NCBI GenBank assembly: GCA_902760805.1
Contig: CACWHY010000006.1
Coordinates: 106,391 to 170,390, forward strand
From: Ruminococcus flavefaciens
GTDB taxonomy: Bacteria > Bacillota > Clostridia > Oscillospirales > Ruminococcaceae
Length of the DNA: 64,000 nt
Direction of reading: 5' to 3'
This document shows, one piece after another, positions 1-64,000 of the stretch. The notes beneath the pieces are model-generated. The model was not told the DNA's origin. It made no database searches and saw only the letters and a program-made list of their open reading frames with translations. Positions within the stretch are counted from its first letter, which is position 1. Each line of letters opens with the position of its first letter. The position numbers and the translations under genes are program-made.

Positions 1-323
1 TTAAGAACAACTGTGATGTGTGATGTTCTCTTTAAAATTCTGTATGCTCTGCCCTGAGCTCTAGGCATGATCCTCTTCATGATGGGGCCGGGTGTTACGA
101 AGCACTCGGCTACATAAAGGTTATCCTTATCCATGCTGAAGTTGTTCTCAGCATTTGCCTGAGCGGACTTAACCAGCTTTGCAACGATAGGACTTGCAGC
201 CTTAGGAGTAAGATCTAAAGTAGCTAAAGCGATGTCAACAGGCTTGTTCCTGATGAGATCAAGAACGATCTGTACCTTTCTGGGTGAGATGCGAGCATTT
301 CTTAAATAAGCTCTTGCTTCCAT
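1..323 (-). CDS. rplV: 50S ribosomal protein L22, 3' end cut by window edge
   Basis: L22 lines the peptide exit tunnel of the large ribosomal subunit. The visible reading frame starts at the ATG at 321-323 ([17 protein letters not shown]) behind a GGAGG ribosome binding site, and runs open to the window edge, where it reads ..RTSHITVVL. The N-terminal ARISPRK and the later MPRAQGRA stretch are typical of L22. The stop codon lies outside the window, so about 107 codons are visible. It follows rpsS by 19 bases in the standard S10 operon order, so co-transcription is expected. Nothing unusual is seen. Confidence 0.96.
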
Positions 324-342
324 TTAACGCTCCTCCTTCCGC

Positions 343-627
343 TTATTTCTTACCGTTATTGGATGTCTTGGAGCCTGCGTGGCCCTTGTAAGTTCTTGTA
401 GGAGCAAACTCGCCGAGCTTGTGACCTACCATATCCTCTGTTACATATACCGGAACGTGCTTGCGTCCGTCGTGAACAGCGAATGTATGACCAACGAAGT
501 CAGGGAAGATCGTAGAAGATCTGCTCCATGTCTTGAGGACCTTCTTCTCGCCTGCCTCGTTCATTGCAACGACCCTCTTCAGGAGAACTTCCTGGACGTA
601 AGGTCCCTTCTTGATGCTTCTGCTCAT
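343..627 (-). CDS. rpsS: 30S ribosomal protein S19
   Basis: S19 sits in the head of the small subunit and pairs with S13. The 94-residue product has the normal family length. It opens with [11 protein letters not shown] and holds the conserved [18 protein letters not shown] and [14 protein letters not shown] segments. The ATG has a clear AGGAGG site upstream. It lies 22 bases downstream of rplB and 19 bases before rplV, the usual bacterial S10-operon arrangement. Confidence 0.97.
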
Positions 628-649
628 TTAATCAGTTCCTCCTTTCAGA

Positions 650-1483
650 TCACTTGCCGTTGCGGCGCTTTACGATATACTTATCAGTTCTGTGGTGCTT
701 CTTACGAGTCTTGTAACCGAGAGCGGGCTTGCCCCAAGGGGTAACAGGTCCGGGACGGCCGACAGGTGATTTACCCTCACCACCACCGTGGGGATGGTCG
801 CAGGGATTCATTACAGAACCTCTTACAGTAGGTCTCCAGCCCATGTGTCTTACACGGCCGGCCTTACCGTAATTTACGTTAAGGTGATCAATGTTGGATA
901 CCTGACCGATAGCAGCCTTACAGTCAACAGATACCTTTCTCATTTCGCCGGAGGGAAGTCTGACAAGTGCATACTTGTCCTCTCTGCCCATGAGCTGTGC
1001 CTGGTTGCCTGCGCTTCTAACGAGCTGAGCGCCCTTGCCGGGATAAAGCTCGATAGCGTGGATGAAAGTACCAACAGGGATGTCAGCGAGCTTAAGAGCG
1101 TTTCCGGGCTTGATATCAGCCTCAGAACCAGACTCGATCTTATCGCCTACCTTCAGGCCGTTAGGAGCGAGGATGTATCTCTTCTCGCCGTCCTCATACT
1201 GAACGAGAGCGATGAATGCGCTTCTGTTAGGATCGTACTCCAGTGTGAGAACTGTAGCGATCATGTTGTCCTTGTCACGCTTGAAATCGATAACACGGTA
1301 CTTTCTTCTATTTCCGCCGCCTCTGTGGCGAACTGTGATACGGCCGTAGCTGTTTCTTCCCGACTTCTTCTTGAGAGGCTCGAGAAGGCTCTTCTCCGGC
1401 TCTACCTTTGACAGACCTGAGTAGTCAGTTACAGTCATCTGACGTCTCGAGGGAGTCGTAGGCTTATAGGTTTTAATAGCCAT
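650..1483 (-). CDS. rplB: 50S ribosomal protein L2
   Basis: L2 supports the peptidyl transferase centre and the association of the two subunits. The 277-residue protein has the expected length. It starts [17 protein letters not shown], contains [19 protein letters not shown] in the N-terminal half, and carries the conserved [16 protein letters not shown] segment near residue 225, which includes the key histidine of the family. The lysine/arginine-rich C-terminus ([15 protein letters not shown]) is typical. It is preceded by rplW across 76 bases, the largest gap inside this ribosomal gene set apart from the rplC-rpsJ gap. Confidence 0.97.
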
Positions 1484-1559
1484 TTCAAATTTCTCCTTTA
1501 ATGCGTTTTTGCGGGAGCATTACTCCCATACGGAAGAACAGTCGAATACTGTTCTGTTA

Positions 1560-1853
1560 TCAATACATACCCTCGAAGAACTCGATTGCCTTAGAGTCCT
1601 CAGTAAGAGTAACGATAGCCTTCTTCCAAGAAGCTGTTGTGCCGACGAATCTGCCCATGCGCTTCTCCTTGCCTCTTACGTTCATTGTGGTGACCTTGTC
1701 TACCTCAACGCCGAAGAGCTTCTCTACAGCCTTCTTGATCTCAGGCTTTGTAGCGTCCTTGGCTACCTTAAAGGTGTACTTTCCTGCCTGGAGACCGTCC
1801 ATAGACTTCTCAGTGATAACAGGCTTCAGAATGATATCCTGTGCAGTTTTCAT
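1560..1853 (-). CDS. rplW: 50S ribosomal protein L23
   Basis: L23 surrounds the exit tunnel and is the docking site for trigger factor and SRP. The 97-residue product ([17 protein letters not shown]..) shows the IxxPVxTEKS start and the [14 protein letters not shown] loop of the family. Its start codon overlaps the stop of rplD by one base, so the two are translationally coupled. Length and order are as expected for Firmicutes. Confidence 0.96.
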
Positions 1854-2476
1854 TATGCGTACACCTCCTCGATCTTTCCTACAGCATTCTTAACAACGAT
1901 GAACTTATCGTAGTTGAGGATGTCGTATACGTTAAGGGTATTAACAGCGGCTGTCTTAACGCCGGGGATATTTGCAGCGCTCTTTACTACCTTTGCATCA
2001 GCCTCAGCAGTTACGATAAGAGCCTTGCCCTCAACGCCGAGGTCCTTGAGCATCTGTGCGATGGTCTTTGTCTTGTAGCCGTCAAGGTTGAGGGCATCAA
2101 GAACGATCATGTTGTTGTCGAGCACCTTTGTGGAGAGAGCGGACTTCATAGCCAGTCTCTTTACCTTCTTATTGAGCGAGTAGCTGTAATCTCTGGGCTT
2201 GGGGCCGAGAGCAACTCCGCCGTGGTACCACTGAGGAGCACGGGTCGAGCCCTGTCTTGCGTGGCCTGTACCCTTCTGTCTCCAGGGCTTTCTTCCGCCG
2301 CCGCTTACTTCTGTTCTTGTAAGTGTGGACTGTGTGCCCTGTCTCTGGTTAGCCAGGTAATTAACTACCATTGCGTGCATAACAGCTTCGTTGGGAGCAA
2401 TTCCGAAAACAGCGTCATTGAGCTCTGTCTCAGACACCTGCTTGCCAGTCATATCAAATACTGAAATTGTAGACAT
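1853..2476 (-). CDS. rplD: 50S ribosomal protein L4
   Basis: L4 is an early-assembly 23S rRNA binding protein with a loop that reaches the exit tunnel. The 207-residue product contains the long basic loop ([20 protein letters not shown], near residues 53-72) followed by [10 protein letters not shown]. These segments are diagnostic. In Escherichia coli L4 also represses its own operon by acting on the S10 leader. A leader terminator is present here upstream of rpsJ, but whether L4 is its effector cannot be read from the sequence. An AGGAGG site precedes the ATG, and rplC lies 17 bases upstream. Confidence 0.97.
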
Positions 2477-2493
2477 TTACGCTTCCTCCTTCC

Positions 2494-3126
2494 TTAAGCC
2501 TTTACGCTGTCAACGATGTAAACGATACCGCCCTTAGGACCGGGAACTGCACCCTTGATAGCGATGAGATTGTTCTCTGCGTCTATTTTAACGATCTCGA
2601 GATTCTGAACTGTTACCTGCTCAGCACCCATGTGACCTGCCATGCCCTTGCCCTTGTAGATACGGGAAGGAGAAGAACAAGCGCCCATGGAACCTGCCTG
2701 TCTGTGTACAGGGCCAGTACCGTGAGTTTCCTTGAGTCTGTGCTGGTTGTGACGCTTGATAGCGCCTGCGAATCCCTTACCCTTGCTAGTGCCGACAACG
2801 TCGATAGCGTCGCCTACTGCAAAAGTATCTGCCTTAACGATGTCGCCAACGTTAAGTGTATCACAGTCGTCAAGTCTGAACTCCTTCAGGGTCTTCTTGT
2901 AAGCAACATCTGCCTTCTCGAAGTAGCCTCTCATAGGCTTGTTCAGTCTCTGGACCTTAACATCACCGTAACCCAGCTGAAGTGCAGCATAGCCGTCTTT
3001 TTCAACGGTCTTCTTCTTCACTACAACACAGGGGCCGGCTTCGATAACTGTTACAGGGATCATTTTTCCTGCTTCGTCGAAGATCTGGGTCATACCGATC
3101 TTCTTTCCGATAATGCCTTTCTGCAT
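2494..3126 (-). CDS. rplC: 50S ribosomal protein L3
   Basis: L3 binds near the 3' end of 23S rRNA and nucleates 50S assembly. The 210-residue product starts [18 protein letters not shown], a typical L3 N-terminus. It carries the [20 protein letters not shown] and GKGMAGHMG segments of the extended loop, close to the glutamine that is methylated in proteobacteria. It is separated from rpsJ by 106 bases. That gap contains a small inverted repeat (CCGCTT / AAGCGG near 3193-3210) without a U-tract, so it is not called a terminator. Confidence 0.97.
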
Positions 3127-3232
3127 ATCTTTTTCCTCCTATTAGGTTATTGGTTGACGATGGCCGTCAACATGACCGGCGGACTACCGCCATTCCGCTT
3201 CCCAAAGCGGTATTTCGGGTGATGAGCTGTAA

Positions 3233-3547
3233 TTACTTGATCTCCATTACAACGTCAACGCCAGCGGGGAGCTCGAGCTTCTCGAAAGCAGCAGAAGTCT
3301 TGTCTGTAGGACGGAGCACGTCAATGAGTCTCTTGTGAGTTCTCATCTCGAACTGCTCACGGCTGTCCTTGTACTTGTGTACAGCACGAAGGATAGTAAC
3401 AACTTCCTTGTCAGTGGGGAGCGGGATAGGACCTGAAACTCTCGCACCGCTTCTCTTAGCTGCCTCAACGATCTTAGCTGCAGCGATGTCTACTGTAGCG
3501 TGATCGTAGCCCTTGATCTTGAATCTGATTTTTTCTGTGACTGCCAT
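3233..3547 (-). CDS. rpsJ: 30S ribosomal protein S10
   Basis: S10 belongs to the 30S head and doubles as the transcription antitermination factor NusE. The reading frame is open further upstream, but the start is placed at the ATG at 3545-3547 ([16 protein letters not shown]). That gives the normal S10 N-terminus and a GGAGG site eight bases upstream, and the product is 104 residues. Conserved segments include [12 protein letters not shown] and the [10 protein letters not shown] loop. It is the first gene of the operon and is preceded by a leader of about 310 bases with a terminator-like hairpin. Confidence 0.97.
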
Positions 3548-3628
3548 TATTTTCGCCTCCTTGGAAATATTACGGGGACGCAAACAGGGATATTCACACG
3601 CTGCCGTGTGTTTCGTGCCTTACCTGAT

Positions 3629-3658
3629 AAAAAAACCGGAAACATTTCTGTTTTCCGG
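3629..3658 (-). terminator. Intrinsic terminator inside the S10 operon leader (candidate attenuator)
   Basis: Read on the minus strand, a 7-bp stem CCGGAAA/TTTCCGG (3652-3658 with 3636-3642) with a 9-base loop is followed by seven U (3629-3635). It lies between the promoter at 3868-3896 and rpsJ, about 80 bases before the start codon. A second hairpin (CACACG/CGTGTG, 3595-3610) follows it. The position after the promoter and before the first gene implies conditional termination. The effector is not known. Confidence 0.75.
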
Positions 3659-3867
3659 ACCGATAAAGACGTATGAAGACACAAAGAGAGTATAGCGAGC
3701 GCATACGCAAGCTGCGCCGCAAAAACCACATACTGTGTTCACTATCCCGATCGCCCGGTTTAAAATCGGACATACTCTGCGGAAATTACCTGCCAAACCG
3801 GCAGCAACCTTCCGCTTCATCGCATATCTTTTGCAGTCAGCGTGTCAGAACACGCCTAACATAAGCA

Positions 3868-3896
3868 ATTATACCATATCTATCCCTATAATGCAA
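3868..3896 (-). promoter_or_regulatory. Sigma-A promoter of the S10 operon
   Basis: On the minus strand TTGCAT (3891-3896) and TATAAT (3868-3873) are separated by 17 bases. The expected start of transcription is near 3861, which gives a leader of roughly 310 bases before rpsJ. The stretch 3897-4005 between this promoter and the terminator of the upstream gene is AT-rich and shows nothing else recognisable. Confidence 0.85.
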
Positions 3897-4005
3897 GGGT
3901 TACAGAAAATGCCAATTGTAAATTTTTAGTGAACGCAATTTTATTTTTAACTTTATCCCCTACATTTATATAGGGAGCGATCTCCGACCAGTTCCAAGCC
4001 GCACA

Positions 4006-4027
4006 AAAGGGCGCAAAAGCGCCCTTT
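4006..4027 (-). terminator. Intrinsic terminator of the M23 peptidase gene
   Basis: A perfect 9-bp stem AAAGGGCGC/GCGCCCTTT closes a four-base loop directly after the stop codon at 4030-4032. On the minus strand it runs into TTTTGTG. It isolates the peptidase gene from the S10 promoter downstream. Confidence 0.8.
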
Positions 4028-4029
4028 CA

Positions 4030-5751
4030 TTACTCGTCATCGTCTTTTTTCTTGACCTCCACCGGCTGAGTGTTCAGATAGCTGGCAGGATCCTTGCAGA
4101 CGCCCTCATAACGCACCTCAAAGTGACAGTGAGGACCGGTAGAATTACCCGTAGAGCCCACCATACCGATCAGCTCGCCCTTGGTGACGTATTGTCCCTC
4201 AACAGCAACAACTGAGGTCATGTGGCCGTAAACGGTCTGATAGCCGTTCATGTGGTCGATCATAACAACGTTTCCGTAGCCGCCGGAGTTCCAGCCGGCA
4301 GAGACCACCATTCCCTCCTCAGCAGCGTAGATGTTCGTGCCAAGGTCAGCGGCGATGTCCAGACCCTTATGGTTACGGTCAGAGATGAAGGTATCGCTGA
4401 TCCAGCCTCCGTCAACAGGCCAGCCGAACTGCCCTGAGCCGGTAAGGGGGCTTCCAAACCAGACCGTATCCGGGGAATCAGGCTGAGCGGTATAGGTGCC
4501 CAGACCGATGATCTCCATAACAGGCTCTCTTGTGACCTTGGTGCTGATGACCTTTCGTGAGTGCTCGATGCCGTTGACGTAGGTTATCTCCACCTGGCTC
4601 ACCTTTTCGCCGCGCTCGCCCTTGGTAAGGATAGACTCGATGCCCAGATTAAGAGCAGCAGTCTCCACCTCGGTAGTCTCATAGTCGATGAAGGAAAGCG
4701 CCTCCATTTCACGGACATACTGGATAGGCAGATAGCTGTCGGTCTCGATAACGTTCACGATCTGGCCGGCCTCGCACTTCTTCATAGCGCCCGGGTTGAG
4801 CTCCTCAAATTTCTCCAGATCCATGTTGTGCTTCTGGCTGATGGTAACAGGAGTATCGCCGCTCTGAACGACGTAGACCGCCTTTTTCTCCTTGGAGGAG
4901 GTCAGCAGGGCGATGGTCTCGTCCTCGCTCTTAACGCTCTGTGTCAGGTAGATCCCCTGTGTGTACTCGATCTTATTGACGTAGGAAACGTCCTTGACGA
5001 TGCCTTCTACATGGTAGTTGAGCAGCCTGTCCGTCAGGGCGTCGTCCACCTTGTTCTTGTCCTTGACAGCGCCGATGAAGTTGCCGTCGATGTAGATACC
5101 GTAGGCCTCTGTCAGCTCCTGATCCGAGGCAGCCAGCATCTCGTCAGCAAGCTGTCCGGCGGAGAGGTACCTGTCGGTGTCCGCAACGATCTTCAGCGAG
5201 AACTTGGCAGAAAGGTCGATGCTCTGGTCGTCCTCAAGATAGGAGATACGCTGCTGGACCTCACGCTCGGCCTCCTCAAAGTCAGCCTCAGCGGAGATGA
5301 TGCCTACCTCCTTGCCGTTGAATTCCACAGCAAGGCCGTATTCCAAGCCGGAGCCCAGCTTCACCACGCCGATGAGGAAGGCTGCCGACACGATAGGCAG
5401 GATGTAGTTGAATGCTGTATAGAACACGCCGCCCTCTCCGAAGAAGAAGGATCCCACGAACTGGAGGATCGCCTCGATGTACTGGCGTTTTCCCTCTTTC
5501 TTGGCACGGCGGATATTTCGGGTCAGCTCGTTGGAGACCTTGACTCTGCTGCGGAAGGAATCCGTGATCTCCCTCCAAAGCCACAGGCCGACTCTTCCCA
5601 CGCTCTGCACCATCTCAAGCAGCTCAGACAGCAGGAAGGAAAGTCCCTTTACCACGCCCAAAAGGATCGCAGCAATAAATTTAACTGTAGTCAGACCGGC
5701 ACGAACGAAAAGGCCCACGATGCCTCTGCCGATCTTCTGGAATATATTCAA
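4030..5751 (-). CDS. Membrane-anchored M23 peptidase with LysM and G5 domains
   Basis: Predicted cell-wall endopeptidase acting on peptidoglycan outside the membrane. The start is a TTG at 5749-5751 with GGGAG eight bases upstream; no ATG fits better. The 573-residue chain has a hydrophobic N-terminal segment (about 8-45), a second hydrophobic stretch (about 95-135), a LysM repeat (about 292-336, YVVQSGDTPVTIS), a G5-like region (about 345-418) and a C-terminal M23 domain (about 458-560). The M23 zinc and catalytic residues are present: HKGLD (H461, D465), YGH (H510) and HCH (H541, H543). It has its own promoter and terminator, so it is probably monocistronic. The family role is well established, but the exact bond cut is not known. 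Confidence 0.9.
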   Translation of the reverse strand: MNIFQKIGRGIVGLFVRAGLTTVKFIAAILLGVVKGLSFLLSELLEMVQSVGRVGLWLWREITDSFRSRVKVSNELTRNIRRAKKEGKRQYIEAILQFVGSFFFGEGGVFYTAFNYILPIVSAAFLIGVVKLGSGLEYGLAVEFNGKEVGIISAEADFEEAEREVQQRISYLEDDQSIDLSAKFSLKIVADTDRYLSAGQLADEMLAASDQELTEAYGIYIDGNFIGAVKDKNKVDDALTDRLLNYHVEGIVKDVSYVNKIEYTQGIYLTQSVKSEDETIALLTSSKEKKAVYVVQSGDTPVTISQKHNMDLEKFEELNPGAMKKCEAGQIVNVIETDSYLPIQYVREMEALSFIDYETTEVETAALNLGIESILTKGERGEKVSQVEITYVNGIEHSRKVISTKVTREPVMEIIGLGTYTAQPDSPDTVWFGSPLTGSGQFGWPVDGGWISDTFISDRNHKGLDIAADLGTNIYAAEEGMVVSAGWNSGGYGNVVMIDHMNGYQTVYGHMTSVVAVEGQYVTKGELIGMVGSTGNSTGPHCHFEVRYEGVCKDPASYLNTQPVEVKKKDDDE

Positions 5752-5789
5752 ATGCGGCGCTCCCTTCGATTTTTAATGTACAATAATAT

Positions 5790-5818
5790 ATTATAACATA
5801 TCCCAGCAAAAATTGCAA
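5790..5818 (-). promoter_or_regulatory. Sigma-A promoter of the M23 peptidase gene
   Basis: TTGCAA (5813-5818) and TATAAT (5790-5795) lie 17 bases apart on the minus strand, about 40 bases before the TTG start codon. Confidence 0.8.
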
Positions 5819-5853
5819 CGTTTCCGAGGGATATTTCCGGTTTTGGTAAAAGC

Positions 5854-6714
5854 CTACAGTTTTTCCTCCGGGAAGAGGGCTCTTATGTCACGGGGAAGCT
5901 CCGAACGGACAGTGATCTTCTCCCCGGTCAATGGATCTGTGAAGGAGAGCCGGGCGCAGTGAAGAGCCTGCCTGCCGATCTCAGGGCAGCCGCCTCCGTA
6001 GAGGCTGTCTCCGGCCAGCGGGTGGCCAATGTGGGCGAAATGCACCCGTATCTGGTGAGTGCGGCCGGTCTCCAGAAGGATCTGCTCCAGGGAAAACCGG
6101 CTGTTCCCGGCTATTTTTCGGTAATGTGTCACAGCCGGGCGGCCGTCCTGTCTGACGCAGCGCTGGATGATGCTGCCCTCTGCCCGGCCAATGGGAGCGT
6201 CAATCGTCCCGGAGCTGTCAGTCTCACCATGGACTGCGGCAGCATAGACTTTCTCCAGACTGCCTTGCAGGAGATTTGCGCAGTGAGGATCCTTGGCCGC
6301 AGCCACCAGCCCGGAGGTGTCACGGTCAAGGCGGTTTACAGGGCGGAAGGTCAGCCCCGGATAAAGATAGGCAAACCAGTTCCCCAGCGTGTCGCCGTGG
6401 TGATTTACCGACGGGTGAACAGGCACTCCGCCGGGCTTGTCAAAGACCACCACTGCCTCGCTCTCGTAGGCAATGGGGATATTCAGGCTCGGATCAGGCT
6501 CAAGAAAGCTGTCGTCCTCGGTCAGCAGCACCACCACGTCGCCATTTTCCAAAAGGTCGGCGGCTGTTGCCGGAGCTCCGTTTCGGGCGATACCGCCGGG
6601 AGTCTGCTTCAGCCTCGCCAAAAGCCTTTGCGAAACGCCCTTTTCGCCCCGGAGAAAATCTCTCACCGTCATGGGCTTTTCCAGCTCTGCCGTAAATCTC
6701 AGCTCCCTCAGCAT
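5854..6714 (-). CDS. RluA-family 23S/tRNA pseudouridine synthase
   Basis: Converts uridine to pseudouridine in structured RNA. The start chosen is the ATG at 6712-6714 (MLRELRF..), with GGAGG six bases upstream, rather than an in-frame start 11 codons earlier. The product is 286 residues. The N-terminal part (about 15-65) resembles an S4-like RNA-binding domain. The catalytic motif reads NRLDRDTSG with the active aspartate at about residue 130; RluA enzymes often have H in the first position. LETGRTHQIRVH and HPLAGDSLYGG are the other conserved segments. Which RNA position is modified cannot be told from sequence. The 5' third is overlapped by the reading frame of the upstream membrane protein. 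Confidence 0.9.
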   Translation of the reverse strand: MLRELRFTAELEKPMTVRDFLRGEKGVSQRLLARLKQTPGGIARNGAPATAADLLENGDVVVLLTEDDSFLEPDPSLNIPIAYESEAVVVFDKPGGVPVHPSVNHHGDTLGNWFAYLYPGLTFRPVNRLDRDTSGLVAAAKDPHCANLLQGSLEKVYAAAVHGETDSSGTIDAPIGRAEGSIIQRCVRQDGRPAVTHYRKIAGNSRFSLEQILLETGRTHQIRVHFAHIGHPLAGDSLYGGGCPEIGRQALHCARLSFTDPLTGEKITVRSELPRDIRALFPEEKL

Positions 6715-7462
6715 ACTCGTCCTCCTTCCGGAAAATATCAGCGGCAACTCCCATTGCAGCCGCAGTCCTTGCCGCCGCCCACGGAAGAGTTACCAGAAGG
6801 GCAGCCGGCAGCAGAAATACCGCCGCAGCCCTCAGCAGGTCTCCTCCCCTGCCCTTGAGGAGCCTCAGATCGGCCTTTACACAGGAAAAGGCGCTCTTTT
6901 CCGGCTCTGCGGCCAATATCAGCGGGATCATCGCCAGCTTCAGCCGCAAAACTCCCCACCACACCGCCGCTGCTGTCCCAAGCAAAGCGCAGTGCATGGC
7001 CAGAAAGAGCTCCCTCTCCCCGGCGCCGCTCCTCATTAGCCGAAAAAAGCCATACCACAGCGCCGCTCCGGGAAGGCTCCCCAGAAAGGAAGCTCCCCGG
7101 CAGAGCGCAAAGGCTGCAAGGCTTCGGCCGGGACGCCTGAGAAGGGCTTCTCCAAAGGGCGTGATCTTCTCGTTTCGGCTGAGCTGCCACACACGAACTC
7201 CGGCAGCATAGCTCAGCGGAGCGCAGGTCAGCCACCTCAGCGCCATGAAAGCTGCGCAGATCCCTGTCTGCATAAGGCTTCCGCCGGTGAAGAGCTCCCT
7301 TGGAGAGAGCAGCCCGAAGTAGAGCATGAGGCTGTACAGCGCCGCCTCCCCCAGCCGGAAGAAGGCTCCCCCGGTCATGGGCAGCAGACACACCAGCCAC
7401 GGCCTCAGACCCGTCCGCCGGACCGATCCTCCCGAAAATCTCAGCAGCTCTCCTGCTTTCAT
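6500..7462 (-). CDS. Uncharacterised membrane protein whose frame runs 215 bases into the pseudouridine synthase gene
   Basis: I do not recognise a family. The ATG at 7460-7462 has AGGAGG seven bases upstream. The first ~240 residues are hydrophobic and basic with about five likely membrane segments (for example about 28-52, 65-90, 110-135, 150-180 and 205-235), rich in Ala, Leu, Arg and Gly. After about residue 248 the frame crosses the start of the downstream gene. There it becomes a hydrophilic, Arg/Gly/Ser-rich tail that looks like an out-of-frame reading of that gene until a TGA at 6500. A normal C-terminus near 6720 is more plausible. A lost stop codon, a frameshift or a sequence error could explain the tail. 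Confidence 0.6.
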   Translation of the reverse strand: MKAGELLRFSGGSVRRTGLRPWLVCLLPMTGGAFFRLGEAALYSLMLYFGLLSPRELFTGGSLMQTGICAAFMALRWLTCAPLSYAAGVRVWQLSRNEKITPFGEALLRRPGRSLAAFALCRGASFLGSLPGAALWYGFFRLMRSGAGERELFLAMHCALLGTAAAVWWGVLRLKLAMIPLILAAEPEKSAFSCVKADLRLLKGRGGDLLRAAAVFLLPAALLVTLPWAAARTAAAMGVAADIFRKEDEYAEGAEIYGRAGKAHDGERFSPGRKGRFAKAFGEAEADSRRYRPKRSSGNSRRPFGKWRRGGAADRGRQLS

Positions 7463-7515
7463 CAAACCGCCTCCTTGTCAAAGGAAGTATTGACCAAAAA
7501 GGCGGGAATATTCAG

Positions 7516-8151
7516 TTATTCCTCGGGCTCGCCGATCCTGTCGTAGGGACAGTAGCCAAGGATCTCGAAGGCCTGAGAGGTCAGCCACATCTGGGCTGTC
7601 ACCATTATGTCGAAGCCCTCGCCAAAATCTGCATTGAGCACGCCCGGCTCATACTTCGGCAGCCCGAAGCAGCTGAGCATATTTGAGATGATGCCGCCGT
7701 GAGTGATCATTGCGCAGTGGGTCAGGCCGCTGTTCATCATGTCAGTGATCACGCTGTGGAGAGCCTTGTACGTCCGGGCAGTCATCTCCTCCAGGCTCTC
7801 GCCCCCTGTGGGACGAGCGTCCCTTCCGCCCTTGAGCCAGGCCTTGTAATCCTCACGCTGGAGGAGCTCCTCCACGCCCTTGTTCTCGAACTGCCCCAGG
7901 TCAAGCTCTCGGAGGTCGTCCACTGTGCAGATCTCGGTCTCCGGGAAGAGGATCTCGGCGGTCTCAGTACACCTTTTTAAAGGGGAGGAATAGACCCTGT
8001 GAACGGTAGGATAGTCCTTCTCGTCCATTTTCGCAGCCAGCTCCGCAGCGCCCTTTGAGGACAGGGGCAGGTCTGTGGAGCCGATATAAACTCCGTTTTC
8101 GTTCGCCGCAGTCATACCGTGGCGGATTACACTTATCCTATAGCCTCTCAT
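7516..8151 (-). CDS. Histidine phosphatase family protein
   Basis: Member of the phosphoglycerate mutase-like superfamily, acting through a phosphohistidine intermediate. The 211-residue chain begins MRGYRISVIRHGMTAANENG with the catalytic RHG (H11). It has the SSPLKRCTETAEI segment near residue 55, an acidic catalytic region ELDLGQFENKG and the second catalytic histidine in MITHGG near residue 149. These are the family's essential residues. Substrate cannot be assigned; relatives dephosphorylate sugars, cobalamin intermediates or nucleotides, and no cobalamin genes are nearby. It precedes the membrane protein gene by 53 bases and may be the first gene of that unit. A possible -10 box (TATAAT, 8198-8203) lies upstream without a good -35. 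Confidence 0.88.
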   Translation of the reverse strand: MRGYRISVIRHGMTAANENGVYIGSTDLPLSSKGAAELAAKMDEKDYPTVHRVYSSPLKRCTETAEILFPETEICTVDDLRELDLGQFENKGVEELLQREDYKAWLKGGRDARPTGGESLEEMTARTYKALHSVITDMMNSGLTHCAMITHGGIISNMLSCFGLPKYEPGVLNADFGEGFDIMVTAQMWLTSQAFEILGYCPYDRIGEPEE

Positions 8152-8267
8152 AAAAGACTCCTTTCATTATGCGTAATGCACAAAAATCTGACGTAAAATT
8201 ATATCAATAGGCAAAACCTAACAAAAATTGACACAAAAACTTTTCATTTTTCAATTGAAATTGCCTA

Positions 8268-8296
8268 TTTACTTATTATACAATTTGTATTATAAT
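8268..8296 (+). promoter_or_regulatory. Promoter of the XRE regulator with a palindrome in the spacer
   Basis: TTTACT (8268-8273) and TATAAT (8291-8296) are 17 bases apart on the plus strand. The spacer is filled by the perfect palindrome ATACAATTTGTAT (8278-8290). A second palindrome TTTCAATTGAAA lies at 8249-8260. A repressor bound at either site would block the promoter. Self-repression by the XRE protein is an inference from position only. Confidence 0.65.
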
Positions 8297-8363
8297 TGTA
8301 TTGTATTCTAAATCGTAGGATTGAGCCCCGGGGCTGACATATATATTTACAGGAGGAAGTACC

Positions 8364-9092
8364 ATGAATTCCGATTTCGCCCGCATCATTACTCTCCAGC
8401 GCAAGGAGCGCCATATCAGCCAGAAACAGGCCGCCGCAGACCTTGGCATCTCTCAGGCTCTGCTGTCACACTACGAGAAGGGCATCCGTGAGTGCGGACT
8501 GAATTTCCTGGTAAAGATCGCCGATTACTACAACGTTTCCTGTGATTACCTCCTGGGCAGGACTCCCGAGCCCGAGGGCAAGACCATCACTATCGAGGAC
8601 ATCCCCGATGACGACGGCAACAACACCCTGAAAATGCCCAGCCCTGAGATCATCAATTTCAACAGGCGTATCGTCAACAACTCGATCAGCCTGCTGTTCA
8701 GTCTTGCGCAGAAGGCCAACAGTATCACTCTGATCAAGGAGATCTCCTCCTACCTGATGCTGTCGGTGTACAAGCTGTTCCGTATCGTCTATAACGCAAA
8801 TCCCCACAACGACCAGAAGCTCTTCCGCATACCCAAGGTAGTTGCCAACGACAGCGCAAACGCTATCATCTCCATGAGCGAGGCCGACATCAAGGCGGCT
8901 TCCAGCGGAATACCTCTTGACGGAGGCGACTGTGTGGACAACTTCGATACGCTGTACATCACCACGTCAACACTCCAGAAGGACTATGCCCAGTATTCAT
9001 CGTCGCTGCTCAATCTGATCAAGCGCAGCGAGGAGAGCATCGCCCGGACCCGTGCAAAATATCACGGCAGCGAGAACAACCGTGGATACTAA
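8364..9092 (+). CDS. XRE-family transcriptional regulator with long C-terminal extension
   Basis: DNA-binding regulator of 242 residues. A Cro/CI-type helix-turn-helix fills about residues 8-65, with the signature QKQAAADLGISQALLSHYEKG and the following YYNVSCDYLLGRT. The remaining ~175 residues resemble no domain I know; they are mostly helical and may serve for dimerisation or ligand binding. The ATG is preceded by CAGGAGG. It is a single plus-strand gene between minus-strand genes, followed at once by an intrinsic terminator, so it is monocistronic. Target genes are not evident; the divergent histidine phosphatase gene is a candidate, as is its own promoter. Confidence 0.85.
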   Translation: MNSDFARIITLQRKERHISQKQAAADLGISQALLSHYEKGIRECGLNFLVKIADYYNVSCDYLLGRTPEPEGKTITIEDIPDDDGNNTLKMPSPEIINFNRRIVNNSISLLFSLAQKANSITLIKEISSYLMLSVYKLFRIVYNANPHNDQKLFRIPKVVANDSANAIISMSEADIKAASSGIPLDGGDCVDNFDTLYITTSTLQKDYAQYSSSLLNLIKRSEESIARTRAKYHGSENNRGY

Positions 9093-9124
9093 TTATAGCA
9101 CATCTGAGAAATAATTGCAAATCG

Positions 9125-9150
9125 AAGGGCGCACAATGTGCGCCCTTTTT
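9125..9150 (+). terminator. Intrinsic terminator of the XRE regulator gene
   Basis: A 10-bp stem AAGGGCGCAC/GTGCGCCCTT with a three-base loop is followed by TTTTT on the plus strand, 33 bases after the stop codon. Confidence 0.85.
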
Positions 9151-9157
9151 CACAAAT

Positions 9158-9300
9158 TGTAGGGGACGGCGTCCTCGACGTCCCGGCCTTTTGAACAATG
9201 TGGGCGGATTGTTCTGTAGGGGCGGATATTATCCGCCCGGCGGTTTGGATAACGTTTCCGGAAACAATTTGTAGGGGAGGCCGCCCCCGGCCTCCCGCCA
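9158..9300. repeat. Three tandem-spaced GTAGGGG hairpin repeats
   Basis: Three related elements begin with TGTAGGGG and fold into GC-rich hairpins: about 9158-9189 (GGGACG..CGTCCC), 9215-9243 (GGGCGGAT..ATCCGCCC) and 9268-9300 (GGGAGGCC..GGCCTCCC). The start of each is conserved while the two hairpin arms vary together, so folding seems to be what is kept. An open frame of about 85 codons on the minus strand over this stretch is a by-product of the repeats. Similar short interspersed repeats are, as far as I recall, common between genes in gut Clostridia. The source of their mobility is not visible here. Confidence 0.75.
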
Positions 9301-9310
9301 ATTTGAAATA

Positions 9311-9340
9311 AAAAAGGACTGCCGAGGCAGTCCCTTTTTT
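9311..9340 (-). terminator. Terminator downstream of the 2-oxoacid oxidoreductase operon
   Basis: A 7-bp stem GGACTGC/GCAGTCC (9316-9322 and 9327-9333) with a CGAG loop is flanked by A5 on one side and T6 on the other, so it can work on both strands. It sits two bases after the stop of the last oxidoreductase gene. Confidence 0.8.
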
Positions 9341-9342
9341 CA

Positions 9343-9876
9343 TCATGCGTTCATTCCAAGCTCGATAGCCTTGAAGTTATTGGGAATCAGGGCAGCCTTC
9401 TTAGGAGGAACTACCTTCTCGATCGCCTTCTTCATTGTGTCCAGTGAGCAGATACCAGTCTCCTTGAGCACCTTGCCCAGCAGGATGATGTTCGATCCGC
9501 CCTTGAGAGCGTTATCGTCTGCCATCTGCTGTGAGGGGATGCCGAAGAGGCTGATGTCTGTGCGGTCGCACTCAGGCTCGATGAGGGTGCTGTCGAAGAA
9601 CACCTTTCCGCCGGGCTTTACGTCCTTGACGAACTTATCGAATGAAGGCTGGTTCATTGCGATGAGGATGTCAGGAGTGAGCACCAGGGGAGATCCGATC
9701 GGGTCGTCGGAAATACAAACGGAACAGTTACAAGTACCGCCTCTCATCTCAGGGCCGTATGAAGGGAGCCATGAAAGCTCCTTGTTATCCATAAGTCCGC
9801 AGTATGCGAGGATCTTACCGGCGAAGAGTATTCCCTGTCCGCCAAATCCGGCCAGAAGTATCTCAGTTGTTGCCAT
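9343..9876 (-). CDS. 2-oxoacid:ferredoxin oxidoreductase, gamma subunit
   Basis: Gamma chain of a CoA-dependent 2-oxoacid:ferredoxin oxidoreductase. The 177-residue protein shows the gamma-family opening ILLAGFGGQGILFAGKIL and the SYGPEMRGGTCNCSV segment near residue 38. It is the last of four co-directional genes and meets the beta subunit gene at a single shared base. With the alpha, beta and ferredoxin genes it makes a four-gene set of the branched-chain or 2-oxoglutarate type. The substrate cannot be decided from this chain. Confidence 0.9.
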   Translation of the reverse strand: MATTEILLAGFGGQGILFAGKILAYCGLMDNKELSWLPSYGPEMRGGTCNCSVCISDDPIGSPLVLTPDILIAMNQPSFDKFVKDVKPGGKVFFDSTLIEPECDRTDISLFGIPSQQMADDNALKGGSNIILLGKVLKETGICSLDTMKKAIEKVVPPKKAALIPNNFKAIELGMNA

Positions 9877-10649
9877 TATTCATTTCCTCCTTCCGACTTG
9901 GGGAAAACTCCCTCTTCAACGTCCTTGTAAACGCCCAGAGGATAGTAGGGGATCATCTCGTCCTGGAGTCTCTTGATAGCCTCGATAGGAGTCAGGCCCC
10001 AGTTTGTAGGACAAGTGGAGAGCACCTCAACGATGGAGAAGCCCTTTCCTGCCTTCTGATTCTCGAAAGCCTTGCGGATAGCCTTCTTAGCGTTTCTGAT
10101 GTGAGGAACGCTGTCTACTGCGACTCTCTCTGCATAAGCTGTACCTGTCAGCTGTGAGAGCATCTCGCAGACCTTTACAGGGTAGCCTGCCAGCTCAGGG
10201 CTTCTTCCGAAGGGAGTAGTCTGAGTTACCTGGCCGGGAAGAGTTGTAGGAGCCATCTGTCCGCCGGTCATTCCATAGATAGTATTGTTGATGAAGATAA
10301 CGACGATGTTCTCGCCTCTTGTAGCAACGTGAACTGTCTCAGCAGTACCGATAGCAGCCAGGTCGCCGTCGCCCTGATATGTAAATACGAACTTGTCAGG
10401 GTTAGTTCTCTTGACGCCGGTAGCTACGGCCGGAGCACGTCCGTGAGCAGCCTCGATCATATCACAGTTGAAATAGTCATAAGCCATTACAGAGCAGCCT
10501 ACAGGACATACTCCGATAGTATCGCCCTCGATACCCATTTCGTCGATGACCTCGCAGAGGATACGGTGAACGATACCGTGGGTACAGCCGGGGCAGTAAT
10601 GTGTAGGAATGTCGATAAGAGCCTTAGGTCTTTCAAATACAACAGCCAT
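9876..10649 (-). CDS. 2-oxoacid:ferredoxin oxidoreductase, beta (thiamine diphosphate) subunit
   Basis: The beta chain binds thiamine diphosphate and carries out decarboxylation. The 257-residue product contains HYCPGCTHGIVHR near residue 17 with cofactor-linked cysteines, the TPP motif GDGDLAAIG followed by NNTIYGMTGGQ, and the QTTPFGR segment typical of the Kor/Vor branch. It overlaps the alpha gene's stop by one base. The enzyme oxidatively decarboxylates a 2-oxoacid to its CoA ester while reducing ferredoxin, or runs in reverse to fix CO2. Confidence 0.92.
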   Translation of the reverse strand: MAVVFERPKALIDIPTHYCPGCTHGIVHRILCEVIDEMGIEGDTIGVCPVGCSVMAYDYFNCDMIEAAHGRAPAVATGVKRTNPDKFVFTYQGDGDLAAIGTAETVHVATRGENIVVIFINNTIYGMTGGQMAPTTLPGQVTQTTPFGRSPELAGYPVKVCEMLSQLTGTAYAERVAVDSVPHIRNAKKAIRKAFENQKAGKGFSIVEVLSTCPTNWGLTPIEAIKRLQDEMIPYYPLGVYKDVEEGVFPKSEGGNE

Positions 10650-11707
10650 TACAGTGTACCTCCCAGTTTCTTGATCTCCTCCAGCACCTCAGCAGGTGTG
10701 GGGATAACGCCGCCTGTTCTTCCGTAGAACTCAACAGGCTTTGAGCAGTTGATAGCCAGCTTGATGTCGTCCACCATCTGACCCATGTTCATCTCAACGC
10801 TCAGGAGCTTCTTAGCGCTCTTAGCAGCCTCGTTGATCTCCTTTACAGGGAAGGGCCACAGTGTCTTAGGACGGAAGAGTCCTGCCTTGATGCCCTGCTC
10901 TCTTGCGGAATTTACAGCAGACTTTACGACTCTTGCAGTTGCGCCGAAAGCGCACAGGAGGATGTCGCAGTCCTCAGTGAGGTACAGCTCAGCCTCTGTC
11001 TCGGTCTCCTTGATGATCTCATATCTCTTGAAGCGGTCAACGATGGACTTCTCCAGCTCATCGGGCTTGAGGTAGAGGGAGTTGATGATGTGGTGCTCTC
11101 TTGCGTTCTTGTGGCCGTTTGCAGCCCAGCCGCTCTTATCGTAAGCATCGGGATTGATCTCAGGGAAGGAAACAGGCTCCATCATCTGACCCAGAAGTCC
11201 GTCAGCCAGGATCATAGCGGGCATACGGTACTTGTCAGCACGGTCGAAGGCCTTAACAACGTAGTCTACCATCTCCTGAACAGAAGCAGGAGCGTATACC
11301 AGAAGCTGGAAGTCGCCGTGACCAAGAGCCTTTGTAGCCTGCCAGTAGTCAGCCTGTGAGGGCTGGATACCGCCCAGGCCGGGGCCGCCTCTCTGAACAT
11401 TGATGATAACAGCAGGAAGATCAGAGCCTGCGATGTATGAAACGCCCTCGCTCTTCAGAGAAACTCCGGGAGAAGAGGAAGATGTCATAGCACGAACGCC
11501 GGTGGAAGCAGCGCCCAGTACCATATTGATAGCAGCGATCTCAGACTCAGCCTGAAGGAAAACGCCGCCTGCCTTATGCATACGCTTAGCCATATAAGCG
11601 GCAAGCTCAGTCTGGGGAGTAATAGGATAACCGAAGAAGCACTTACAGCCTGCTCTGATAGCGGCCTCAGCCAGTGCCTCGTTACCCTTCATAAGATTTC
11701 TTTCCAA
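10649..11707 (-). CDS. vorB: 2-oxoacid:ferredoxin oxidoreductase, alpha subunit (VorB-like)
   Basis: Alpha chain of 352 residues. The reading frame is open well upstream. The start proposed is the TTG at 11705-11707 (MERNLMKGNEALAEAAIRAG), with AAAGGAG about ten bases before it; the alternative ATG at 11690-11692 would drop five residues and has a weaker site. Diagnostic segments are GYPITPQTEL near residue 23, QAESEIAAINMVLGAA, and TSSSSPGVSLKSEG. Length and sequence agree best with the 3-methyl-2-oxobutanoate (VorB) group, but 2-oxoglutarate enzymes are close relatives, so the substrate is tentative. The 4Fe-4S subunit gene lies 29 bases upstream. Confidence 0.88.
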   Translation of the reverse strand: MERNLMKGNEALAEAAIRAGCKCFFGYPITPQTELAAYMAKRMHKAGGVFLQAESEIAAINMVLGAASTGVRAMTSSSSPGVSLKSEGVSYIAGSDLPAVIINVQRGGPGLGGIQPSQADYWQATKALGHGDFQLLVYAPASVQEMVDYVVKAFDRADKYRMPAMILADGLLGQMMEPVSFPEINPDAYDKSGWAANGHKNAREHHIINSLYLKPDELEKSIVDRFKRYEIIKETETEAELYLTEDCDILLCAFGATARVVKSAVNSAREQGIKAGLFRPKTLWPFPVKEINEAAKSAKKLLSVEMNMGQMVDDIKLAINCSKPVEFYGRTGGVIPTPAEVLEEIKKLGGTL

Positions 11708-11736
11708 AGCTAAACAGCTCCTTTCGGTAAAAAAGT

Positions 11737-11943
11737 TTACTTTTCGATGATGATAGCGCAGTCGGGGCACATTGTAGCGCACATTGCGCAGCTGATGCAC
11801 TGCTCCTGATCGGTGCAGACCGCATAGAAATAGCCCTTCTTGTTACGCTTTTCCTTTTGCAGCTCCACGATCTTCTTGGGACAGGCTGTAGTACAAAGAG
11901 CACAGCCCTTGCAGCGCTCGGTGATAACAGTCATTTTTGCCAT
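11737..11943 (-). CDS. 2-oxoacid oxidoreductase delta subunit, 2x[4Fe-4S] ferredoxin
   Basis: Small electron-carrier subunit of 68 residues. Two cluster-binding motifs are visible, CKGCALCTTACP near residue 11 and CISCAMCATMCP near residue 49, each with the CxxCxxCxxxCP pattern. The ATG at 11941-11943 is chosen, with GGGA nine bases upstream. A GTG three codons earlier is possible but would sit on the ribosome binding site. It leads the oxidoreductase genes and should pass electrons from the catalytic chains to free ferredoxin. Confidence 0.92.
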   Translation of the reverse strand: MAKMTVITERCKGCALCTTACPKKIVELQKEKRNKKGYFYAVCTDQEQCISCAMCATMCPDCAIIIEK

Positions 11944-12002
11944 ACCATTCACTCCCTTCAGATGGACTCATCTATCCAGACACACATAGGTGTATCAACA
12001 GC

Positions 12003-12662
12003 TTAGCGGTCCCAGATATTCTTGACGTAGACCTTCACGGGGAAATATCCCTTGTCCGGAGAAAGCTCACACAGCTCCTCGGGGCAGGTCGTGAAGGCCA
12101 GCGGAAGGCCAGTTTTGGCCGAGACCTTTGCAGCGAACTCACCTGACTGCTCGATTATCTCCAGAGAGGTCTCACAGCCCAGATTGGTGTTGTTCACAAT
12201 GGCGGTGTGCTTCATTCTGGCAGCCGCCTCTATCTCATACATCAAAGCCACAGCCTCATTAGCGTTTGCGGTGAGGTATCTGCGCTGATTTATGACGTAG
12301 AGCATATCCAGCTCGTCCTTAAAACCCATAAGAGCGCCGGCGTATCTTCCAAGAGCCGCAGCTCCGGCATCGTCGCCGCCCACGTCGATGATCAGGCAGT
12401 CCTCGTTGATAGCGAGCTGCTCCACATCGAACTGGATCGAAGGCACATCAAGGTTGCTCCCGGCGAAATCAGGAGCGATCATCTTTATCCCCTTCTCCTC
12501 AAAGAAGCCACGAAAATCGGCTGTGCGGAAGTAAGGGTTTACAAGGTCAAGGTCAACGATAGCAACGCTTTTCCCCTCGCTGGCAGCCTTCACAGCCAGG
12601 TTGACGGAAAGGTTGGTCTTACCGCTGCCGTAATGACCGGTAACGATAGTAATTTTCTTCAT
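12003..12662 (-). CDS. MinD/ParA-type P-loop ATPase upstream of the oxidoreductase genes
   Basis: Predicted ATP-binding protein of 219 residues. It starts at the ATG 12660-12662 (MKKITIVTGHYGSGKTNLS) behind GAGGAG. The first 20 residues form the Walker A loop, followed by AIVDLDLVNPYFRT and LIIDVGGDDAGA, as in the SIMIBI ATPases. The CxxC bridge of the Mrp/NBP35 iron-sulfur carriers is not evident; TNLGCETS and TTCPEELCEL contain isolated cysteines. The gene lies 59 bases before the ferredoxin subunit gene and shares its direction, with a strong promoter upstream. A role in maturation of the iron-sulfur oxidoreductase is a guess based on context. Confidence 0.8.
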   Translation of the reverse strand: MKKITIVTGHYGSGKTNLSVNLAVKAASEGKSVAIVDLDLVNPYFRTADFRGFFEEKGIKMIAPDFAGSNLDVPSIQFDVEQLAINEDCLIIDVGGDDAGAAALGRYAGALMGFKDELDMLYVINQRRYLTANANEAVALMYEIEAAARMKHTAIVNNTNLGCETSLEIIEQSGEFAAKVSAKTGLPLAFTTCPEELCELSPDKGYFPVKVYVKNIWDR

Positions 12663-12701
12663 AAAACTCCTCTTGTAAAACAAAAATCAGCTTCAACCTA
12701 C

Positions 12702-12736
12702 ATTATACCACTTTAGCGCAACAAATGCAAGTGGTA
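12702..12736 (-). promoter_or_regulatory. Promoter of the ATPase/oxidoreductase operon overlapped by an inverted repeat
   Basis: On the minus strand TTGCAT (12725-12730) and TATAAT (12702-12707) are 17 bases apart. The promoter is bracketed by a perfect 8-bp inverted repeat, TACCACTT (12706-12713) and AAGTGGTA (12729-12736), which overlaps both boxes and is well placed as an operator. The same AAGTGGTA half-site occurs at the ruvC promoter. Confidence 0.8.
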
Positions 12737-12813
12737 GAGACAAGAAATTAGTTCCAAGGGCGAAGATTGCTGTAGAGAAGGCCATTGTCCTTCTGCAAAA
12801 GCTGCCGATAATG

Positions 12814-12841
12814 AAAAAAACCGCCCCCGATATGGGAGCGG
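12814..12841 (-). terminator. Intrinsic terminator of the fatty acid synthesis operon
   Basis: On the minus strand an 8-bp stem CCGCTCCC/GGGGGCGG (one U-G pair) with a five-base loop is followed by seven U. It lies 18 bases after the acpP stop codon and ends the fabH-acpP operon. Confidence 0.88.
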
Positions 12842-12859
12842 AAGGCATTTCATCTGGGA

Positions 12860-13096
12860 TCACTCAGCGTCAGCGTTCTTCTCGATGTAGTTAACGATGT
12901 CACCTACAGTCTTGATCTCCTCAACAGCCTCGTCGGGGATAGACAGGTCGTACTCGTCCTCGATAGTCTGGATCAGGTCAACAACGTCCAGAGAATCAGC
13001 GCCCAGGTCGTCCTGGATATTAGCCTCAGTTGTTACCTCGTCCTCGTCAACGCCAAGCTGGTCTACGATAATATCACGGATCTTCTCAAAAATCAT
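12860..13096 (-). CDS. acpP: Acyl carrier protein
   Basis: Carries growing acyl chains on a phosphopantetheine arm. The ATG at 13094-13096 ([10 protein letters not shown]..) is chosen, with GGAGG eight bases upstream; an ATG five codons earlier overlaps that site. The 78-residue acidic protein contains the GADSLDVVD motif, with S35 as the attachment serine. It is the last gene of the operon, 64 bases after accA, and is followed by a terminator. In many bacteria acpP sits beside fabG and fabF, so its place after the carboxylase genes differs from the common order. Confidence 0.97.
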
Positions 13097-13160
13097 GTTT
13101 ATTTCCTCCATTTTCTTAAATTCTGCACTCCAAAGGGAGAGCTGCTTGTGTCAAATCGGA

Positions 13161-13967
13161 TCATTCTGTGAACTCTCCGATTTTTCTAAATTTAGTATAG
13201 CGTTCTTTCAGCAAAACGTCAATATCTTTTTCGCATTTTTCTGGAATTATGTGTGACAAATATTCCTTAATATTTTCCGATATTTTGTCTAGATCGTTAT
13301 GTGCGCCTCCAAGAGGCTCCTCGATAATGGTCTCAGCAACGCCCAAACGCACCATATCCTCGGCTGTGATGCGCATGATATTGCAGGCTTCCTCCTCACG
13401 GGAGGCGTCCTTCCACAGGATGCTTGCGAAGCCTCTTGGAGAAACTACTGAATACTGAGCGTTCTCCAGCATAGCCAGCTCGTCGCATACGCCCAGAGCC
13501 AGAGCTCCGCCGCTTCCGCCTTCACCCAAAACTATGGAGATCACAGGCGTCCTCAGAGTCATGAACTCGGCGATGTTCTTGGCGATAGCCTCGCCCTGAC
13601 CACGCTCCTCCGCAGCCATTCCGGCGTAGGCACCGGGAGTGTCGATGAAGCAGATCACCGGTCTGTGGAATTTCTCGGCCTGCTTTGCAAGGCGCAGAGC
13701 CTTTCTGTAGCCCTCGGGAAGGGGCATTGCGAAGTTGCAGGCCTTGTTCTCATTGATGTCTCTGCCCTTCACCTGGCCAATAACAGTTACCGGACGGCCG
13801 TCCAGCATAGCGATACCGCCCATGATAGCGTGGTCGTCGCCGTAGTAGCGGTCGCCGTGCATCTCAAAGAAATCGGTGAAGATCAGGGGTATAAGGTCCT
13901 TAACGGTAGGCCTGCCCTTGGTGTGGACCAGAGCAAGGCGCTCCCAGGCAGTTTTTTTCTCGTCCAT
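13161..13967 (-). CDS. accA: Acetyl-CoA carboxylase carboxyltransferase, alpha subunit
   Basis: With AccD it transfers the carboxyl group from carboxybiotin to acetyl-CoA, giving malonyl-CoA, the first committed step of fatty acid synthesis. The 268-residue chain contains the crotonase-fold segments IDTPGAYAGMAAEERGQGEA, GEGGSGGALALGVCDE and SVVSPRGFASILW. It is shorter than the proteobacterial protein (about 319) at the N-terminus, as in many Firmicutes. It starts three bases after accD. Confidence 0.96.
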   Translation of the reverse strand: MDEKKTAWERLALVHTKGRPTVKDLIPLIFTDFFEMHGDRYYGDDHAIMGGIAMLDGRPVTVIGQVKGRDINENKACNFAMPLPEGYRKALRLAKQAEKFHRPVICFIDTPGAYAGMAAEERGQGEAIAKNIAEFMTLRTPVISIVLGEGGSGGALALGVCDELAMLENAQYSVVSPRGFASILWKDASREEEACNIMRITAEDMVRLGVAETIIEEPLGGAHNDLDKISENIKEYLSHIIPEKCEKDIDVLLKERYTKFRKIGEFTE

Positions 13968-13970
13968 AGC

Positions 13971-14825
13971 TCAGACCTCCTTCGGCGCATGACCGTGGAG
14001 CTCAAGGAGATGAGCGAGGGTATTGCGCATTTTCTTTCTGTCAACGATCATATCCACGAAGCCCTTGTCCTGCATGAACTCCGCAAGCTGGAAGTCCTCC
14101 GGCAGGCGCTGGCGCATGGTGCTCTCGATGACTCTTCTTCCGGCAAAGCCGATCAGCACCTTAGGCTCGGCGATGATGATGTCGCCCAGTGAGGCAAAGC
14201 TGGCGGTGACTCCGCCGGTGGTGGGGTCAGTGAGCACAGTTATATACAGGCCGCCCTTGTCGCTGTGGAGCTTCACGGCGCCCGATGTTTTGGCCATCTG
14301 CATAAGGGAAACTATTCCCTCCTGCATTCTTGCACCGCCTGAGCAGGTGAAGAGGATCACCGGCAGGCTGTGGTCTGAGGCATACTCGAAGGCTCTTGCG
14401 ATCTTCTCGCCCACAACGCTTCCCATGGAGCCCATCATGTAGCGTGAGTCCATGATACCGATAACGGTCTCGATGCCCTTGATCCGGGCAGTACCCGTAA
14501 CAACGGCGTCCTTCAGACCGGTCTTGTCTCTCAGCTCCTGCTGCTTTTCGGGGTATTCGGGGAAATCTATCGGGTCGCAGCTGATCATCTCGCTGTCCAG
14601 CTCAGAAAAGCTGTCCTTATCCACGGTTATCTCAAGGCGCTCCTGTGCAGAGATCCTTCCGTGATAATTACAGTTGGGGCATACCCTGTGGAGCTCCTCA
14701 AAGCGCTCTCTCAGAACAAGGCTCTGACAGCGGGGACACTTGACGGAATCGTGGTCGTCCTCGTCGTTATAGCCGTTGAAGCGCTTCTTAACGACGTCAA
14801 AAAAGTTATCAAATCTTTCGCCCAT
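13971..14825 (-). CDS. accD: Acetyl-CoA carboxylase carboxyltransferase, beta subunit
   Basis: Partner of AccA in the carboxyltransferase. The 284-residue protein has an N-terminal four-cysteine zinc ribbon (CPRC near residue 30 and CPNC near residue 49), followed by the crotonase-fold domain with FTCSGGARMQEG and TDPTTGGVTASFASLGD. Length is normal. It lies 12 bases after accC and just before accA, so the three carboxylase genes are tightly linked. Confidence 0.97.
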   Translation of the reverse strand: MGERFDNFFDVVKKRFNGYNDEDDHDSVKCPRCQSLVLRERFEELHRVCPNCNYHGRISAQERLEITVDKDSFSELDSEMISCDPIDFPEYPEKQQELRDKTGLKDAVVTGTARIKGIETVIGIMDSRYMMGSMGSVVGEKIARAFEYASDHSLPVILFTCSGGARMQEGIVSLMQMAKTSGAVKLHSDKGGLYITVLTDPTTGGVTASFASLGDIIIAEPKVLIGFAGRRVIESTMRQRLPEDFQLAEFMQDKGFVDMIVDRKKMRNTLAHLLELHGHAPKEV

Positions 14826-14837
14826 ACTGTCACCGCC

Positions 14838-16193
14838 TTACTTTTTCTTGTTCTTTTCCATGTATCTGTTGAGGAAGCCTATATCGTAGTTTCCGCTGAT
14901 GAACTCCGGACGCTTGATCAGATCCAGCTGGAAGTCGATGTTGGTGTCAACACCGTCCACGATGAACTCAGAAAGAGCCCAGCGCATCTTCCGGATAGCG
15001 TCGTCACGGTCAGAGCCGTGAGCTATCAGCTTGCTGATCATTGAGTCGTAATAGGGAGTGATCGTGTAGCCCTGATATACGGCTCCGTCGATCCTGATGC
15101 CCGGGCCTCCCGGCACATAGAGAGCCGTGATCGTTCCCGGAGAGGGACGGAAGTTCAGCTCAGGGTTTTCCGCATTGATACGGCACTCGATAGCGTGTCC
15201 ACGGAGCTTGATGTCCTCCTGGGAAACTCTCAGGGGCAGGCCTGCTGCCACCTCGATCTGAGCCTTCACCAGGTCAAAGCCTGTGACCTCCTCAGTGATC
15301 GGGTGCTCTACCTGGATACGGGTGTTCATCTCCATGAAGTAGAAATCGTGGTTGTCGTCCACCAGGAACTCGATCGTTCCTGCGTTATAGTAGCCGCACT
15401 GCTTTGCAGCGGTAACAGCGGCATTGCCCATTTTCTGGCGGAGCTCCTCGTCAACTACCGGGCTGGGGCACTCCTCCAGCACCTTCTGGTTGCGGCGCTG
15501 CATAGAGCAGTCACGCTCGCCAAGGTAGATGTAGTTGCCCTGCTTGTCGGCCATGATCTGGATCTCGACGTGGTGGGGATTGATGAGGAATTTCTCGATA
15601 TAGACGGTATCGTCGCCGAAAAAGCTCTTGGCCTCCTGCTGAGCAGCAGTCATCTGAGCCTCCAGCTCCTTGGGAGAGTCAACTCTTCGGATACCTCTTC
15701 CGCCGCCGCCTGCTGAGGCCTTCACCAGCACGGGATAGCCGGCAGTCTCGGCGATCTTCTGGGCTTCTTTAAGGCTCTTTACGGCGCCCTTTGAGCCGGG
15801 GATGACTGGAACTCCCGCAGCAGCCATGGTCTCCTTAGCGGCAGCCTTGTCGCCCAGCATCTCGATGGCCTTATAGGAGGGGCCGATGAACACGATGCCG
15901 TTTTTCTCGCAGAGCCTTGCAAACTCCGCATTCTCCGAAAGGAAGCCAAATCCGGGGTGGATAGCCTCGGCTCCCATATTGATAGCAGCCTGAATGATAG
16001 CGTCCATGTTCAGATAGCTGTCCTTGGTAGCGGGAGGTCCTATGCAAATGGCCTCGTCAGCGATCTGAGCGTGGAGAGAGCTCCTGTCGGCGGTGGAATA
16101 AACGGCGATGCTGCGAACTCCCAGCTCACGGCAGGCTCTGATTATCCGGACAGCGATCTCTCCTCTGTTAGCGATCAGAATTTTTTTGAACAT
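14838..16193 (-). CDS. accC: Acetyl-CoA carboxylase, biotin carboxylase subunit
   Basis: ATP-grasp enzyme that carboxylates the biotin on AccB using bicarbonate. The start is the ATG at 16191-16193 (MFKKILIANRGEIAVRIIRAC) with AAGGAG upstream; the frame is open for 54 further codons, but that part does not look like protein. The 451-residue length is standard. Visible motifs are the glycine-rich ATP loop KASAGGGGRGIRRV near residue 160, MQRRNQKVLEECP, and MNTRIQVEHPITEEVTG with the catalytic arginine and glutamate. It follows fabZ by 31 bases. Confidence 0.97.
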   Translation of the reverse strand: MFKKILIANRGEIAVRIIRACRELGVRSIAVYSTADRSSLHAQIADEAICIGPPATKDSYLNMDAIIQAAINMGAEAIHPGFGFLSENAEFARLCEKNGIVFIGPSYKAIEMLGDKAAAKETMAAAGVPVIPGSKGAVKSLKEAQKIAETAGYPVLVKASAGGGGRGIRRVDSPKELEAQMTAAQQEAKSFFGDDTVYIEKFLINPHHVEIQIMADKQGNYIYLGERDCSMQRRNQKVLEECPSPVVDEELRQKMGNAAVTAAKQCGYYNAGTIEFLVDDNHDFYFMEMNTRIQVEHPITEEVTGFDLVKAQIEVAAGLPLRVSQEDIKLRGHAIECRINAENPELNFRPSPGTITALYVPGGPGIRIDGAVYQGYTITPYYDSMISKLIAHGSDRDDAIRKMRWALSEFIVDGVDTNIDFQLDLIKRPEFISGNYDIGFLNRYMEKNKKK

Positions 16194-16224
16194 TAAAATA
16201 TGATCTCCTTTGTAAGCAGATAGG

Positions 16225-16668
16225 TCAGGTCTTATCGGCCAGCACGAATGTGATCTCGCAGGAAACAGCCCTCTCGCCGTCAACTGAGGCAAGAGCCTTA
16301 CCTGTACCCACGGGGCCTCTTTGCTTGATGATCTCCACCTCAAGGTCGAGAACATCGCCGGGAACTACCTGTCTGCGGAACTTAGCCTTGTCGATGCCTC
16401 CGAAGAGACCGATCTTGCCCTTGAATTCGGGCTTTGAGAGCATACAAACGGCTCCGGCCTGAGCAAGCATCTCCACCATGAGAACACCGGGAGTTACCGG
16501 GTAGCCGGGGAAGTGGCCCTTGAACCAGAAATCCTCCTCCTTGATGTACTTGCGTGCCTTGACCTTAACGCCCACCTCCATCTCAACGATCTCGTCGATG
16601 AGGAGGAAGGGGTCTCTGTGGGGAATGATCTCCATGATCTGCTCTTTATTCATAAGTATATCAGCCAT
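16225..16668 (-). CDS. fabZ: 3-hydroxyacyl-ACP dehydratase
   Basis: Removes water from 3-hydroxyacyl-ACP in each elongation cycle. The 147-residue hot-dog-fold protein holds IPHRDPFLLID near residue 15 and the active-site motif GHFPGYPVTPGVLMVE, with H52 and E66 as the catalytic pair. It starts two bases after the stop of the preceding membrane-protein gene and precedes accC. No FabA-type isomerase is seen in the window. Confidence 0.96.
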   Translation of the reverse strand: MADILMNKEQIMEIIPHRDPFLLIDEIVEMEVGVKVKARKYIKEEDFWFKGHFPGYPVTPGVLMVEMLAQAGAVCMLSKPEFKGKIGLFGGIDKAKFRRQVVPGDVLDLEVEIIKQRGPVGTGKALASVDGERAVSCEITFVLADKT

Positions 16669-16670
16669 AG

Positions 16671-17450
16671 TTATAAGCTCTCCATTTCATCATCTTGGCC
16701 GCCTGGGCGGTTGAATTTATCGTAGGAGCCCACCTTGCGGGCTCCGCCATTTGTGTAGTTTATAGTTAGGGGAACAAAATCCGGATAGCCCTCAAGCTCT
16801 GCAAGGGGCCTGCGGCATTTCTCCTCCATTATGGCGCCGTATATCATCATGGCTCCGAAAATGCCGCTGAAGGGCGTCACCAGCATGGGAAGGGCTCCCA
16901 GGGCTGCGGAGGACCAGACGTTGTGGCGCTTTGTGAAGAAAACATACAGGCACATCGCCAGCAGGAAAGTTCCCTCGGCCGCCCATGAGACCGTCCTGTT
17001 CACAGTGGGGCGCTCCGGGAAGAAGAATACTCCCAGCATGACCAGTCCCAGTGCGAGCATAAGTGCCAGCACAACGCTGCCGTCTGTTTCTCTGGTGGGA
17101 GCCTTTGCTCCAAAGGCAGTCCTGCCGTATTTGTAATAATGCCAATTGAACGACAGCGGCGATGTGTAAACATACCTGAGCCCCAGGTAAAGCCAGCCAA
17201 GTCCGCTTATGATGCAGGCCGTCATCTGGGCAACAGGACCGCCTACCGCAGTGAACAGCGCCACGGCAAAGGCGATAACGCACAGTGTCTTGTACAGGTC
17301 TGCGCATTTGAGCCATTTTCCCTTTTTCAGCAGTCCCTCCTCGATCTGAGAGTTGTACTGCCGGGCAGCCTCAGCCTCCTCCGCAGTCTGGGGAGTTATC
17401 TCTCCGGCGGCGATCACTGAGGGCGTTATGTATTCCCAAATATCCATCAT
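16671..17450 (-). CDS. Uncharacterised membrane protein inside the fatty acid operon (second of a pair)
   Basis: I do not recognise a family. The 259-residue protein has a cytosolic-looking N-terminus (1-50) and about five hydrophobic segments (roughly 53-72, 76-97, 126-145, 157-173 and 180-207). A hydrophilic tail contains EGYPDFVPL near residue 220. It is related to the protein encoded just upstream: both have YIT near residue 8, YNS near residue 33 and a GYPxFVxL motif after the last membrane segment. Its ATG overlaps the previous stop (ATGA) with no clear ribosome binding site, so it is translated by coupling. The position between accB and fabZ suggests a role linked to lipid synthesis, but nothing shows an activity. 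Confidence 0.8.
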   Translation of the reverse strand: MMDIWEYITPSVIAAGEITPQTAEEAEAARQYNSQIEEGLLKKGKWLKCADLYKTLCVIAFAVALFTAVGGPVAQMTACIISGLGWLYLGLRYVYTSPLSFNWHYYKYGRTAFGAKAPTRETDGSVVLALMLALGLVMLGVFFFPERPTVNRTVSWAAEGTFLLAMCLYVFFTKRHNVWSSAALGALPMLVTPFSGIFGAMMIYGAIMEEKCRRPLAELEGYPDFVPLTINYTNGGARKVGSYDKFNRPGGQDDEMESL

Positions 17451-18136
17451 GAATTTATGTCGGTGTCTCGCAGGAGACCCTGATCCTCCTCCGGTTTGAT
17501 ACGGTATTTGTCAAAGGGATTCACGGGGGGAGCCTCCTCCTTGTGAACAAGGTCATCAGACTCCTCCGAATCTTCAAATCGCACCATTTCGTCAAGCCCG
17601 TCGAACTCCTTGCCGTCCCTAATGAACGAGGGGATCAGCTGGACGAATGCCGGGTAGCCGACGTGCTCCTTGAGAGCGTCGTCCTCACGCTTTATGGCGT
17701 GGATCAGCCAGCAGTTCAGTCCCACAAATACCAGGGCAACGATATACGCCCATAGGCTCGCCCGAAATAGCACGGTCAGCAGCGAAAATGCAAGGCAGAT
17801 CGGCCATTTGAAAATTTTCTTTATCAGGACGAAAAAGACGTATGCCGCCATGAACAGCCCGATCAGCAGCGTGCTCACAATGAACATCACGTTGTCGCTT
17901 ATGGGCTCTGTGATCTGAGTGTATTTGCCGGTCAAGATGCACAGCACCGGGATCAGCAGCAGGTCAACGGCCATCATGCCGTAGAAGTCCACCAAAAACC
18001 TGACCTTGCGCTGCTGCATACGCAGCATATGCGAGTTGTAATCCTGGAACTCCTTGTACATTTCCGCAGAGGTTATGTTGATGTGGCTCTCGTTGATGTC
18101 TTGCTGAGTGATGTATCTCAGGTCTGAGAGCTTCAT
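17447..18136 (-). CDS. Uncharacterised membrane protein inside the fatty acid operon (first of a pair)
   Basis: No known family recognised. The 229-residue protein has a hydrophilic N-terminus (1-45), about four hydrophobic segments (roughly 47-70, 82-105, 110-127 and 128-147) and an acidic C-terminal tail of about 75 residues. The motif GYPAFVQLIPSF (residues 160-171) and the N-terminal YIT/YNS segments match the neighbouring protein, so the two are probably ancient duplicates that work together. The ATG overlaps the accB stop by four bases and the 3' end overlaps the next gene by four bases. Such tight coupling argues for a stoichiometric pair. Confidence 0.8.
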   Translation of the reverse strand: MKLSDLRYITQQDINESHINITSAEMYKEFQDYNSHMLRMQQRKVRFLVDFYGMMAVDLLLIPVLCILTGKYTQITEPISDNVMFIVSTLLIGLFMAAYVFFVLIKKIFKWPICLAFSLLTVLFRASLWAYIVALVFVGLNCWLIHAIKREDDALKEHVGYPAFVQLIPSFIRDGKEFDGLDEMVRFEDSEESDDLVHKEEAPPVNPFDKYRIKPEEDQGLLRDTDINS

Positions 18137-18591
18137 TTTATGATCATGATAGGCTGGTCGTACTCAACAGCCTGACCGTCTGAAACAAGGATCCTGTCAA
18201 CTACTCCGTCGAAGTCGGACTGGATCTCGTTCATCAGCTTCATTGACTCGATGATCATGATAACGTCGCCCTTCTTCACCTTGTCGCCCACTTTCACGAA
18301 GGGCGGCTTGTCAGGTGAGGGTGACTGGTAGTATGTACCAACGATAGGCGATTTTACGATATTTCCGCCGAAGTCCTCGCTCTTTGCGGGAGCGCTCTCG
18401 GCAGGTGCAGGAGCACTTGCGATAACGGGAGCTGCTGCCATAGGCGGCGGAGGCGGCAGGCACTTCTTGCCCTTTATAGTGATAGTCTTGTCTCCGTCAG
18501 AGATAGTGAGCTCGGAAAGCTCCTTGCGGCCAACTATGTCCGCCAGCTTTTCGATCGTTTCAAGGTCGAACTGACCGTAGATCTTTTCCAT
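18133..18591 (-). CDS. accB: Acetyl-CoA carboxylase biotin carboxyl carrier protein
   Basis: Carries biotin between AccC and AccA/AccD. The 152-residue protein has an N-terminal helical part, a flexible Ala/Pro-rich linker (about 48-75, with PPPPP and repeated APAP) and a C-terminal biotinyl domain. The biotinylation site reads ESMKLMN with K118; the usual form is EAMKMMN, so two positions differ conservatively. An AGGAGG site precedes the ATG. It follows fabF by 11 bases. Confidence 0.96.
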   Translation of the reverse strand: MEKIYGQFDLETIEKLADIVGRKELSELTISDGDKTITIKGKKCLPPPPPMAAAPVIASAPAPAESAPAKSEDFGGNIVKSPIVGTYYQSPSPDKPPFVKVGDKVKKGDVIMIIESMKLMNEIQSDFDGVVDRILVSDGQAVEYDQPIMIIK

Positions 18592-18602
18592 GAGTTGCCT
18601 CC

Positions 18603-19859
18603 TTAGTCTGTTACCTTTTTCAGGCAGATAGTGGCGTTATGGCCGCCAAAGCCCAGAGAATTTGAAAGAACTGCTCTCACATCCTGGCGGATATTTCCGC
18701 CCATGCAGTAGTCCAGGTCGCACTCCTCGTCGGGCTGAGTCAGACCGACTGTGGGGTGGATAAGGCCTTCCTGGATAGTCTTTGCACAAACAACAGCCTC
18801 GACCGCACCGGCAGCACCCAGAAGGTGGCCGATCATTGACTTGGTAGAGCTGATCTTCACGTTCTTAGCGTCAGCACCGAAGGCCAGCTTGATAGCAGCG
18901 GTCTCATACTTGTCGTTGAGGCCGGTGGAGGTGCCGTGAGCGTTGATGTAGTCCACCTCAGAGGGCTTCAGGCCAGCCTCCTGCATTGCAAGAGACATAC
19001 CCATTCCGGCAGCCTCGCCGCTGGGCATGGGAGAGGTCATGTGGTAGCCGTCACAGGTAGCGCCGTAGCCGGCAAGCTCAGCGTAGATCTTAGCGCCTCT
19101 AGCCTTGGCGTGCTCATACTCCTCAAGGATGATGATGCCGCTTCCCTCGCCCAGAACGAAGCCGCTCCTGTCCTTGTCGAAGGGGATAGAAGCCTTCTCA
19201 AGATCCTGGCACTTGGTAAGAGCCTTCATGTTTGCGAAGGCGCCGTAGGTGAACTCCTCCCTTGTGGACTCAGTTCCGCCGGCGATGCACACATCAAGAT
19301 AGCCGTCCTTGATCTTGCGGAAGGCCTCACCGATAGAGTTTGTACCGGAAGCGCAGGCCGTGGTCACATCGAAGTTGGCTCCACGGAAGCCGGTCTTCAT
19401 TGAGATAGTTCCGGCAGCCATATTGCTGATCATCATGGGAACGTAGAAGGGAGAAATTCTTCCCGGGCCTTTCTCAAGGTACTTCTTATACTCGCTGAGT
19501 GTAAGGTCGATCCCGCCGATGCCGCTTCCCACAAGAACGCCTGCTCTGTAGGGATCAACGTCGGAGAAGTCTGTTCCGGCGTCAGTAAGAGCCTCATGGG
19601 CAGCCACAACAGCGTACTTTGTGAAGCGGTCCATGCGTCTTGCTTCCTTCTTGTCGAAGCAGCCGGGAACGTCGTAGTAGTCCTCCTCGTTAAAATCACG
19701 GACGAAGCCGCCGATCTTTATGCCGGTGGCCTCCGTATCGAATGTATCTATAAAAGAGAGGCCGATCCTGTTCTCACAGATGCCCTCCCAGAACTTGTCA
19801 ACTCCTGTACCGAGGGGAGTGATAGCTCCCAGACCGGTGATAACAACTCTTCTGCTCAT
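18603..19859 (-). CDS. fabF: 3-oxoacyl-ACP synthase II
   Basis: Condenses malonyl-ACP with acyl-ACP during chain elongation. The start is the ATG at 19857-19859 (MSRRVVITGLGAITPLGTG) behind AAGGA, giving 418 residues, a normal length. The active-site cysteine is C169 in VTTACASGTNSIG. The two catalytic histidines occur in NAHGTSTGLND and KSMIGHLLGAAG, and the C-terminus has SNSLGFGGHNA. It lies between fabG and accB, as in many Clostridia. Confidence 0.97.
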   Translation of the reverse strand: MSRRVVITGLGAITPLGTGVDKFWEGICENRIGLSFIDTFDTEATGIKIGGFVRDFNEEDYYDVPGCFDKKEARRMDRFTKYAVVAAHEALTDAGTDFSDVDPYRAGVLVGSGIGGIDLTLSEYKKYLEKGPGRISPFYVPMMISNMAAGTISMKTGFRGANFDVTTACASGTNSIGEAFRKIKDGYLDVCIAGGTESTREEFTYGAFANMKALTKCQDLEKASIPFDKDRSGFVLGEGSGIIILEEYEHAKARGAKIYAELAGYGATCDGYHMTSPMPSGEAAGMGMSLAMQEAGLKPSEVDYINAHGTSTGLNDKYETAAIKLAFGADAKNVKISSTKSMIGHLLGAAGAVEAVVCAKTIQEGLIHPTVGLTQPDEECDLDYCMGGNIRQDVRAVLSNSLGFGGHNATICLKKVTD

Positions 19860-19937
19860 ATTTATTCCTTTCTTGATCATCGGCTTCCGCTTAGCCGATC
19901 TGTATAGACTGTTATTGAGACTTCCTTTGATCGTGTA

Positions 19938-20678
19938 TTACATGGACAGTCCGCCGGAGATCTCGATGACCTGGCCGGTGATGTAGCTTGCGTCCTCAGA
20001 AACAAGGAAGGACACGACTGAGGCGATCTCCTCAGGCTCGCCGTAGCGTCTGAGAGCAACAGCCTCCAGCATTTTTGCCTTCAGCTCGTCGGAAAGAACG
20101 TCGGTCATAGGTGTGCGGATAAGGCCGGGAGCAACAGCGTTGCAGGTGATGTTCCGGGATCCGAATTCCTTGGCGACTGACTTGGTCATTCCGATGATAG
20201 CGGCCTTAGATGCTGAGTAGTTCACCTGGCCGGGATTTCCGTAAAGTCCTGCCACAGAGGAAACATTGACGATACGGCCGTGGCGCTGCTTCATCATGAC
20301 TGCGCAGGCGTGCTTCATCATGTTGTAAACACTCTTCTGGTTGACAGCGATAACAGCGTCGTAGTCCTCCTCCTTCATGCGGGCAAGGAGGGTGTCCTTG
20401 GTGATGCCGGCGTTGTTGACAAGGGCGTCGATGGTGCCGAAGTCAGCCTTTACCTGCTTTACCATTGCCTCGCACTGGTCGAACTTTGAAACGTCCGCAG
20501 CGTAGCACTCAGCCTTTACGCCGAATGCACGGCACTCCTCTGCAACAGCGAGAGCCTTCTCCTTATCGGAGTCGCTGGGATAGTGGTTGATCACCACATC
20601 GAAGCCGTCCTTTGCGAGTCTTTTTGCGATGCAGGCGCCAATTCCCTGAGAAGCGCCTGTGATGATAGCTGTAGCCAT
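19938..20678 (-). CDS. fabG: 3-oxoacyl-ACP reductase
   Basis: NADPH-dependent short-chain dehydrogenase that reduces 3-oxoacyl-ACP. The ATG at 20676-20678 (MATAIITGASQGIGACIA) with GGAGG upstream gives 246 residues. The nucleotide-binding TGASQGIG, the NNAG motif (LVNNAGITKD), the catalytic serine (VNVSSVAG) and YxxxK (YSASKAA) are all present. The C-terminal TGQVIEISGGLSM is typical. It follows the 68-residue protein gene by 18 bases. Confidence 0.97.
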   Translation of the reverse strand: MATAIITGASQGIGACIAKRLAKDGFDVVINHYPSDSDKEKALAVAEECRAFGVKAECYAADVSKFDQCEAMVKQVKADFGTIDALVNNAGITKDTLLARMKEEDYDAVIAVNQKSVYNMMKHACAVMMKQRHGRIVNVSSVAGLYGNPGQVNYSASKAAIIGMTKSVAKEFGSRNITCNAVAPGLIRTPMTDVLSDELKAKMLEAVALRRYGEPEEIASVVSFLVSEDASYITGQVIEISGGLSM

Positions 20679-20696
20679 ACTTATCTCCTCCAATGA

Positions 20697-20903
20697 TCAT
20701 TTATTATCTGTATCAGTCTCGAAGACCATATCGTATTCATAGACCTTTCCGCCAAAGTCATACACAGGGACAGTGCCCTTGAACTCATAGCCCCTTGCGC
20801 CCATTTCGTCGATGACGTCACGGGGAGAACGGCCGTCCTTTTTGGTAAGGTACTGCGTTAATATGGCTCCGCATTTTATCCTTATGTAATTATACTGTTT
20901 CAC
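20697..20903 (-). CDS. Small uncharacterised protein between fabK and fabG
   Basis: A 68-residue protein, MKQYNYIRIKCGAILTQYL.., with no signal peptide or membrane segment. It ends in an acidic tail. The pattern of an N-terminal beta strand followed by VIDEMGARGYEFKGTVPVY weakly recalls DUF4177-like small proteins, but I would not assign it. It starts with GTG overlapping the fabK stop (GTGA), with AGGAG seven bases upstream, so it is a real, coupled member of the operon. Function unknown. Confidence 0.72.
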   Translation of the reverse strand: MKQYNYIRIKCGAILTQYLTKKDGRSPRDVIDEMGARGYEFKGTVPVYDFGGKVYEYDMVFETDTDNK

Positions 20904-21832
20904 GCTCTGTCTCCTAAAAGTTTCTGCGCCTGCTCCATGATCTCGTTTACTATGTCAGCGCAGGGCTTTACCTCGTTCACCATACCTGCGATAGCGCCGC
21001 AGAGGAATGATCCGCTGTCAACGTTTCCGTCAACTACGGCTCTTCTCAGAGCACCAAGGGTCAGCTCCTCAAATCTCTCGGGAGTCAGTGTGCCGTCCTT
21101 TTCGCCGGCAGCCAGCTGCTTTGCGAACTTGGTCTTGATGCCACGGCAGGGGTGTCCGGTATAGCGGCCCGTAACGATGTTGTCGGTATCCTTTGCCTTG
21201 ATCACCAGCTCCTTGAAGGTGGGGTGGATCTGGCACTCCTCAGAGGCCAGGAAGCGTGTACCGATCTGAACGCCCTCAGCTCCCAGCATAAAGGAAGCAG
21301 CCATACCTCTGCCGTCAGCGATACCGCCGGCAGCGATAACGGGGATCTCCAGAGCGTCCACCACCTGAGGCACGAGACACATGGTCGTGTTCTCGCCGAT
21401 GTGGCCGCCGGACTCAGTTCCCTCAGCAACAACAGCGTCAGCGCCTGCTCTCTCCATTCTTCTTGCAAGAGCAACAGAGGGGATAACGGGGATGACCTTC
21501 ACTCCGGCCTCCTTCCAGGCAGGGATGAACTTGGCAGGATTTCCGGCACCGGTAGTGACTACCTTCACTCCCTCGTCGATGACCAGCTGAGCCAGGTCGT
21601 CTGCGTTAGGGCTCATGAGCATGATGTTCACGCCGAAGGGCTTGTCGGTCTTTTCCTTGCACTTGCGAATCTGGTCACGGAGATAGTCGATAGGAGCGTT
21701 TCCTCCTGCGATAAGTCCCACGCCGCCTGCATTTGAAACAGCAGCAGCGAGAGTGTGCTCGGCTACCCATGCCATACCGCCCTGTATAATGGGGTACTGG
21801 CAGCCTAAAAGCTCAGTGATCCTTGTTTTCAT
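20900..21832 (-). CDS. fabK: Enoyl-ACP reductase II (FMN-dependent)
   Basis: Flavin-dependent enoyl-ACP reductase that completes each elongation cycle, unrelated to FabI. The 310-residue TIM-barrel protein shows YPIIQGGMAWVAE near residue 13, the GGNAP loop, EGTESGGHIGE around residue 140 and IAAGGIADGRGMAA for FMN phosphate binding. It belongs to the nitronate monooxygenase-like fold, but its place between fabH and fabG supports the FabK role. No fabI is seen in the window. Confidence 0.94.
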   Translation of the reverse strand: MKTRITELLGCQYPIIQGGMAWVAEHTLAAAVSNAGGVGLIAGGNAPIDYLRDQIRKCKEKTDKPFGVNIMLMSPNADDLAQLVIDEGVKVVTTGAGNPAKFIPAWKEAGVKVIPVIPSVALARRMERAGADAVVAEGTESGGHIGENTTMCLVPQVVDALEIPVIAAGGIADGRGMAASFMLGAEGVQIGTRFLASEECQIHPTFKELVIKAKDTDNIVTGRYTGHPCRGIKTKFAKQLAAGEKDGTLTPERFEELTLGALRRAVVDGNVDSGSFLCGAIAGMVNEVKPCADIVNEIMEQAQKLLGDRA

Positions 21833-21843
21833 GGTTATCCTCC

Positions 21844-22830
21844 TTAGAATTCGATGATAGCGCCGCCGTAGGTCAGACCGGCACCGAAGCCGATCATGGC
21901 GATCTTCTGGCCACGCTTGACGATGCCCTTCTCCACAGCCTCATTGAGAGCCAGCGGGATAGAGGCGCTTGATGTATTTCCATAGTGGTCAAGAGTGATT
22001 ATGAACTTTTCCATGGGAACTCCCAGGTGCTTTGCGGCAGTCTCGATGATGCGGACATTTGCCTGATGAGGTATGAACCAATCGATCTCCTCAGCAGAAA
22101 TGCCGATCTTTGCAGCAGCCTTCTCAAAAGCGGTGGGAAGAGCCTTTACTGCGAACTTGTAAACGGCTTTTCCGTCCTGATAGAGCTTGTGGAGGGGCTT
22201 GTCGGTGAAGCCGTCCTCAAAATCGCTCTCGATCCTGATCTCGGGAGCGATCTGCATACTCCTTGCGCAGAGGAAGGGTGCTCCTGTGCCGTCTGAGCCA
22301 AGAGCTGCGCTGTAGAGCTTGTCGCTGTTCTCCACGATGACAGCAGCAGCGCCGTCGCCGAATAGGATACAGCTTCCTCTGTCCTCAAAGTCAACGAATC
22401 GAGACAGAGCCTCAGTTGCGACCACCAGGACATACTTCACGCCGGGCTCGGTCTGGAGGTAGCGTCTTGCGTTGTCCAGAGCATAAACGAAGCCTGAGCA
22501 GGCAGCGTTCATATCGAAGGCAGCGGCATTCAAAGCGCCGGTCTCCCTCTGGATAACGCTTGCCATGCTGGGGGTGTGGAAGTCAGATGTGGCCGTAGCG
22601 GTAATGATGAAGCCGATCTCCTCGGGCGAGATCCCTGCACGCTCTATGGCCTGCTTAGCGGCCTGAGCCCCCATGTACCAGTTAGGCTCCCAGCCGGCCA
22701 TCCTTCTTTCAGAGATGCCTGTACGGGTGCGGATCCACTCGTCATTTGTGTCCACAAAGCGTTTGAAATCATCATTTGTCAGCGTCTGCTGGGGAACATA
22801 GGCTCCCGTGGCAAGGATATTTATACCCAT
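21844..22830 (-). CDS. fabH: 3-oxoacyl-ACP synthase III
   Basis: Starts fatty acid synthesis by condensing acyl-CoA with malonyl-ACP. The 328-residue protein has the nucleophile C111 in NAACSGFVYAL, the histidine in WFIPHQANVRI and the asparagine in DHYGNTSSASIP, which complete the Cys-His-Asn triad. It is the first gene of the operon, with AAGGAG before the ATG and a palindrome-rich region upstream. Whether it prefers straight or branched primers cannot be read from the sequence. Confidence 0.97.
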   Translation of the reverse strand: MGINILATGAYVPQQTLTNDDFKRFVDTNDEWIRTRTGISERRMAGWEPNWYMGAQAAKQAIERAGISPEEIGFIITATATSDFHTPSMASVIQRETGALNAAAFDMNAACSGFVYALDNARRYLQTEPGVKYVLVVATEALSRFVDFEDRGSCILFGDGAAAVIVENSDKLYSAALGSDGTGAPFLCARSMQIAPEIRIESDFEDGFTDKPLHKLYQDGKAVYKFAVKALPTAFEKAAAKIGISAEEIDWFIPHQANVRIIETAAKHLGVPMEKFIITLDHYGNTSSASIPLALNEAVEKGIVKRGQKIAMIGFGAGLTYGGAIIEF

Positions 22831-22890
22831 TTTCTGTCTCCTTCAAGGAATTATCGTAAAACTGTTGTAAAACTCAAAAAATTATGTTAT

Positions 22891-22934
22891 ATTATAAGTA
22901 CACATACTTTAAGCAGTATACAATATATATTGTA
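22891..22934 (-). promoter_or_regulatory. Control region of the fab operon with -10 box and two palindromes
   Basis: A TATAAT box (22891-22896, minus strand) lies about 60 bases before fabH without a good -35 at standard spacing. Immediately upstream are AAGTACACATACTT (22896-22909, 5-bp arms) and the perfect 16-base palindrome TACAATATATATTGTA (22919-22934). Both fall where a repressor or activator would act, between the divergent fabH and fabD genes. No match to a known FapR or FabT site was recognised. Confidence 0.6.
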
Positions 22935-23080
22935 AATCATTTCCGGTTTTTTTGCAATGAAATTTTTCCCCTTTATTTGACTCAAGGGAAAATATCGTCA
23001 TTCAGCACAAAATCAGGAGCGGAATTTCAGTGAATTTCACAATGATTTGTGTATAACATACAGAAAGGAAGTTTCTTATT

Positions 23081-24016
23081 ATGACAATTTCACTATTTTC
23101 CGGACAAGGCTCTCAGTACCCCGGAATGGGCAAGGATATCCTGGAAGCCTATCCCCATACCAAGGAGCTCTACACTATCGCCTCCGATATTATGGGGAAG
23201 GACATGATGAAGGTCTGCTTTGACAGCGCTCCTGAGGAGCTCTCCCAGACCATCAACGCTCAGCCGGCTATCCTGCTGACCTCTCTGGTGTGCATCTCTG
23301 CGGCTTTCGCAAGGGCTTCTCAGACCGGAAAGCAGTTCGTTTTCGACGGAGTTGCCGGACATTCCCTGGGCGAATACGCCGCTCTCACGATCTCAGGCAT
23401 GGTTTCTCTGGAGGACGTATTCACCCTTATCAAGGCCAGAGCCGAGGCTATGGAGGCTGCTACCCGTGAGCAGAAGGGCGGCATGGCTGCGATCATGAAG
23501 ATCGCTCCCGAGACTGTTGCTGAGGTCTGCGAAAAGGCAAACAACTACGTTGCGGCCGTGAATTACAACTCCCCCGTGCAGACCGTTATCGCCGGTACTC
23601 CCGAGGGCATCGCCGAGGTCAGCGAGATCTTCGCCGAAATGAAAGCAAGAGTCGTTCCGCTGAACGTTGCCGGCGCCTTCCACTCAAAGCTCATGCAGAG
23701 CGCTGCTGACCGCTTCTATGAGACCGCAAAGGGCATCACCTTCCTGAAGCCCAACAAAAAATACTACTCCAACGTCACCGGCGGTGAGCTCACCGACTTC
23801 AGCGATATGGCCTCTCTCCTGGCAAAGCACATCGTTTCTCCCGTGCGCTTCACCAGCGAGCTCGCTCAGATGCAGGCCTCCGGAGCTGATACCTTCCTGG
23901 AATTCGGCCCCGGAAAGACCCTCACAGGACTTGTTAAGAAGACACTTTCAGGTGTGACAGCTATGAATATTGAAAATATGGAAACTCTTGAAAAGGCAGA
24001 TGTGATCTATGGATAA
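23081..24016 (+). CDS. fabD: Malonyl-CoA:ACP transacylase
   Basis: Loads malonyl groups onto ACP. The 311-residue protein begins MTISLFSGQGSQYPGMGKD and has the catalytic serine S95 in GHSLGEYAA. The catalytic histidine lies in GAFHSKLM near residue 205, and the C-terminal EFGPGKTLTGL is typical. It is read divergently from the rest of the fatty acid genes, unlike the usual fabH-fabD-fabG order, and heads an operon with aroE and aroK. An AAGGAAG site precedes the ATG. Confidence 0.97.
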   Translation: MTISLFSGQGSQYPGMGKDILEAYPHTKELYTIASDIMGKDMMKVCFDSAPEELSQTINAQPAILLTSLVCISAAFARASQTGKQFVFDGVAGHSLGEYAALTISGMVSLEDVFTLIKARAEAMEAATREQKGGMAAIMKIAPETVAEVCEKANNYVAAVNYNSPVQTVIAGTPEGIAEVSEIFAEMKARVVPLNVAGAFHSKLMQSAADRFYETAKGITFLKPNKKYYSNVTGGELTDFSDMASLLAKHIVSPVRFTSELAQMQASGADTFLEFGPGKTLTGLVKKTLSGVTAMNIENMETLEKADVIYG

Positions 24017-24857
24017 ATATGCACTTATCGGCCACCCTCTTGGCCACTCTATGTCACCCCTCATACACGAAAAGCTCTTCGCTCTCAGCGGCATCACCGA
24101 CTACTCCTACGAGCTCATCGACATCGCTCCCGAAGATCTGGCGAAAAGCCGTCCCCTGCTTGAGGAGCTCAGCGGCTTCAACATAACCATTCCCCACAAG
24201 ACCGCCATTATCCCCATGATAAGCGAAATGGCTGACAGCGCCCGCCGTTATGAGTCAGTGAACTGCGTCCGCAACGACGAGGGCGCTTTCACAGGCTATA
24301 ACACTGACTGTGACGGCTTCCTCCGGTCTGCGGAGCTCCTTCCCCTTGGCGGAAAGGTGCTGATGATCGGCTGCGGCGGAGTCGGCCGAATGATCGCTAT
24401 CGAGGCCGCACTCCACGGCGCAGCGCTGACTATCGCCGTCCTGCCCTCTGATGTGAAAACTGCTCAGCTCCTCATGGCTGAGATCCTTGCTAAGTGCAGC
24501 GAGGCCTCAGTGAAGATCTGTCTGATCTCTGACATTGAAGGCGAGTTCGACCTGCTGATCAACGCCACTCCCGTGGGAATGTTCCCCAAGACCAACGCCT
24601 GCGTCGTTTCTGATGAGGTCATCGGGAATTGCCTCAGCTTCTTCGATGTGATCTACAATCCCAAGGAGACCCTCCTCATGAAAAAGGCTCGTGCTCTGGG
24701 GAAAACCGCCGTCGGAGGCACCTCTATGCTGGTCTATCAGGCGGTCAAGGCTCATGAGATCTGGTACGGCGGAGAGTTCCGCCCGGAGGACATCTCAAAG
24801 ATCATTCTTGAGGTGGAGGCCGAGGTGGACAAGATGAACGAGGAGGCTGCGAAATGA
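24009..24857 (+). CDS. aroE: Shikimate dehydrogenase
   Basis: Reduces 3-dehydroshikimate to shikimate with NADPH. The 282-residue protein opens MDKYALIGHPLGHSMSPLIH, carries the catalytic lysine in NITIPHKTAI near residue 63 and NTDCDGF near residue 100. A Rossmann-type glycine motif (IGCGGVGRM) and NATPVGMFP follow. It overlaps fabD by eight bases and aroK by four. Two shikimate pathway genes following fabD is an unusual metabolic mix. Confidence 0.94.
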   Translation: MDKYALIGHPLGHSMSPLIHEKLFALSGITDYSYELIDIAPEDLAKSRPLLEELSGFNITIPHKTAIIPMISEMADSARRYESVNCVRNDEGAFTGYNTDCDGFLRSAELLPLGGKVLMIGCGGVGRMIAIEAALHGAALTIAVLPSDVKTAQLLMAEILAKCSEASVKICLISDIEGEFDLLINATPVGMFPKTNACVVSDEVIGNCLSFFDVIYNPKETLLMKKARALGKTAVGGTSMLVYQAVKAHEIWYGGEFRPEDISKIILEVEAEVDKMNEEAAK

Positions 24858-25354
24858 CAGTGTTCCTGTGCGGCTTCATGGGCTGCGGAAAGACTACCTC
24901 CGGAAAGCTGGCAGCAAAAAAACTGGGCTGCGGCTTCTGCGATACAGACGACCTGATCGTCGAAGATCAGGGAATGTCCATCCCCAAGATATTCAGCGAA
25001 AAGGGCGAGCCATACTTCCGTCAGGTGGAGGCTCAGATCGTTACCGGGCTCTGTGGGAAGCACCTTGTTGCGGCCTGCGGAGGGGGAGCTCTCCTCAACG
25101 AAGACACAGCTAAGGCCTGCCGTGAGGGAGGCGTGGTGATCTTCCTGGACGTGCCCTTCGAAGACTGCTATGAGAGGATCTGCGGAGACTCAAACAGACC
25201 GATCGCTGCTTCCTCCACAAAAGAAGAGCTGAAAGCTCGCTATGACGCCCGGAAAGAGGTCTATCTTGCCCACTCTGACATAAGGCTGGAGTGTACCGGG
25301 AGCCCCGTTGAGATCGCAGAGCAGATCGCTGCCGCTGCAAGAAAACTGAAATGA
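24854..25354 (+). CDS. aroK: Shikimate kinase
   Basis: Phosphorylates shikimate with ATP. The 166-residue protein has the P-loop GFMGCGKTTSGK at residues 7-18, the substrate-binding DTDD at about 36, GEPYFRQVE near residue 55 and the AACGGGALL motif near residue 78. Length is normal. The start overlaps aroE by four bases (ATGA), so the two successive pathway steps are translationally coupled. Confidence 0.95.
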   Translation: MTVFLCGFMGCGKTTSGKLAAKKLGCGFCDTDDLIVEDQGMSIPKIFSEKGEPYFRQVEAQIVTGLCGKHLVAACGGGALLNEDTAKACREGGVVIFLDVPFEDCYERICGDSNRPIAASSTKEELKARYDARKEVYLAHSDIRLECTGSPVEIAEQIAAAARKLK

Positions 25355-25370
25355 CCGAATGGAGAAAACG

Positions 25371-26546
25371 ATGATTATTTACAACGCAATGATCCAGACT
25401 ATGAGCAGTGAAGGCGTTATCGAGAAGGGCTACATCCAGCTGGATGACGGAAAGATCACCGCTCTGGGCAGCGGTGTGCCCAATATGCTCCCCGAGGACA
25501 GCATCGACGCTAAGGGAGGCCTTCTCCTGCCCGGATTTATCGACGCTCACACCCACCTGGGCATCCTGGAGGACGGCCTGGACTTCGAGGGCGACGACTG
25601 CAACGAATCCAACGACCCCTTCACTCCTCAGATGAGGGCTCTCGACGGCATAAACCCCTTCGACCGCTGCTTCGAGGAGGCCAGGATGAGGGGGATCACA
25701 GCTGCCGCCTCCTGCCCGGGAAGCGCAAATGCCTGCGGCGGAGAGATCTGCGCAGTGAAGACTGCCGGCCGCCGGGCTGACGATATGGTCATCGAGAGCT
25801 GCGGCATAAAATTCGCTCTGGGCGAAAATCCCAAGCGTGTCTACAACGACAAGGGCGAAACTCCCATGACCCGCATGGCGATCGCTGCACTGATCCGTGA
25901 GGGGCTCTACAAAGCCCGCCGCTACGCCCACGACACCGATTCCTACTACTCCGACAGCGAGGACAGAGATCCTCCGGAGTACGACATCAAGTGCGAGGCT
26001 CTTCTGCCTCTGCTTGACAGAAAACAGAAGGCCTTTTTCCACTGCCACCGAGCCGACGACATCTGCACGGCTCTGCGTATCGCCAAGGAATTCAGCCTTG
26101 ATCCCGTGATCATCCACGGCACCGAAGGCCACCTGATCGCAGATATTTTGGCAAAGGAGGAGGTCCCCGTGATCTGCGGACCTCTGCTGTGTGACCGCTG
26201 CAAGCCCGAGATGAAGGCTCTGGAGCTGAAAAATGCCGCTGTTCTGGCAGAAAACGGCGTTTTGACCGCTATCTGCACTGACCACACTGTTACTCCCATA
26301 CAGTACCTTCCCCTGTCGGCCTCCGCTGCCATAAAGGGCGGTCTCGACCGGGAGAGCGCTCTTCGGGCGCTGACTATCGCTCCGGCACAGATCCTTGGCA
26401 TCGACGAGCGTGTGGGAAGCCTTGAGCCGGGCAAGGACGCTGACCTTCAGCTCTATCCTGCCGGCTGCGACCCCCTCGACCTGATGAGTGAGCCCCTTCT
26501 GGTAATGATCGACGGTCAGATCGTCCGCCGGGAGGCCTGCATATGA
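25371..26546 (+). CDS. Amidohydrolase family protein
   Basis: Metal-dependent hydrolase of the imidazolonepropionase/dihydroorotase superfamily. The ATG at 25371 (MIIYNAMIQTM..) is used, with GGAG six bases upstream; an in-frame ATG four codons earlier sits on that site. The 391 residues include DAHTHLG near residue 60 (metal ligands HxH), FHCHRADD near residue 224, IHGTEGH near 250 and CTDHTVTP near 305 with the final aspartate. The end, GSLEPGKDADLQLY, is typical. The substrate is unknown and does not follow from its neighbours. It lies 16 bases after aroK and overlaps the dockerin gene by four bases. Confidence 0.87.
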   Translation: MIIYNAMIQTMSSEGVIEKGYIQLDDGKITALGSGVPNMLPEDSIDAKGGLLLPGFIDAHTHLGILEDGLDFEGDDCNESNDPFTPQMRALDGINPFDRCFEEARMRGITAAASCPGSANACGGEICAVKTAGRRADDMVIESCGIKFALGENPKRVYNDKGETPMTRMAIAALIREGLYKARRYAHDTDSYYSDSEDRDPPEYDIKCEALLPLLDRKQKAFFHCHRADDICTALRIAKEFSLDPVIIHGTEGHLIADILAKEEVPVICGPLLCDRCKPEMKALELKNAAVLAENGVLTAICTDHTVTPIQYLPLSASAAIKGGLDRESALRALTIAPAQILGIDERVGSLEPGKDADLQLYPAGCDPLDLMSEPLLVMIDGQIVRREACI

Positions 26547-27475
26547 AGCGCCTTGCGGCTGCGGTCTTAGCGGCGGCGCTCTTCCCTGCGGCGAATGCCC
26601 GGGCAGAGGACAGCTTCCCTATCGTGCTGACTGAGCCGGGCACGGGCGTTTCCTACACCTGCTCAGTCACCGACCCCGACACCATGAGCATTACGATCAT
26701 AAATGCACAGGTGCCGGAGGAGCTCACTGACCTGGTGATCCCCGATACTTTGGGCGGCTGCAAGGTCACAGCTATCGGCGAGAGAGTGTTCCTGGGCTGC
26801 GAGAAGCTGACATCGGTCACTCTGCCGAGCACCCTTCTTTCCATTGGAGAAATGGCCTTTTCCGGCTGCTATGGCCTTACCGGAGCCGATCTCCCCGACA
26901 GCGTTTACGAGCTGGGAGCCTCCTGCTTCGCCGGCTGCGGAGCCCTCACCAGCGTTTCTCTGGGGAACTCGATCGAGGTCATCCCGGAAAGATGCTTTGC
27001 GGCCTGCTCCGCCCTTACTGACGTGCAGCTCCCCGACAGTCTAACTACTATCGAAAAAGAGGCGTTTTTCGGCTGCGGAGACATAACACTCGCCATACCC
27101 TACTCAGTTGCTGACATAGGCGAAAACGCCCTGGGCGTCCGCTATGACCTGCGAAAGGATCAGATCGCTCCCTTCGAGGATTTCCTGATCCTTGGCTCAG
27201 ACAACAGCGAGGCCGCCCGTTACGCTAAGGTAATCGAAGTCGACTTCATCGACCCCACCGACCACCTCTCAGGAGATGCCGACTGCGACGGCTATGTGGA
27301 CTCCACCGACGCTTCTGCGGTGCTGGTGGAATACGCAAGAGCCCTTACCGGCGATGCTCTCACCTTCTCACGGGCTCAGTTCTACCGGGCTGACATCAAT
27401 TCCGACGGGCTGGTGGACTCCACCGACGCTTCCGACATTTTGCGGAAATACGCAGATATCCTGACAGGCAATTGA
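26543..27475 (+). CDS. Secreted leucine-rich-repeat protein with type I dockerin
   Basis: Predicted cellulosome component of 310 residues. A signal peptide (MKRLAAAVLAAALFPAANARA) is followed by BspA-like leucine-rich repeats (about 60-200) of the type IGEMAFSGCYGLT and LGASCFAGCGALT. A dockerin runs from about residue 244 to the end. Its two calcium loops are DADCDGYVDSTD and DINSDGLVDSTD, each followed by ASxxLxxYA. The module should bind a cohesin. The ATG overlaps the amidohydrolase stop, so a cellulosomal protein is coupled to metabolic genes, which is odd. The LRR part suggests binding to protein or carbohydrate rather than catalysis. Confidence 0.88.
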   Translation: MKRLAAAVLAAALFPAANARAEDSFPIVLTEPGTGVSYTCSVTDPDTMSITIINAQVPEELTDLVIPDTLGGCKVTAIGERVFLGCEKLTSVTLPSTLLSIGEMAFSGCYGLTGADLPDSVYELGASCFAGCGALTSVSLGNSIEVIPERCFAACSALTDVQLPDSLTTIEKEAFFGCGDITLAIPYSVADIGENALGVRYDLRKDQIAPFEDFLILGSDNSEAARYAKVIEVDFIDPTDHLSGDADCDGYVDSTDASAVLVEYARALTGDALTFSRAQFYRADINSDGLVDSTDASDILRKYADILTGN

Positions 27476-27540
27476 TATTTTCGCCAAAAGCCGACTTTTT
27501 TTCACAAGGCTTTTCTACGTTCATGTGAACTCTTTCGGTA

Positions 27541-27569
27541 TTGACATCAGGCGGAAAAGTTGGTATCAT
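27541..27569 (+). promoter_or_regulatory. Sigma-A promoter of guaB
   Basis: TTGACA (27541-27546) and TATCAT (27564-27569) are 17 bases apart, about 50 bases before the guaB start. No purine riboswitch structure was recognised in the short leader. Confidence 0.85.
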
Positions 27570-27581
27570 TAAAGTTAATAA

Positions 27582-29093
<1,512 letters not shown>

Positions 29094-29102
29094 CAATAAG
29101 CG

Positions 29103-29129
29103 AAAAGCGGCCGTTGGGCCGCTTTTTTG
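29103..29129 (+). terminator. Intrinsic terminator of guaB
   Basis: An 8-bp stem AAGCGGCC/GGCCGCTT with a GTTG loop is followed by a T-run on the plus strand, 11 bases after the stop codon. Confidence 0.88.
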
Positions 29130-29145
29130 TTTTTGGGGACTTATG

Positions 29146-29172
29146 AAAAAAGGGCAGCTGATAGCTGCCCTT
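29146..29172 (-). terminator. Terminator of the long ruvC-to-lipoprotein block
   Basis: A 10-bp stem AAGGGCAGCT/AGCTGCCCTT with a three-base loop runs into a U-tract on the minus strand, just after the stop of the cohesin-like lipoprotein gene. It faces the guaB terminator, as expected for convergent genes. Confidence 0.85.
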
Positions 29173-29177
29173 CGTTT

Positions 29178-29849
29178 TTATTCAACAGTGATCGTTCCGC
29201 CTGTCCAGTGCTCAAAGGCATACTTGTCGTAGCCCGGATCCTTGGCAGCATTGGAGAAAACTGCTCCCGGCCAGTAGAAGAAGTTCAGCTCGTAAACAGT
29301 TCCGCTGGCAGCGTCTGCCGGCACATCAAAGTAAAATGTGGCAATATCGCCGTTCATTCCCTGGTCTCCGTCAAAAACAGAGGTTATGAAGAAGGCCTTT
29401 CTGTGATCTGCGATCAGTTCATCGGGAAGATTATCCTCCCAGTTCAATGAAACAAAGCCCTTTGCATACTCCACCGCCGGTCCCTTCTTATATTCCATGG
29501 AGCGGTCAGCAGGGTCGAAGATCTTGGGCGTGAGCACATCGGGATATGTAACGTGAAATCCGCACATATTCCACTTCATCTCTGCGTTCTCAACATGAAC
29601 AGTTACCTCAGCAGTCTCCCCTGCCTTGGCAGTGGTGTTGACGATCGACAGCAGAGCGCCCTCCGAATCGGCAACGGGCTGGACGTCCTTGAAATCTGCC
29701 TCCATGTCAACAACTGAGCTCTCGCTGTTCTGATAGGTGTCCATGTCGATGTCAGAGCCGCTTGAGCTGCTCTTCTTATCTCCGCAGGCCGTGGCTGAAA
29801 CTGCCGCAATGAGCAGAGCAGCTGCCATGGCCGTAAATCTTAGCTTCAT
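29178..29849 (-). CDS. Lipoprotein with probable cohesin domain
   Basis: Predicted lipid-anchored surface protein of 223 residues. The N-terminus has basic residues, a hydrophobic core and SATAC, where C22 would be lipidated; the -3 position is Ala, a weak lipobox. A Ser/Asp-rich linker (about 25-60) leads to a beta-rich domain (about 66-223). The pattern AKAGETAEVTVHVENAE, then GFHVTYPDVLTPK, then NGDIATFYFDVPADAASGTVYEL closely follows the strand order of cohesins, the dockerin receptors of cellulosomes. If so, it would hold one dockerin protein on the cell surface. The call rests on sequence pattern, not on a profile search. Its ATG overlaps the clpE stop by four bases. Confidence 0.68.
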   Translation of the reverse strand: MKLRFTAMAAALLIAAVSATACGDKKSSSSGSDIDMDTYQNSESSVVDMEADFKDVQPVADSEGALLSIVNTTAKAGETAEVTVHVENAEMKWNMCGFHVTYPDVLTPKIFDPADRSMEYKKGPAVEYAKGFVSLNWEDNLPDELIADHRKAFFITSVFDGDQGMNGDIATFYFDVPADAASGTVYELNFFYWPGAVFSNAAKDPGYDKYAFEHWTGGTITVE

Positions 29850-32164
29850 TCCTGATCGTTCTCCTTCCTGCCAGTGACCTTCAGCTGGCCGTCCTCTGCG
29901 GAAACGCTGATCACGTCTGTTCCGGAGGCATTCTCGATAATTATCTCGGCCACCTTATCCTCGACCTCCTGGCGAATGACTCTGCGGATATCACGGGCGC
30001 CGTAGGGCTTGCCGTAGGACTTCTCAGCAATAAGGTCAAGGGCGGGCTGGTCGTATTCAAGGCTGATATTCTTCTCAGCAAGAGGCTCCTTCATCTCGTC
30101 CAGCATAAGGGCAGCGATCTTGGCGAAGTCTGCCTTTTCCAGCTGGCGGAACACCACGATCTCGTCGATACGGCTGATGAACTCCGGTCGGAGGAAATCT
30201 CTCAGGCCCTTCATAGCCTTATCCTTTGAGATCTCATCAGCTGTTCGGTTGAAGCCCACGCCCACGCTCTTGTCTGTTGAGCCGGCGTTAGACGTCATGC
30301 AGATGATGGTATTCTCGAAATTCACAGTCCTGCCGTGGGCGTCGTCCACCTTGCCCTCGTCAAGGATCTGCATAAGGATGTTCATAACGTCAGGGTGAGC
30401 CTTCTCGATCTCGTCGAAGAGGATCACAGAGTAGGGACGTCTGCGCACCTTCTCGGTGAGCTGTCCGGCCTCGTCATAGCCCACATATCCCGGAGGCGAT
30501 CCGATCATTCTGGCTACGGAGTGCTTCTCCATATACTCAGTCATATCAAGTCTGATCAGCGGCTCAGGTGAGTCGAAGAGCTCCTCGGCCAGCACCTTCA
30601 CCAGCTCGGTCTTACCAACGCCGGTAGGTCCTACGAAGATGAATGAAGCCGGTCTTCTGCGCTTGCTCAGCTGAACTCTTGTGCGCTTGATAGCTCTTGT
30701 GAGGACTCCCACAGCCTCGTCCTGTCCCAGGACACGCTTCTTCAGGCTGTCCTCCAGCCTTGCGATCTTCAGGAACTCATTCTCGGCGATCTTGCTTGCA
30801 GGGATACCCGTCCAGAGCTCCACCACCTTGGTGATGTCGGACTCCTCCACCTGGATATTCTCGGCCTTTTCCTTCAGAGGAGCAAGCTCCTCACGGGCGT
30901 GGATCAGCTTGCCCTTCAGCTCAGCCAAGGCCTGATAATCGGGCTCAGGCTGCTCGGACATAGACTTCTCCAGACCCTCCATGACCTCGATCTTCTTGAC
31001 CAGCTTTGCGTGCTCGGCGATCTCGGGAGAGCGTATGCTTGCGTGAGCACAGCCCTCGTCCAGCAGGTCGATAGCCTTATCCGGCAGGAAGCGGTCGGTG
31101 ATATATCTCTCAGAGAGAACTGCGCAGGCTCTCACAAGGTAATCAGAGATGTGTACCTTGTGGTAGTCCTCGTAGTATTTTTTTATTCCCATGAGGACGC
31201 TCACGGTGTCCTCGATCGTTGGCTCAGTTACGGTAACAGGCTGGAAACGGCGCTCCAGAGCGGAATCCTTCTCGATATACTTGCGGTACTCGCCGAAGGT
31301 AGTAGCTCCGATCACCTGGACCTCGCCTCTTGAAAGGGCAGGCTTGAGGATATTAGCGGCGTTCATTGAGCCCTCGGAGTCTCCGGCGCCCACCAGGTTG
31401 TGTACCTCGTCGATGAAGAGGATAATGTTGCCCTCACGCTTTACCTCGTCCACAAGTCCCTTCACACGGCTCTCGAACTGGCCACGGAACTGAGTTCCTG
31501 CCACAAGAGCGGTCAGGTCAAGGAGGTAGAGCTTCTTGTCGGCAAGGTTGAAGGGAACAGTTCCCTCGTTTATGCGCTGAGCGATGCCTTCGGCGATGGC
31601 GGTCTTACCTACGCCGGGCTCACCGATGAGGCAGGGGTTGTTCTTGGTTCTTCGGGAGAGGATCTGGACAACTCTTGCGATCTCCTTATCTCTTCCGATA
31701 ATGCGGTCAAGCTGGCCGTCAGCGGCCTTCTGGGAGAGGTTGGTGCAATAGCTGTCAAGGAATTTCAGCTCCCTGCGGCCGTTCTCCTTCTTCTCCTTCT
31801 TTCGTCCGAATGGGCTCTTTTTCGGCTTTTCCGGCTCAGAGCTTTCCGGCTCAGCGTCGGAGGCCAGCTCAGGAGAGCTGTCGTCCTTTTCGTTCACGCC
31901 GAACATATTGGCGATGAAATCGGGCATAAGGCCTGAGCCGCCCATTTCAAAGCTGTCGCCGTCCAGCATACCCATCATCTGGTCAGAGAGCTGGTCGATC
32001 TCCTCGTCGGTTATGCCCAGCTTCTCCATATAATCCGCCACCTGTGGGATCTTGCGGTCTCTGGCGCAGGCCAGGCAAAGGCCCTCATTTTTCTTCTCAT
32101 TGCCCTGCACAGAGGTGATGAACACCACGGCAGGTCTTTTTTTGCAGTTGCTGCACATTATCAT
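29846..32164 (-). CDS. clpE: ATP-dependent Clp protease ATP-binding subunit with N-terminal zinc finger (ClpE-like)
   Basis: Hsp100 unfoldase that feeds proteins to ClpP or remodels aggregates. The 772-residue chain starts with a four-cysteine zinc finger (C4, C7, C30, C33) in place of the usual Clp N-domain, the hallmark of ClpE. A charged linker (about 85-130) precedes AAA+ module 1 (Walker A GEPGVGKT, Walker B ILFIDEVH), a coiled-coil middle region (about 395-460), and AAA+ module 2 ([23 protein letters not shown]). Two ATGs lie at the start; the first has the better spacing to GGAGG. No CtsR gene or CtsR box was noticed nearby. Confidence 0.92.
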
Positions 32165-32207
32165 CAGGCAGTTTCCTCCTGTCAGTGAAAGTGGTTTGCT
32201 CTGTTCA

Positions 32208-33095
32208 TTACAGCTTCAGTACCAGCTTGTAGAAATACTTGAACAGATAAGTCTTGTCGATAGCTTCAAAGTTGAAGAACAGCATCTCGTTGCTGCCGAG
32301 AATGACGTAAAGTCGTATGAATAGTGCGATCATGAAGGTCAGGACACCGCCCAGGCCTATTCCCATGATACCGCCGATCAGATGTGAGACTACCGAATCG
32401 TGGTCTCCTCCTGCGTAGGACTTGATCAGGATGTATCCCAGCAGCAGCACCAGCACCATAAGTATCACCAGAGCCAGCAGCCTTATGACTGACCTATAGG
32501 CATCGGCTATGTAGTTATTGGCGATGTAGTTTGCTGCACGGCGGGGATTTTCCGCAACCATCATAGGTGCCAGCTCGGCCACAGTTTCAGGATGCTTCAT
32601 GATCTTATCCTTAGCCATTCCAGCTGCGTACTTAGAAAGGTTGTCAGAAATTATATTCCCGATGACCTCAGCATATGCAGCGTGGATATTGTCATTGAAG
32701 GAAGCCTCCTCGTCAACGACTCTGCCGTTGATATTGTTAGCGTACTTGTAGAGCTCCTTGTCGATGTCGCCGCCCTCGGTGAAGATCTTCACCAGGATCT
32801 CATCCTTGACGGTGATAGCGTAGCCGAAGGACTCCATCTCGCTCTTCATGCCGTTGACGAAGGCGTTTTCCTCCATGGATCTTTCCAGCTTCTTGATATT
32901 GCTGCTGCGGATAGTGCCCTTGTAGAGCGAGCCTGCGATAGATCCGCTGACCGCCAGTCCGATGACCACAGCCAGCACCGAAGCTCCCAGGCCAAGAACA
33001 GCCTTAGTTCCGCCTTTTTTACCTGCGATGAACACACAGATCAGTATTGCCGCAACAGCGACAACGTCATAAAACCACCAAAATTCAGTTCCCAT
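32208..33095 (-). CDS. CvpA-like integral membrane protein
   Basis: A 295-residue membrane protein with hydrophobic segments near residues 8-25, 30-55, about 205-230 and 240-268, and a long, mainly helical extracytoplasmic or cytosolic part between. The N-terminal layout (YDVVAVAAILICVFIAGKKGG) and the C-terminal GGIMGIGLGGVLTF resemble the CvpA/colicin V production family, so I call it CvpA-like with moderate confidence. The family's role is poorly defined. It lies between the DUF5711-like gene and clpE, all in one direction. Confidence 0.65.
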   Translation of the reverse strand: MGTEFWWFYDVVAVAAILICVFIAGKKGGTKAVLGLGASVLAVVIGLAVSGSIAGSLYKGTIRSSNIKKLERSMEENAFVNGMKSEMESFGYAITVKDEILVKIFTEGGDIDKELYKYANNINGRVVDEEASFNDNIHAAYAEVIGNIISDNLSKYAAGMAKDKIMKHPETVAELAPMMVAENPRRAANYIANNYIADAYRSVIRLLALVILMVLVLLLGYILIKSYAGGDHDSVVSHLIGGIMGIGLGGVLTFMIALFIRLYVILGSNEMLFFNFEAIDKTYLFKYFYKLVLKL

Positions 33096-33143
33096 AATTT
33101 CTGCGCCCCGAAAGACCGGAGCTGCCTCCTTCCAGATCAGCTG

Positions 33144-34310
33144 TTAGCTGTCGTAATCGATACGGTCGATCCTTCCGTAGCCCTTGAGGAAGATATGATC
33201 CTCGCTTCTTACAAAGCCGGTGTAGGAATCGTTTATCTCCACCGTTGAGCGAAGGTTGCCGTCAAAATCGTATGCCAAAATGGTGTCCTTGCTCATAATG
33301 TAAGCAAGTCCGTCAGAGACCACAGTATCCAGCAGAGGGTGAGCGAAGCCGATGATAATGGGCTCCACGCCGCCTCCCGGGAAGATCGCAGCCTCATACT
33401 TACGTCTGTCATCGTTGTTGATGATCACTGAGGATCTTCCGCCGCTGCTGTCGCCGCCGGCGAAGTCTCCCTCATATTTGTAATAGGAAGAGATCTGTCC
33501 GCTCTCGTCCACATATCCGCAGGCGTCTATGCCCAGAACAAAGGCACCGCTGTCGCAGCTAAAGACCTCAAGTCCCAATGTGTCAAGTCCGGGAGAGCTC
33601 CATTTCTCGCCCTTTTCAGTGAAGGTTATCTCCTGCACTGAGGTAGCAAGAGAGCCGTTCTCCGCATAGATATAGCTTATAACGCAGCCACGGCTGTGAT
33701 CCTTGAAGGCCACATCGTTGACACGCTCGATACACTTTCTTGAGTAGACCACCTCGCCCTTTTTATCGTAGACGATGATCTCACAGTCGTAATTGACCGA
33801 GGTAGTTACCACAGCGGTAAGTCCCTCGCTGCTGAGCCGGGCGAACATGATGTTCTTATCCAGCTTGTGCTTATACAGCACATTTTCCGGAGACTCAACG
33901 CTGAACTCATTTCCGCCGCTCTCATAGATCAGTGCTCTTCCGCCGGACATACTCAGCACAGCATTAGTATATGCGTGCTGGCGCTTTTTGATAAGTCCGC
34001 CCTCCTCGTTGTAGAAGAGTATGTAGGAATCGCTGAGCAGCCCCAGCTTTCCGTCGCTGACCTCCAGCTGGTAATCGCCGCCGCTGCTGACCTCTATGGG
34101 GAAGTTTCCCTCCGCCAGCCGTCCATCATTTACGATAGTAATGGCCTTTTCGCCCACGCCCTGGAGCTTGGGCAGCCAAAGCTCATGAGTGAGATACAGT
34201 CCCACAGCCGCAGCTGCCAGGAAGAGTATCACGATAAGTCTCACAAGCCGTCGTTTTCTCTTAGTTTTATTTTTCAGTTCAACGATGTCCTCTGCATCAT
34301 ACATCGGCAT
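33144..34310 (-). CDS. Membrane-anchored beta-propeller-like protein (DUF5711-like)
   Basis: Predicted single-pass membrane protein of 388 residues. The ATG at 34308-34310 (MPMYDAEDIVELKNK) with GGAGG eight bases upstream is preferred to an in-frame GTG three codons earlier. A basic stretch (KTKRKRRLVR) precedes the membrane helix (about 23-42). The large outer part is rich in short beta strands with repeated patterns such as GKLGLLSDSYILFYNEEG and IIVYDKKGEVVY, as in WD40/PQQ-like propellers. It resembles proteins annotated DUF5711 in Clostridia. Function unknown; it sits between truA and the CvpA-like gene. Confidence 0.68.
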   Translation of the reverse strand: MPMYDAEDIVELKNKTKRKRRLVRLIVILFLAAAAVGLYLTHELWLPKLQGVGEKAITIVNDGRLAEGNFPIEVSSGGDYQLEVSDGKLGLLSDSYILFYNEEGGLIKKRQHAYTNAVLSMSGGRALIYESGGNEFSVESPENVLYKHKLDKNIMFARLSSEGLTAVVTTSVNYDCEIIVYDKKGEVVYSRKCIERVNDVAFKDHSRGCVISYIYAENGSLATSVQEITFTEKGEKWSSPGLDTLGLEVFSCDSGAFVLGIDACGYVDESGQISSYYKYEGDFAGGDSSGGRSSVIINNDDRRKYEAAIFPGGGVEPIIIGFAHPLLDTVVSDGLAYIMSKDTILAYDFDGNLRSTVEINDSYTGFVRSEDHIFLKGYGRIDRIDYDS

Positions 34311-34337
34311 CGCTGTCACCTCCTTTTGTCCCGGGAG

Positions 34338-35117
34338 CTAACGCTCTCCCGCAGCGGTATCCTCGGCCAGGAGCTCCTCCTTCGAGTAGAAGACCCTGTT
34401 TAGGTAGAGCCCGTGAGCCATGGCAGTCCTGCCGGCCTTCAGGCGGTCCTTTGCCTCTAGGATACGGGGTATGTCATCCGGCGCAATACGTCCCTCGCTG
34501 ATGTCTATGAGGGTGCCGGCCATTATCCTAATCATATTATACAGAAAACCGTTGCCTTTTACAAGCATTATCACCGATTCTCCACTATTTTCTATTTCAA
34601 AAGAATAAATAGTCCGAATGGTTGTCGATACGTTTGTACAGTCTGCACAAAATGACGAAAAATCGTGAGTTCCCACGAAATATTTTGCTGCCTGACGTGC
34701 AAGATTGGTCTTGAATGGCCTTCTGTAGTGCAGCGCAAGGTCAGTCGCGAAGGGGTTTTTTGACTCACTGCAATGCATCTTGTAGATGTACTCCTTTCCC
34801 ACGCAGTCAAACCTTGCGTGGAAGTCCAGAGGCACGTCCTCGCAGCTGAGAATGGAGATGTCGTCGGGCAGCTCGCCGTTGACTCCCCGGCAAAATCCCA
34901 GGGTAGAGATCTTGCTCTCAGTCTTCACGTTGAAGCAGAACTGATTTGCGTGAACTCCCGTGTCAGTCCTTGAGCAGCCGTTTATGGTGACCGGCTCGTT
35001 GAGCACCTTGGAAAGATGCTTCTCCAAAGTCTCCTGCACGGTCATGGCATTGGCCTGCCGCTGAAATCCGTGGTACTTAGTTCCCCGGTACGCCGTCATT
35101 ACTTTCAGGTTTCTCAT
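34338..35117 (-). CDS. truA: tRNA pseudouridine(38-40) synthase
   Basis: Modifies the anticodon stem-loop of many tRNAs. The ATG at 35115-35117 (MRNLKVMTAYRGTKYHGFQ) has GGAGG six bases upstream and gives 259 residues, the usual length. The catalytic aspartate is D52 in GCSRTDTGVHA. KEYIYKM, HDFSSFCA and GNGFLYNMIRIM are further family segments. Its 5' end overlaps the 3' end of yfhO by 41 bases in another frame, so expression is probably coupled. Confidence 0.95.
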   Translation of the reverse strand: MRNLKVMTAYRGTKYHGFQRQANAMTVQETLEKHLSKVLNEPVTINGCSRTDTGVHANQFCFNVKTESKISTLGFCRGVNGELPDDISILSCEDVPLDFHARFDCVGKEYIYKMHCSESKNPFATDLALHYRRPFKTNLARQAAKYFVGTHDFSSFCADCTNVSTTIRTIYSFEIENSGESVIMLVKGNGFLYNMIRIMAGTLIDISEGRIAPDDIPRILEAKDRLKAGRTAMAHGLYLNRVFYSKEELLAEDTAAGER

Positions 35118-37905
35118 CTTCCACCTCCGGTGCAGCAACATCGTCCATCGTGCCGCTATTTTTCTGGGGAGCACTTGCTTCCTCGGCCTTCTGAGCAGCT
35201 CTCTTCTTTTTTCTGAGAGCTCCAACTGCCGCAAACAGCAGGAAAAGTGCCAGAGCGCCTGCACTTATGAGCAGTCCCAGGCGGAAGCCCTCAGGAGAAT
35301 ACTCCAGGCGGATCTCATGGCTGCCTGCGCTGACCTTTGCTCCCAGCATCGCCCCAAGAACAGGCATAGTCTCGGCCTTTTCGCCGTCTACATAGACGGT
35401 CCAGCCCTTCTCATAGGGGATCGACAGGTAGAGCACACCGTCGGTCTTTGCGCTGACCCTGCCTGAGATCTTTGTGTCGGAGAAGCTGTCTATCTCCAGG
35501 GGCTCGTCAGCCATCTTGCTGTAGGCCTGATCCCAGTTCGCCTTATTCAAAGCGTAGATCATTGCCTTATAGTTTCCGGAATTCTTGTCCTTTTTCAAAT
35601 TCAGGGTGACCTGAGCGGTATTTCCCTCCTGGCCGTCGCCCATGGGGAAGGTTATAGGATAGTCGGAAACAGAGATATTGCTGTCCACAACTGCGTTATC
35701 CACAGTTACGTCCACATTCTCAACTCCGCCGTTGTTGACGTAGCCGAAGAGGTATTCGCCGTCAGCGCAAGCAAAATCGTACTTGACCGAGGCGCCGACA
35801 GAGCTGTCTTGACGGGAGAAATCGTAGGTGCCGTAGCCGGTCTTCACCACCTCAACGTTGTCATAGGCGGCAAGAGCCACAGGCTGTGCTATGAACACAG
35901 GCTGATCCGTGCCCACTCCAAGACGGATCAGGTCGTTCTGATACTCGAAGGGGTTGAGAGCCTCATCATCAGGCAAGTCAAGGATCTCGCTGTTCATCAT
36001 AAAGCCCAGAGGAAGGGCGTATTTGTTATCATAGCGGTAGGTGCTTCCTCCCGAAGCGCTCCCGATGTACTCAAGAGCAAGCTCCGTGCTGGTCATCATG
36101 CCGTTTTTCGAGATAAGGTGGCCGATCCCCAGCAGGCCGTTGACCACGGGGCCGGCTGTGCGGTAGTAGTACCTGTTTCCGGCCTCAGAAGCGTAAAGTC
36201 CCAGCCTCTGGAACAGCTTCGTCACCGACACATTTGCCGATGAGGAGAACTGTGAAACGCCGTAATATCCGTAAAGTGCGCTGTCGTTGAGAGTGTAGGT
36301 GCCGGTCATCTCAGTTCTGGTGAAGGAGCTGTCGTCCTCACGGATCTGAGCAAGGAGCTCCTGCACCTGCTCATTGCTGGCAGGATAGCTTGAATAGCTG
36401 GAGCTTCCAACAGTCTTTACGCCAAGAGTTGTATTGCTGACCAGCTCCGCCACAACTGCTGCGGCGATGCACACGTTGAGCACGCTCCTGCGCACCTTCA
36501 GCTCCTTGAAGGGGAACAGCTTTACAGCGGCGAAGATCAGCAGGTAGGCACCTGTGATGATCACTGAGCTGCGGAAGGCTCCCTCAAAGGCGAAGTCCTT
36601 GCCGGCCTTGCGCCAGTTCAGCCAGAAAACGACTGCCGGACCCGGGATCAGCAGGATCAGCTGCCAGATCGTAATGCCCTTCTTGGTCATGGCGTCGTAG
36701 GCACGGAAGGCCGCTGCCACCAGCACGAAGCTGAAAATAAAGGCAAATCTGTAGGGGATCTGGTTTGTGACATGGAAGCCGTGCCAGATGAAGTTGAGCT
36801 GGTTCATGTTGCAGCTCACGGCGATCAGTGCCAGCATCAGCACGCCGGAGATCTTCTCACGGAGCTTGATGCCGCCGGAGAAGAGGAAAACTCCGAAAAG
36901 GGTCACAGCCAGCATTCCGCAGGCGAAATTGGGCAGACCCTCCTTCATTGCAGGAGGAGAATAGGAGATAAGGTTTGCGAAGATGTCAGTCCACTTCTCA
37001 TACCAGGACCTTGCTGCGGGGAAGGTGTTGTTTGCGCTGTAGGTCAGCTGCAAGCCGTAATAAGCCGGCAGCAGCATGAAGGCGCCAAGGCCTATGCCGA
37101 TGACTGAGGAGCGGATAATGATCCACAGCTTCACGAAGAAGTCCTTGATGCCCTTGCCCTCAGTGATGACGGCTGCGGCGAACATGAACATGGTGAAGAT
37201 GCAGGTGAAATAGCCGATGTAATAGTTTGCGATAAGGGAAAGCGCCAGGGAAACTGTGTACAGCTTCCACTTTCTCTCACGGCAAATGGCAACGACTCCC
37301 GTCATCACCAGGGGGAAGAGGGCGATCGTGTCGAACCACATGACGTTCCAGTAATATCCCAGCACATAGCTGCACAGGGCGAACATGGTACCGAAGATCA
37401 CTATGGAGAAGTCCCTGCGCTTGTAGGTGTATCTCAGGAAGCAGCTGAAAAATGCTCCGCAGAAGCCCACCTTTGCGATGAGTATGTAGCTCAGAGCGTC
37501 CCGGACGTGCTCCTCATCGAAGAACACCGACAGCCAGTTCAGCGGACTTGCTGCATAGTAGGAGATCAGGGACAGGAAATTCGTTCCCATACCGTTCTGC
37601 CATGAGTACAGGAAGGATCCGCCGGTCAGGAGCTTTTCCCTGACCACTCTGAAAAACGGGTAATACTGATGCCAAAGATCCACCACCAGCATCTGCTGAT
37701 CGCCGAAGGGGTGGATATTTGATTTTTTGAAGCCTATCAGCATGAGTATTGCCGGCACCATGAACGCCAGGACGAAATACAGCACGCCCTTATCGTACAT
37801 CAGCCGGCAGAAGCCGCTTTGCCGGAAGCTCTTCCAGGTCGTTCCGGCGCTTGCATTATTCTTATTGTTTGGCCTGGCAGCCGTCTTTCCTTTCTTGTTA
37901 TCCAT
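35077..37905 (-). CDS. YfhO family membrane glycosyltransferase-like protein (first copy)
   Basis: Large polytopic membrane protein of 942 residues. The N-terminal half (about 30-480) has roughly a dozen hydrophobic segments and GT-C-like loops. The C-terminal half is mostly extracytoplasmic with a last membrane helix near residue 865, ending in an acidic tail. Segments such as WYEKWTDIFANLISYSPPAM and PYEKGWTVYVDGEKAE match the YfhO family. In Bacillus subtilis YfhO is needed to add GlcNAc to lipoteichoic acid, using undecaprenyl-phosphate sugars. A second homologue is at 55500. Which polymer is modified here is unknown. Confidence 0.88.
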   Translation of the reverse strand: MDNKKGKTAARPNNKNNASAGTTWKSFRQSGFCRLMYDKGVLYFVLAFMVPAILMLIGFKKSNIHPFGDQQMLVVDLWHQYYPFFRVVREKLLTGGSFLYSWQNGMGTNFLSLISYYAASPLNWLSVFFDEEHVRDALSYILIAKVGFCGAFFSCFLRYTYKRRDFSIVIFGTMFALCSYVLGYYWNVMWFDTIALFPLVMTGVVAICRERKWKLYTVSLALSLIANYYIGYFTCIFTMFMFAAAVITEGKGIKDFFVKLWIIIRSSVIGIGLGAFMLLPAYYGLQLTYSANNTFPAARSWYEKWTDIFANLISYSPPAMKEGLPNFACGMLAVTLFGVFLFSGGIKLREKISGVLMLALIAVSCNMNQLNFIWHGFHVTNQIPYRFAFIFSFVLVAAAFRAYDAMTKKGITIWQLILLIPGPAVVFWLNWRKAGKDFAFEGAFRSSVIITGAYLLIFAAVKLFPFKELKVRRSVLNVCIAAAVVAELVSNTTLGVKTVGSSSYSSYPASNEQVQELLAQIREDDSSFTRTEMTGTYTLNDSALYGYYGVSQFSSSANVSVTKLFQRLGLYASEAGNRYYYRTAGPVVNGLLGIGHLISKNGMMTSTELALEYIGSASGGSTYRYDNKYALPLGFMMNSEILDLPDDEALNPFEYQNDLIRLGVGTDQPVFIAQPVALAAYDNVEVVKTGYGTYDFSRQDSSVGASVKYDFACADGEYLFGYVNNGGVENVDVTVDNAVVDSNISVSDYPITFPMGDGQEGNTAQVTLNLKKDKNSGNYKAMIYALNKANWDQAYSKMADEPLEIDSFSDTKISGRVSAKTDGVLYLSIPYEKGWTVYVDGEKAETMPVLGAMLGAKVSAGSHEIRLEYSPEGFRLGLLISAGALALFLLFAAVGALRKKKRAAQKAEEASAPQKNSGTMDDVAAPEVEDEKPESNDGVPGN

Positions 37906-37934
37906 AAGTATTGCCTTCCTTTAGTTCTATCTTT

Positions 37935-38741
37935 TTATTTTAGCAGTATGCTCACTGTTATGGCAGCGGCATAGAAGATGATCGTGACTGCAAGTGCGAT
38001 GAAGTCACGGGGAGCAGCCTTTAGCTGGCGGAGCCTAGTCCTGCCCTCGCCGCCGTTGTAGCAGCGGCACTCCATAGCGGTGGCAAGCTCGTCGGCTCGT
38101 CTGAATGAGGAGACGAACAGCGGCACCAGTATGGACACCATGTTCTTGGCTCTTGTGATCATGCTTCCCGTGTCGATCTCAGCGCCTCTCGCCTTCTGAG
38201 CAGAGATGATCTTGTCGGTCTCCTCAATGAGAGTCGGGATAAATCTCAGGGCTATCGACATCATCATCGCCAGCTCATGCACCGGGAAGTGTAGCTTTTT
38301 CAGCGGAGACAGCAGCCTTTCGATGGCATCCGTCAGCGCAATGGGCGATGTGGTGTAGGTCAGCAGGGAGCTTCCCATGATCAGCAGCACGATCCTTATG
38401 ATCATGAAGAGGCTGATGTTCAGGCCGTCTTCGGTGATCTTCAGAAATCTCCACCTGAAAAGCACGTCACCGGTGTTCACCAAAAACAGGTTGATCGCAG
38501 CGGTTATCACCAAGAACGGCAGCAGAGGCTTTACGCTCTTCAGGAACATTTTCAGCGGTATCTTTGACAGAGCTATCGCCATCACGGTGTACACTGTTCC
38601 CACAGCCAGACACAGTATATGGCTCCCTGTGAAGAGCATGAGGATGTACAGCAGGGTCATCACGATCTTGAAGCGGGGGTCAAGCCTGTGGATAAGGCTT
38701 TCTCCCGGAAAAAACTGTCCTATGGTTATATCTCTGAGCAA
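37935..38741 (-). CDS. ecfT: Energy-coupling factor transporter transmembrane protein EcfT
   Basis: Membrane coupling subunit of an ECF vitamin/metal importer. The 268-residue protein has about five membrane helices and the cytoplasmic coupling motifs AQKARGAEID near residue 184 and RRADELATAMECRCY near 217, the two Ala-Arg-Gly-type signatures of EcfT. The start is a TTG at 38739-38741 with GAGGG eight bases upstream, one base after the ecfA2 stop. No substrate-binding S component is encoded in the window, so this is the shared module of group II ECF transporters. Confidence 0.94.
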   Translation of the reverse strand: MLRDITIGQFFPGESLIHRLDPRFKIVMTLLYILMLFTGSHILCLAVGTVYTVMAIALSKIPLKMFLKSVKPLLPFLVITAAINLFLVNTGDVLFRWRFLKITEDGLNISLFMIIRIVLLIMGSSLLTYTTSPIALTDAIERLLSPLKKLHFPVHELAMMMSIALRFIPTLIEETDKIISAQKARGAEIDTGSMITRAKNMVSILVPLFVSSFRRADELATAMECRCYNGGEGRTRLRQLKAAPRDFIALAVTIIFYAAAITVSILLK

Positions 38742-38742
38742 A

Positions 38743-39606
38743 TCACTGACCCTCTCTTTCCGAAAGCTGTTTCAGCAGCAGGTCCCTGGCATATCCCACG
38801 GTATAGACCTCCTTGCCGAAATCCAGTCCCCGACCCTTCAGCCGGTCGAAAACTCTTGTGATCTGAGGAACGTCAAGTCCGATCTGTGAGATCTCCTCAG
38901 AGCGTCCGAAGACCTTTTTTGTCTCGTCGTAGCAGAAGAGCTTTGCCTTGTTCATGACCAAGATCTTGTCGGCGAAGCCTGCAATGTCCTCCATGCTGTG
39001 GGAAACGATGAGGATCGTGTTCTTTGTGCGCCGGTGATAGGCCTTTATGTGGTCGAGGATCTTGTCTCTTCCGGCAGGATCAAGGCCGGCAGTAGGCTCG
39101 TCCAGGATCAGCACCTTAGGCTCCATAGCCATGACTCCGGCAATGGCCACTCTTCTCTTCTGGCCGCCTGAGAGCTCGAAGGGGGATCTGTCCAGGAGCT
39201 CCTCCTTCAGGCCGATGTCCTCAGCGGTCTCCATGACCCTGCGCTTGATCTCGGCCTCGTCCAGACCCATATTTTTCGGGCCAAAGGCTATGTCCTTGTA
39301 CACGGTCTCCTCAAAGATCTGGTACTCAGGGTACTGAAAGACCAGCCCCACCTTGAAGCGGACGTCACGGATCTTGTCCTTGTCCTCCCAGATGTCCTTC
39401 CCTTCAAGGAGCACCTTGCCGGAGGTGGGCTTGAGCAGGCCGTTGAAATGCTGTATAAGGGTGGATTTTCCGGAGCCGGTATGACCCATTACTCCCACCA
39501 TCTCGCCCTCGTCTATCCTTAGGTCAACGTGATCCACAGCAGTCTTCTCAAAGGGCGACCCCACGCTGTAGGTGTAGGTCAGACCCTGTGTTTCAAGTAT
39601 TGGCAA
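38743..39606 (-). CDS. ecfA2: ECF transporter ATP-binding protein EcfA2
   Basis: One of two ABC ATPases that drive the ECF module. The 287-residue protein shows Walker A GHTGSGKSTLI near residue 40, the Q-loop FQYPEYQIFEET, signature ELSGGQKRRVAIAG near residue 142, Walker B KVLILDEPTAGLDP and the switch histidine in VSHSMEDIA. It starts with TTG at 39604-39606 with AAAGGAG about nine bases upstream. The order ecfA1-ecfA2-ecfT is standard in Firmicutes. Confidence 0.94.
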   Translation of the reverse strand: MPILETQGLTYTYSVGSPFEKTAVDHVDLRIDEGEMVGVMGHTGSGKSTLIQHFNGLLKPTSGKVLLEGKDIWEDKDKIRDVRFKVGLVFQYPEYQIFEETVYKDIAFGPKNMGLDEAEIKRRVMETAEDIGLKEELLDRSPFELSGGQKRRVAIAGVMAMEPKVLILDEPTAGLDPAGRDKILDHIKAYHRRTKNTILIVSHSMEDIAGFADKILVMNKAKLFCYDETKKVFGRSEEISQIGLDVPQITRVFDRLKGRGLDFGKEVYTVGYARDLLLKQLSEREGQ

Positions 39607-39664
39607 TATGATGCTCTCCTTTTAATAGTAATCGCAGTTTATCTTGATCTGTTCGGGAGCCTCG

Positions 39665-40513
39665 TCAGCTTCTGAAAAGCCTCTCGATAGCGTCGGCGCA
39701 CTCCTCCTCAGTGAGTATATCACCGGGAATATCGCAGCCGGCCTTGCGCAGCTCCCATGCAAGCTCAGTGACCTGAGGCACGTCAAGGCCTATGCTCTTG
39801 ACCTCCTCCACACGAGAGAAAACTGCCTTAGGCGAGTCGTCCATGACAACTCTTCCCTTGTCCATGACCACCACTCTCCGGCACTGAGCGGCCTCGTCCA
39901 TGTAGTGAGTGATCAGAACGATGGTGATGCCCTTCTCCTTGTTCATGCGCTTGATCGTAGCCATCACCTCACGCCTGCCCTGCGGGTCAAGCATAGCGGT
40001 GGGCTCGTCCAGGATTATGCACTTTGGCTCCATAGCGATGACTCCGGCGATAGCGATACGCTGCTTCTGGCCGCCTGAGAGCTGGCTCGGTGAATGGAGC
40101 CGGTAGTCATACATATTAACAGCCTTCAAAGACTCGTCAACTCTCCGGCGCATCTCCTCATAGGGAACGCCCAGGTTTTCCAGAGCGAAGGCCACGTCCT
40201 CCTCCACAACGGAGGAAACTATCTGGTTATCCGGATTTTGGAACACCATCCCTGCCCTCTGTCTCAGGTCGAAGAGCCGCTGCTCGTCAGCGGTGTCTAT
40301 GCCGTCCACCAGCACCTTTCCCGAGGTGGGGAGAAGAATGGCGTTTATGTGCTTGGCGAGGGTGGATTTTCCGGAGCCGTTATGCCCCAGCACAGCCACG
40401 AATTCGCCCTGCTCAATGTTAAGGTCTATGCCCTTGAGCACCTCCACATCGGGGGTCTCCTCGTCCCCCTTGTAGGAAAAGTGCAGGTCCTTTATCTCAA
40501 TGATATTGCTCAT
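39665..40513 (-). CDS. ecfA1: ECF transporter ATP-binding protein EcfA1
   Basis: Partner ATPase of EcfA2. The ATG at 40511-40513 ([17 protein letters not shown]) is the start, behind GGAAGGA; the frame extends further upstream into the methyltransferase gene, but without a start site. The 282 residues contain Walker [14 protein letters not shown]-loop [11 protein letters not shown], signature [14 protein letters not shown], Walker [13 protein letters not shown] and H-loop ITHYMDEA. The 58-base gap to ecfA2 shows no terminator. Confidence 0.94.
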
Positions 40514-40539
40514 GATCCTTCCTTTTCTATTGGTGCGGA

Positions 40540-41403
40540 CTACTTCTGCCAGATCGCAGTTGAGCCGCATGGCAGGGTCATTCCTGTTGACTTTACCGGC
40601 AGACCGATCTCGTCGAAGGAGACCTCTCCGCCGAATCTGTCCGTGAGCACGCTGCCCAGTATGTAGCCCATTACCGAGGGCGAAAGTCCCGTAGTATAGC
40701 TGTTTATCAGGAAGAACAGCGGGTCGTCCGACAGCACTCCTGCCGAGAGCTTCACCAGGTCATAAACGCAGTTCTCCAGCTTCCACACCTCACCGCCGGG
40801 GCCTCTTCCATAGCTGGGAGGATCCATAACGACGGCGTCATAGCGCCTTCCTCTGCGGATCTCACGGGCGATGAACTTCTCACAGTCGTCCACGATCCAG
40901 CGCACGGGCTTCTCGGAAAGTCCCGAAGCAGCGGCGTTTTCTCTAGCCCACTGCACCATGCCCTTTGAGGCGTCAACGTGGCACACCGAGGCGCCTGCTG
41001 CTGCGCAGGCGAGGGTAGCTCCGCCGGTGTAGGCGAAGAGGTTGAGCACACTTATGGGGCGTCCGGCGCTGCGGATCTTGTCGGCCATAAAGTCCCAATT
41101 CACGGCCTGCTCCGGGAAAAGTCCGGTGTGCTTGAAGCCTGTGGGACGGATATTGAAGGTGAGCTCTCTGTAGTGGATATTCCACGAGCTCTCCAGCTTT
41201 CGGCGGAACTCCCACTGACCGCCGCCCTGATTTGAGCGGTGATAGTGGCCGTCAGCCCTCTCCCAGAGAGGGTCCTTCTTGTCGGTCTTCCAGATGATCT
41301 GGGGGTCCGGCCTGACAAGGCTGACACCGCCCCATGTTTCCAGCTTTTCGCCGTCTGATGTATCCAGTATGATATAGTCCTTCCAGTTATTGGCTGTTCT
41401 CAA
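40540..41403 (-). CDS. Class I SAM-dependent methyltransferase (RlmI-like)
   Basis: Predicted RNA methyltransferase of 287 residues. It starts with TTG at 41401-41403, with AAGGAG seven bases upstream. The SAM-binding motif [20 protein letters not shown] lies near residue 125, followed by [16 protein letters not shown]. The catalytic-type motif DPPSYGRG is near residue 200. These match the RlmI/RlmK-like group that modifies 23S rRNA, though the N-terminal PUA domain of RlmI is not clear here. The target base cannot be assigned. It lies 21 bases after the glmM-like gene. Confidence 0.82.
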
Positions 41404-41424
41404 TTTTCTGCTCCTTTGCTGCGG

Positions 41425-42777
41425 TCACTGTCCGCAGCGTTCCTTTATAGTATCGGCGACCTGTATCGCCATAGTGTTTATGGTAGTGAAGTCCTCGCCC
41501 TCCACCATTATGCGGATAACGGGGCTGCGTCCGGCCTCCCGGACTATGATCCTGCCGTCCTCGCCGAGGATCTCCTCGAACTCGTCGATAAGGCCGGTGA
41601 TAGCTCTGTCGTTTTTCCAGATCTCACGGTCCTTGGGCGAGATCCTGACGTTGATCATGACCTGTGGCAGCTTCTTGATGACGCCGGTGAGCTGGCTCAT
41701 CCTGCCGCCGGACTCCTTCAGGATCTCCAGCAGCTTTATGCCGGTGAGCTGGCCGTCTGCCGAGGGCGCATCATCGGGAAATATGATCTGTCCGCCGGGG
41801 TCTCCGCCGATAGAGAAGCCCCCCTCCAGCATTTTCCGGTGGAGGTACCTTCCGGCCGATCCGGCCTGAACGGTATAGATGCCGTTCTCACGGGCAAAAT
41901 GGAGAAGTCCCAGGTTGTTTGAGGCAGTCACCACCAGGGTATTGTGGCGGAGAGTGCCCTTGTCCTTCATGTGCTTTGCGCAGATCGCGATCAGCTCGTC
42001 GCCGTCGGCCAGCCTGCCGTTTTCGTCAACAGCCAGGCATCTTTCTGCGGCGCCGTCGAAGGCCAGTCCGCAGTCGCACTCGTTCTCCTTTACGAACTCC
42101 ATGAGCCGGTCGATGTGAGTGCTTCCGCAGTCGAGATTTATGTTGGTGCCGTCGGGAGAGCTCCCCATGAGCACCACCTCTGCCCCCATGCCGGTGAAGA
42201 TGTCCTTTGCAGTGGAGGAAGCGCAGCCGTTTGCGCAGTCCACAGCGATCTTCATGCCGGAAAGATCCGCAGAGCTTAGGCTCTTTATGTGTTCAAGGTA
42301 CTCCGAAAGGGCGTTCTCGCAGCGGATAACGTTTCCGTAGATCCGCCTGGGGATCGGTTTGAGCTCCGCCGGGTCAACAGTGACAAGGCGCTCGATCTCC
42401 TCCTCGTCCTCGTCGGAGAGCCGGTGGCCGTAGGAGGAAAACAGCTTCATACCGCCGAATTCCGCCCCCACATGAGCTGCGGTGATCATGATACCGCCGT
42501 CAGCCTCATGGACGCCGATAAGGTACGCCAGCGCCGGTGCCGGCACAACTCCCAGAAGCTCGGCATCGGCTCCCGCAGAGCATATCCCTGCGCAGAGCGC
42601 TGCCTCAAGAGTATCCGAGGAGCTTCGGGTATCCTTGCCGATAAGGATCCTGGTCTTTTCGCCGGAGTTTCCCTCCATGACAGCGGCGGCGGCACGTCCG
42701 ATCTGCATACACAGCTCAGCTGTCAGCTCGGTGACGGCCACGCCTCTGATGCCTTCCTTTCCAAAGAGTCTGCTCAT
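41425..42777 (-). CDS. GlmM-like phosphohexomutase family protein lacking catalytic residues
   Basis: A 450-residue homologue of phosphoglucosamine mutase, full length and alignable throughout (MSRLFGKEGIRGVAVTELT). Every catalytic loop is altered. The phosphoserine loop, normally SASHNPxxDNG, reads TAAHVGAEFGG (residues 99-109), with Ala101 at the serine position. The metal loop DGDGDR is DGAAER (241-246). The sugar loop GGEQSGH is GGDPGGQ (324-330). The phosphate loop RPSGTEP is REAGRSP (413-419). Such a protein should not be able to interconvert glucosamine phosphates. The intact frame and conserved core argue against a decaying gene. It is coupled by ATGA overlap to the gene before it. 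A regulatory or scaffold role is possible but not shown. Confidence 0.88.
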   Translation of the reverse strand: MSRLFGKEGIRGVAVTELTAELCMQIGRAAAAVMEGNSGEKTRILIGKDTRSSSDTLEAALCAGICSAGADAELLGVVPAPALAYLIGVHEADGGIMITAAHVGAEFGGMKLFSSYGHRLSDEDEEEIERLVTVDPAELKPIPRRIYGNVIRCENALSEYLEHIKSLSSADLSGMKIAVDCANGCASSTAKDIFTGMGAEVVLMGSSPDGTNINLDCGSTHIDRLMEFVKENECDCGLAFDGAAERCLAVDENGRLADGDELIAICAKHMKDKGTLRHNTLVVTASNNLGLLHFARENGIYTVQAGSAGRYLHRKMLEGGFSIGGDPGGQIIFPDDAPSADGQLTGIKLLEILKESGGRMSQLTGVIKKLPQVMINVRISPKDREIWKNDRAITGLIDEFEEILGEDGRIIVREAGRSPVIRIMVEGEDFTTINTMAIQVADTIKERCGQ

Positions 42778-43328
42778 TTATCGTTCTCCTTTTGGTCTGT
42801 CTTTATCCAATAAGCCGCAATGGGCCGTTTTCTGCCGATGACCTCCTCCAGAGTTTTGCACAGCTGGACGTTGGGGCAGTTGTTATACCTGTTGTAGACA
42901 AGTATGCCTGTGGCCTTCCTTACGCAGAAGACCGTGTGTATGGAGGAGAGAAACCTCCTCCCTGTCCAGAATGAGACGATGAAGGCCTCATGCCTGGGCT
43001 CTATGCGCCTAATACGCTCAAAAGCTGCGCCGTACCTGCCGAGAGCTCGTCCCAGCCTATACGGACTGCAGCCGAAGATACCGAATAATACCTTTGAACG
43101 CTCCAATGTGCCGGCGATCTCCCAAAGCTCCTGGGGCTTTCCCAGCCATACCAGGGCGTTGTACACCGAGATCACCTCGCAGCCGTTGAAGCTCATATGG
43201 CAAAGGCCGTATCTCATCTGAGAGACCTGTCCGATAGCCTGTCCGTTGATCATGCGGTGTGGGAGCATTTTGTCCTTCATGGAGCTGTTATGCCGGAGGT
43301 TGTACCTCCGTGAGCCCTTGATAAGCAT
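42774..43328 (-). CDS. Uncharacterised protein with papain/C39-like Cys-His motif
   Basis: A 184-residue protein with no signal peptide. The centre reads RYGLCHMSFNGCEVISVYNAL, in which NGC (C50) followed by a helix recalls the active-site cysteine of C39-like and papain-fold peptidases. A later histidine in SSIHTVFCV (H131) and an Asn in YNRYNN (N146 or N150) would complete a Cys-His-Asn arrangement. This is a pattern match only; the protein may be non-catalytic or bind a ligand. It is basic at the N-terminus. It overlaps the glmM-like gene by four bases and follows ruvB by three, so the two odd proteins are probably made together. Confidence 0.62.
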   Translation of the reverse strand: MLIKGSRRYNLRHNSSMKDKMLPHRMINGQAIGQVSQMRYGLCHMSFNGCEVISVYNALVWLGKPQELWEIAGTLERSKVLFGIFGCSPYRLGRALGRYGAAFERIRRIEPRHEAFIVSFWTGRRFLSSIHTVFCVRKATGILVYNRYNNCPNVQLCKTLEEVIGRKRPIAAYWIKTDQKENDK

Positions 43329-43331
43329 GGC

Positions 43332-44387
43332 TCAGAACGAAAGCTGCCCGTCGTCCGAGGGCGGTGCTTCCGGAGCCTTCATGCCAAGGTGCTCATAGGC
43401 CAGCCTTGTGGCGACCCTTCCCCGGGGAGTTCTTCCCAGGAAACCCAGCTGCATGAGGAAGGGCTCACAGATGTCCTCTAAGGTGACGGACTCCTCGCCG
43501 ATAGCGGAGGCAAGGGTCTCCAGCCCCACCGGGCCGCCGTTGTAGCCACGGATTATCATTTCCAGCATACGCCGGTCAAGGCTGTCCAGACCCAGAGCGT
43601 CGATCTCCAGGCGGCTAAGAGCGATAGAAGCGATCTGCTGGTTGATCTCGCCGTTGCCCATAACATCGGCAAAATCCCGGACACGCTTGAGCAGCCTGTT
43701 GGCGATACGGGGCGTGCCTCTTGCACGGCCTGCGATCTCAGCGGCACCGTCGGTGGTACAGGGTATGCCAAGGATCATGGCGCTCCTGCGGACGATGTCG
43801 GTGAGCTGATCCTTTGAGTACAGCTCAAGGCGGTGGATAACTCCGAAACGGTCACGAAGAGGGGCAGAGAGCTGGCCTGCACGGGTAGTTGCTCCAATGA
43901 GGGTAAAGGGCTTCAGGTCCATGCGGATAGACCTTGCAGAAGGGCCCTTTCCGATGATGATGTCGATGACTCTGTCCTCCAGCGCCGGGTAGAGGATCTC
44001 CTCCACCGCACGGGAGAGCCGGTGGATCTCGTCGATGAACAGCACATCGTTGTCCGAAAGGCTGGTCAGAAGAGACACCAGGTCCCCGGGCTTCTCGATA
44101 GCCGGACCCGTGGTCACACGGAGATTTACGCCCAGCTCATGGGCAATAATGGACGAAAGAGTGGTCTTTCCCAATCCGGGAGGGCCGTAGAGCAGGACAT
44201 GATCCAGGGGCTCGCCACGGCGCTTTGCAGCCTCAATGTACACAGCCAGGTTTTCCTTTACCTTGTCCTGGCCGATATACTCGCTTAGGGTCTGCGGGCG
44301 GAGGCTGACCTCTGTATCGCCGTCCTCCGCAGTCTCAGAGGGAGTGATCACTCTGGGAGCGAACTCCATATCCTCTGTCTGTATCAA
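43332..44387 (-). CDS. ruvB: Holliday junction branch migration helicase RuvB
   Basis: Hexameric AAA+ motor that moves Holliday junctions with RuvA. The 351-residue protein has Walker [12 protein letters not shown] near residue 65, Walker [16 protein letters not shown] and the sensor [18 protein letters not shown]. The C-terminal winged-helix has [12 protein letters not shown]. The start is TTG at 44385-44387 with GGAGG seven bases upstream. It is separated from ruvA by an sseB-like gene, whereas ruvA and ruvB are usually adjacent. Confidence 0.97.
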
Positions 44388-44413
44388 ATCAACACCTCCT
44401 GTGCTGACGGGGT

Positions 44414-45145
44414 TTATTTCTCGAAATAGCGTTTCTTGCGGACATAGAAGGGCTCAACTGTCTCGGCAGCCTTCTTGCCCATATCCTGCTCATAGCTGAT
44501 GAAGCAAAGATGCTCGTTGGCCTTGACGGTCTTTGAGAGGTACTTTGAAAGGGGCACGAAGAGCTTTCTTGTGCTGCCCATCATATCCAGCACCATGAGG
44601 ATCTGCGGCCTCTCACAGCCCTTGATCATCTCCATGATGAAGGCACGGTCAACATTGGGCTGCTTAGAAAGGAACTTGGAAGCTGCCTTTGTGATGTGAG
44701 TGACTGAATGCTCGACCGGGCGGTATGAGATGATGTCAGCCTCGTTGTAGGAGATAGCCTTGATCTTCAGATTTCTTGCGATGAGAAGGATGCTCTTGAT
44801 CTCCTGAGAGGAGAACTCCTTGCCGTAGGAGTTGGGGTTGAGGACGGCTGAAACTGACTGGATAAGGTCGAAAAGTCTCAGGCAGTTGATCTTATAGCAG
44901 TCAACATAGCGCTTTGCGAACTGCTGGAGGGAACGATAGCTGGTAAAGAAGGGGATGAACATATCTCCGTGAGGATTTTGGATAGTGATCAGCTCCAGCT
45001 GTATGCCGCCTTCCTCTCTTCCACGCTCCTGGCGGACGGGATTTTTGCAGATGACGTAAACATCGCTCTTGATAAGGGTCTGTAAAAACAGCGATCTTTT
45101 TGAGGGATCCTTTATGGCTGCTTTCAAGAGTTCGTCAAGGTTCAT
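44414..45145 (-). CDS. SseB family protein between ruvA and ruvB
   Basis: A 243-residue cytosolic protein. The ATG at 45143-45145 ([20 protein letters not shown]) behind AAGGAAG is the start; an upstream extension overlaps ruvA and is not credible. The N-terminal half (about 15-110, [14 protein letters not shown], then [15 protein letters not shown]) has the SseB N-terminal domain pattern. The C-terminal half (about 125-243) may be the SseB C-terminal domain. The family was named for enhanced serine sensitivity in Escherichia coli and its role is unclear. Placement inside the ruv genes is unusual. Confidence 0.78.
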
Positions 45146-45173
45146 AGTCGATTCTTCCTTTCGATATATATAT

Positions 45174-45791
45174 TCAGCGCTTTGCTGTAATGATCCTAAG
45201 GGTCTCCTTGATAAGATCCTGAGTGCTAAGGCCTGCGTCCAGCTTTCCAAGGATAGGAGCGACCTCTCCCTGGGAATATCCCAGCACCATGAGAGCCTCA
45301 AGAGCCTCAGTCACTGAGGTGGAGGCGCCTCCCGATGAAACTGCCGAGATAGCCGCAGCGTCGCTGGCAACTGAGCCGCTGAGGGACTCTGCCGAGATCT
45401 TATCCTTCAGCTCAAGAACGATCCTCTGAGCTGTTTTCGCACCGATGCCCTTTGTCCGGGTGAAGGACTTGCTGTCGCCGGAAGCAACGTAAAAGGCGAA
45501 TTTTTCCGGGGTCATGTCCGAGAGGATAGCGGTTGCGGCTTTCGGGCCCACTCCCGACACTGAGATCAGCAGCTTGAAGCAGCTCAGCTCCTGCAATGTG
45601 GCGAAGCCGAAGAGCTCCACTGCGTCCTCACGAACGTAAAGGTAGGTATATAGGGTCTCCTCGCTGCCGATGCTGCCCAGCTGAGAGACTGTGCTGTATG
45701 AAGTCCGGCAGCCGTAGCCCACTCCGCCGCATTCGATTACGACGAAGCCCAGCTCACGGACAGTCAGCCTTCCTCTTAAACTGTAGATCAT
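45174..45791 (-). CDS. ruvA: Holliday junction DNA-binding protein RuvA
   Basis: Tetrameric protein that holds the Holliday junction for RuvB. The 205-residue chain has domain I (about 1-63, MIYSLRGRLTVRELGFVVIE), helix-hairpin-helix motifs in domain II (SGVGPKAATAIL near residue 79 and KGIGAKTAQRIVLELKDK near 114) and a Ser/Ala-rich linker. Domain III (about 160-205, EALMVLGYSQGEV) binds RuvB. It follows ruvC by 21 bases. Confidence 0.97.
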   Translation of the reverse strand: MIYSLRGRLTVRELGFVVIECGGVGYGCRTSYSTVSQLGSIGSEETLYTYLYVREDAVELFGFATLQELSCFKLLISVSGVGPKAATAILSDMTPEKFAFYVASGDSKSFTRTKGIGAKTAQRIVLELKDKISAESLSGSVASDAAAISAVSSGGASTSVTEALEALMVLGYSQGEVAPILGKLDAGLSTQDLIKETLRIITAKR

Positions 45792-45812
45792 ATCATTCTT
45801 CCTTATCTCCGG

Positions 45813-46298
45813 TCAGCTCCAGCGAATGGAGTGGCCGTGGCAAATAGCTATGGCAAGGGCATCTGCGGCGTCATCGGGCTTGGGGATCTGTGCCAGCCTC
45901 AGGATCTGGCGGGTCATCTCCATGACCTGACGCTTTTCGGCCTTTCCGTAGCCCACCACCGACTGCTTGACCTGCAAGGGAGTGTACTCCGAAACGGGGA
46001 CTCCCCTTTTTGCGGCGGAGAGGACGGTAACTCCTCTTGCCTGCGCCACGTCGATAGCGGTCTTTTGGTTAGTGGTAAAGTACAGGCGCTCGATCGCCAT
46101 GCAGTCGGGCTTGAACTTGTCGAAGATGAACTCCACGTCCTCGTGGATCGCACGGAGCCTTTCGGGGAAGGGCGTACCGGCATCGGTGAGGACAGCGCCG
46201 TATTCCAGCGGAGTAAAATTCAGCCCGTCGTATTCCAGCACTCCGAAGCCGACTATTGCGTAGCCGGGATCGATGCCCAGGATACGGATCTTGTTCAT
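45813..46298 (-). CDS. ruvC: Holliday junction endonuclease RuvC
   Basis: Resolves Holliday junctions by paired nicks. The 161-residue protein starts MNKIRILGIDPGYAIVGFG, with the first catalytic aspartate in GIDPG (D10). It has the second acidic residue in MAIERLYFTTNQKTA (E70) and the final acidic cluster in DDAADALAIAICH (about 138-145). GGGAGG precedes the ATG. It is the first gene of the long minus-strand block. Confidence 0.97.
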   Translation of the reverse strand: MNKIRILGIDPGYAIVGFGVLEYDGLNFTPLEYGAVLTDAGTPFPERLRAIHEDVEFIFDKFKPDCMAIERLYFTTNQKTAIDVAQARGVTVLSAAKRGVPVSEYTPLQVKQSVVGYGKAEKRQVMEMTRQILRLAQIPKPDDAADALAIAICHGHSIRWS

Positions 46299-46353
46299 GG
46301 AAAGGAGCCTCCCATTCTGCGCTTAGCCATAGTTTCTCATAATATACATTATT

Positions 46354-46383
46354 ATTATACCACGATCACAAGTGGTATTGCAA
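46354..46383 (-). promoter_or_regulatory. Promoter of the ruvC block with inverted repeat
   Basis: On the minus strand TTGCAA (46378-46383) and TATAAT (46354-46359) are 18 bases apart. The spacer carries an inverted repeat with 7-bp arms, ATACCAC (46357-46363) and GTGGTAT (46372-46378), that overlaps the -10 box. The arm AAGTGGTA (46370-46377) is identical to one at the promoter near 12.7 kb. No typical Gram-positive LexA box was noticed. Confidence 0.72.
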
Positions 46384-46630
46384 GCACTTTTTAGCGAAAT
46401 TGATCTAATTATTGCCCGTCAGCAGTGCCCTTTCGGCAGGACAAACTGCACAGCAGCGGTGTTTCCGCTGTGGAATAACTTGTTGATCGTGCAACATATA
46501 CAAAACCGTTGAAAAAACTTTGGCTCCAAGATGGACCTTTTGGCTCATGCGATGAGCTTTTAGGCCGTGTTATAATAAATAGTAGTATACCCTCGTGTCC
46601 TCAAAACTCAAACAGAAAGGAAGTAATATC
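46384..46630. other. Intergenic region between ruvC and the mini-dockerin gene
   Basis: About 250 bases without a gene. Visible are a hairpin CAGCGG/CCGCTG near 46453-46470, a TATAAT box at 46571-46576 on the plus strand without a good -35, and the ribosome binding site AAGGAAG before the ATG at 46631. The stretch GTGCAACATATACAAA near 46490-46505 loosely resembles the 20-base element found before two other dockerin genes. Confidence 0.5.
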
Positions 46631-46825
46631 ATGATAGCTAAGCGATATCTTGCAGCCGCCGCAGCCGCTGTGCTGGCAGTTTCGTCAATACCCTCAGCCT
46701 TTACCGCAAACGCATACGATCATCTCCCGGGAGATGTGACCATGGACGGCGAGGTGAGCATCCAAGACGTAGTAGTGGTCAGGCAGTATCTTGACGGCGA
46801 TATAGAACTGACTCCGGCGCTCTAA
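46631..46825 (+). CDS. Small secreted protein with half a type I dockerin
   Basis: A 64-residue protein. The ATG at 46631 (MIAKRYLAAAAAAVLAVSSI) is preferred over one 12 codons upstream because AAGGAAG lies between them. The signal peptide probably ends after AFTANA (residue 28). The mature part of about 36 residues is a single dockerin repeat: calcium loop DVTMDGEVSIQD and helix VVVVRQYLDG. It then stops at ELTPAL, where the second repeat of a normal dockerin would begin. A strong terminator follows at once, so the short form is the whole transcript. It could be a truncated remnant or a genuine mini-dockerin. Confidence 0.72.
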   Translation: MIAKRYLAAAAAAVLAVSSIPSAFTANAYDHLPGDVTMDGEVSIQDVVVVRQYLDGDIELTPAL

Positions 46826-46835
46826 GCGAGAAAAG

Positions 46836-46863
46836 CAGCCTGCCATGTGCAGGCTGTTTTTTT
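46836..46863 (+). terminator. Intrinsic terminator of the mini-dockerin gene
   Basis: An 8-bp stem CAGCCTGC/GCAGGCTG with a five-base loop is followed by seven T, 10 bases after the stop codon. Confidence 0.88.
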
Positions 46864-46881
46864 GTGAAAGCGTCAAAAGCG

Positions 46882-47023
46882 CAAACATTTTCCTGCGCCC
46901 CTTGCTATTTTCAGAAAGGTATGTTATAAGCGCAGAGCCTGCGCTCCCATTTTCGCAGCATAAATATCGAAACCACAAACATTTTCCTGCGCCCCTTGCT
47001 ATTTTCGGAAAGGTATGTTATAA
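46882..47023 (+). repeat. Direct duplication of a 48-base promoter-containing segment
   Basis: The 48 bases at 46882-46929 recur at 46976-47023 with one mismatch (A at 46913, G at 47007), 94 bases apart. Each copy contains TTGCTA, a 17-base spacer and a -10 box. The first copy ends in TATAAG (46925-46930) and the second in TATAAT (47019-47024). The stretch between the copies has a small hairpin (GCGCA/TGCGC) and no gene. Confidence 0.85.
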
Positions 47024-47024
47024 T
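46996..47024 (+). promoter_or_regulatory. Sigma-A promoter of pheA (second copy of the duplication)
   Basis: TTGCTA (46996-47001), 17 bases and TATAAT (47019-47024), about 58 bases before the pheA ATG. The upstream copy at 46902-46930 has the same -35 and spacing with TATAAG, so both may start transcription of pheA. Confidence 0.8.
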
Positions 47025-47082
47025 TAGTGTGATACATTTTAGCAAGTTAAATCACAAAACCTACAAATAAGGAGTGCATTGT

Positions 47083-48204
47083 ATGGATCTTCAGGAGCTG
47101 CGCTGCGGTATCGACCAGATCGACAGCGAAATTCTTGCCCTTTTTATGAAACGTATGGAGCTCTGCAAGGGCGTTGCAGACTACAAGAAAGAGCACAATA
47201 TGCCCGTGTTTCAGGGCGGAAGAGAGCAGCAGGTCATCGACCGGATCAAGGCTCTCACCGGCGACAGCGACCTGGAGGCCGGCACTGCTGCACTTTTCAC
47301 AACTATAATGGACATCAGCAAGATCCTCCAAAACCGGAAGATCCTCTCAGACAGCCCCGCCTATGACTATACCGTCCCCGATTTTGCCGGCGCCGCCCGG
47401 ATCGGCTGCCAGGGAACTGCCGGAGCTAATTCCGAGGCCGCTGCAAGGCTTATTTTCGGGGAAAAGCCCCTTTCCTTCTACAAGACCTTCGAGGACGTTT
47501 TTGCAGCCGTCCAGTCCGGTGAGCTGGACTACGGAGTGCTGCCGGTACATAATTCCACCGCAGGATCCGTGAACAGCACCTACGACCTTATGGCCAAGTA
47601 CAGCGTTTACACCGTCAGAGAGGTCTGCGTGGAGATCAGGCACTGTCTGGCTGCCAAAACAAGGATCCCTGTGAGCAAGATCCAGACCGTCTACTCTCAC
47701 CCTCAGGCGATCGCCCAGTGCTGCGATTATCTCACTGCCAACAGCCTGAAGACCTCAGAGTACGGAAACACCGCCATGGCTGCGGAAATGGTTGCCGAAA
47801 GCCCGGCGGAGGACTGCCTTGCAGCGATCTGCTCTGTGGACTGCGCTAAGCGGCTGGGACTGAGCATCCTGGCGGAGGATATTGCGGACTGCTCAGTGAA
47901 CAAGACCCGTTTCGTCTGCATCGCAAGGGAGCTGCAAGTTGCTCCGGAGTCCGATGCGGTGTCGGTAATGCTGAAGATCCCTCACACTGAGGGAAGTCTG
48001 TATCGACTGCTGACAAAGTTCTACGTCAACGGCATGAACCTTCTGAGGATCGAGAGCCGCCCGATCAAGGACGGCAGCTTCGACGTGATGTTCTACCTGG
48101 ATTTCAGCGGAAGACCGGACGACCCCAATGTCAAGGCGGTAATGAACGACCTGGCCGAAAACCTGGAATACTTCCGCTTCCTGGGGACTTTCAAGAGCGA
48201 ATGA
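47083..48204 (+). CDS. pheA: Bifunctional chorismate mutase/prephenate dehydratase
   Basis: Converts chorismate to prephenate and then phenylpyruvate in phenylalanine synthesis. The ATG at 47083 is used, with AAGGAG eight bases upstream. The 373 residues comprise an AroQ-type chorismate mutase (about 1-85, LRCGIDQIDSEILALFMKRM), a prephenate dehydratase (about 102-275, GCQGTAGANSEAAA and the catalytic NKTRFVCIA) and a C-terminal ACT domain (about 285-373, TEGSLYRLLTKFYVNGMNLLRIESRP). The ESRP motif there is the usual phenylalanine-binding site, so feedback inhibition is expected. Confidence 0.95.
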   Translation: MDLQELRCGIDQIDSEILALFMKRMELCKGVADYKKEHNMPVFQGGREQQVIDRIKALTGDSDLEAGTAALFTTIMDISKILQNRKILSDSPAYDYTVPDFAGAARIGCQGTAGANSEAAARLIFGEKPLSFYKTFEDVFAAVQSGELDYGVLPVHNSTAGSVNSTYDLMAKYSVYTVREVCVEIRHCLAAKTRIPVSKIQTVYSHPQAIAQCCDYLTANSLKTSEYGNTAMAAEMVAESPAEDCLAAICSVDCAKRLGLSILAEDIADCSVNKTRFVCIARELQVAPESDAVSVMLKIPHTEGSLYRLLTKFYVNGMNLLRIESRPIKDGSFDVMFYLDFSGRPDDPNVKAVMNDLAENLEYFRFLGTFKSE

Positions 48205-48271
48205 CCCCACCGGTCAGGCGAAGGCCGTCCCCCCCAACTATTCTCCGTAAATACTAATAAGGAGTGATACT

Positions 48272-50647
48272 ATGTCAGACAAATTTGACCAGCTTCTTGA
48301 GAACAACAGCTTCGTTTTCCTGGACGGAGGCATGGGAACTATGCTCCAGGCTGCCGGTATCCAGACCGAGCACGTTCCGGAGCTCCTCAACCTCACTGAT
48401 CCCGAGGCTATCATGAACATACACCGTCAGTACGCTGAAAGCGGCGCTGACATCGTTTACGCAAACACCTTCGGCGCAAACCGCTATAAACTGGCCGGAT
48501 CGGGCCATACCGTTCAGGAGGTAGTCTCCGCCGGTGTGGAGAACGCTCGCCGGGCTGTTGGCGGAAAAGCCCTCATTGCCCTTGATATGGGTCCCATAGG
48601 CCAGCTCCTTGAGCCCGCCGGAGCCCTTAAATTCGAGGAGGCCTACGACACCTTCAAGGAACTCGTCCTGGCTGGAAAGAATGCCGACCTGATCGTTATC
48701 GAGACAATGACCGATCTGTATGAGGTCAAGGCCGCTGTTCTCGCCGCAAAGGAGAACTCCGATAAGCCCGTTATGGTCACCATGACCTTTGAGGAGAATA
48801 TGCGCACCTTCACCGGAGTTTCCCCGGAGTGCATGGCCGCTGTGCTGGAGGGTCTGGGCGTTGACGCTATCGGTGTGAACTGCTCCCTTGGCCCTGATGA
48901 GCTCTACCCCGTGCTGGAGAAGCTGTGCAGCCTGACGATCCTCCCGGTCATCGCAAAGCCCAACGCAGGCCTGCCTGACCCTGTTACAAATACATATAAT
49001 GTAGGCCCCGAGGAATTCTCCGCAAGCGCTGTGAAGCTGGCACAGGCCGGAGTGAAGATCTTCGGCGGCTGCTGCGGAACTACTCCTGCCCATATCAGCG
49101 CAGTTATCGAGGCGCTGTCCGGTCTGGACTACACCCCGGCTGAGGCTCCCAGAAAGAGCATAGCCTGCTCCGCCGTGAGCTGCGTTGTGATCGACCAGCC
49201 CCGTGTTATCGGCGAGCGCATAAACCCCACCGGCAAGAAGCGCTTCAAGGAGGCTCTCCTTGCTCACGATGTGGACTATATCCTCAGCCAAGCCGTGGAG
49301 CAGATCCACGCCGGTGCTGAGATCCTGGACGTGAACGTTGGTCTCCCCGGGATCGACGAGAAGGAGATGATGGTCACTGCCGTGAAGGCTATCCAGAGCG
49401 TCTGTGACACTCCCCTTCAGCTGGACTCCACTATCCCGGAGGTGCTTGAGGCCGGCCTGAGGGTCTACAACGGCAAGCCTATCGTGAACTCCGTCAACGG
49501 CGAGGACGAGTCTCTTGACAACATCCTTCCCCTGGTGAAAAAATACGGCGCCTCCGTGGTGGGACTGACCCTGGACAAGGGCGGTATCCCCAAGACCGCT
49601 GAAGGACGCTTCGCCATCGCAAAGAAGATCTTAGACCGTGCCATGGAGTACGGGATCCCCAAGGAGGACGTGTTCATCGACTGCCTGACCCTGACCGCTT
49701 CTGCTGAGCAGGACGGTGTTATGGAGACTTTGGGCGCACTCAGCCGAGTTAAGAATGAGCTTGGCCTGAGAACTGTGCTGGGCGTTTCAAACATCTCCTT
49801 CGGTCTGCCAAACCGTGAGACGATCACCAGGACATTCCTGACTATGGCGCTTCACAGCGGACTTGACCTGCCTATCATCAACCCCAACATTGACTCTATC
49901 ATCGGCGCTGTCCGTGCCTACCGCCTGCTGGCCGGTATCGACCGTGACTCAGCTGACTTCATCGCAGCCTACGCCGACAGCGGAAGTGCTCCGGCGAAGG
50001 CACCCGTCACCGCTGACAAGGGAACTCCCGACCTGATCTATTCCGTGGAAAACGGCCTGAAAAACGACGCCGTGAACGCTGCAAAGGCTCTCATGGAGAC
50101 CACCGACTCCATGGAGATCATAAACGGCTACCTGATCCCGGCACTGGACGCTGCCGGCGAAAAATTCGAGAAGGGCAAGATCTTCCTGCCCCAGCTCATC
50201 CTCACCGCCGGCGCTGCACAGGCCTGCTTCGAGGTGATCAAGGAGAAGCTGGCACTGAATAACTCTGAGGCGGTCTCCAAGGGCAAGGTAGTGCTGGCCA
50301 CCGTCAAGGGCGACATCCACGACATCGGAAAGAACATCGTCAAGGTGCTGCTGGACAGCTACGGCTTCACGGTGATCGACCTGGGCAAGGACGTTGACCC
50401 TCAGCTGATCGTTGACACAGCCATAAAGGAAAAGGTGAGCCTTGTGGGACTTTCCGCCCTGATGACCACTACTCTTGGTGCAATGGCCGAGACTATCGCC
50501 CTGCTGAATGAACAGTACCCCGAATGTCAGACCGTAGTCGGCGGAGCTGTCCTCACCCCTTCCTACGCTGAGCAGATCAATGCCACCTACTACGCAAAGG
50601 ACGCCAAGCAGACCGTTGACATAGCCGCAAAGGTCTACGGCAAGTGA
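48272..50647 (+). CDS. metH: Cobalamin-dependent methionine synthase lacking the reactivation domain
   Basis: Transfers methyl from methyltetrahydrofolate through cobalamin to homocysteine. The 791-residue chain has the homocysteine-binding domain (about 1-290) with zinc cysteines C204 (GVNCS) and C267/C268 (GGCCGTTPAH), a pterin-binding domain (about 310-565, RINPTGKKRF), a B12 cap (about 590-670) and a B12-binding domain. The latter has the ligand histidine H683 in DIHDIGKN. The C-terminal S-adenosylmethionine reactivation domain of the E. coli protein is absent, as in many anaerobes, so reactivation would need another protein. No B12 or SAM riboswitch was recognised in the 67-base gap upstream. 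Confidence 0.94.
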   Translation: MSDKFDQLLENNSFVFLDGGMGTMLQAAGIQTEHVPELLNLTDPEAIMNIHRQYAESGADIVYANTFGANRYKLAGSGHTVQEVVSAGVENARRAVGGKALIALDMGPIGQLLEPAGALKFEEAYDTFKELVLAGKNADLIVIETMTDLYEVKAAVLAAKENSDKPVMVTMTFEENMRTFTGVSPECMAAVLEGLGVDAIGVNCSLGPDELYPVLEKLCSLTILPVIAKPNAGLPDPVTNTYNVGPEEFSASAVKLAQAGVKIFGGCCGTTPAHISAVIEALSGLDYTPAEAPRKSIACSAVSCVVIDQPRVIGERINPTGKKRFKEALLAHDVDYILSQAVEQIHAGAEILDVNVGLPGIDEKEMMVTAVKAIQSVCDTPLQLDSTIPEVLEAGLRVYNGKPIVNSVNGEDESLDNILPLVKKYGASVVGLTLDKGGIPKTAEGRFAIAKKILDRAMEYGIPKEDVFIDCLTLTASAEQDGVMETLGALSRVKNELGLRTVLGVSNISFGLPNRETITRTFLTMALHSGLDLPIINPNIDSIIGAVRAYRLLAGIDRDSADFIAAYADSGSAPAKAPVTADKGTPDLIYSVENGLKNDAVNAAKALMETTDSMEIINGYLIPALDAAGEKFEKGKIFLPQLILTAGAAQACFEVIKEKLALNNSEAVSKGKVVLATVKGDIHDIGKNIVKVLLDSYGFTVIDLGKDVDPQLIVDTAIKEKVSLVGLSALMTTTLGAMAETIALLNEQYPECQTVVGGAVLTPSYAEQINATYYAKDAKQTVDIAAKVYGK

Positions 50648-50648
50648 T

Positions 50649-51023
50649 ATGGATCAGCAGACCCTCATCATTCTGGGAGCATTGCTCTTTGGCGGCCTGC
50701 TGCTGTATGCGGTATGCAGCAGCTCTCCCCCGAAGAAAAAAGAGTTCCCCCAGAGCTTCAAGGACAAGATAGCCATAGAAAACCTCCGTGGACAGATCGC
50801 TCCGGAGGATCTTGCGCTGAGAGAGGACATCACCGCCGAAGAGGTGGAGCAGTTCACACAGGATTTTCTTGCGGACGCCGAGGCCTTCGCTGAGAGCCGC
50901 CGTGCCATGGAGGAGCGCATCGGCAGCCTTGAGATGGACTGCCAGTGGTTTGAGAAGACCTGTGCCCGTTTCATCGGCTCTGACTGGAAGGACAAGACCG
51001 GCTACGAAAAGCGAAACAGATAG
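50649..51023 (+). CDS. Small membrane-anchored protein downstream of metH
   Basis: I recognise no family. The 124-residue protein has one N-terminal membrane helix (about 5-22, TLIILGALLFGGLLLYAV) followed by CSSSPPKKKEF, then a hydrophilic, acidic, mainly helical part (about 40-110). The gene starts one base after the metH stop codon and is followed by a strong terminator, so it is the last gene of the pheA-metH run. The position could suggest a link to methionine synthase or its reactivation, but nothing in the chain supports that. Confidence 0.7.
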   Translation: MDQQTLIILGALLFGGLLLYAVCSSSPPKKKEFPQSFKDKIAIENLRGQIAPEDLALREDITAEEVEQFTQDFLADAEAFAESRRAMEERIGSLEMDCQWFEKTCARFIGSDWKDKTGYEKRNR

Positions 51024-51028
51024 CATAC

Positions 51029-51064
51029 AAACTCCCGAAAGGCTGTCTTTCGGGAGTTTTTTCT
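51029..51064 (+). terminator. Intrinsic terminator after metH and the small membrane protein gene
   Basis: A perfect 13-bp stem AAACTCCCGAAAG/CTTTCGGGAGTTT with a five-base loop is followed by a T-rich stretch on the plus strand. Confidence 0.9.
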
Positions 51065-51218
51065 GTTTTTGCACCATATTGCACAAGAGTTTTTGTTTTA
51101 ACTTGTTATTTATATGTTAATCTATTTTCACGAAGTTCACAATGCATTCGTATTTTTATTGTGCAAATTGCTCAATGAGTTGTGATATAATTCTACAAGT
51201 TCAGAGCATGAAAATCTA

Positions 51219-51247
51219 TTGACTTTTCAGAGTCACCGTGATAGAAT
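51219..51247 (+). promoter_or_regulatory. Promoter of the GH5 endoglucanase gene
   Basis: TTGACT (51219-51224), 17 bases and TAGAAT (51242-51247), about 95 bases before the ATG. A second -10-like TATAAT lies at 51186-51191 without a proper -35. The AT-rich stretch 51065-51218 also contains TTGCACAA (51079-51086) and its reverse complement TTGTGCAA (51159-51166). Otherwise nothing is seen in this 320-base gap. Confidence 0.72.
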
Positions 51248-51342
51248 TAGTGTGTAATCAAAGATTATTGCACAGGTTTACTGCACTGGACCTGGGCACA
51301 TACGTCTTGAAAAACAAAAAAACATATCCATGGGAGGGTAAT

Positions 51343-53505
51343 ATGTTTAACGAGAAATCTACTGTTAAGCGCATTGTCAGCATCTCAGCTGCCGCTGTTT
51401 GTATGCTCTCTGCACTTAAGGTCGCTCCGATCGCTGACTTCGAAGCAGACGCAGCAAAAACAATGTCAGCATTTGAGATCACTGAAAACATGACTATCGG
51501 CTGGAACTTAGGTAACACTCTGGATGCTATCGGCGACGAGAAGCACACCGGTGTCAACACTGAGACTGCATGGGGCTGCCCCAAGGCTACTCAGGAGCTC
51601 TTCGATGCTATCAAGGCTAAGGGCTTCAACACAGTTCGTGTTCCTACCACTTGGTTCCAGCACCTTGACGAGAACAACAACATCGATCCTGCATGGATGG
51701 CAAGAGTCAAGGAAGTCGTTGACTACGGTATCAAGAACGATATGTACATCATCCTGAACGTTCACCACGAGAACTGGATCAACAGAAACGATCTCCTCAC
51801 TGCCTATGACGAGATCAACCCCAAGCTCATGAAGATCTGGACTCAGATCAATGAAGAGTTCAAGGACTACGATCAGCACCTCATCTTCGAGTGCTTGAAC
51901 GAGCCCCGTGCTGTTGACAAGCCCTATGAGTGGTGGTCAGCTTCACCTGTTCAGGAGTCTGATGTTATCAACAAGCTGGAGCACAACTTCGTTGACCTGA
52001 TCAGAAACTCCGACAGCCCTTACGCAAAGACCCGTCTGCTGATGCTTCCCGGCTACTGCGCAAGCCACGAGCTGGTATTCATCGAGGCTATCGATCTTCC
52101 TAAAAACGATCCCTACCTTGCAGTTTCTATCCACGCTTACAGCCCCTACAACTTCACAATGAACACTGATGCCTCTCAGGGTGCTCAGCACGATACATTC
52201 ACTGATAAGTACAGGACTGAGCTCAATGGTATCCTCACAAACATCAGAAATACTTTCATCGACAACAACGTTCCTGTTGTTATCGGCGAAATGGGTGCTT
52301 CTAACTTCGGCAACACAGAGGCAAGATGCGAGTGGGCTAACACTTACATCACAACCGCTAAGAAGTACGGTATCCCCTGCGTTCTCTGGGATAACAACAC
52401 TGTTACCAACACCAAAGATCCCGGCGAGTGCCACGGCTATATCAACAGAGAAACTTATCAGTGGTACAGCGAGTCCGAGAAGGTCGTTGACACTATGATG
52501 AGCGTTATCAATGACGACTCCATCGCCTGGGGCAGCGAGGGTCACCTCCCTGAGGTAACCCATCAGACTCTCAGCGACGGCACTGTTTTCCTTGAGGGTC
52601 CCGTTGAGATCGACGACGCTAAGTCCGAAACATTCGAGAACACAACTCCCGGCAAGGACATCACCTGGGCTGAGCTTGAGAACAAGGAAGTTGCTATCAA
52701 GTTCACAGGCGCTACTCCTTTCCTGTCATTCTCCAACGAAGGCTACGGCAACTGGACTGAGCTTTCTCCTTACGAAGTTGATAAGGAAAACGGCATCGCT
52801 TACTACCTCATGAGCCAGCTTCCTGACGCTTGGGGCAAGGACACTGCTGAGATCGCTCATATGCAGTCCAGAACTCCCAGCCAGACTACTATCCAGTCTA
52901 TCACTATCCTCGCTGAGCCTACAGGCGAGATCCAGCTCCCTGAAGAAACTTCCAAGATCGTTAAGATCGACCTTTCTGAGGCTGACAGAGCAGACACTCT
53001 TGAAGTGATCGTTTCTGCTCCTGCTGGTACAGAGCTGACAGGCGGCCTTGGCTATATGCTGGACGAGTGGACTCAGAAGCTTTGGGATGGCACTATCGGT
53101 GCAGACGGCACTCTGAAGGTAGAGTTCTCACTGAGCGATATCCCTGAGTCTGTTACACAGGCAGAGTTCCAGGTATGGGGCAACTTCGACAAGGTAACTG
53201 ACGTTAAGTACAGCTTCGTTGGTGCTCAGCAGCCCACAACAGAGCCTACTACTAGCGATCCTATGCCTGCTGTAACACCCGGCGACGCTACAGGCGACGG
53301 CAAGGTAAATCTGAACGATGCAGTTGCTATCCTTCAGTATGTTGCTCTTGCAAACAAGTATCCTCTGCCTTGTCCTCAGAACGCTGATATCGATGGCACA
53401 GCCGGTATCAACGGAATGGACGCTCTGGTCATCCAGATGGTAGATGCAAAGCTCATTAAGCAGGAACAGCTTCCTCTGCCTGCTGGCTACGTTCTTCCCC
53501 TTTAA
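51343..53505 (+). CDS. GH5 endoglucanase with two beta-sandwich modules and a dockerin
   Basis: Cellulosomal beta-glucanase of 720 residues. The ATG at 51343 has GGGAGG five bases upstream; an open extension before it is not protein-like. The signal peptide runs to about residue 38. The GH5 catalytic domain (about 40-395) has NVHHENW near residue 139, the acid/base E187 in CLNEPR and the nucleophile E316 in IGEMGAS, most like subfamily 4. Two further modules (about 405-525 and 530-632) look like carbohydrate-binding beta-sandwiches of no family I can name. A Pro/Thr linker leads to a dockerin (647-720) with loops DATGDGKVNLND and DIDGTAGINGMD. Its dockerin matches that of the 724-residue protein at 58.3 kb. 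Confidence 0.93.
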   Translation: MFNEKSTVKRIVSISAAAVCMLSALKVAPIADFEADAAKTMSAFEITENMTIGWNLGNTLDAIGDEKHTGVNTETAWGCPKATQELFDAIKAKGFNTVRVPTTWFQHLDENNNIDPAWMARVKEVVDYGIKNDMYIILNVHHENWINRNDLLTAYDEINPKLMKIWTQINEEFKDYDQHLIFECLNEPRAVDKPYEWWSASPVQESDVINKLEHNFVDLIRNSDSPYAKTRLLMLPGYCASHELVFIEAIDLPKNDPYLAVSIHAYSPYNFTMNTDASQGAQHDTFTDKYRTELNGILTNIRNTFIDNNVPVVIGEMGASNFGNTEARCEWANTYITTAKKYGIPCVLWDNNTVTNTKDPGECHGYINRETYQWYSESEKVVDTMMSVINDDSIAWGSEGHLPEVTHQTLSDGTVFLEGPVEIDDAKSETFENTTPGKDITWAELENKEVAIKFTGATPFLSFSNEGYGNWTELSPYEVDKENGIAYYLMSQLPDAWGKDTAEIAHMQSRTPSQTTIQSITILAEPTGEIQLPEETSKIVKIDLSEADRADTLEVIVSAPAGTELTGGLGYMLDEWTQKLWDGTIGADGTLKVEFSLSDIPESVTQAEFQVWGNFDKVTDVKYSFVGAQQPTTEPTTSDPMPAVTPGDATGDGKVNLNDAVAILQYVALANKYPLPCPQNADIDGTAGINGMDALVIQMVDAKLIKQEQLPLPAGYVLPL

Positions 53506-53555
53506 GAAAAAATAAAGAAAACAAATATAGAAAACTACAAATGAGATGAAAAAAA

Positions 53556-53589
53556 GCGGCTCCGCAATAGCGGGGCCGTTAATATTTGC
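53556..53589 (+). terminator. Probable terminator of the GH5 gene
   Basis: A stem GCGGCTCCGC/GCGGGGCCGT of ten pairs including two G-U, with loop AATA, is followed by the weak T-rich tail TAATATTT. It lies 50 bases after the stop codon. Confidence 0.6.
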
Positions 53590-53596
53590 CCAAAAG

Positions 53597-53626
53597 AAAA
53601 CCGGGAGACCTGCTCCCGGCTTTTTT
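53597..53626. terminator. Bidirectional terminator between GH5 and the transporter genes
   Basis: Stem CCGGGAG/CTCCCGG (53601-53607 and 53613-53619), followed by CTTTTTT on the plus strand and by TTTTC on the minus strand. It separates convergent transcription units. Confidence 0.8.
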
Positions 53627-53627
53627 A

Positions 53628-53993
53628 TCAGCTGCTGAAAGCGCCCTGTCCCACAGAAAAGATCACGATGCCGCTCAGCACCAGGAACACGCCAAGAAGC
53701 TGACGGCGGTCAAGGCGCTCACGGAAGAACAGGTAGCTCAAAATAGCAATGAAGATATGCCCCGAGGACTCCAGTATCGGCGCTGTCGAAAGGGGCACCA
53801 CCTTCAGGGCGTACATGGTGATCAGCGTGCAGGCAAAGAATATGCAGTATGCTGTGATCACCTGAGGATTGAGGTATTCTCTCAGCTTGGACGGATAGGT
53901 CTTCTGCGCCGCCTTTTTCAGCAATATCTGAGAAAAGGAGGAGATCAGGGTGCTCAGCACCACCAGAAGGGAGTAGGCAGCAAGTCTATTCAT
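53628..53993 (-). CDS. Half-size EamA/DMT transporter (second of a pair)
   Basis: A 121-residue protein with four membrane helices (about 5-25, 45-65, 70-88 and 98-116), the size of one EamA repeat, as in SMR and ArnE/ArnF proteins. Conserved EamA-like segments are SFSQILLKKA near residue 18 and LSYLFFRERLDRRQLLGVFLVLSGI near residue 84. Such halves act as dimers, and its neighbour is the likely partner. It overlaps that gene by eight bases. Next to a sugar aminotransferase, a lipid-linked sugar flippase is the favoured reading, but a small-molecule exporter is possible. Confidence 0.78.
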   Translation of the reverse strand: MNRLAAYSLLVVLSTLISSFSQILLKKAAQKTYPSKLREYLNPQVITAYCIFFACTLITMYALKVVPLSTAPILESSGHIFIAILSYLFFRERLDRRQLLGVFLVLSGIVIFSVGQGAFSS

Positions 53994-54342
53994 GCTTCTT
54001 ACCTCCCGTCAGTATCAGGATAACTCCGGCGATAACGATCGCTCCGCCAAGCATTGACAGCGGGCTTATCCTCTCATGGAAGAACAGCACGCCCCAGGAC
54101 ATACTGAAAACTATGCCTACGGCTCTGCAAATATATGCCACATTCAGCGGCACCTTCCTGAGGATCTGCTGCCAGATAATGGCGAACAGCCCCAGGATCG
54201 CTATAAGTCCGCCGTAAAGCAGGATCCATTTTATTGAGAGGAAGGGCTCCTTAGAGGCCAGCTTTGAGAAAACTCCGCCGAAGGAGTACCCAAAGACCAC
54301 CGCCAGAAGCAGGATATACGGCTTTATTCTCGACTTGTTCAT
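53986..54342 (-). CDS. Half-size EamA/DMT transporter (first of a pair)
   Basis: A 118-residue protein with four membrane helices (about 8-28, 37-58, 68-88 and 96-112). It contains GVFSKLASKEP near residue 23 and WGVLFFHERISPLSMLGGAIVIAG near residue 83, the FFxERxxxxxxxG pattern of EamA proteins. It overlaps the aminotransferase gene by four bases upstream and its partner by eight bases downstream. The arrangement recalls ArnE-ArnF, which flip undecaprenyl-phosphate aminoarabinose, but the sequences need not be orthologous. Confidence 0.78.
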   Translation of the reverse strand: MNKSRIKPYILLLAVVFGYSFGGVFSKLASKEPFLSIKWILLYGGLIAILGLFAIIWQQILRKVPLNVAYICRAVGIVFSMSWGVLFFHERISPLSMLGGAIVIAGVILILTGGKKHE

Positions 54343-55475
54343 ACGGGCATTTTAGACAGGAGCTGGTTTATGCGCTCAACGACCTCAGCAGCATCCGCAG
54401 TGGTCAGCCTTGCCGACAAGGGCAGCCTCAGCAGACGGTGGCCCAGCTCCTCAGTAACAGGGCAGTCCTCCGGCACATAGCCCAGCTTTCTCCCCATAGG
54501 AGCCGAGTGAAGGGGCACATAGCAGATATACGCCGGGATATCCAGCTTTCTCAGCTCGTCGCTGAGCCAGATCCGGGCAGCCTCAGAGGGCATGAGTATG
54601 TTATACATATGACCGTTATGAGTAACGTGGCCGGGTATGATCGGCCTGCGGAGCTTCTCAGCTCTCTCGGCGTCAATGAGGTTTTCCTGGTAGAAGTTCC
54701 AGATGCTCATGCGCTTTTCCATGATCTCGTCAAAGCGCTCCAGCTGAGCCGTGAGCATTGCCGCCAGCACATCTGAGGGCAGATACGAGGAGCCGATGTC
54801 ACGCCAGGTGTACTTATCCACCACGCCCCGGAGGAGCTTTGAGCGGTCTGTGCCCTTCTCACGGATGATCTCGGCACGCTCAATGAACTTCTTCTCATTG
54901 AGAACGATAGCTCCGCCCTCGCCCATGACGTAATTCTTGGTCTCGTGGAAGCTGTGGCAGCCCAGCTCAGAGAGGGTGCCGGAGGGCTTCCCCTTATATG
55001 TGGAGCCAACAGACTGAGCTGCGTCCTCCACAACAAAAAGTCCGTGACGTTCAGCGATCTCATTGATCCTGTCCATCTCGCAGGATACGCCTGCATAATT
55101 CACGCAGTATATGGCCTTTGTTTTGGGAGTTATGAGCGCCTCGATCTTCTCCTCGTCGATATTGAAGGTGTCAGGCCTTATGTCGCAGAACACCGGCCTT
55201 GCCCCACGAAGGAGGAAGGCGTTTATCGTGGACGAAAAGGTGAAGGAGGGAGCGATGACCTCGTCCCCCGGCTCCAGCCCAATCAGCAGGGCAGCCATCT
55301 CAAGAGCGGCTGTCCCAGAGGTGGTAAGGAGCATATCCTCCACCCCAAAGCGCTCCCGAAAGATCTCGTAGACCCGTTTTGTGTATTTTCCGTCGCCTGA
55401 GAGCCGTGAAGTCCTCATGGCGTCAATAACGTATTTTTCTTCCAGCTCAGTAATGGAAGGCTGAGAAAAATTCAT
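54339..55475 (-). CDS. wecE: dTDP-4-amino-4,6-dideoxygalactose transaminase-like (WecE type)
   Basis: PLP-dependent aminotransferase of nucleotide sugars (DegT/DnrJ/EryC1/StrS family). The 378-residue protein has APSFTFSSTINAFLLRGA near residue 75, VEDAAQSVGSTYKGK near 149, and the PLP lysine K180 in FHETKNYVMGEGG. DKYTWRDIGSSYLPSDVLAA matches the WecE subgroup that makes TDP-Fuc4N. The typical assembly would need dTDP-glucose genes (rmlA, rmlB), which are not in the window. The start is overlapped by no other gene; yfhO lies 24 bases upstream and the transporter gene overlaps its 3' end. Confidence 0.87.
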   Translation of the reverse strand: MNFSQPSITELEEKYVIDAMRTSRLSGDGKYTKRVYEIFRERFGVEDMLLTTSGTAALEMAALLIGLEPGDEVIAPSFTFSSTINAFLLRGARPVFCDIRPDTFNIDEEKIEALITPKTKAIYCVNYAGVSCEMDRINEIAERHGLFVVEDAAQSVGSTYKGKPSGTLSELGCHSFHETKNYVMGEGGAIVLNEKKFIERAEIIREKGTDRSKLLRGVVDKYTWRDIGSSYLPSDVLAAMLTAQLERFDEIMEKRMSIWNFYQENLIDAERAEKLRRPIIPGHVTHNGHMYNILMPSEAARIWLSDELRKLDIPAYICYVPLHSAPMGRKLGYVPEDCPVTEELGHRLLRLPLSARLTTADAAEVVERINQLLSKMPV

Positions 55476-55499
55476 TCTATCATTTCCTTTTCAGTAAGA

Positions 55500-58121
55500 T
55501 CACTCTTCATCGTGTGGAGCTTCTGCGGACTTCTCCTCGCTGGGCTCCTCCTTAGCAGCCTCGCAAGCGGCCTCAGATGCGTTCTCCGGAAGAACCTCAG
55601 CAGAGGTCTGCTCAGCAGCAATGGCAGCAACAGGAGATCTCCTCCGCCTTACCCAAAGCACGAAGCAGCCGCAGCAGTAGAGAGCGAACAGCACCAGACA
55701 AACTGTGGTCACCGCCATGCCCTCCTTAAGGCCAAGAAGTCTGTAATCGAAGCGGATCGAGTGGTCGCCGGCCGGAACATAAACAGCAGAAAGTCCGTCA
55801 AATACCTTCTCGATCTCGGTCTCCTGGCCGTCAACGTATGCCGTGAAGCCCTTGTCATATGGTATGGAGAAGAAGACAAGATTGTCCTTCTCAAGGTCGA
55901 TCTTTGCGGAGAAGCCCTTTCCGTCAGGCTCAAACTCGTAGCAGGCGCTTGCCGCACGAGCCTTGCAGTCCTTGAGATAGGTCTCGTAAGAGGTGTCCTC
56001 CGCCAGCTCCTCCGGCAGCTCAGTGAGTATGTCGCCGTACTTCTTGATCTGCGCATCAGTGAGCCATATCGCCTTCAGGAGGAGTTTTTCGTTGTCGTAA
56101 ACATCAGTATATTTGTACTCTGACTCTTCGGAGTCTTCGTCGATTCCGGCGTCATCATCGTTGAGCCTCTCCATCTGACTCAACTGATCCATGATATCAG
56201 ACTCATTGTTGCTATTATTTTCATGTTTATCATCGATTGTTTCGCCATTATAAGGCTCAAAATCATATACATTCAAGTAATGATCAAAGGTATAGCCCAT
56301 AGGGATAAAGGCTTCATTCTCAAACACCATGTACCAATTATGCTCAGTATAATCCTCAAAGCCCTTTTGGTCAAAATCTACGTTTTCTGCCAAGACCTCC
56401 TCACCGCCATATGCCAGTTCTCTAAAATACAGTGCATATTTTACAGAAAGAAAGGTATATAAAGCATAATCCTTCGTTGTAAGATTGGTATTTTGTGCTC
56501 TAAAGGATCCTACTCTTGAATAGAAATCCGTTTCCTCTCCTGTACACATCGAATTAAAAAAGTCAACACTTGGTAATCCGAAAATCAGTCCATTGTTACA
56601 GCCGTCATTAGATACTCTGAAAAACTGATCATCATCGATCTCGACAGGCTCGCCTTCATTCCAGAGCCTATGAGAATGATTCTTAATCTCATCAAATAGG
56701 TTGCTCTGGGCTATAGCGCTGGTATGTGTCAAAAACAATATTGCACATATTATACATACCAATGGTGTGAGTTTTTCCTGTGAGACAAATCTCACTTTGC
56801 CAGGTTGATAGATAAGAGCGTATAGCAGAACAAAACTTAATACAGAGAACGCAGCTGCCAGGATCCAAATGAAGCGGTTTTCATCGCCAATCTTATTCTG
56901 AAAGAAAACAGAATATATTCCCCATAGCAGCAAAAATGCAATGGCGCATCCGCAAACTTTCATCTCCTTTTTAACATCATATTCTCTCATATCATCAATG
57001 TACATTCCTGTGATCACTATCATAATAAGCAGCGGCATATAGAACCAACGTGCATAGTATTTTGCATTAAAAGCAGAGAAAATGCTGTTCAATACTGGGA
57101 GTGACGCCATTATAAGATAGACCAGCAAAGAAATAGAATACCAGGTCTTCTTGTTCCGCTTAATTACTGCAATAACGCCTATGATCAAAAACAATGGGAT
57201 ATAGAGCACGGGAGGATCTAACGCTACATCTCGATCCGTGAAATACCAACCCTCTCCGCATGAATGGGGCGGGAATATCATCATGGTCAGCATTTTATGT
57301 ATAACACCAGTTGATTCATAAGCCATAAGATTAGACTCAAAGATCAGCTTACCCGCTCGGGAATTACCTGTCAGAGAAATAAGGCCCGGAATCGTATATG
57401 CGGCTGTAATACCAACTCCCACAAGGGTCTCGAAAGCCAGCTTGAAAAACAGCTTCAGATCAAATCCAGGATAGGTCTTCATGATGACTCTTACAAGGAA
57501 ATAGATCAGTATGAACACGCATTCCTGCCATAGGAAATAAGTACTGATTATACCATGGATGCACAGCATAACTGCAAACCAGCCAGACCTGCGCTTGTAC
57601 ATGAGCTGATCGAAGGCGTAAAGCGTCAATGGGAAAAGGGCTATGGTATCCATAAAGGGATAGACCAGGTTGAAAAGCTGAAATCCAGAAAAAGCATACA
57701 GTATACCGCAGATAAAAGCTGAGCGGTCATGCTTTACATACTGCCTGCAATAGATATAAGTGCCAAGGGCAGTAAGTCCCATTTTCAGCGCAACAACAAA
57801 CGTATGGAAGTATTTAAGTATACTCACTGGCACAGTAAACAGAAGCAGCGAAAACGGCGAGAAGAAATATCCGCCGTAAGCTGTCAGGGTGTTCATTCCA
57901 AGGGAGGACTGCCAGTCATAGAGCGGGAACGGATCGCTGCTGTGGAACAGGCGTGAGCCGTGCTCGGTAAATGGTATGGTCTGAAGATTATAATCACCTA
58001 TATACAAATAAGCTCCCTTTGAAAGGATCAATATGGGGAGCATCGTTATCAGGAACATTATATAGGCCGTGAAAAAGACCTTTATATATGGGTGCTTGAT
58101 CTTATATTGGTTGTTTTCCAA
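55500..58121 (-). CDS. YfhO family membrane glycosyltransferase-like protein (second copy)
   Basis: Polytopic membrane protein of 873 residues. It starts with TTG at 58119-58121, with GGAGG nine bases upstream. About twelve hydrophobic segments fill the first 460 residues, followed by a large outer domain. It ends with PYDKGFTAYVDGQETE near residue 760, a last membrane helix near 800 and a Glu/Ala-rich tail. The family architecture equals that of the protein at 35.1 kb. The coding region from about 56.2 to 57.5 kb is clearly AT-richer than both ends, so the gene looks mosaic. With wecE and the half transporters downstream it may transfer an amino sugar from a lipid carrier. Confidence 0.86.
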   Translation of the reverse strand: MENNQYKIKHPYIKVFFTAYIMFLITMLPILILSKGAYLYIGDYNLQTIPFTEHGSRLFHSSDPFPLYDWQSSLGMNTLTAYGGYFFSPFSLLLFTVPVSILKYFHTFVVALKMGLTALGTYIYCRQYVKHDRSAFICGILYAFSGFQLFNLVYPFMDTIALFPLTLYAFDQLMYKRRSGWFAVMLCIHGIISTYFLWQECVFILIYFLVRVIMKTYPGFDLKLFFKLAFETLVGVGITAAYTIPGLISLTGNSRAGKLIFESNLMAYESTGVIHKMLTMMIFPPHSCGEGWYFTDRDVALDPPVLYIPLFLIIGVIAVIKRNKKTWYSISLLVYLIMASLPVLNSIFSAFNAKYYARWFYMPLLIMIVITGMYIDDMREYDVKKEMKVCGCAIAFLLLWGIYSVFFQNKIGDENRFIWILAAAFSVLSFVLLYALIYQPGKVRFVSQEKLTPLVCIICAILFLTHTSAIAQSNLFDEIKNHSHRLWNEGEPVEIDDDQFFRVSNDGCNNGLIFGLPSVDFFNSMCTGEETDFYSRVGSFRAQNTNLTTKDYALYTFLSVKYALYFRELAYGGEEVLAENVDFDQKGFEDYTEHNWYMVFENEAFIPMGYTFDHYLNVYDFEPYNGETIDDKHENNSNNESDIMDQLSQMERLNDDDAGIDEDSEESEYKYTDVYDNEKLLLKAIWLTDAQIKKYGDILTELPEELAEDTSYETYLKDCKARAASACYEFEPDGKGFSAKIDLEKDNLVFFSIPYDKGFTAYVDGQETEIEKVFDGLSAVYVPAGDHSIRFDYRLLGLKEGMAVTTVCLVLFALYCCGCFVLWVRRRRSPVAAIAAEQTSAEVLPENASEAACEAAKEEPSEEKSAEAPHDEE

Positions 58122-58209
58122 TTCCAGTTACCTCCAAAAGAAAAATACTGTGGGGAAGTCAACGGGCATTCCGCACGGAGCTCAATGCCTTAACAAATTC
58201 TACACATTT

Positions 58210-58238
58210 ATTTTACCATATGCCCGAATGGTTGTCAA
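58210..58238 (-). promoter_or_regulatory. Promoter of the yfhO-wecE-EamA cassette
   Basis: On the minus strand TTGACA (58233-58238), 17 bases and TAAAAT (58210-58215). The leader of about 85 bases contains a GGCATT/AATGCC hairpin near 58166-58190. It is the only clear promoter before the four-gene cassette. Confidence 0.85.
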
Positions 58239-58253
58239 TAGCGGCAGAGCATA

Positions 58254-58281
58254 CAAAAGCGCCTGCCAAATGGCAGGCGCT
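58254..58281 (-). terminator. Terminator of the 724-residue dockerin protein gene
   Basis: A 10-bp stem AGCGCCTGCC/GGCAGGCGCT with loop AAAT, followed by TTTT on the minus strand, 14 bases after the stop codon. Confidence 0.82.
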
Positions 58282-58294
58282 CAGTATTCTGTGG

Positions 58295-60469
58295 TCAGAC
58301 AGGGCGGCTTTTGGCAAGCTGGATCATGCCGGCATCTGCCTGCTGGATAGCAAGGGCATCAAGACCGTTTATGCCGTAGATACTGTCACAGTCCGCCAAC
58401 TCTGCACAGCGCTCACAGATCGGATATTTGTTCGGCAGAGCCACCTGCTGGAGGACAGCCACTGCATCGTTGAGATCCATCTGTCCGTCACCGTTTGCAT
58501 CACCGGAAGTGAACTCTGGCACGAAGTCCTGATAGCACCAATTGATACCGCCCTCCTCCGAAAAATGCTTGTAGTAGTAGGAGTTATACAGGGTCAGCTC
58601 ACGGCGCATAAAGTCGTATACGCTGCGGCTGTCCATGCGGTCGTCAGCGAAATGAACGGTAGAGGGCGCTCCCTTCCAGTGATCGAAAGTTACCTTCACA
58701 TCCTCGGGGAAGCCGAAGCTTGAGGCATCAGGCTCTGCGTCACCTGTCACAGGCATAGAGGTGGAGAGCACGGAGGCATTGAAGGTAAACGTACAGGGAT
58801 CCAGCAGACCGTAGGCTATATCAAAGCTTGTGTTCATGACCAGGTCGTTGTAGATGATACCGTTCTTGATATAGCGGTCACCATATGGAGGGTGTGTCTT
58901 ACCGTAATACTCCCAATACTCCTCCAGTACCTCCTCATCGGTCAGTGAGCAGTAATATTCCCAGTTTTTCGCCATAGGAGCAGTGATCCGCAGCTGATTT
59001 CCGGCGGAGAAGAACTCCTCGCTGAGCTGTGACTTCACCTTAGCGTAATTCTCGCTGCTGACATAGAGCTTCAGCCCAGAACAGCCCTCAAAAGCGTCCT
59101 CGCCGATCTCAGTGACGTTCTCCGCAGTCACCTCAGTGAGATAGACAGCATCACGGAAAGCCCCCTTGCCTATCGCTGTGGTCTTATCCGGGAGAGTTAT
59201 CTTATCGGCGCAGTAATTTGGCGGATAGCAAAGGATCTTGCTAAGGCCGCTGCTGAAAAGGGCATCTCTGCCCACTGTATTGAACTGGTAAACTTCGAGA
59301 TTCGGAGTAAAGTCGGAGATATAGAAGCCGCTCAGGTACGGGCAGTTCCTTATATCCACATCCTTCACTGAGTCAGGCAGCTGGATACTGCCGGTGTTGG
59401 GGATATCAGCGATGACCGCCTTTTCCACGGGCTCTCCGTAGAAGGTCTCAGGGACGTACAGGCAGCCGAAGAAGTTGCCGCCGTTGTCCTGGCCGTCCTT
59501 GTAGAAGGTATTGTGGTCATGATCCTTCCACCAGCTAAGATCAGTTATCTCGTACTCATCGCCGTTTCTTGTTATCTCAAAGTCGGCAGAATAGCTGTGG
59601 ATAGGCTCCTGCTTGCCGATCATCCACTCTTGGTTCTCGGTGAATCTTGTATTGACAGTACCCTCGCCGGTGGGCTCATAGACCATGATCTTACTGGATC
59701 TGCCGCCGTCAAGCAAGGCCATTACCACCTCATTGTATTCCACCTCATGGCAAAGAGCCGCAGGACCGTCTATCTCCGGGAAGATCTGATAGCCGCCGTC
59801 CCCTGCGTAGTCGCTGCACATGGTGATATAGCCGTCATGAGCAGCGATCGTTGGCCAGCTCAGCTTATAGGCATCGTACTCGGAGATGCAGTCCGGCAGC
59901 CAGCTGAATATATCAGTCTCAGAAACATTTCCGCTCTCATCACATTCAAAGGTGTATTCTATGCCGAAATTACCGTCCATAGCGGTGATAGTGGCCGATC
60001 CTCCGGGCTTCACTTTGAACACGTCCACCTCAAAGGCCAGCTCCTTGTGATAGTCGCCGCTTTCCCTCATTTCCTCAGTCAGACCGAGGATCTGGAGCTG
60101 CTCCTGGTAAATGAACTCAGCGGAGGGATAATTTGGGTCGCCCACCTTGCTGTCGTCCGGCCACTCAAAGGTGAAATAACTGGTATTAAGGAGCTCTGCG
60201 TCCTCGGAGTACATGGTACGCCGGGCGATATCGTTATCGCTGTAATGGCCAAACCGGTTTACCACGCAGACTATGCCCTGCCAGAATTCACTGTTCTCCG
60301 TGCGCACCACGCCGTATTCGTTGACGAAATCAAGAGCGTCGGCATAGGTGCTTGGGACCCACAGCGGATAGGGCGGGATTGGCTCTAAGCTGGCGGCCTT
60401 CACAGCCGGCATTGAGCCTGCCAAAACTGCGGCAGCAGAAAGTGCTGCGAAAAATTTCCTTTTATTCAT
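58295..60469 (-). CDS. Secreted leucine-rich-repeat protein with dockerin (724 residues)
   Basis: Predicted cellulosome component. A signal peptide (MNKRKFFAALSAAAVLAGSM.., cleavage near residue 25) precedes a large region of unknown fold (about 26-330) with many aromatic and acidic residues. A short leucine-rich part (about 335-470, with IGKGAFRDAVYLT and IGEDAFEGCSGL) follows, then a second unknown region (about 490-645) and a dockerin (656-724). The dockerin loops are DANGDGQMDLND and DCDSIYGINGLD, each followed by Ala and a helix. It closely matches the GH5 dockerin, including NKYP and the paired cysteines between repeats. No catalytic motif is recognised. The shared 20-base element lies 85 bases upstream of the ATG. 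Confidence 0.86.
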   Translation of the reverse strand: MNKRKFFAALSAAAVLAGSMPAVKAASLEPIPPYPLWVPSTYADALDFVNEYGVVRTENSEFWQGIVCVVNRFGHYSDNDIARRTMYSEDAELLNTSYFTFEWPDDSKVGDPNYPSAEFIYQEQLQILGLTEEMRESGDYHKELAFEVDVFKVKPGGSATITAMDGNFGIEYTFECDESGNVSETDIFSWLPDCISEYDAYKLSWPTIAAHDGYITMCSDYAGDGGYQIFPEIDGPAALCHEVEYNEVVMALLDGGRSSKIMVYEPTGEGTVNTRFTENQEWMIGKQEPIHSYSADFEITRNGDEYEITDLSWWKDHDHNTFYKDGQDNGGNFFGCLYVPETFYGEPVEKAVIADIPNTGSIQLPDSVKDVDIRNCPYLSGFYISDFTPNLEVYQFNTVGRDALFSSGLSKILCYPPNYCADKITLPDKTTAIGKGAFRDAVYLTEVTAENVTEIGEDAFEGCSGLKLYVSSENYAKVKSQLSEEFFSAGNQLRITAPMAKNWEYYCSLTDEEVLEEYWEYYGKTHPPYGDRYIKNGIIYNDLVMNTSFDIAYGLLDPCTFTFNASVLSTSMPVTGDAEPDASSFGFPEDVKVTFDHWKGAPSTVHFADDRMDSRSVYDFMRRELTLYNSYYYKHFSEEGGINWCYQDFVPEFTSGDANGDGQMDLNDAVAVLQQVALPNKYPICERCAELADCDSIYGINGLDALAIQQADAGMIQLAKSRPV

Positions 60470-60553
60470 AATGATACCTCCCTTATATCAATTGGGATCT
60501 CTCCCTTTATTAAGTATAACACAGGGCGAAGGCCTTTGGCGCAGCTTGGGAGG

Positions 60554-60573
60554 AACTTTGTAGCTCTGCACAA
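60554..60573 (-). promoter_or_regulatory. 20-base element shared with the next dockerin promoter (copy 1)
   Basis: AACTTTGTAGCTCTGCACAA on the plus strand, 85 bases upstream of the gene at 58295-60469. It differs from the copy at 62103-62122 by one base. A TATACT box lies 35 bases downstream of it at 60513-60518 without a recognisable -35. That spacing suits an activator site. Confidence 0.6.
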
Positions 60574-60613
60574 AAAACAAAGCCCGGATCCGTATATTTC
60601 ACCGGATCCGGGC
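60571..60613 (-). terminator. Terminator of the 464-residue dockerin protein gene
   Basis: An 11-bp stem GCCCGGATCCG/CGGATCCGGGC with a ten-base loop (60582-60613), followed on the minus strand by TTTGTTTTTTG. It ends seven bases from the stop codon. Confidence 0.8.
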
Positions 60614-60619
60614 GTACTT

Positions 60620-62014
60620 TCATTTGACCGAGGTCATGTTGTCTGCGTAGGTAACAAGCATTTCTGAGCCGTCGGCTGCGTCGATAACTCCGTCCTCGTT
60701 GTAATCGAAGATCGTGGAGTTCAGTTGGAGGTCAGTTCCCGTCATGAGCTCAGAATATCCAGCCAAGGTGACGGAGGCGTCGTTTGCAGTAACGTTCTTG
60801 TCGCCGTCAGTGTCCCCGGGAATGATCTCATCGAAGATATAGGGCGAAGGGTCGAAGCCGTAGGCCTTAGTCGCCTCCACCAGATCGTACTCGTCAAAGA
60901 GATCGTACTTGGAGATGAAGCCGGGCATCTGATCCTTCACAAAGAACATGATATGCAAGATATTGCCGCCGCTGTCAATACGCTTTTCCATGTCCTGGGA
61001 GGAAATAGACTTGGTACAGCCGCAGTAATTCTCCGGGTCGCCTGCCCACATATAGCCATTATCGCTCATTTCGTCAAGCACCTCGCCTATCTGGTCGGTG
61101 CTGTCAAGGCCGTAAACGATGAGCAGGTCAGTGTTTCCGTTATATCCAGCCTTCAGCTTTGCATCAGCGCTGTACTTCGTGCCGTCCAGTGCCTCGCTGC
61201 CTGAGAAGCTGCCGTCCGGAGAAACAAGCAGGCTTTTGAGCTCCTCCGCTGTGGAGTATCTCCTCACGGTCTCAGAAGGAGCAGCAGTTGTGACGGTGTC
61301 CTGATGATAGTACATGGCAACTGTAGTTGTGGCAACGTAGTCCTGCACCACCACTCTTGCGGAAAGGACTTTTCCGTCAGGCAGCTCCGCCAGAAGCTCA
61401 GTCTCGCCGTTAGAAACGCCGATAATGTATGCTCCATACTTATCAGAGCTCAGCACCTTCGCCACAGACTCGTCCTTCATGGAGAATCTGATCGGCTCGT
61501 CGCCCTTGTACATATTGACGCCAACGTACATTTTCTGCACAGGGTCGATCAGCAGGTATTCCTTGCCAGCTTCCTTGTAATAATAGTCGTTCACGATGTT
61601 GATGTAGGGCTCAGCGTTCACATGGATCAGTATGTCGACTGAATTTCCTCCGGGAGAAGTCACAGTCATCACAGTGTCGCCGCCCTTGTGGCCAATTATC
61701 CGATAGTGTACGCCGTAGCCCGTGCTGTAGACCTCCGCCGTGGCTATGGACTCGTCCGCAATAGAGAAGGTGAACTTGTCGCCCTCCGTTATATAAAGGC
61801 TAGAGTACACCGCCAGCAGATCGGGGAAGGTTTTTTCCAGATCTGTAGTGATCTCAGTACACTGCTCGCCGCCAAAATAAACGGACAGTATCTCCTCGTT
61901 ATCGTCAGCGGCTGCAACAGCGCCTTCCGCAGGGAGCTCCTCCGCAACAGCGCTGACGGGCAGGGCTGCGGTCATAACGGCCGCTGCTAAAATGATAGAT
62001 ATGAGTTTTTTCAT
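60620..62014 (-). CDS. Secreted protein with Ig-like repeats and dockerin (464 residues)
   Basis: Predicted extracellular protein. The signal peptide (MKKLISIILAAAVMTAALPV..) ends near residue 24. Two segments (about 70-135 and 150-230) show the Big_2-like pattern: FSIADESIATAEV then VHYRIIGHKGGDTVMTV, and FSMKDESVAKVLS then YIIGVSNGETELLAEL. A Thr-rich stretch and a region of unknown fold (about 255-395) follow, the latter with two cysteines in NYCGCT. The dockerin (400-464) has loops DTDGDKNVTAND and DYNEDGVIDAAD, each followed by the (A/G)SxxLxxY pattern. It shares the shared 20-base element 89 bases upstream. Big_2 domains often mediate surface binding. Confidence 0.84.
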   Translation of the reverse strand: MKKLISIILAAAVMTAALPVSAVAEELPAEGAVAAADDNEEILSVYFGGEQCTEITTDLEKTFPDLLAVYSSLYITEGDKFTFSIADESIATAEVYSTGYGVHYRIIGHKGGDTVMTVTSPGGNSVDILIHVNAEPYINIVNDYYYKEAGKEYLLIDPVQKMYVGVNMYKGDEPIRFSMKDESVAKVLSSDKYGAYIIGVSNGETELLAELPDGKVLSARVVVQDYVATTTVAMYYHQDTVTTAAPSETVRRYSTAEELKSLLVSPDGSFSGSEALDGTKYSADAKLKAGYNGNTDLLIVYGLDSTDQIGEVLDEMSDNGYMWAGDPENYCGCTKSISSQDMEKRIDSGGNILHIMFFVKDQMPGFISKYDLFDEYDLVEATKAYGFDPSPYIFDEIIPGDTDGDKNVTANDASVTLAGYSELMTGTDLQLNSTIFDYNEDGVIDAADGSEMLVTYADNMTSVK

Positions 62015-62102
62015 AAAAACACCTCCTAGTAAAAGGAAAGCTGGTTTAGTTCTTTCATTAGCTTAGTCGCAGACAAGGAGCGATCCTCTTACTGCTCTGC
62101 GA

Positions 62103-62122
62103 AACTTTGTAGCTTTGCACAA
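62103..62122 (-). promoter_or_regulatory. 20-base element shared with the previous dockerin promoter (copy 2)
   Basis: AACTTTGTAGCTTTGCACAA on the plus strand, 89 bases upstream of the gene at 60620-62014. Flanking bases differ from those of copy 1, so conservation is confined to the element. No strong sigma-A boxes are seen downstream of it. Confidence 0.6.
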
Positions 62123-62150
62123 CTTCGGCAGCTTAGCTTTGGCGAAAATG

Positions 62151-63839
62151 TCAGGAGGTCATGTGCTCAGAGTACAGGACAAGTATATCCGAAGCGTCAG
62201 AGGCGTCAATGTTCTTGTCGCCGTTCATGTCGGCCTTTTTGAGATTTAGCTTGGTGTATCCGCCGGTGAGAGTATCCGCATAGTCAGTCAGTACCAGCGA
62301 GGCGTCGGCTGCGTCCACAGCACCGTCACAGTTCACATCCCCTTGCCCGATCAGCTTGTCGAACTCACCGTCGCCGTCGGGGTCGATGTAAAAGTCAGCA
62401 CCGAATTCATCGTCCAGACAGATCTTCACGGGCATGACTGTGCACAGCTTGATACTATAGCGGTGGCTGTTGGAGCCGTCATCGCAGGTCAGCCTAAGGC
62501 TGGTCTCGCCGGGATCATTTCCCGGATCAAAGAGTACGCTCCTTCCGTCCAGCTCAAATGTTGCTTTATCATATGTGTATCCCGAGAAAAACCAATTGCA
62601 CATTGAAGAAACTCCGGCACGGTCATTGATAAGGAGCTGATAGTGGACAAAATCGTAGGGGACGATGCTGGTCTCCACCACTGGCTGAAGGTCTACAACG
62701 AATTTATTTTTGGAAAAATACAGATCCGAGTCGCCGCCGGAGATCAAAAATTCGCCGGTGTGGTAGTAATTGTCGAACACGATGTTAGAGTAGATGCGCT
62801 CTGGATCCTGTCCACGGCGCATCACGGTGAATTCCGTCGTGTCAAGATAGAGCTCGTTATTGAGCGGCGTATGGAAATAGTCCTCATATTCGTTTTCCTC
62901 ATTAAGGAGCCGAACATTTCCCTCCTCATCAGTGAGAGCCACTGAGTAGTCTTTATAGAAGTCGTTGTTGGAAAGGCATAGGTTGGTGACGTTTTTGATC
63001 TCCTCGGTGTAATTATCCATGTCCAGACCAATTATGTGAAGCTCGCCCTGAGCTATATCAGAATAAAGCAGAACATAATAGTCGAGGGTCTGAGAGTTGA
63101 CGTAAATGCAGGTGCGCTCGTCGAAGGCCTGACCCTTTTCGGCAATGTTCTCGTTATCCAGAGTCAGTATGCAGCGGTCAAAGCTGCGATCGCCGAAGGT
63201 CCAGCTGCCCTGAGCAACGCCCATTCCTACGGCGCAGTGGGTGTACATGGGGCGGTTTATGCCGGAGGGGTCCTCATCAGGACTTGCAGGCTCGGTAAAA
63301 TAGCTGCCGTACATTATGAGGAAGTATTTCCCCAGGTCTCCCATTTCCTGCGCAGTCTCCAGCAGGTCAGCGATCTTCTCCTTCGCCGTCATTTTGTGGA
63401 AGCGGCGGCCGATTGCCAGCCGGAAGTTGTTCAGCATCATAGAATCCTGCTGGATCTTGATAGTCTCCAAAGCAAAATCGTCGATCTCAGCGTCCTTTAG
63501 GCAGCTAACTTTCTGGCCGAATGCGTAGAACTCATTGTTATGGGACTTGATCGTTAGTATGGAAGCACCAAGACTGATGTCGCTGTACCAGCCACGGTCT
63601 TCCTCCCAGGGCTCAGTCCTTTCCTGTGGAAGAAATGTGACCAGTCGGCGGTAGCGAGTGGACCCTCCCACAGAGGGCAGTTGGATGCCGAAGTTTTGCA
63701 AATTGAGATAATCCGTGTCTCCGCCAAGAACATCTACCAGCTTTCTAAGCTGAGAGTCCTCCTCCGCAGCCGTCTTAGCCGGTACAGCTGCCGGAAATGC
63801 AAGCATTGCAGCTGTGATGAGCGATAATAGTTTTTTCAT
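62151..63839 (-). CDS. Secreted protein of unknown fold with dockerin (562 residues)
   Basis: The signal peptide (MKKLLSLITAAMLAFPAAVPA) is followed by about 480 residues that match nothing I know. They are rich in Asp, Tyr and Phe, with segments such as GDRSFDRCILTLDNENIAEKG and LICLDDEFGAD-like beta stretches near the end, suggesting a beta-rich domain. The dockerin (500-562) has loops DVNCDGAVDAAD and DMNGDKNIDASD, each followed by ASxxLxxYx, the same class as the LRR protein at 26.5 kb. It has its own promoter and is the first of three co-directional dockerin genes. No terminator is obvious after its stop. Confidence 0.82.
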   Translation of the reverse strand: MKKLLSLITAAMLAFPAAVPAKTAAEEDSQLRKLVDVLGGDTDYLNLQNFGIQLPSVGGSTRYRRLVTFLPQERTEPWEEDRGWYSDISLGASILTIKSHNNEFYAFGQKVSCLKDAEIDDFALETIKIQQDSMMLNNFRLAIGRRFHKMTAKEKIADLLETAQEMGDLGKYFLIMYGSYFTEPASPDEDPSGINRPMYTHCAVGMGVAQGSWTFGDRSFDRCILTLDNENIAEKGQAFDERTCIYVNSQTLDYYVLLYSDIAQGELHIIGLDMDNYTEEIKNVTNLCLSNNDFYKDYSVALTDEEGNVRLLNEENEYEDYFHTPLNNELYLDTTEFTVMRRGQDPERIYSNIVFDNYYHTGEFLISGGDSDLYFSKNKFVVDLQPVVETSIVPYDFVHYQLLINDRAGVSSMCNWFFSGYTYDKATFELDGRSVLFDPGNDPGETSLRLTCDDGSNSHRYSIKLCTVMPVKICLDDEFGADFYIDPDGDGEFDKLIGQGDVNCDGAVDAADASLVLTDYADTLTGGYTKLNLKKADMNGDKNIDASDASDILVLYSEHMTS

Positions 63840-63868
63840 GGTCGTTCCCTCCTATACCTTATAAGATT

Positions 63869-63896
63869 ATTATAGCACAAAACTCCGCAAAATCAA
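63869..63896 (-). promoter_or_regulatory. Promoter of the 562-residue dockerin protein gene
   Basis: On the minus strand TTGATT (63891-63896), 16 bases and TATAAT (63869-63874), about 30 bases before the ATG, with GGAGG in between. Confidence 0.78.
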
Positions 63897-63928
63897 GTTC
63901 TATGGTAAGCGCCAACCACCCTCAGCCC

Positions 63929-63957
63929 TTTACAGCATAATGAAAAAGCAGTAAAAT
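63929..63957 (+). promoter_or_regulatory. Divergent promoter for the gene entering at the window end
   Basis: TTTACA (63929-63934), 17 bases and TAAAAT (63952-63957) on the plus strand, about 38 bases before the ATG at 63995. Confidence 0.7.
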
Positions 63958-63994
63958 AGTTCCGAAGCGGAAAACGCTGAAAGGAGCTGAGCAC

Positions 63995-64000
63995 ATGGCA
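63995..64000 (+). CDS. First two codons of a gene cut by the window end
   Basis: ATG GCA at the last six bases, with AAGGAGCTGAGCAC directly upstream as ribosome binding site and a good promoter before it. Nothing can be said of the product beyond its first two residues, Met-Ala. Confidence 0.55.

Follow-up and report, generated by a model that had tools for sequence, protein, structure and literature searches.

Pseudoenzymes are usually thought to arise from the death of a duplicate of an active gene. The nearest known case to the one described here is PGM5/aciculin, described in PMC7761743 as an inactive vertebrate phosphoglucomutase paralogue that retains Ser121, the three metal-binding Asp and substrate binding. 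GlmM, in turn, has been described as an inhibitor of CdaA/DacA. In that work (PMC8573169), domain 2 of B. subtilis GlmM is the CdaA-binding domain, and the residues that contact Arg126 of CdaA are D151, E154 and D195, the text giving both D194 and D195 for the last of these. No report of a GlmM pseudoenzyme was found among the papers listed in searches of the open-access literature, with subscription journals mostly outside that search.

In this study we analysed glmM-A (copy A), a gene on a 64,000-nucleotide stretch of Ruminococcus flavefaciens DNA (the window). Its product resembles bacterial GlmM (TIGR01455; B. subtilis 7ojr) in its fold domains, its length, a nearly gap-free alignment and its standing as an orthologue by position, but differs in four altered loops, in a score below the family cut-off and in the presence of a second, canonical GlmM in the same genome. 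Like PGM5, the window protein has kept the phosphohexomutase fold and would have lost mutase activity beside an active relative. PGM5 keeps the Ser and the metal Asp, however, whereas the window protein has lost the Ser and one Asp. With regard to the substrate binding of PGM5, the window protein retains Arg413 of the phosphate loop. A further difference concerns which copy is the older one: across most genus genomes searched, the native gene is altered and the newcomer is intact; what is new here is a native gene that appears to have been retired after a foreign one came. The GlmM that inhibits CdaA/DacA would share with copy A a second function in a GlmM protein, but the window protein lacks all three of the acids named there as CdaA contacts (PMC8573169).

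The native gene and its operon slot

Read on the plus strand, the glmM-A interval contains internal stops, and the minus-strand ORF gives a protein of 450 residues (Table 1). This protein carries four PGM_PMM domains across its full length, each above the Pfam cut-off, and its closest PDB relatives are GlmM structures such as 7ojr and 3pdk, which match along almost the whole length (E about 2e-100). Together with the nearly gap-free alignment, these matches confirm the initial annotation, which had called the gene a full-length GlmM homologue and had read its four loops exactly as we find them: TAAHVG, DGAAER, GGDPGGQ and REAGRSP. Measured against the marks of GlmM, the window protein has Ala101 at the place of the catalytic Ser in loop 1, DGAAER at that of the three metal-loop Asp (DGDxDR), and GDPGGQ and REAGRSP at those of GEQSGH and RxSGTEP. 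Its score against the glmM equivalog model TIGR01455 was 438.3 bits, 9 bits below the cut-off of 447.55. By native gene position it is nevertheless a GlmM orthologue, as judged from ruvB-glmM-methyltransferase synteny and from trees. Of the 92 sites that do not vary among 25 canonical sequences of this lineage, 21 lie in the loops and 71 elsewhere; the window protein departs from them at 10 and 15, respectively (Fisher p = 0.025), and its substitutions are denser inside the loops than outside. Most likely, glmM-A is no longer a GlmM, and the missing Ser101 and D243 suggest that its product has no mutase activity.

Table 1. Positions of the native glmM, its altered loops and its neighbours in the window
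Feature	Position	Strand	Basis
ecfA1-ecfA2-ecfT, three downstream genes so labelled	37935..40570	-	synteny
SAM-dependent methyltransferase, downstream neighbour of the native slot	40540..41403	-	Pfam, synteny
glmM-A, native GlmM orthologue with four altered catalytic loops, 450 aa	41425..42777	-	ORF, Pfam, NCBIfam, PDB, motif tables
Phosphate loop 4, residues 413-419, REAGRSP (canonical RESGTEP), Arg413 retained	41521..41541	-	sequence
Domain-4 Trp387-Lys388, kept in canonical and altered genus A, absent from B	41614..41619	-	
Sugar loop 3, residues 324-330, GGDPGGQ (canonical GGEQSGH)	41788..41808	-	sequence
Metal loop 2, residues 241-246, DGAAER (canonical DGDADR), D243A and D245E	42040..42057	-	sequence
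Loop 1, residues 99-104, TAAHVG (canonical SASHN[SP]), catalytic Ser101 to Ala	42466..42483	-	sequence
184-aa protein encoded upstream, overlapping glmM-A by ATGA, with a conserved Cys50-His131-Asn146 pattern and without a Pfam match	42774..43328	-	
ruvB, upstream neighbour of the native slot	43332..44387	-	Pfam, NCBIfam, synteny
sseB-like gene (Pfam), with upstream ruvA and ruvC	44414..46298	-	same order in sufficiently long genus loci

In genus loci long enough to show the order, copy A is surrounded by ruvC-ruvA-sseB-ruvB, the gene for a 184-aa protein, glmM, the methyltransferase gene and ecfA-ecfA-ecfT. The labels ecfA1, ecfA2, ecfT, ruvA and ruvC were given on reading the sequence, and those of ruvB, sseB and the methyltransferase gene rest on family models. 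The ecfA1-ecfA2-ecfT set is syntenic downstream of glmM-A in many genus loci and in several order-mates. Of 104 altered loci, 95 showed both ruvB and the methyltransferase gene (many loci have a flank of just 1.5 kb or stop at a contig end), as did 9/9 canonical loci and 7/16 order-mate glmM loci, with ruvB seen at 12 of the 16. None of the 39 loci of the second GlmM, copy B, showed this pair, and neither ruvB nor the 184-aa nor the methyltransferase neighbour of A was present at any of them. The order-mate glmM genes have canonical Ser, metal and sugar-Glu residues, and A clusters with them in the tree. Four genomes from other genera of the same family hold a single GlmM, which is A-type and has intact Ser, metal Asp, sugar Glu and phosphate loop, two of the four showing GGEDSGH. 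Because the ruvB-glmM-methyltransferase slot recurs in order-mates with a canonical glmM, we conclude that glmM-A is the native, vertically inherited glmM of the Ruminococcus lineage, in its original operon slot.

The 184-aa protein was detected at 97/104 altered and 7/9 canonical loci, and at 0/16 order-mate loci. The window copy has no Pfam match, and 12 members of its family searched against Pfam hit three families, one member each, with weak E-values of 0.017 or more. Cys50, His131 and Asn146 are invariant in the 12 aligned members, and presumably resemble a papain-type triad. Translational coupling between this protein and glmM-A had been proposed for the window, where the ATGA overlap is indeed present, but the arrangement is not conserved: at 100 loci, with distances resting on stop-to-stop ORFs, the two genes overlap at 6, lie 0-30 nt apart at 40 and further apart at 54. 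With overlap at only 6/100 loci, coupling as the sign of a two-protein complex was rejected as a general feature. The gene context of glmM-A points to no partner or ligand. Elsewhere in the window (51238-53505, plus strand) lies a large protein that by eye resembles a glycoside hydrolase with a C-terminal dockerin, as expected for a cellulosome-type Ruminococcus.

A second, intact GlmM

We searched the genome to which the window belongs (2.73 Mb in 44 contigs, 96.5% complete) for PGM_PMM_I and obtained matches at three places: the window gene A, GlmM copy B and a phosphohexomutase of 571 aa that is of another type. The second glmM with normal motifs that the initial annotation had suggested looking for is therefore present. 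Copy B carries the loops SASHNP, DGDADR, GGEQSGH and RESGTEP, lies on a different contig (C35, with A on C6) and is only about 38% identical to A over the match. It scored 528.5 bits against TIGR01455, and a canonical native copy (L014) scored 565.6. One glmS and one glmU were found above cut-off in the window genome, so that with B the UDP-GlcNAc route looks complete. The catalytic columns of B are intact in all 39 genus copies read, and also in a fortieth (G070).

B was used as a query against a sample of 293 genomes of the class. Among the matches listed, the first 37 rows, from 36 genomes with its own included, showed at least 54% identity, and the next matches listed at most 49%. In 32 of the 36 genomes with a B-type match, that match was the only one at E <= 1e-20, which suggests that B replaced the native gene in those 32. 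Copy B is a xenologue: it belongs to a different lineage, is patchily distributed and was horizontally acquired. In five genomes from different branches (G008, contig C8; G009, C67; G021, C58; G011, C123; G066, C17) B lies about 17-23 kb from A, and this proximity may mark the original entry site of B. One genome from another family of the class (G316) holds two B-type GlmM (L299 and L341). Both have canonical Ser and metal loops, and they share 70% and 57% identity, respectively, with the B of Ruminococcus.

The 125 genus genomes searched fall into 9 with an intact canonical A, 1 with a canonical A in two pieces (G084), 99 with a full-length altered A, 4 whose A is fragmented or truncated at a contig end (G024, G105, G077, G035), 7 with a very divergent A counted outside the 99 (G116, G122, G140, G124, G087, G121 and G139, the last split over two contigs), 3 with B and no A found (G014, G080, G070), and 2 with neither found (G068 and G093, 73% and 71% complete). 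An altered A is thus present in 110/125 genomes and mostly uninterrupted, the broken copies being those of G024 (a stop) and G105 (two overlapping pieces). Among named strains, R. flavefaciens XPD3002, YAD2003 and Y1 hold an altered A, which in YAD2003 and Y1 is of the DGDADR type, and R. albus AR67 and 8 a single canonical copy.

No second GlmM match was found in the nine canonical-A genomes, in contrast to a further match at E <= 1e-30 in 95 of the 99 genomes with a full-length altered A (Fisher p 1.8e-10, uncorrected for kinship), where matches beyond the 39 genomes with B read were counted by match and not by reading the sequence. The four altered-A drafts lacking one are G005 (90% complete), G078 (79%), G111 (70%) and G135 (73%). 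When only genomes at least 90% complete were considered, a second match occurred in 0/5 canonical and 57/58 altered genomes. An altered A also accompanies B in 37 of the 39 genomes with B read (broken in G105, on two contigs in G139), and in the other two, G014 and G080, no A was found.

The altered copies do not fall together in every tree. In a careful tree built without loop columns, 17 of 21 altered rows formed one clade (100/99), three (G115, G103 and G088) lay beside the canonical G079 (88/86, an open fork) and L254 stood apart. A quick tree that included the loops also placed G115, G103 and G088 with G079. A single clade of all 21 rows was rejected (AU p = 0.0275, loop columns removed), with the caveats that X_L254 is a long branch and that the groups were named after earlier trees had been seen. 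A further copy, L220, which was not among the 21 rows, sits beside the canonical L217 (100/99) and departs from the canonical loops just by GGEQNGH. A FastTree of a larger set, again without loop columns, conflicts with the AU result and gathers the altered rows in one group (support 0.95). We reject a single origin of altered A for the 21 rows with caution, on moderate evidence. Firmer evidence comes from B itself. For the B of G115 and that of G149, the genome of L254, membership in the main B group of the genus was rejected (AU p 4.9e-6 and 0.0018, respectively), and the test for the B of G150, the genome of L220, gave p 0.39. These results support at least three arrivals of B (in the main genus, in G115 and in G149), each beside an altered A.

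Grades of alteration and selection on copy A

Alteration of A differs in degree among its groups. The 40 copies of the window type all carry D241, E245 and R246 (DG--ER); Ser101 is present in 35 and Arg413 in 38, and D243, D245 and E326 are each present in none, with E326D and Q327P highly conserved. Conservation of the altered loops among relatives, a point raised when the gene was first annotated, therefore holds for DG--ER but not for the change of Ser101 to Ala, since loss of this Ser is rare (G000, G094, G005, G099 and G102). In the 27 copies of the DGDADR-intact group, the Ser and all three Asp are kept throughout and other loops are changed; two of them (G016 and G060) have lost none of the 13 key residues and are quite possibly active. 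The 32 copies of the divergent group have no common consensus, show 20 different metal-loop strings and in no case carry the Ser with the three Asp, and the later-found copies L178-L184 are still more degenerate. Four among the most degenerate (L054, L055, L178 and L179, from G002, G026, G116 and G122) have no alignable N-terminal T-D-G-x-R-G segment, their match starting near residue 18 or later. Alteration is thus a matter of degree, and enzymatic activity may persist in some A copies. For annotation this carries a warning: altered copies can pass TIGR01455, as did three of the five scored, and the window copy misses it by just 9 bits.

Selection was assessed by dN/dS (Nei-Gojobori, pairs with dS < 1.5 and identity > 0.6). 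The median was 0.12 for altered A (244 pairs), 0.094 for canonical A (15 pairs) and 0.064 for B (111 pairs), and the 28 closest altered pairs listed ranged from 0.009 to 0.172. These values indicate that the product of altered A is maintained under purifying selection, with some relaxation. Random decay, under which the homologues would show no conserved replacements, was rejected as the main account on the basis of dN/dS. Its retained Pfam domains and the selection on its coding sequence are features that glmM-A shares with phosphohexomutase pseudoenzymes of the PGM5 kind. To the extent that sequence can show it, the canonical B, purifying selection and partly conserved replacements support the earlier proposal of a maintained pseudoenzyme.

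We also compared divergence among the four domains, with the loops left out and the domain borders set by residue number. Against the nine canonical genus copies, domains 1 to 4 had diverged 2.95-, 1.21-, 2.51- and 1.10-fold in the window type, 2.18-, 1.04-, 2.12- and 1.07-fold in the DGDADR group, and 3.78-, 1.61-, 2.73- and 1.41-fold in the divergent group. Against order-mates the corresponding values were 0.81, 0.74, 0.77 and 0.57; 0.60, 0.64, 0.64 and 0.55; and 1.04, 0.99, 0.83 and 0.73. Domains 1 and 3 are the more relaxed ones solely against the nine canonical genus copies. On the order-mate baseline just domain 4 stands out, domains 1, 2 and 3 showing no clear difference, and domain 4 was less diverged than domain 1 in 100%, 75% and 100% of site bootstraps for the window-type, DGDADR and divergent groups, respectively. 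In the window type and among the divergent copies, both baselines show less relaxation in domain 4 than in any other domain.

Three residues, W387, K388 and E414, are shared by 93% or more of the copies in each of the four genus groups and are uncommon in order-mates. Trp387 is found in no B, and every altered class has it in 93% or more of its members. Near relatives with canonical or nearly canonical copies have W387 in 20/20 cases and K388 in half, which hints that this domain-4 feature is older than the catalytic loss.

Explanations and significance

We consider it fairly probable that, after the horizontal gain of B, copy A was freed from catalysis and kept for a non-catalytic role. A canonical xenologous GlmM would have been acquired horizontally and would have taken over the step from GlcN-6-P to GlcN-1-P. 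Copy A, released from catalytic constraint, would then have lost its loops to a degree that differed from branch to branch; in the window species the loss of the phosphoserine, of one metal-binding Asp and of sugar- and phosphate-loop residues is seen directly. Purifying selection would keep A as a folded protein, probably for binding or scaffolding, and domain 4 with Trp387-Lys388 may take part. The native enzyme may already have had this role beside its catalysis. More tentatively, we propose that the native GlmM was bifunctional, with a domain-4 (WKN[DE]) role that B cannot supply, and that it was stripped down to this role at each takeover.

Other explanations account for part of the data. 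Copy A could be a neofunctionalised enzyme with phosphohexomutase-type or phosphoryl-binding chemistry on another sugar phosphate, DG--ER and GGDP forming a new site. The constancy of D241, E245 and R246 in the window type, its frequent Ser101 and Arg413, the conserved E326D and Q327P, and the full set of Ser and Asp in the DGDADR group all fit such an enzyme. We nevertheless regard it as unlikely, as the window protein lacks both D243 and Ser101, the family's phosphoryl carrier, and the metal loops of the divergent copies are so varied. A mixed complex, in which A would tune GlmM-B, is in keeping with the dimers that GlmM forms according to PMC8573169 and with the co-occurrence of altered A and a further GlmM match in 95/99 genomes; but the low A-B identity and the foreign origin of B make a ready-made shared interface unlikely, and we rate this account as improbable. 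That A is a decaying leftover heading for loss, held by its operon position alone, we find scarcely believable. Three B genomes have no A found, two A copies are damaged, A evolves faster than B and 32 copies have diverged without common loops, but an altered copy persists in 110/125 genomes, the closest pairs listed have low dN/dS, and Trp387 is retained in every altered class.

The initial annotation had suggested that a non-catalytic copy could have a part in c-di-AMP control or pair with true GlmM, and we weighed whether A binds CdaA and regulates c-di-AMP synthesis, as GlmM does in Bacillus and Staphylococcus. Both cdaA and cdaR are present in the window genome, whose own CdaA aligns well with the solved CdaA, and Arg150 would by chain numbering be the counterpart of Arg126. 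Domain 2 is only slightly relaxed (1.0 to 1.6-fold) against canonical genus copies, but not so against order-mates. At the positions of D151, E154 and D195 the window protein has R, N and G, and thus no acid at any of the three. D151 is absent even from canonical A (0/9) and order-mates (0/16), and occurs in 3/103 altered rows and in 39/39 B, where no acid stands at 154 or 195 and one stands at 194 in 39/39. The cdaA gene lies on contig C9, and neither cdaA nor cdaR was seen at any A or B locus examined. After this mapping of residues and linkage, control of CdaA by A is not supported and appears very improbable. The counter-evidence is not conclusive, because, according to PMC8573169, the complex formed almost as before when these GlmM residues were replaced by Ala.

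Collectively, our results favour a non-catalytic role for a retained native GlmM, and describe an inherited gene of an essential pathway that was apparently retired in place at least three times after a foreign enzyme came, and that is still kept. They offer nature's own experiment in separating the catalytic from the non-catalytic roles of GlmM, and the canonical, partly altered and fully altered orthologues form a set in which a hidden second function of GlmM may be sought, in cell-wall precursor supply or beyond. If the native enzyme was indeed bifunctional, the genus would represent a natural series of enzyme-to-pseudoenzyme conversions in one operon slot, with active sites that range from canonical and partly altered ones to others that are no longer recognisable.
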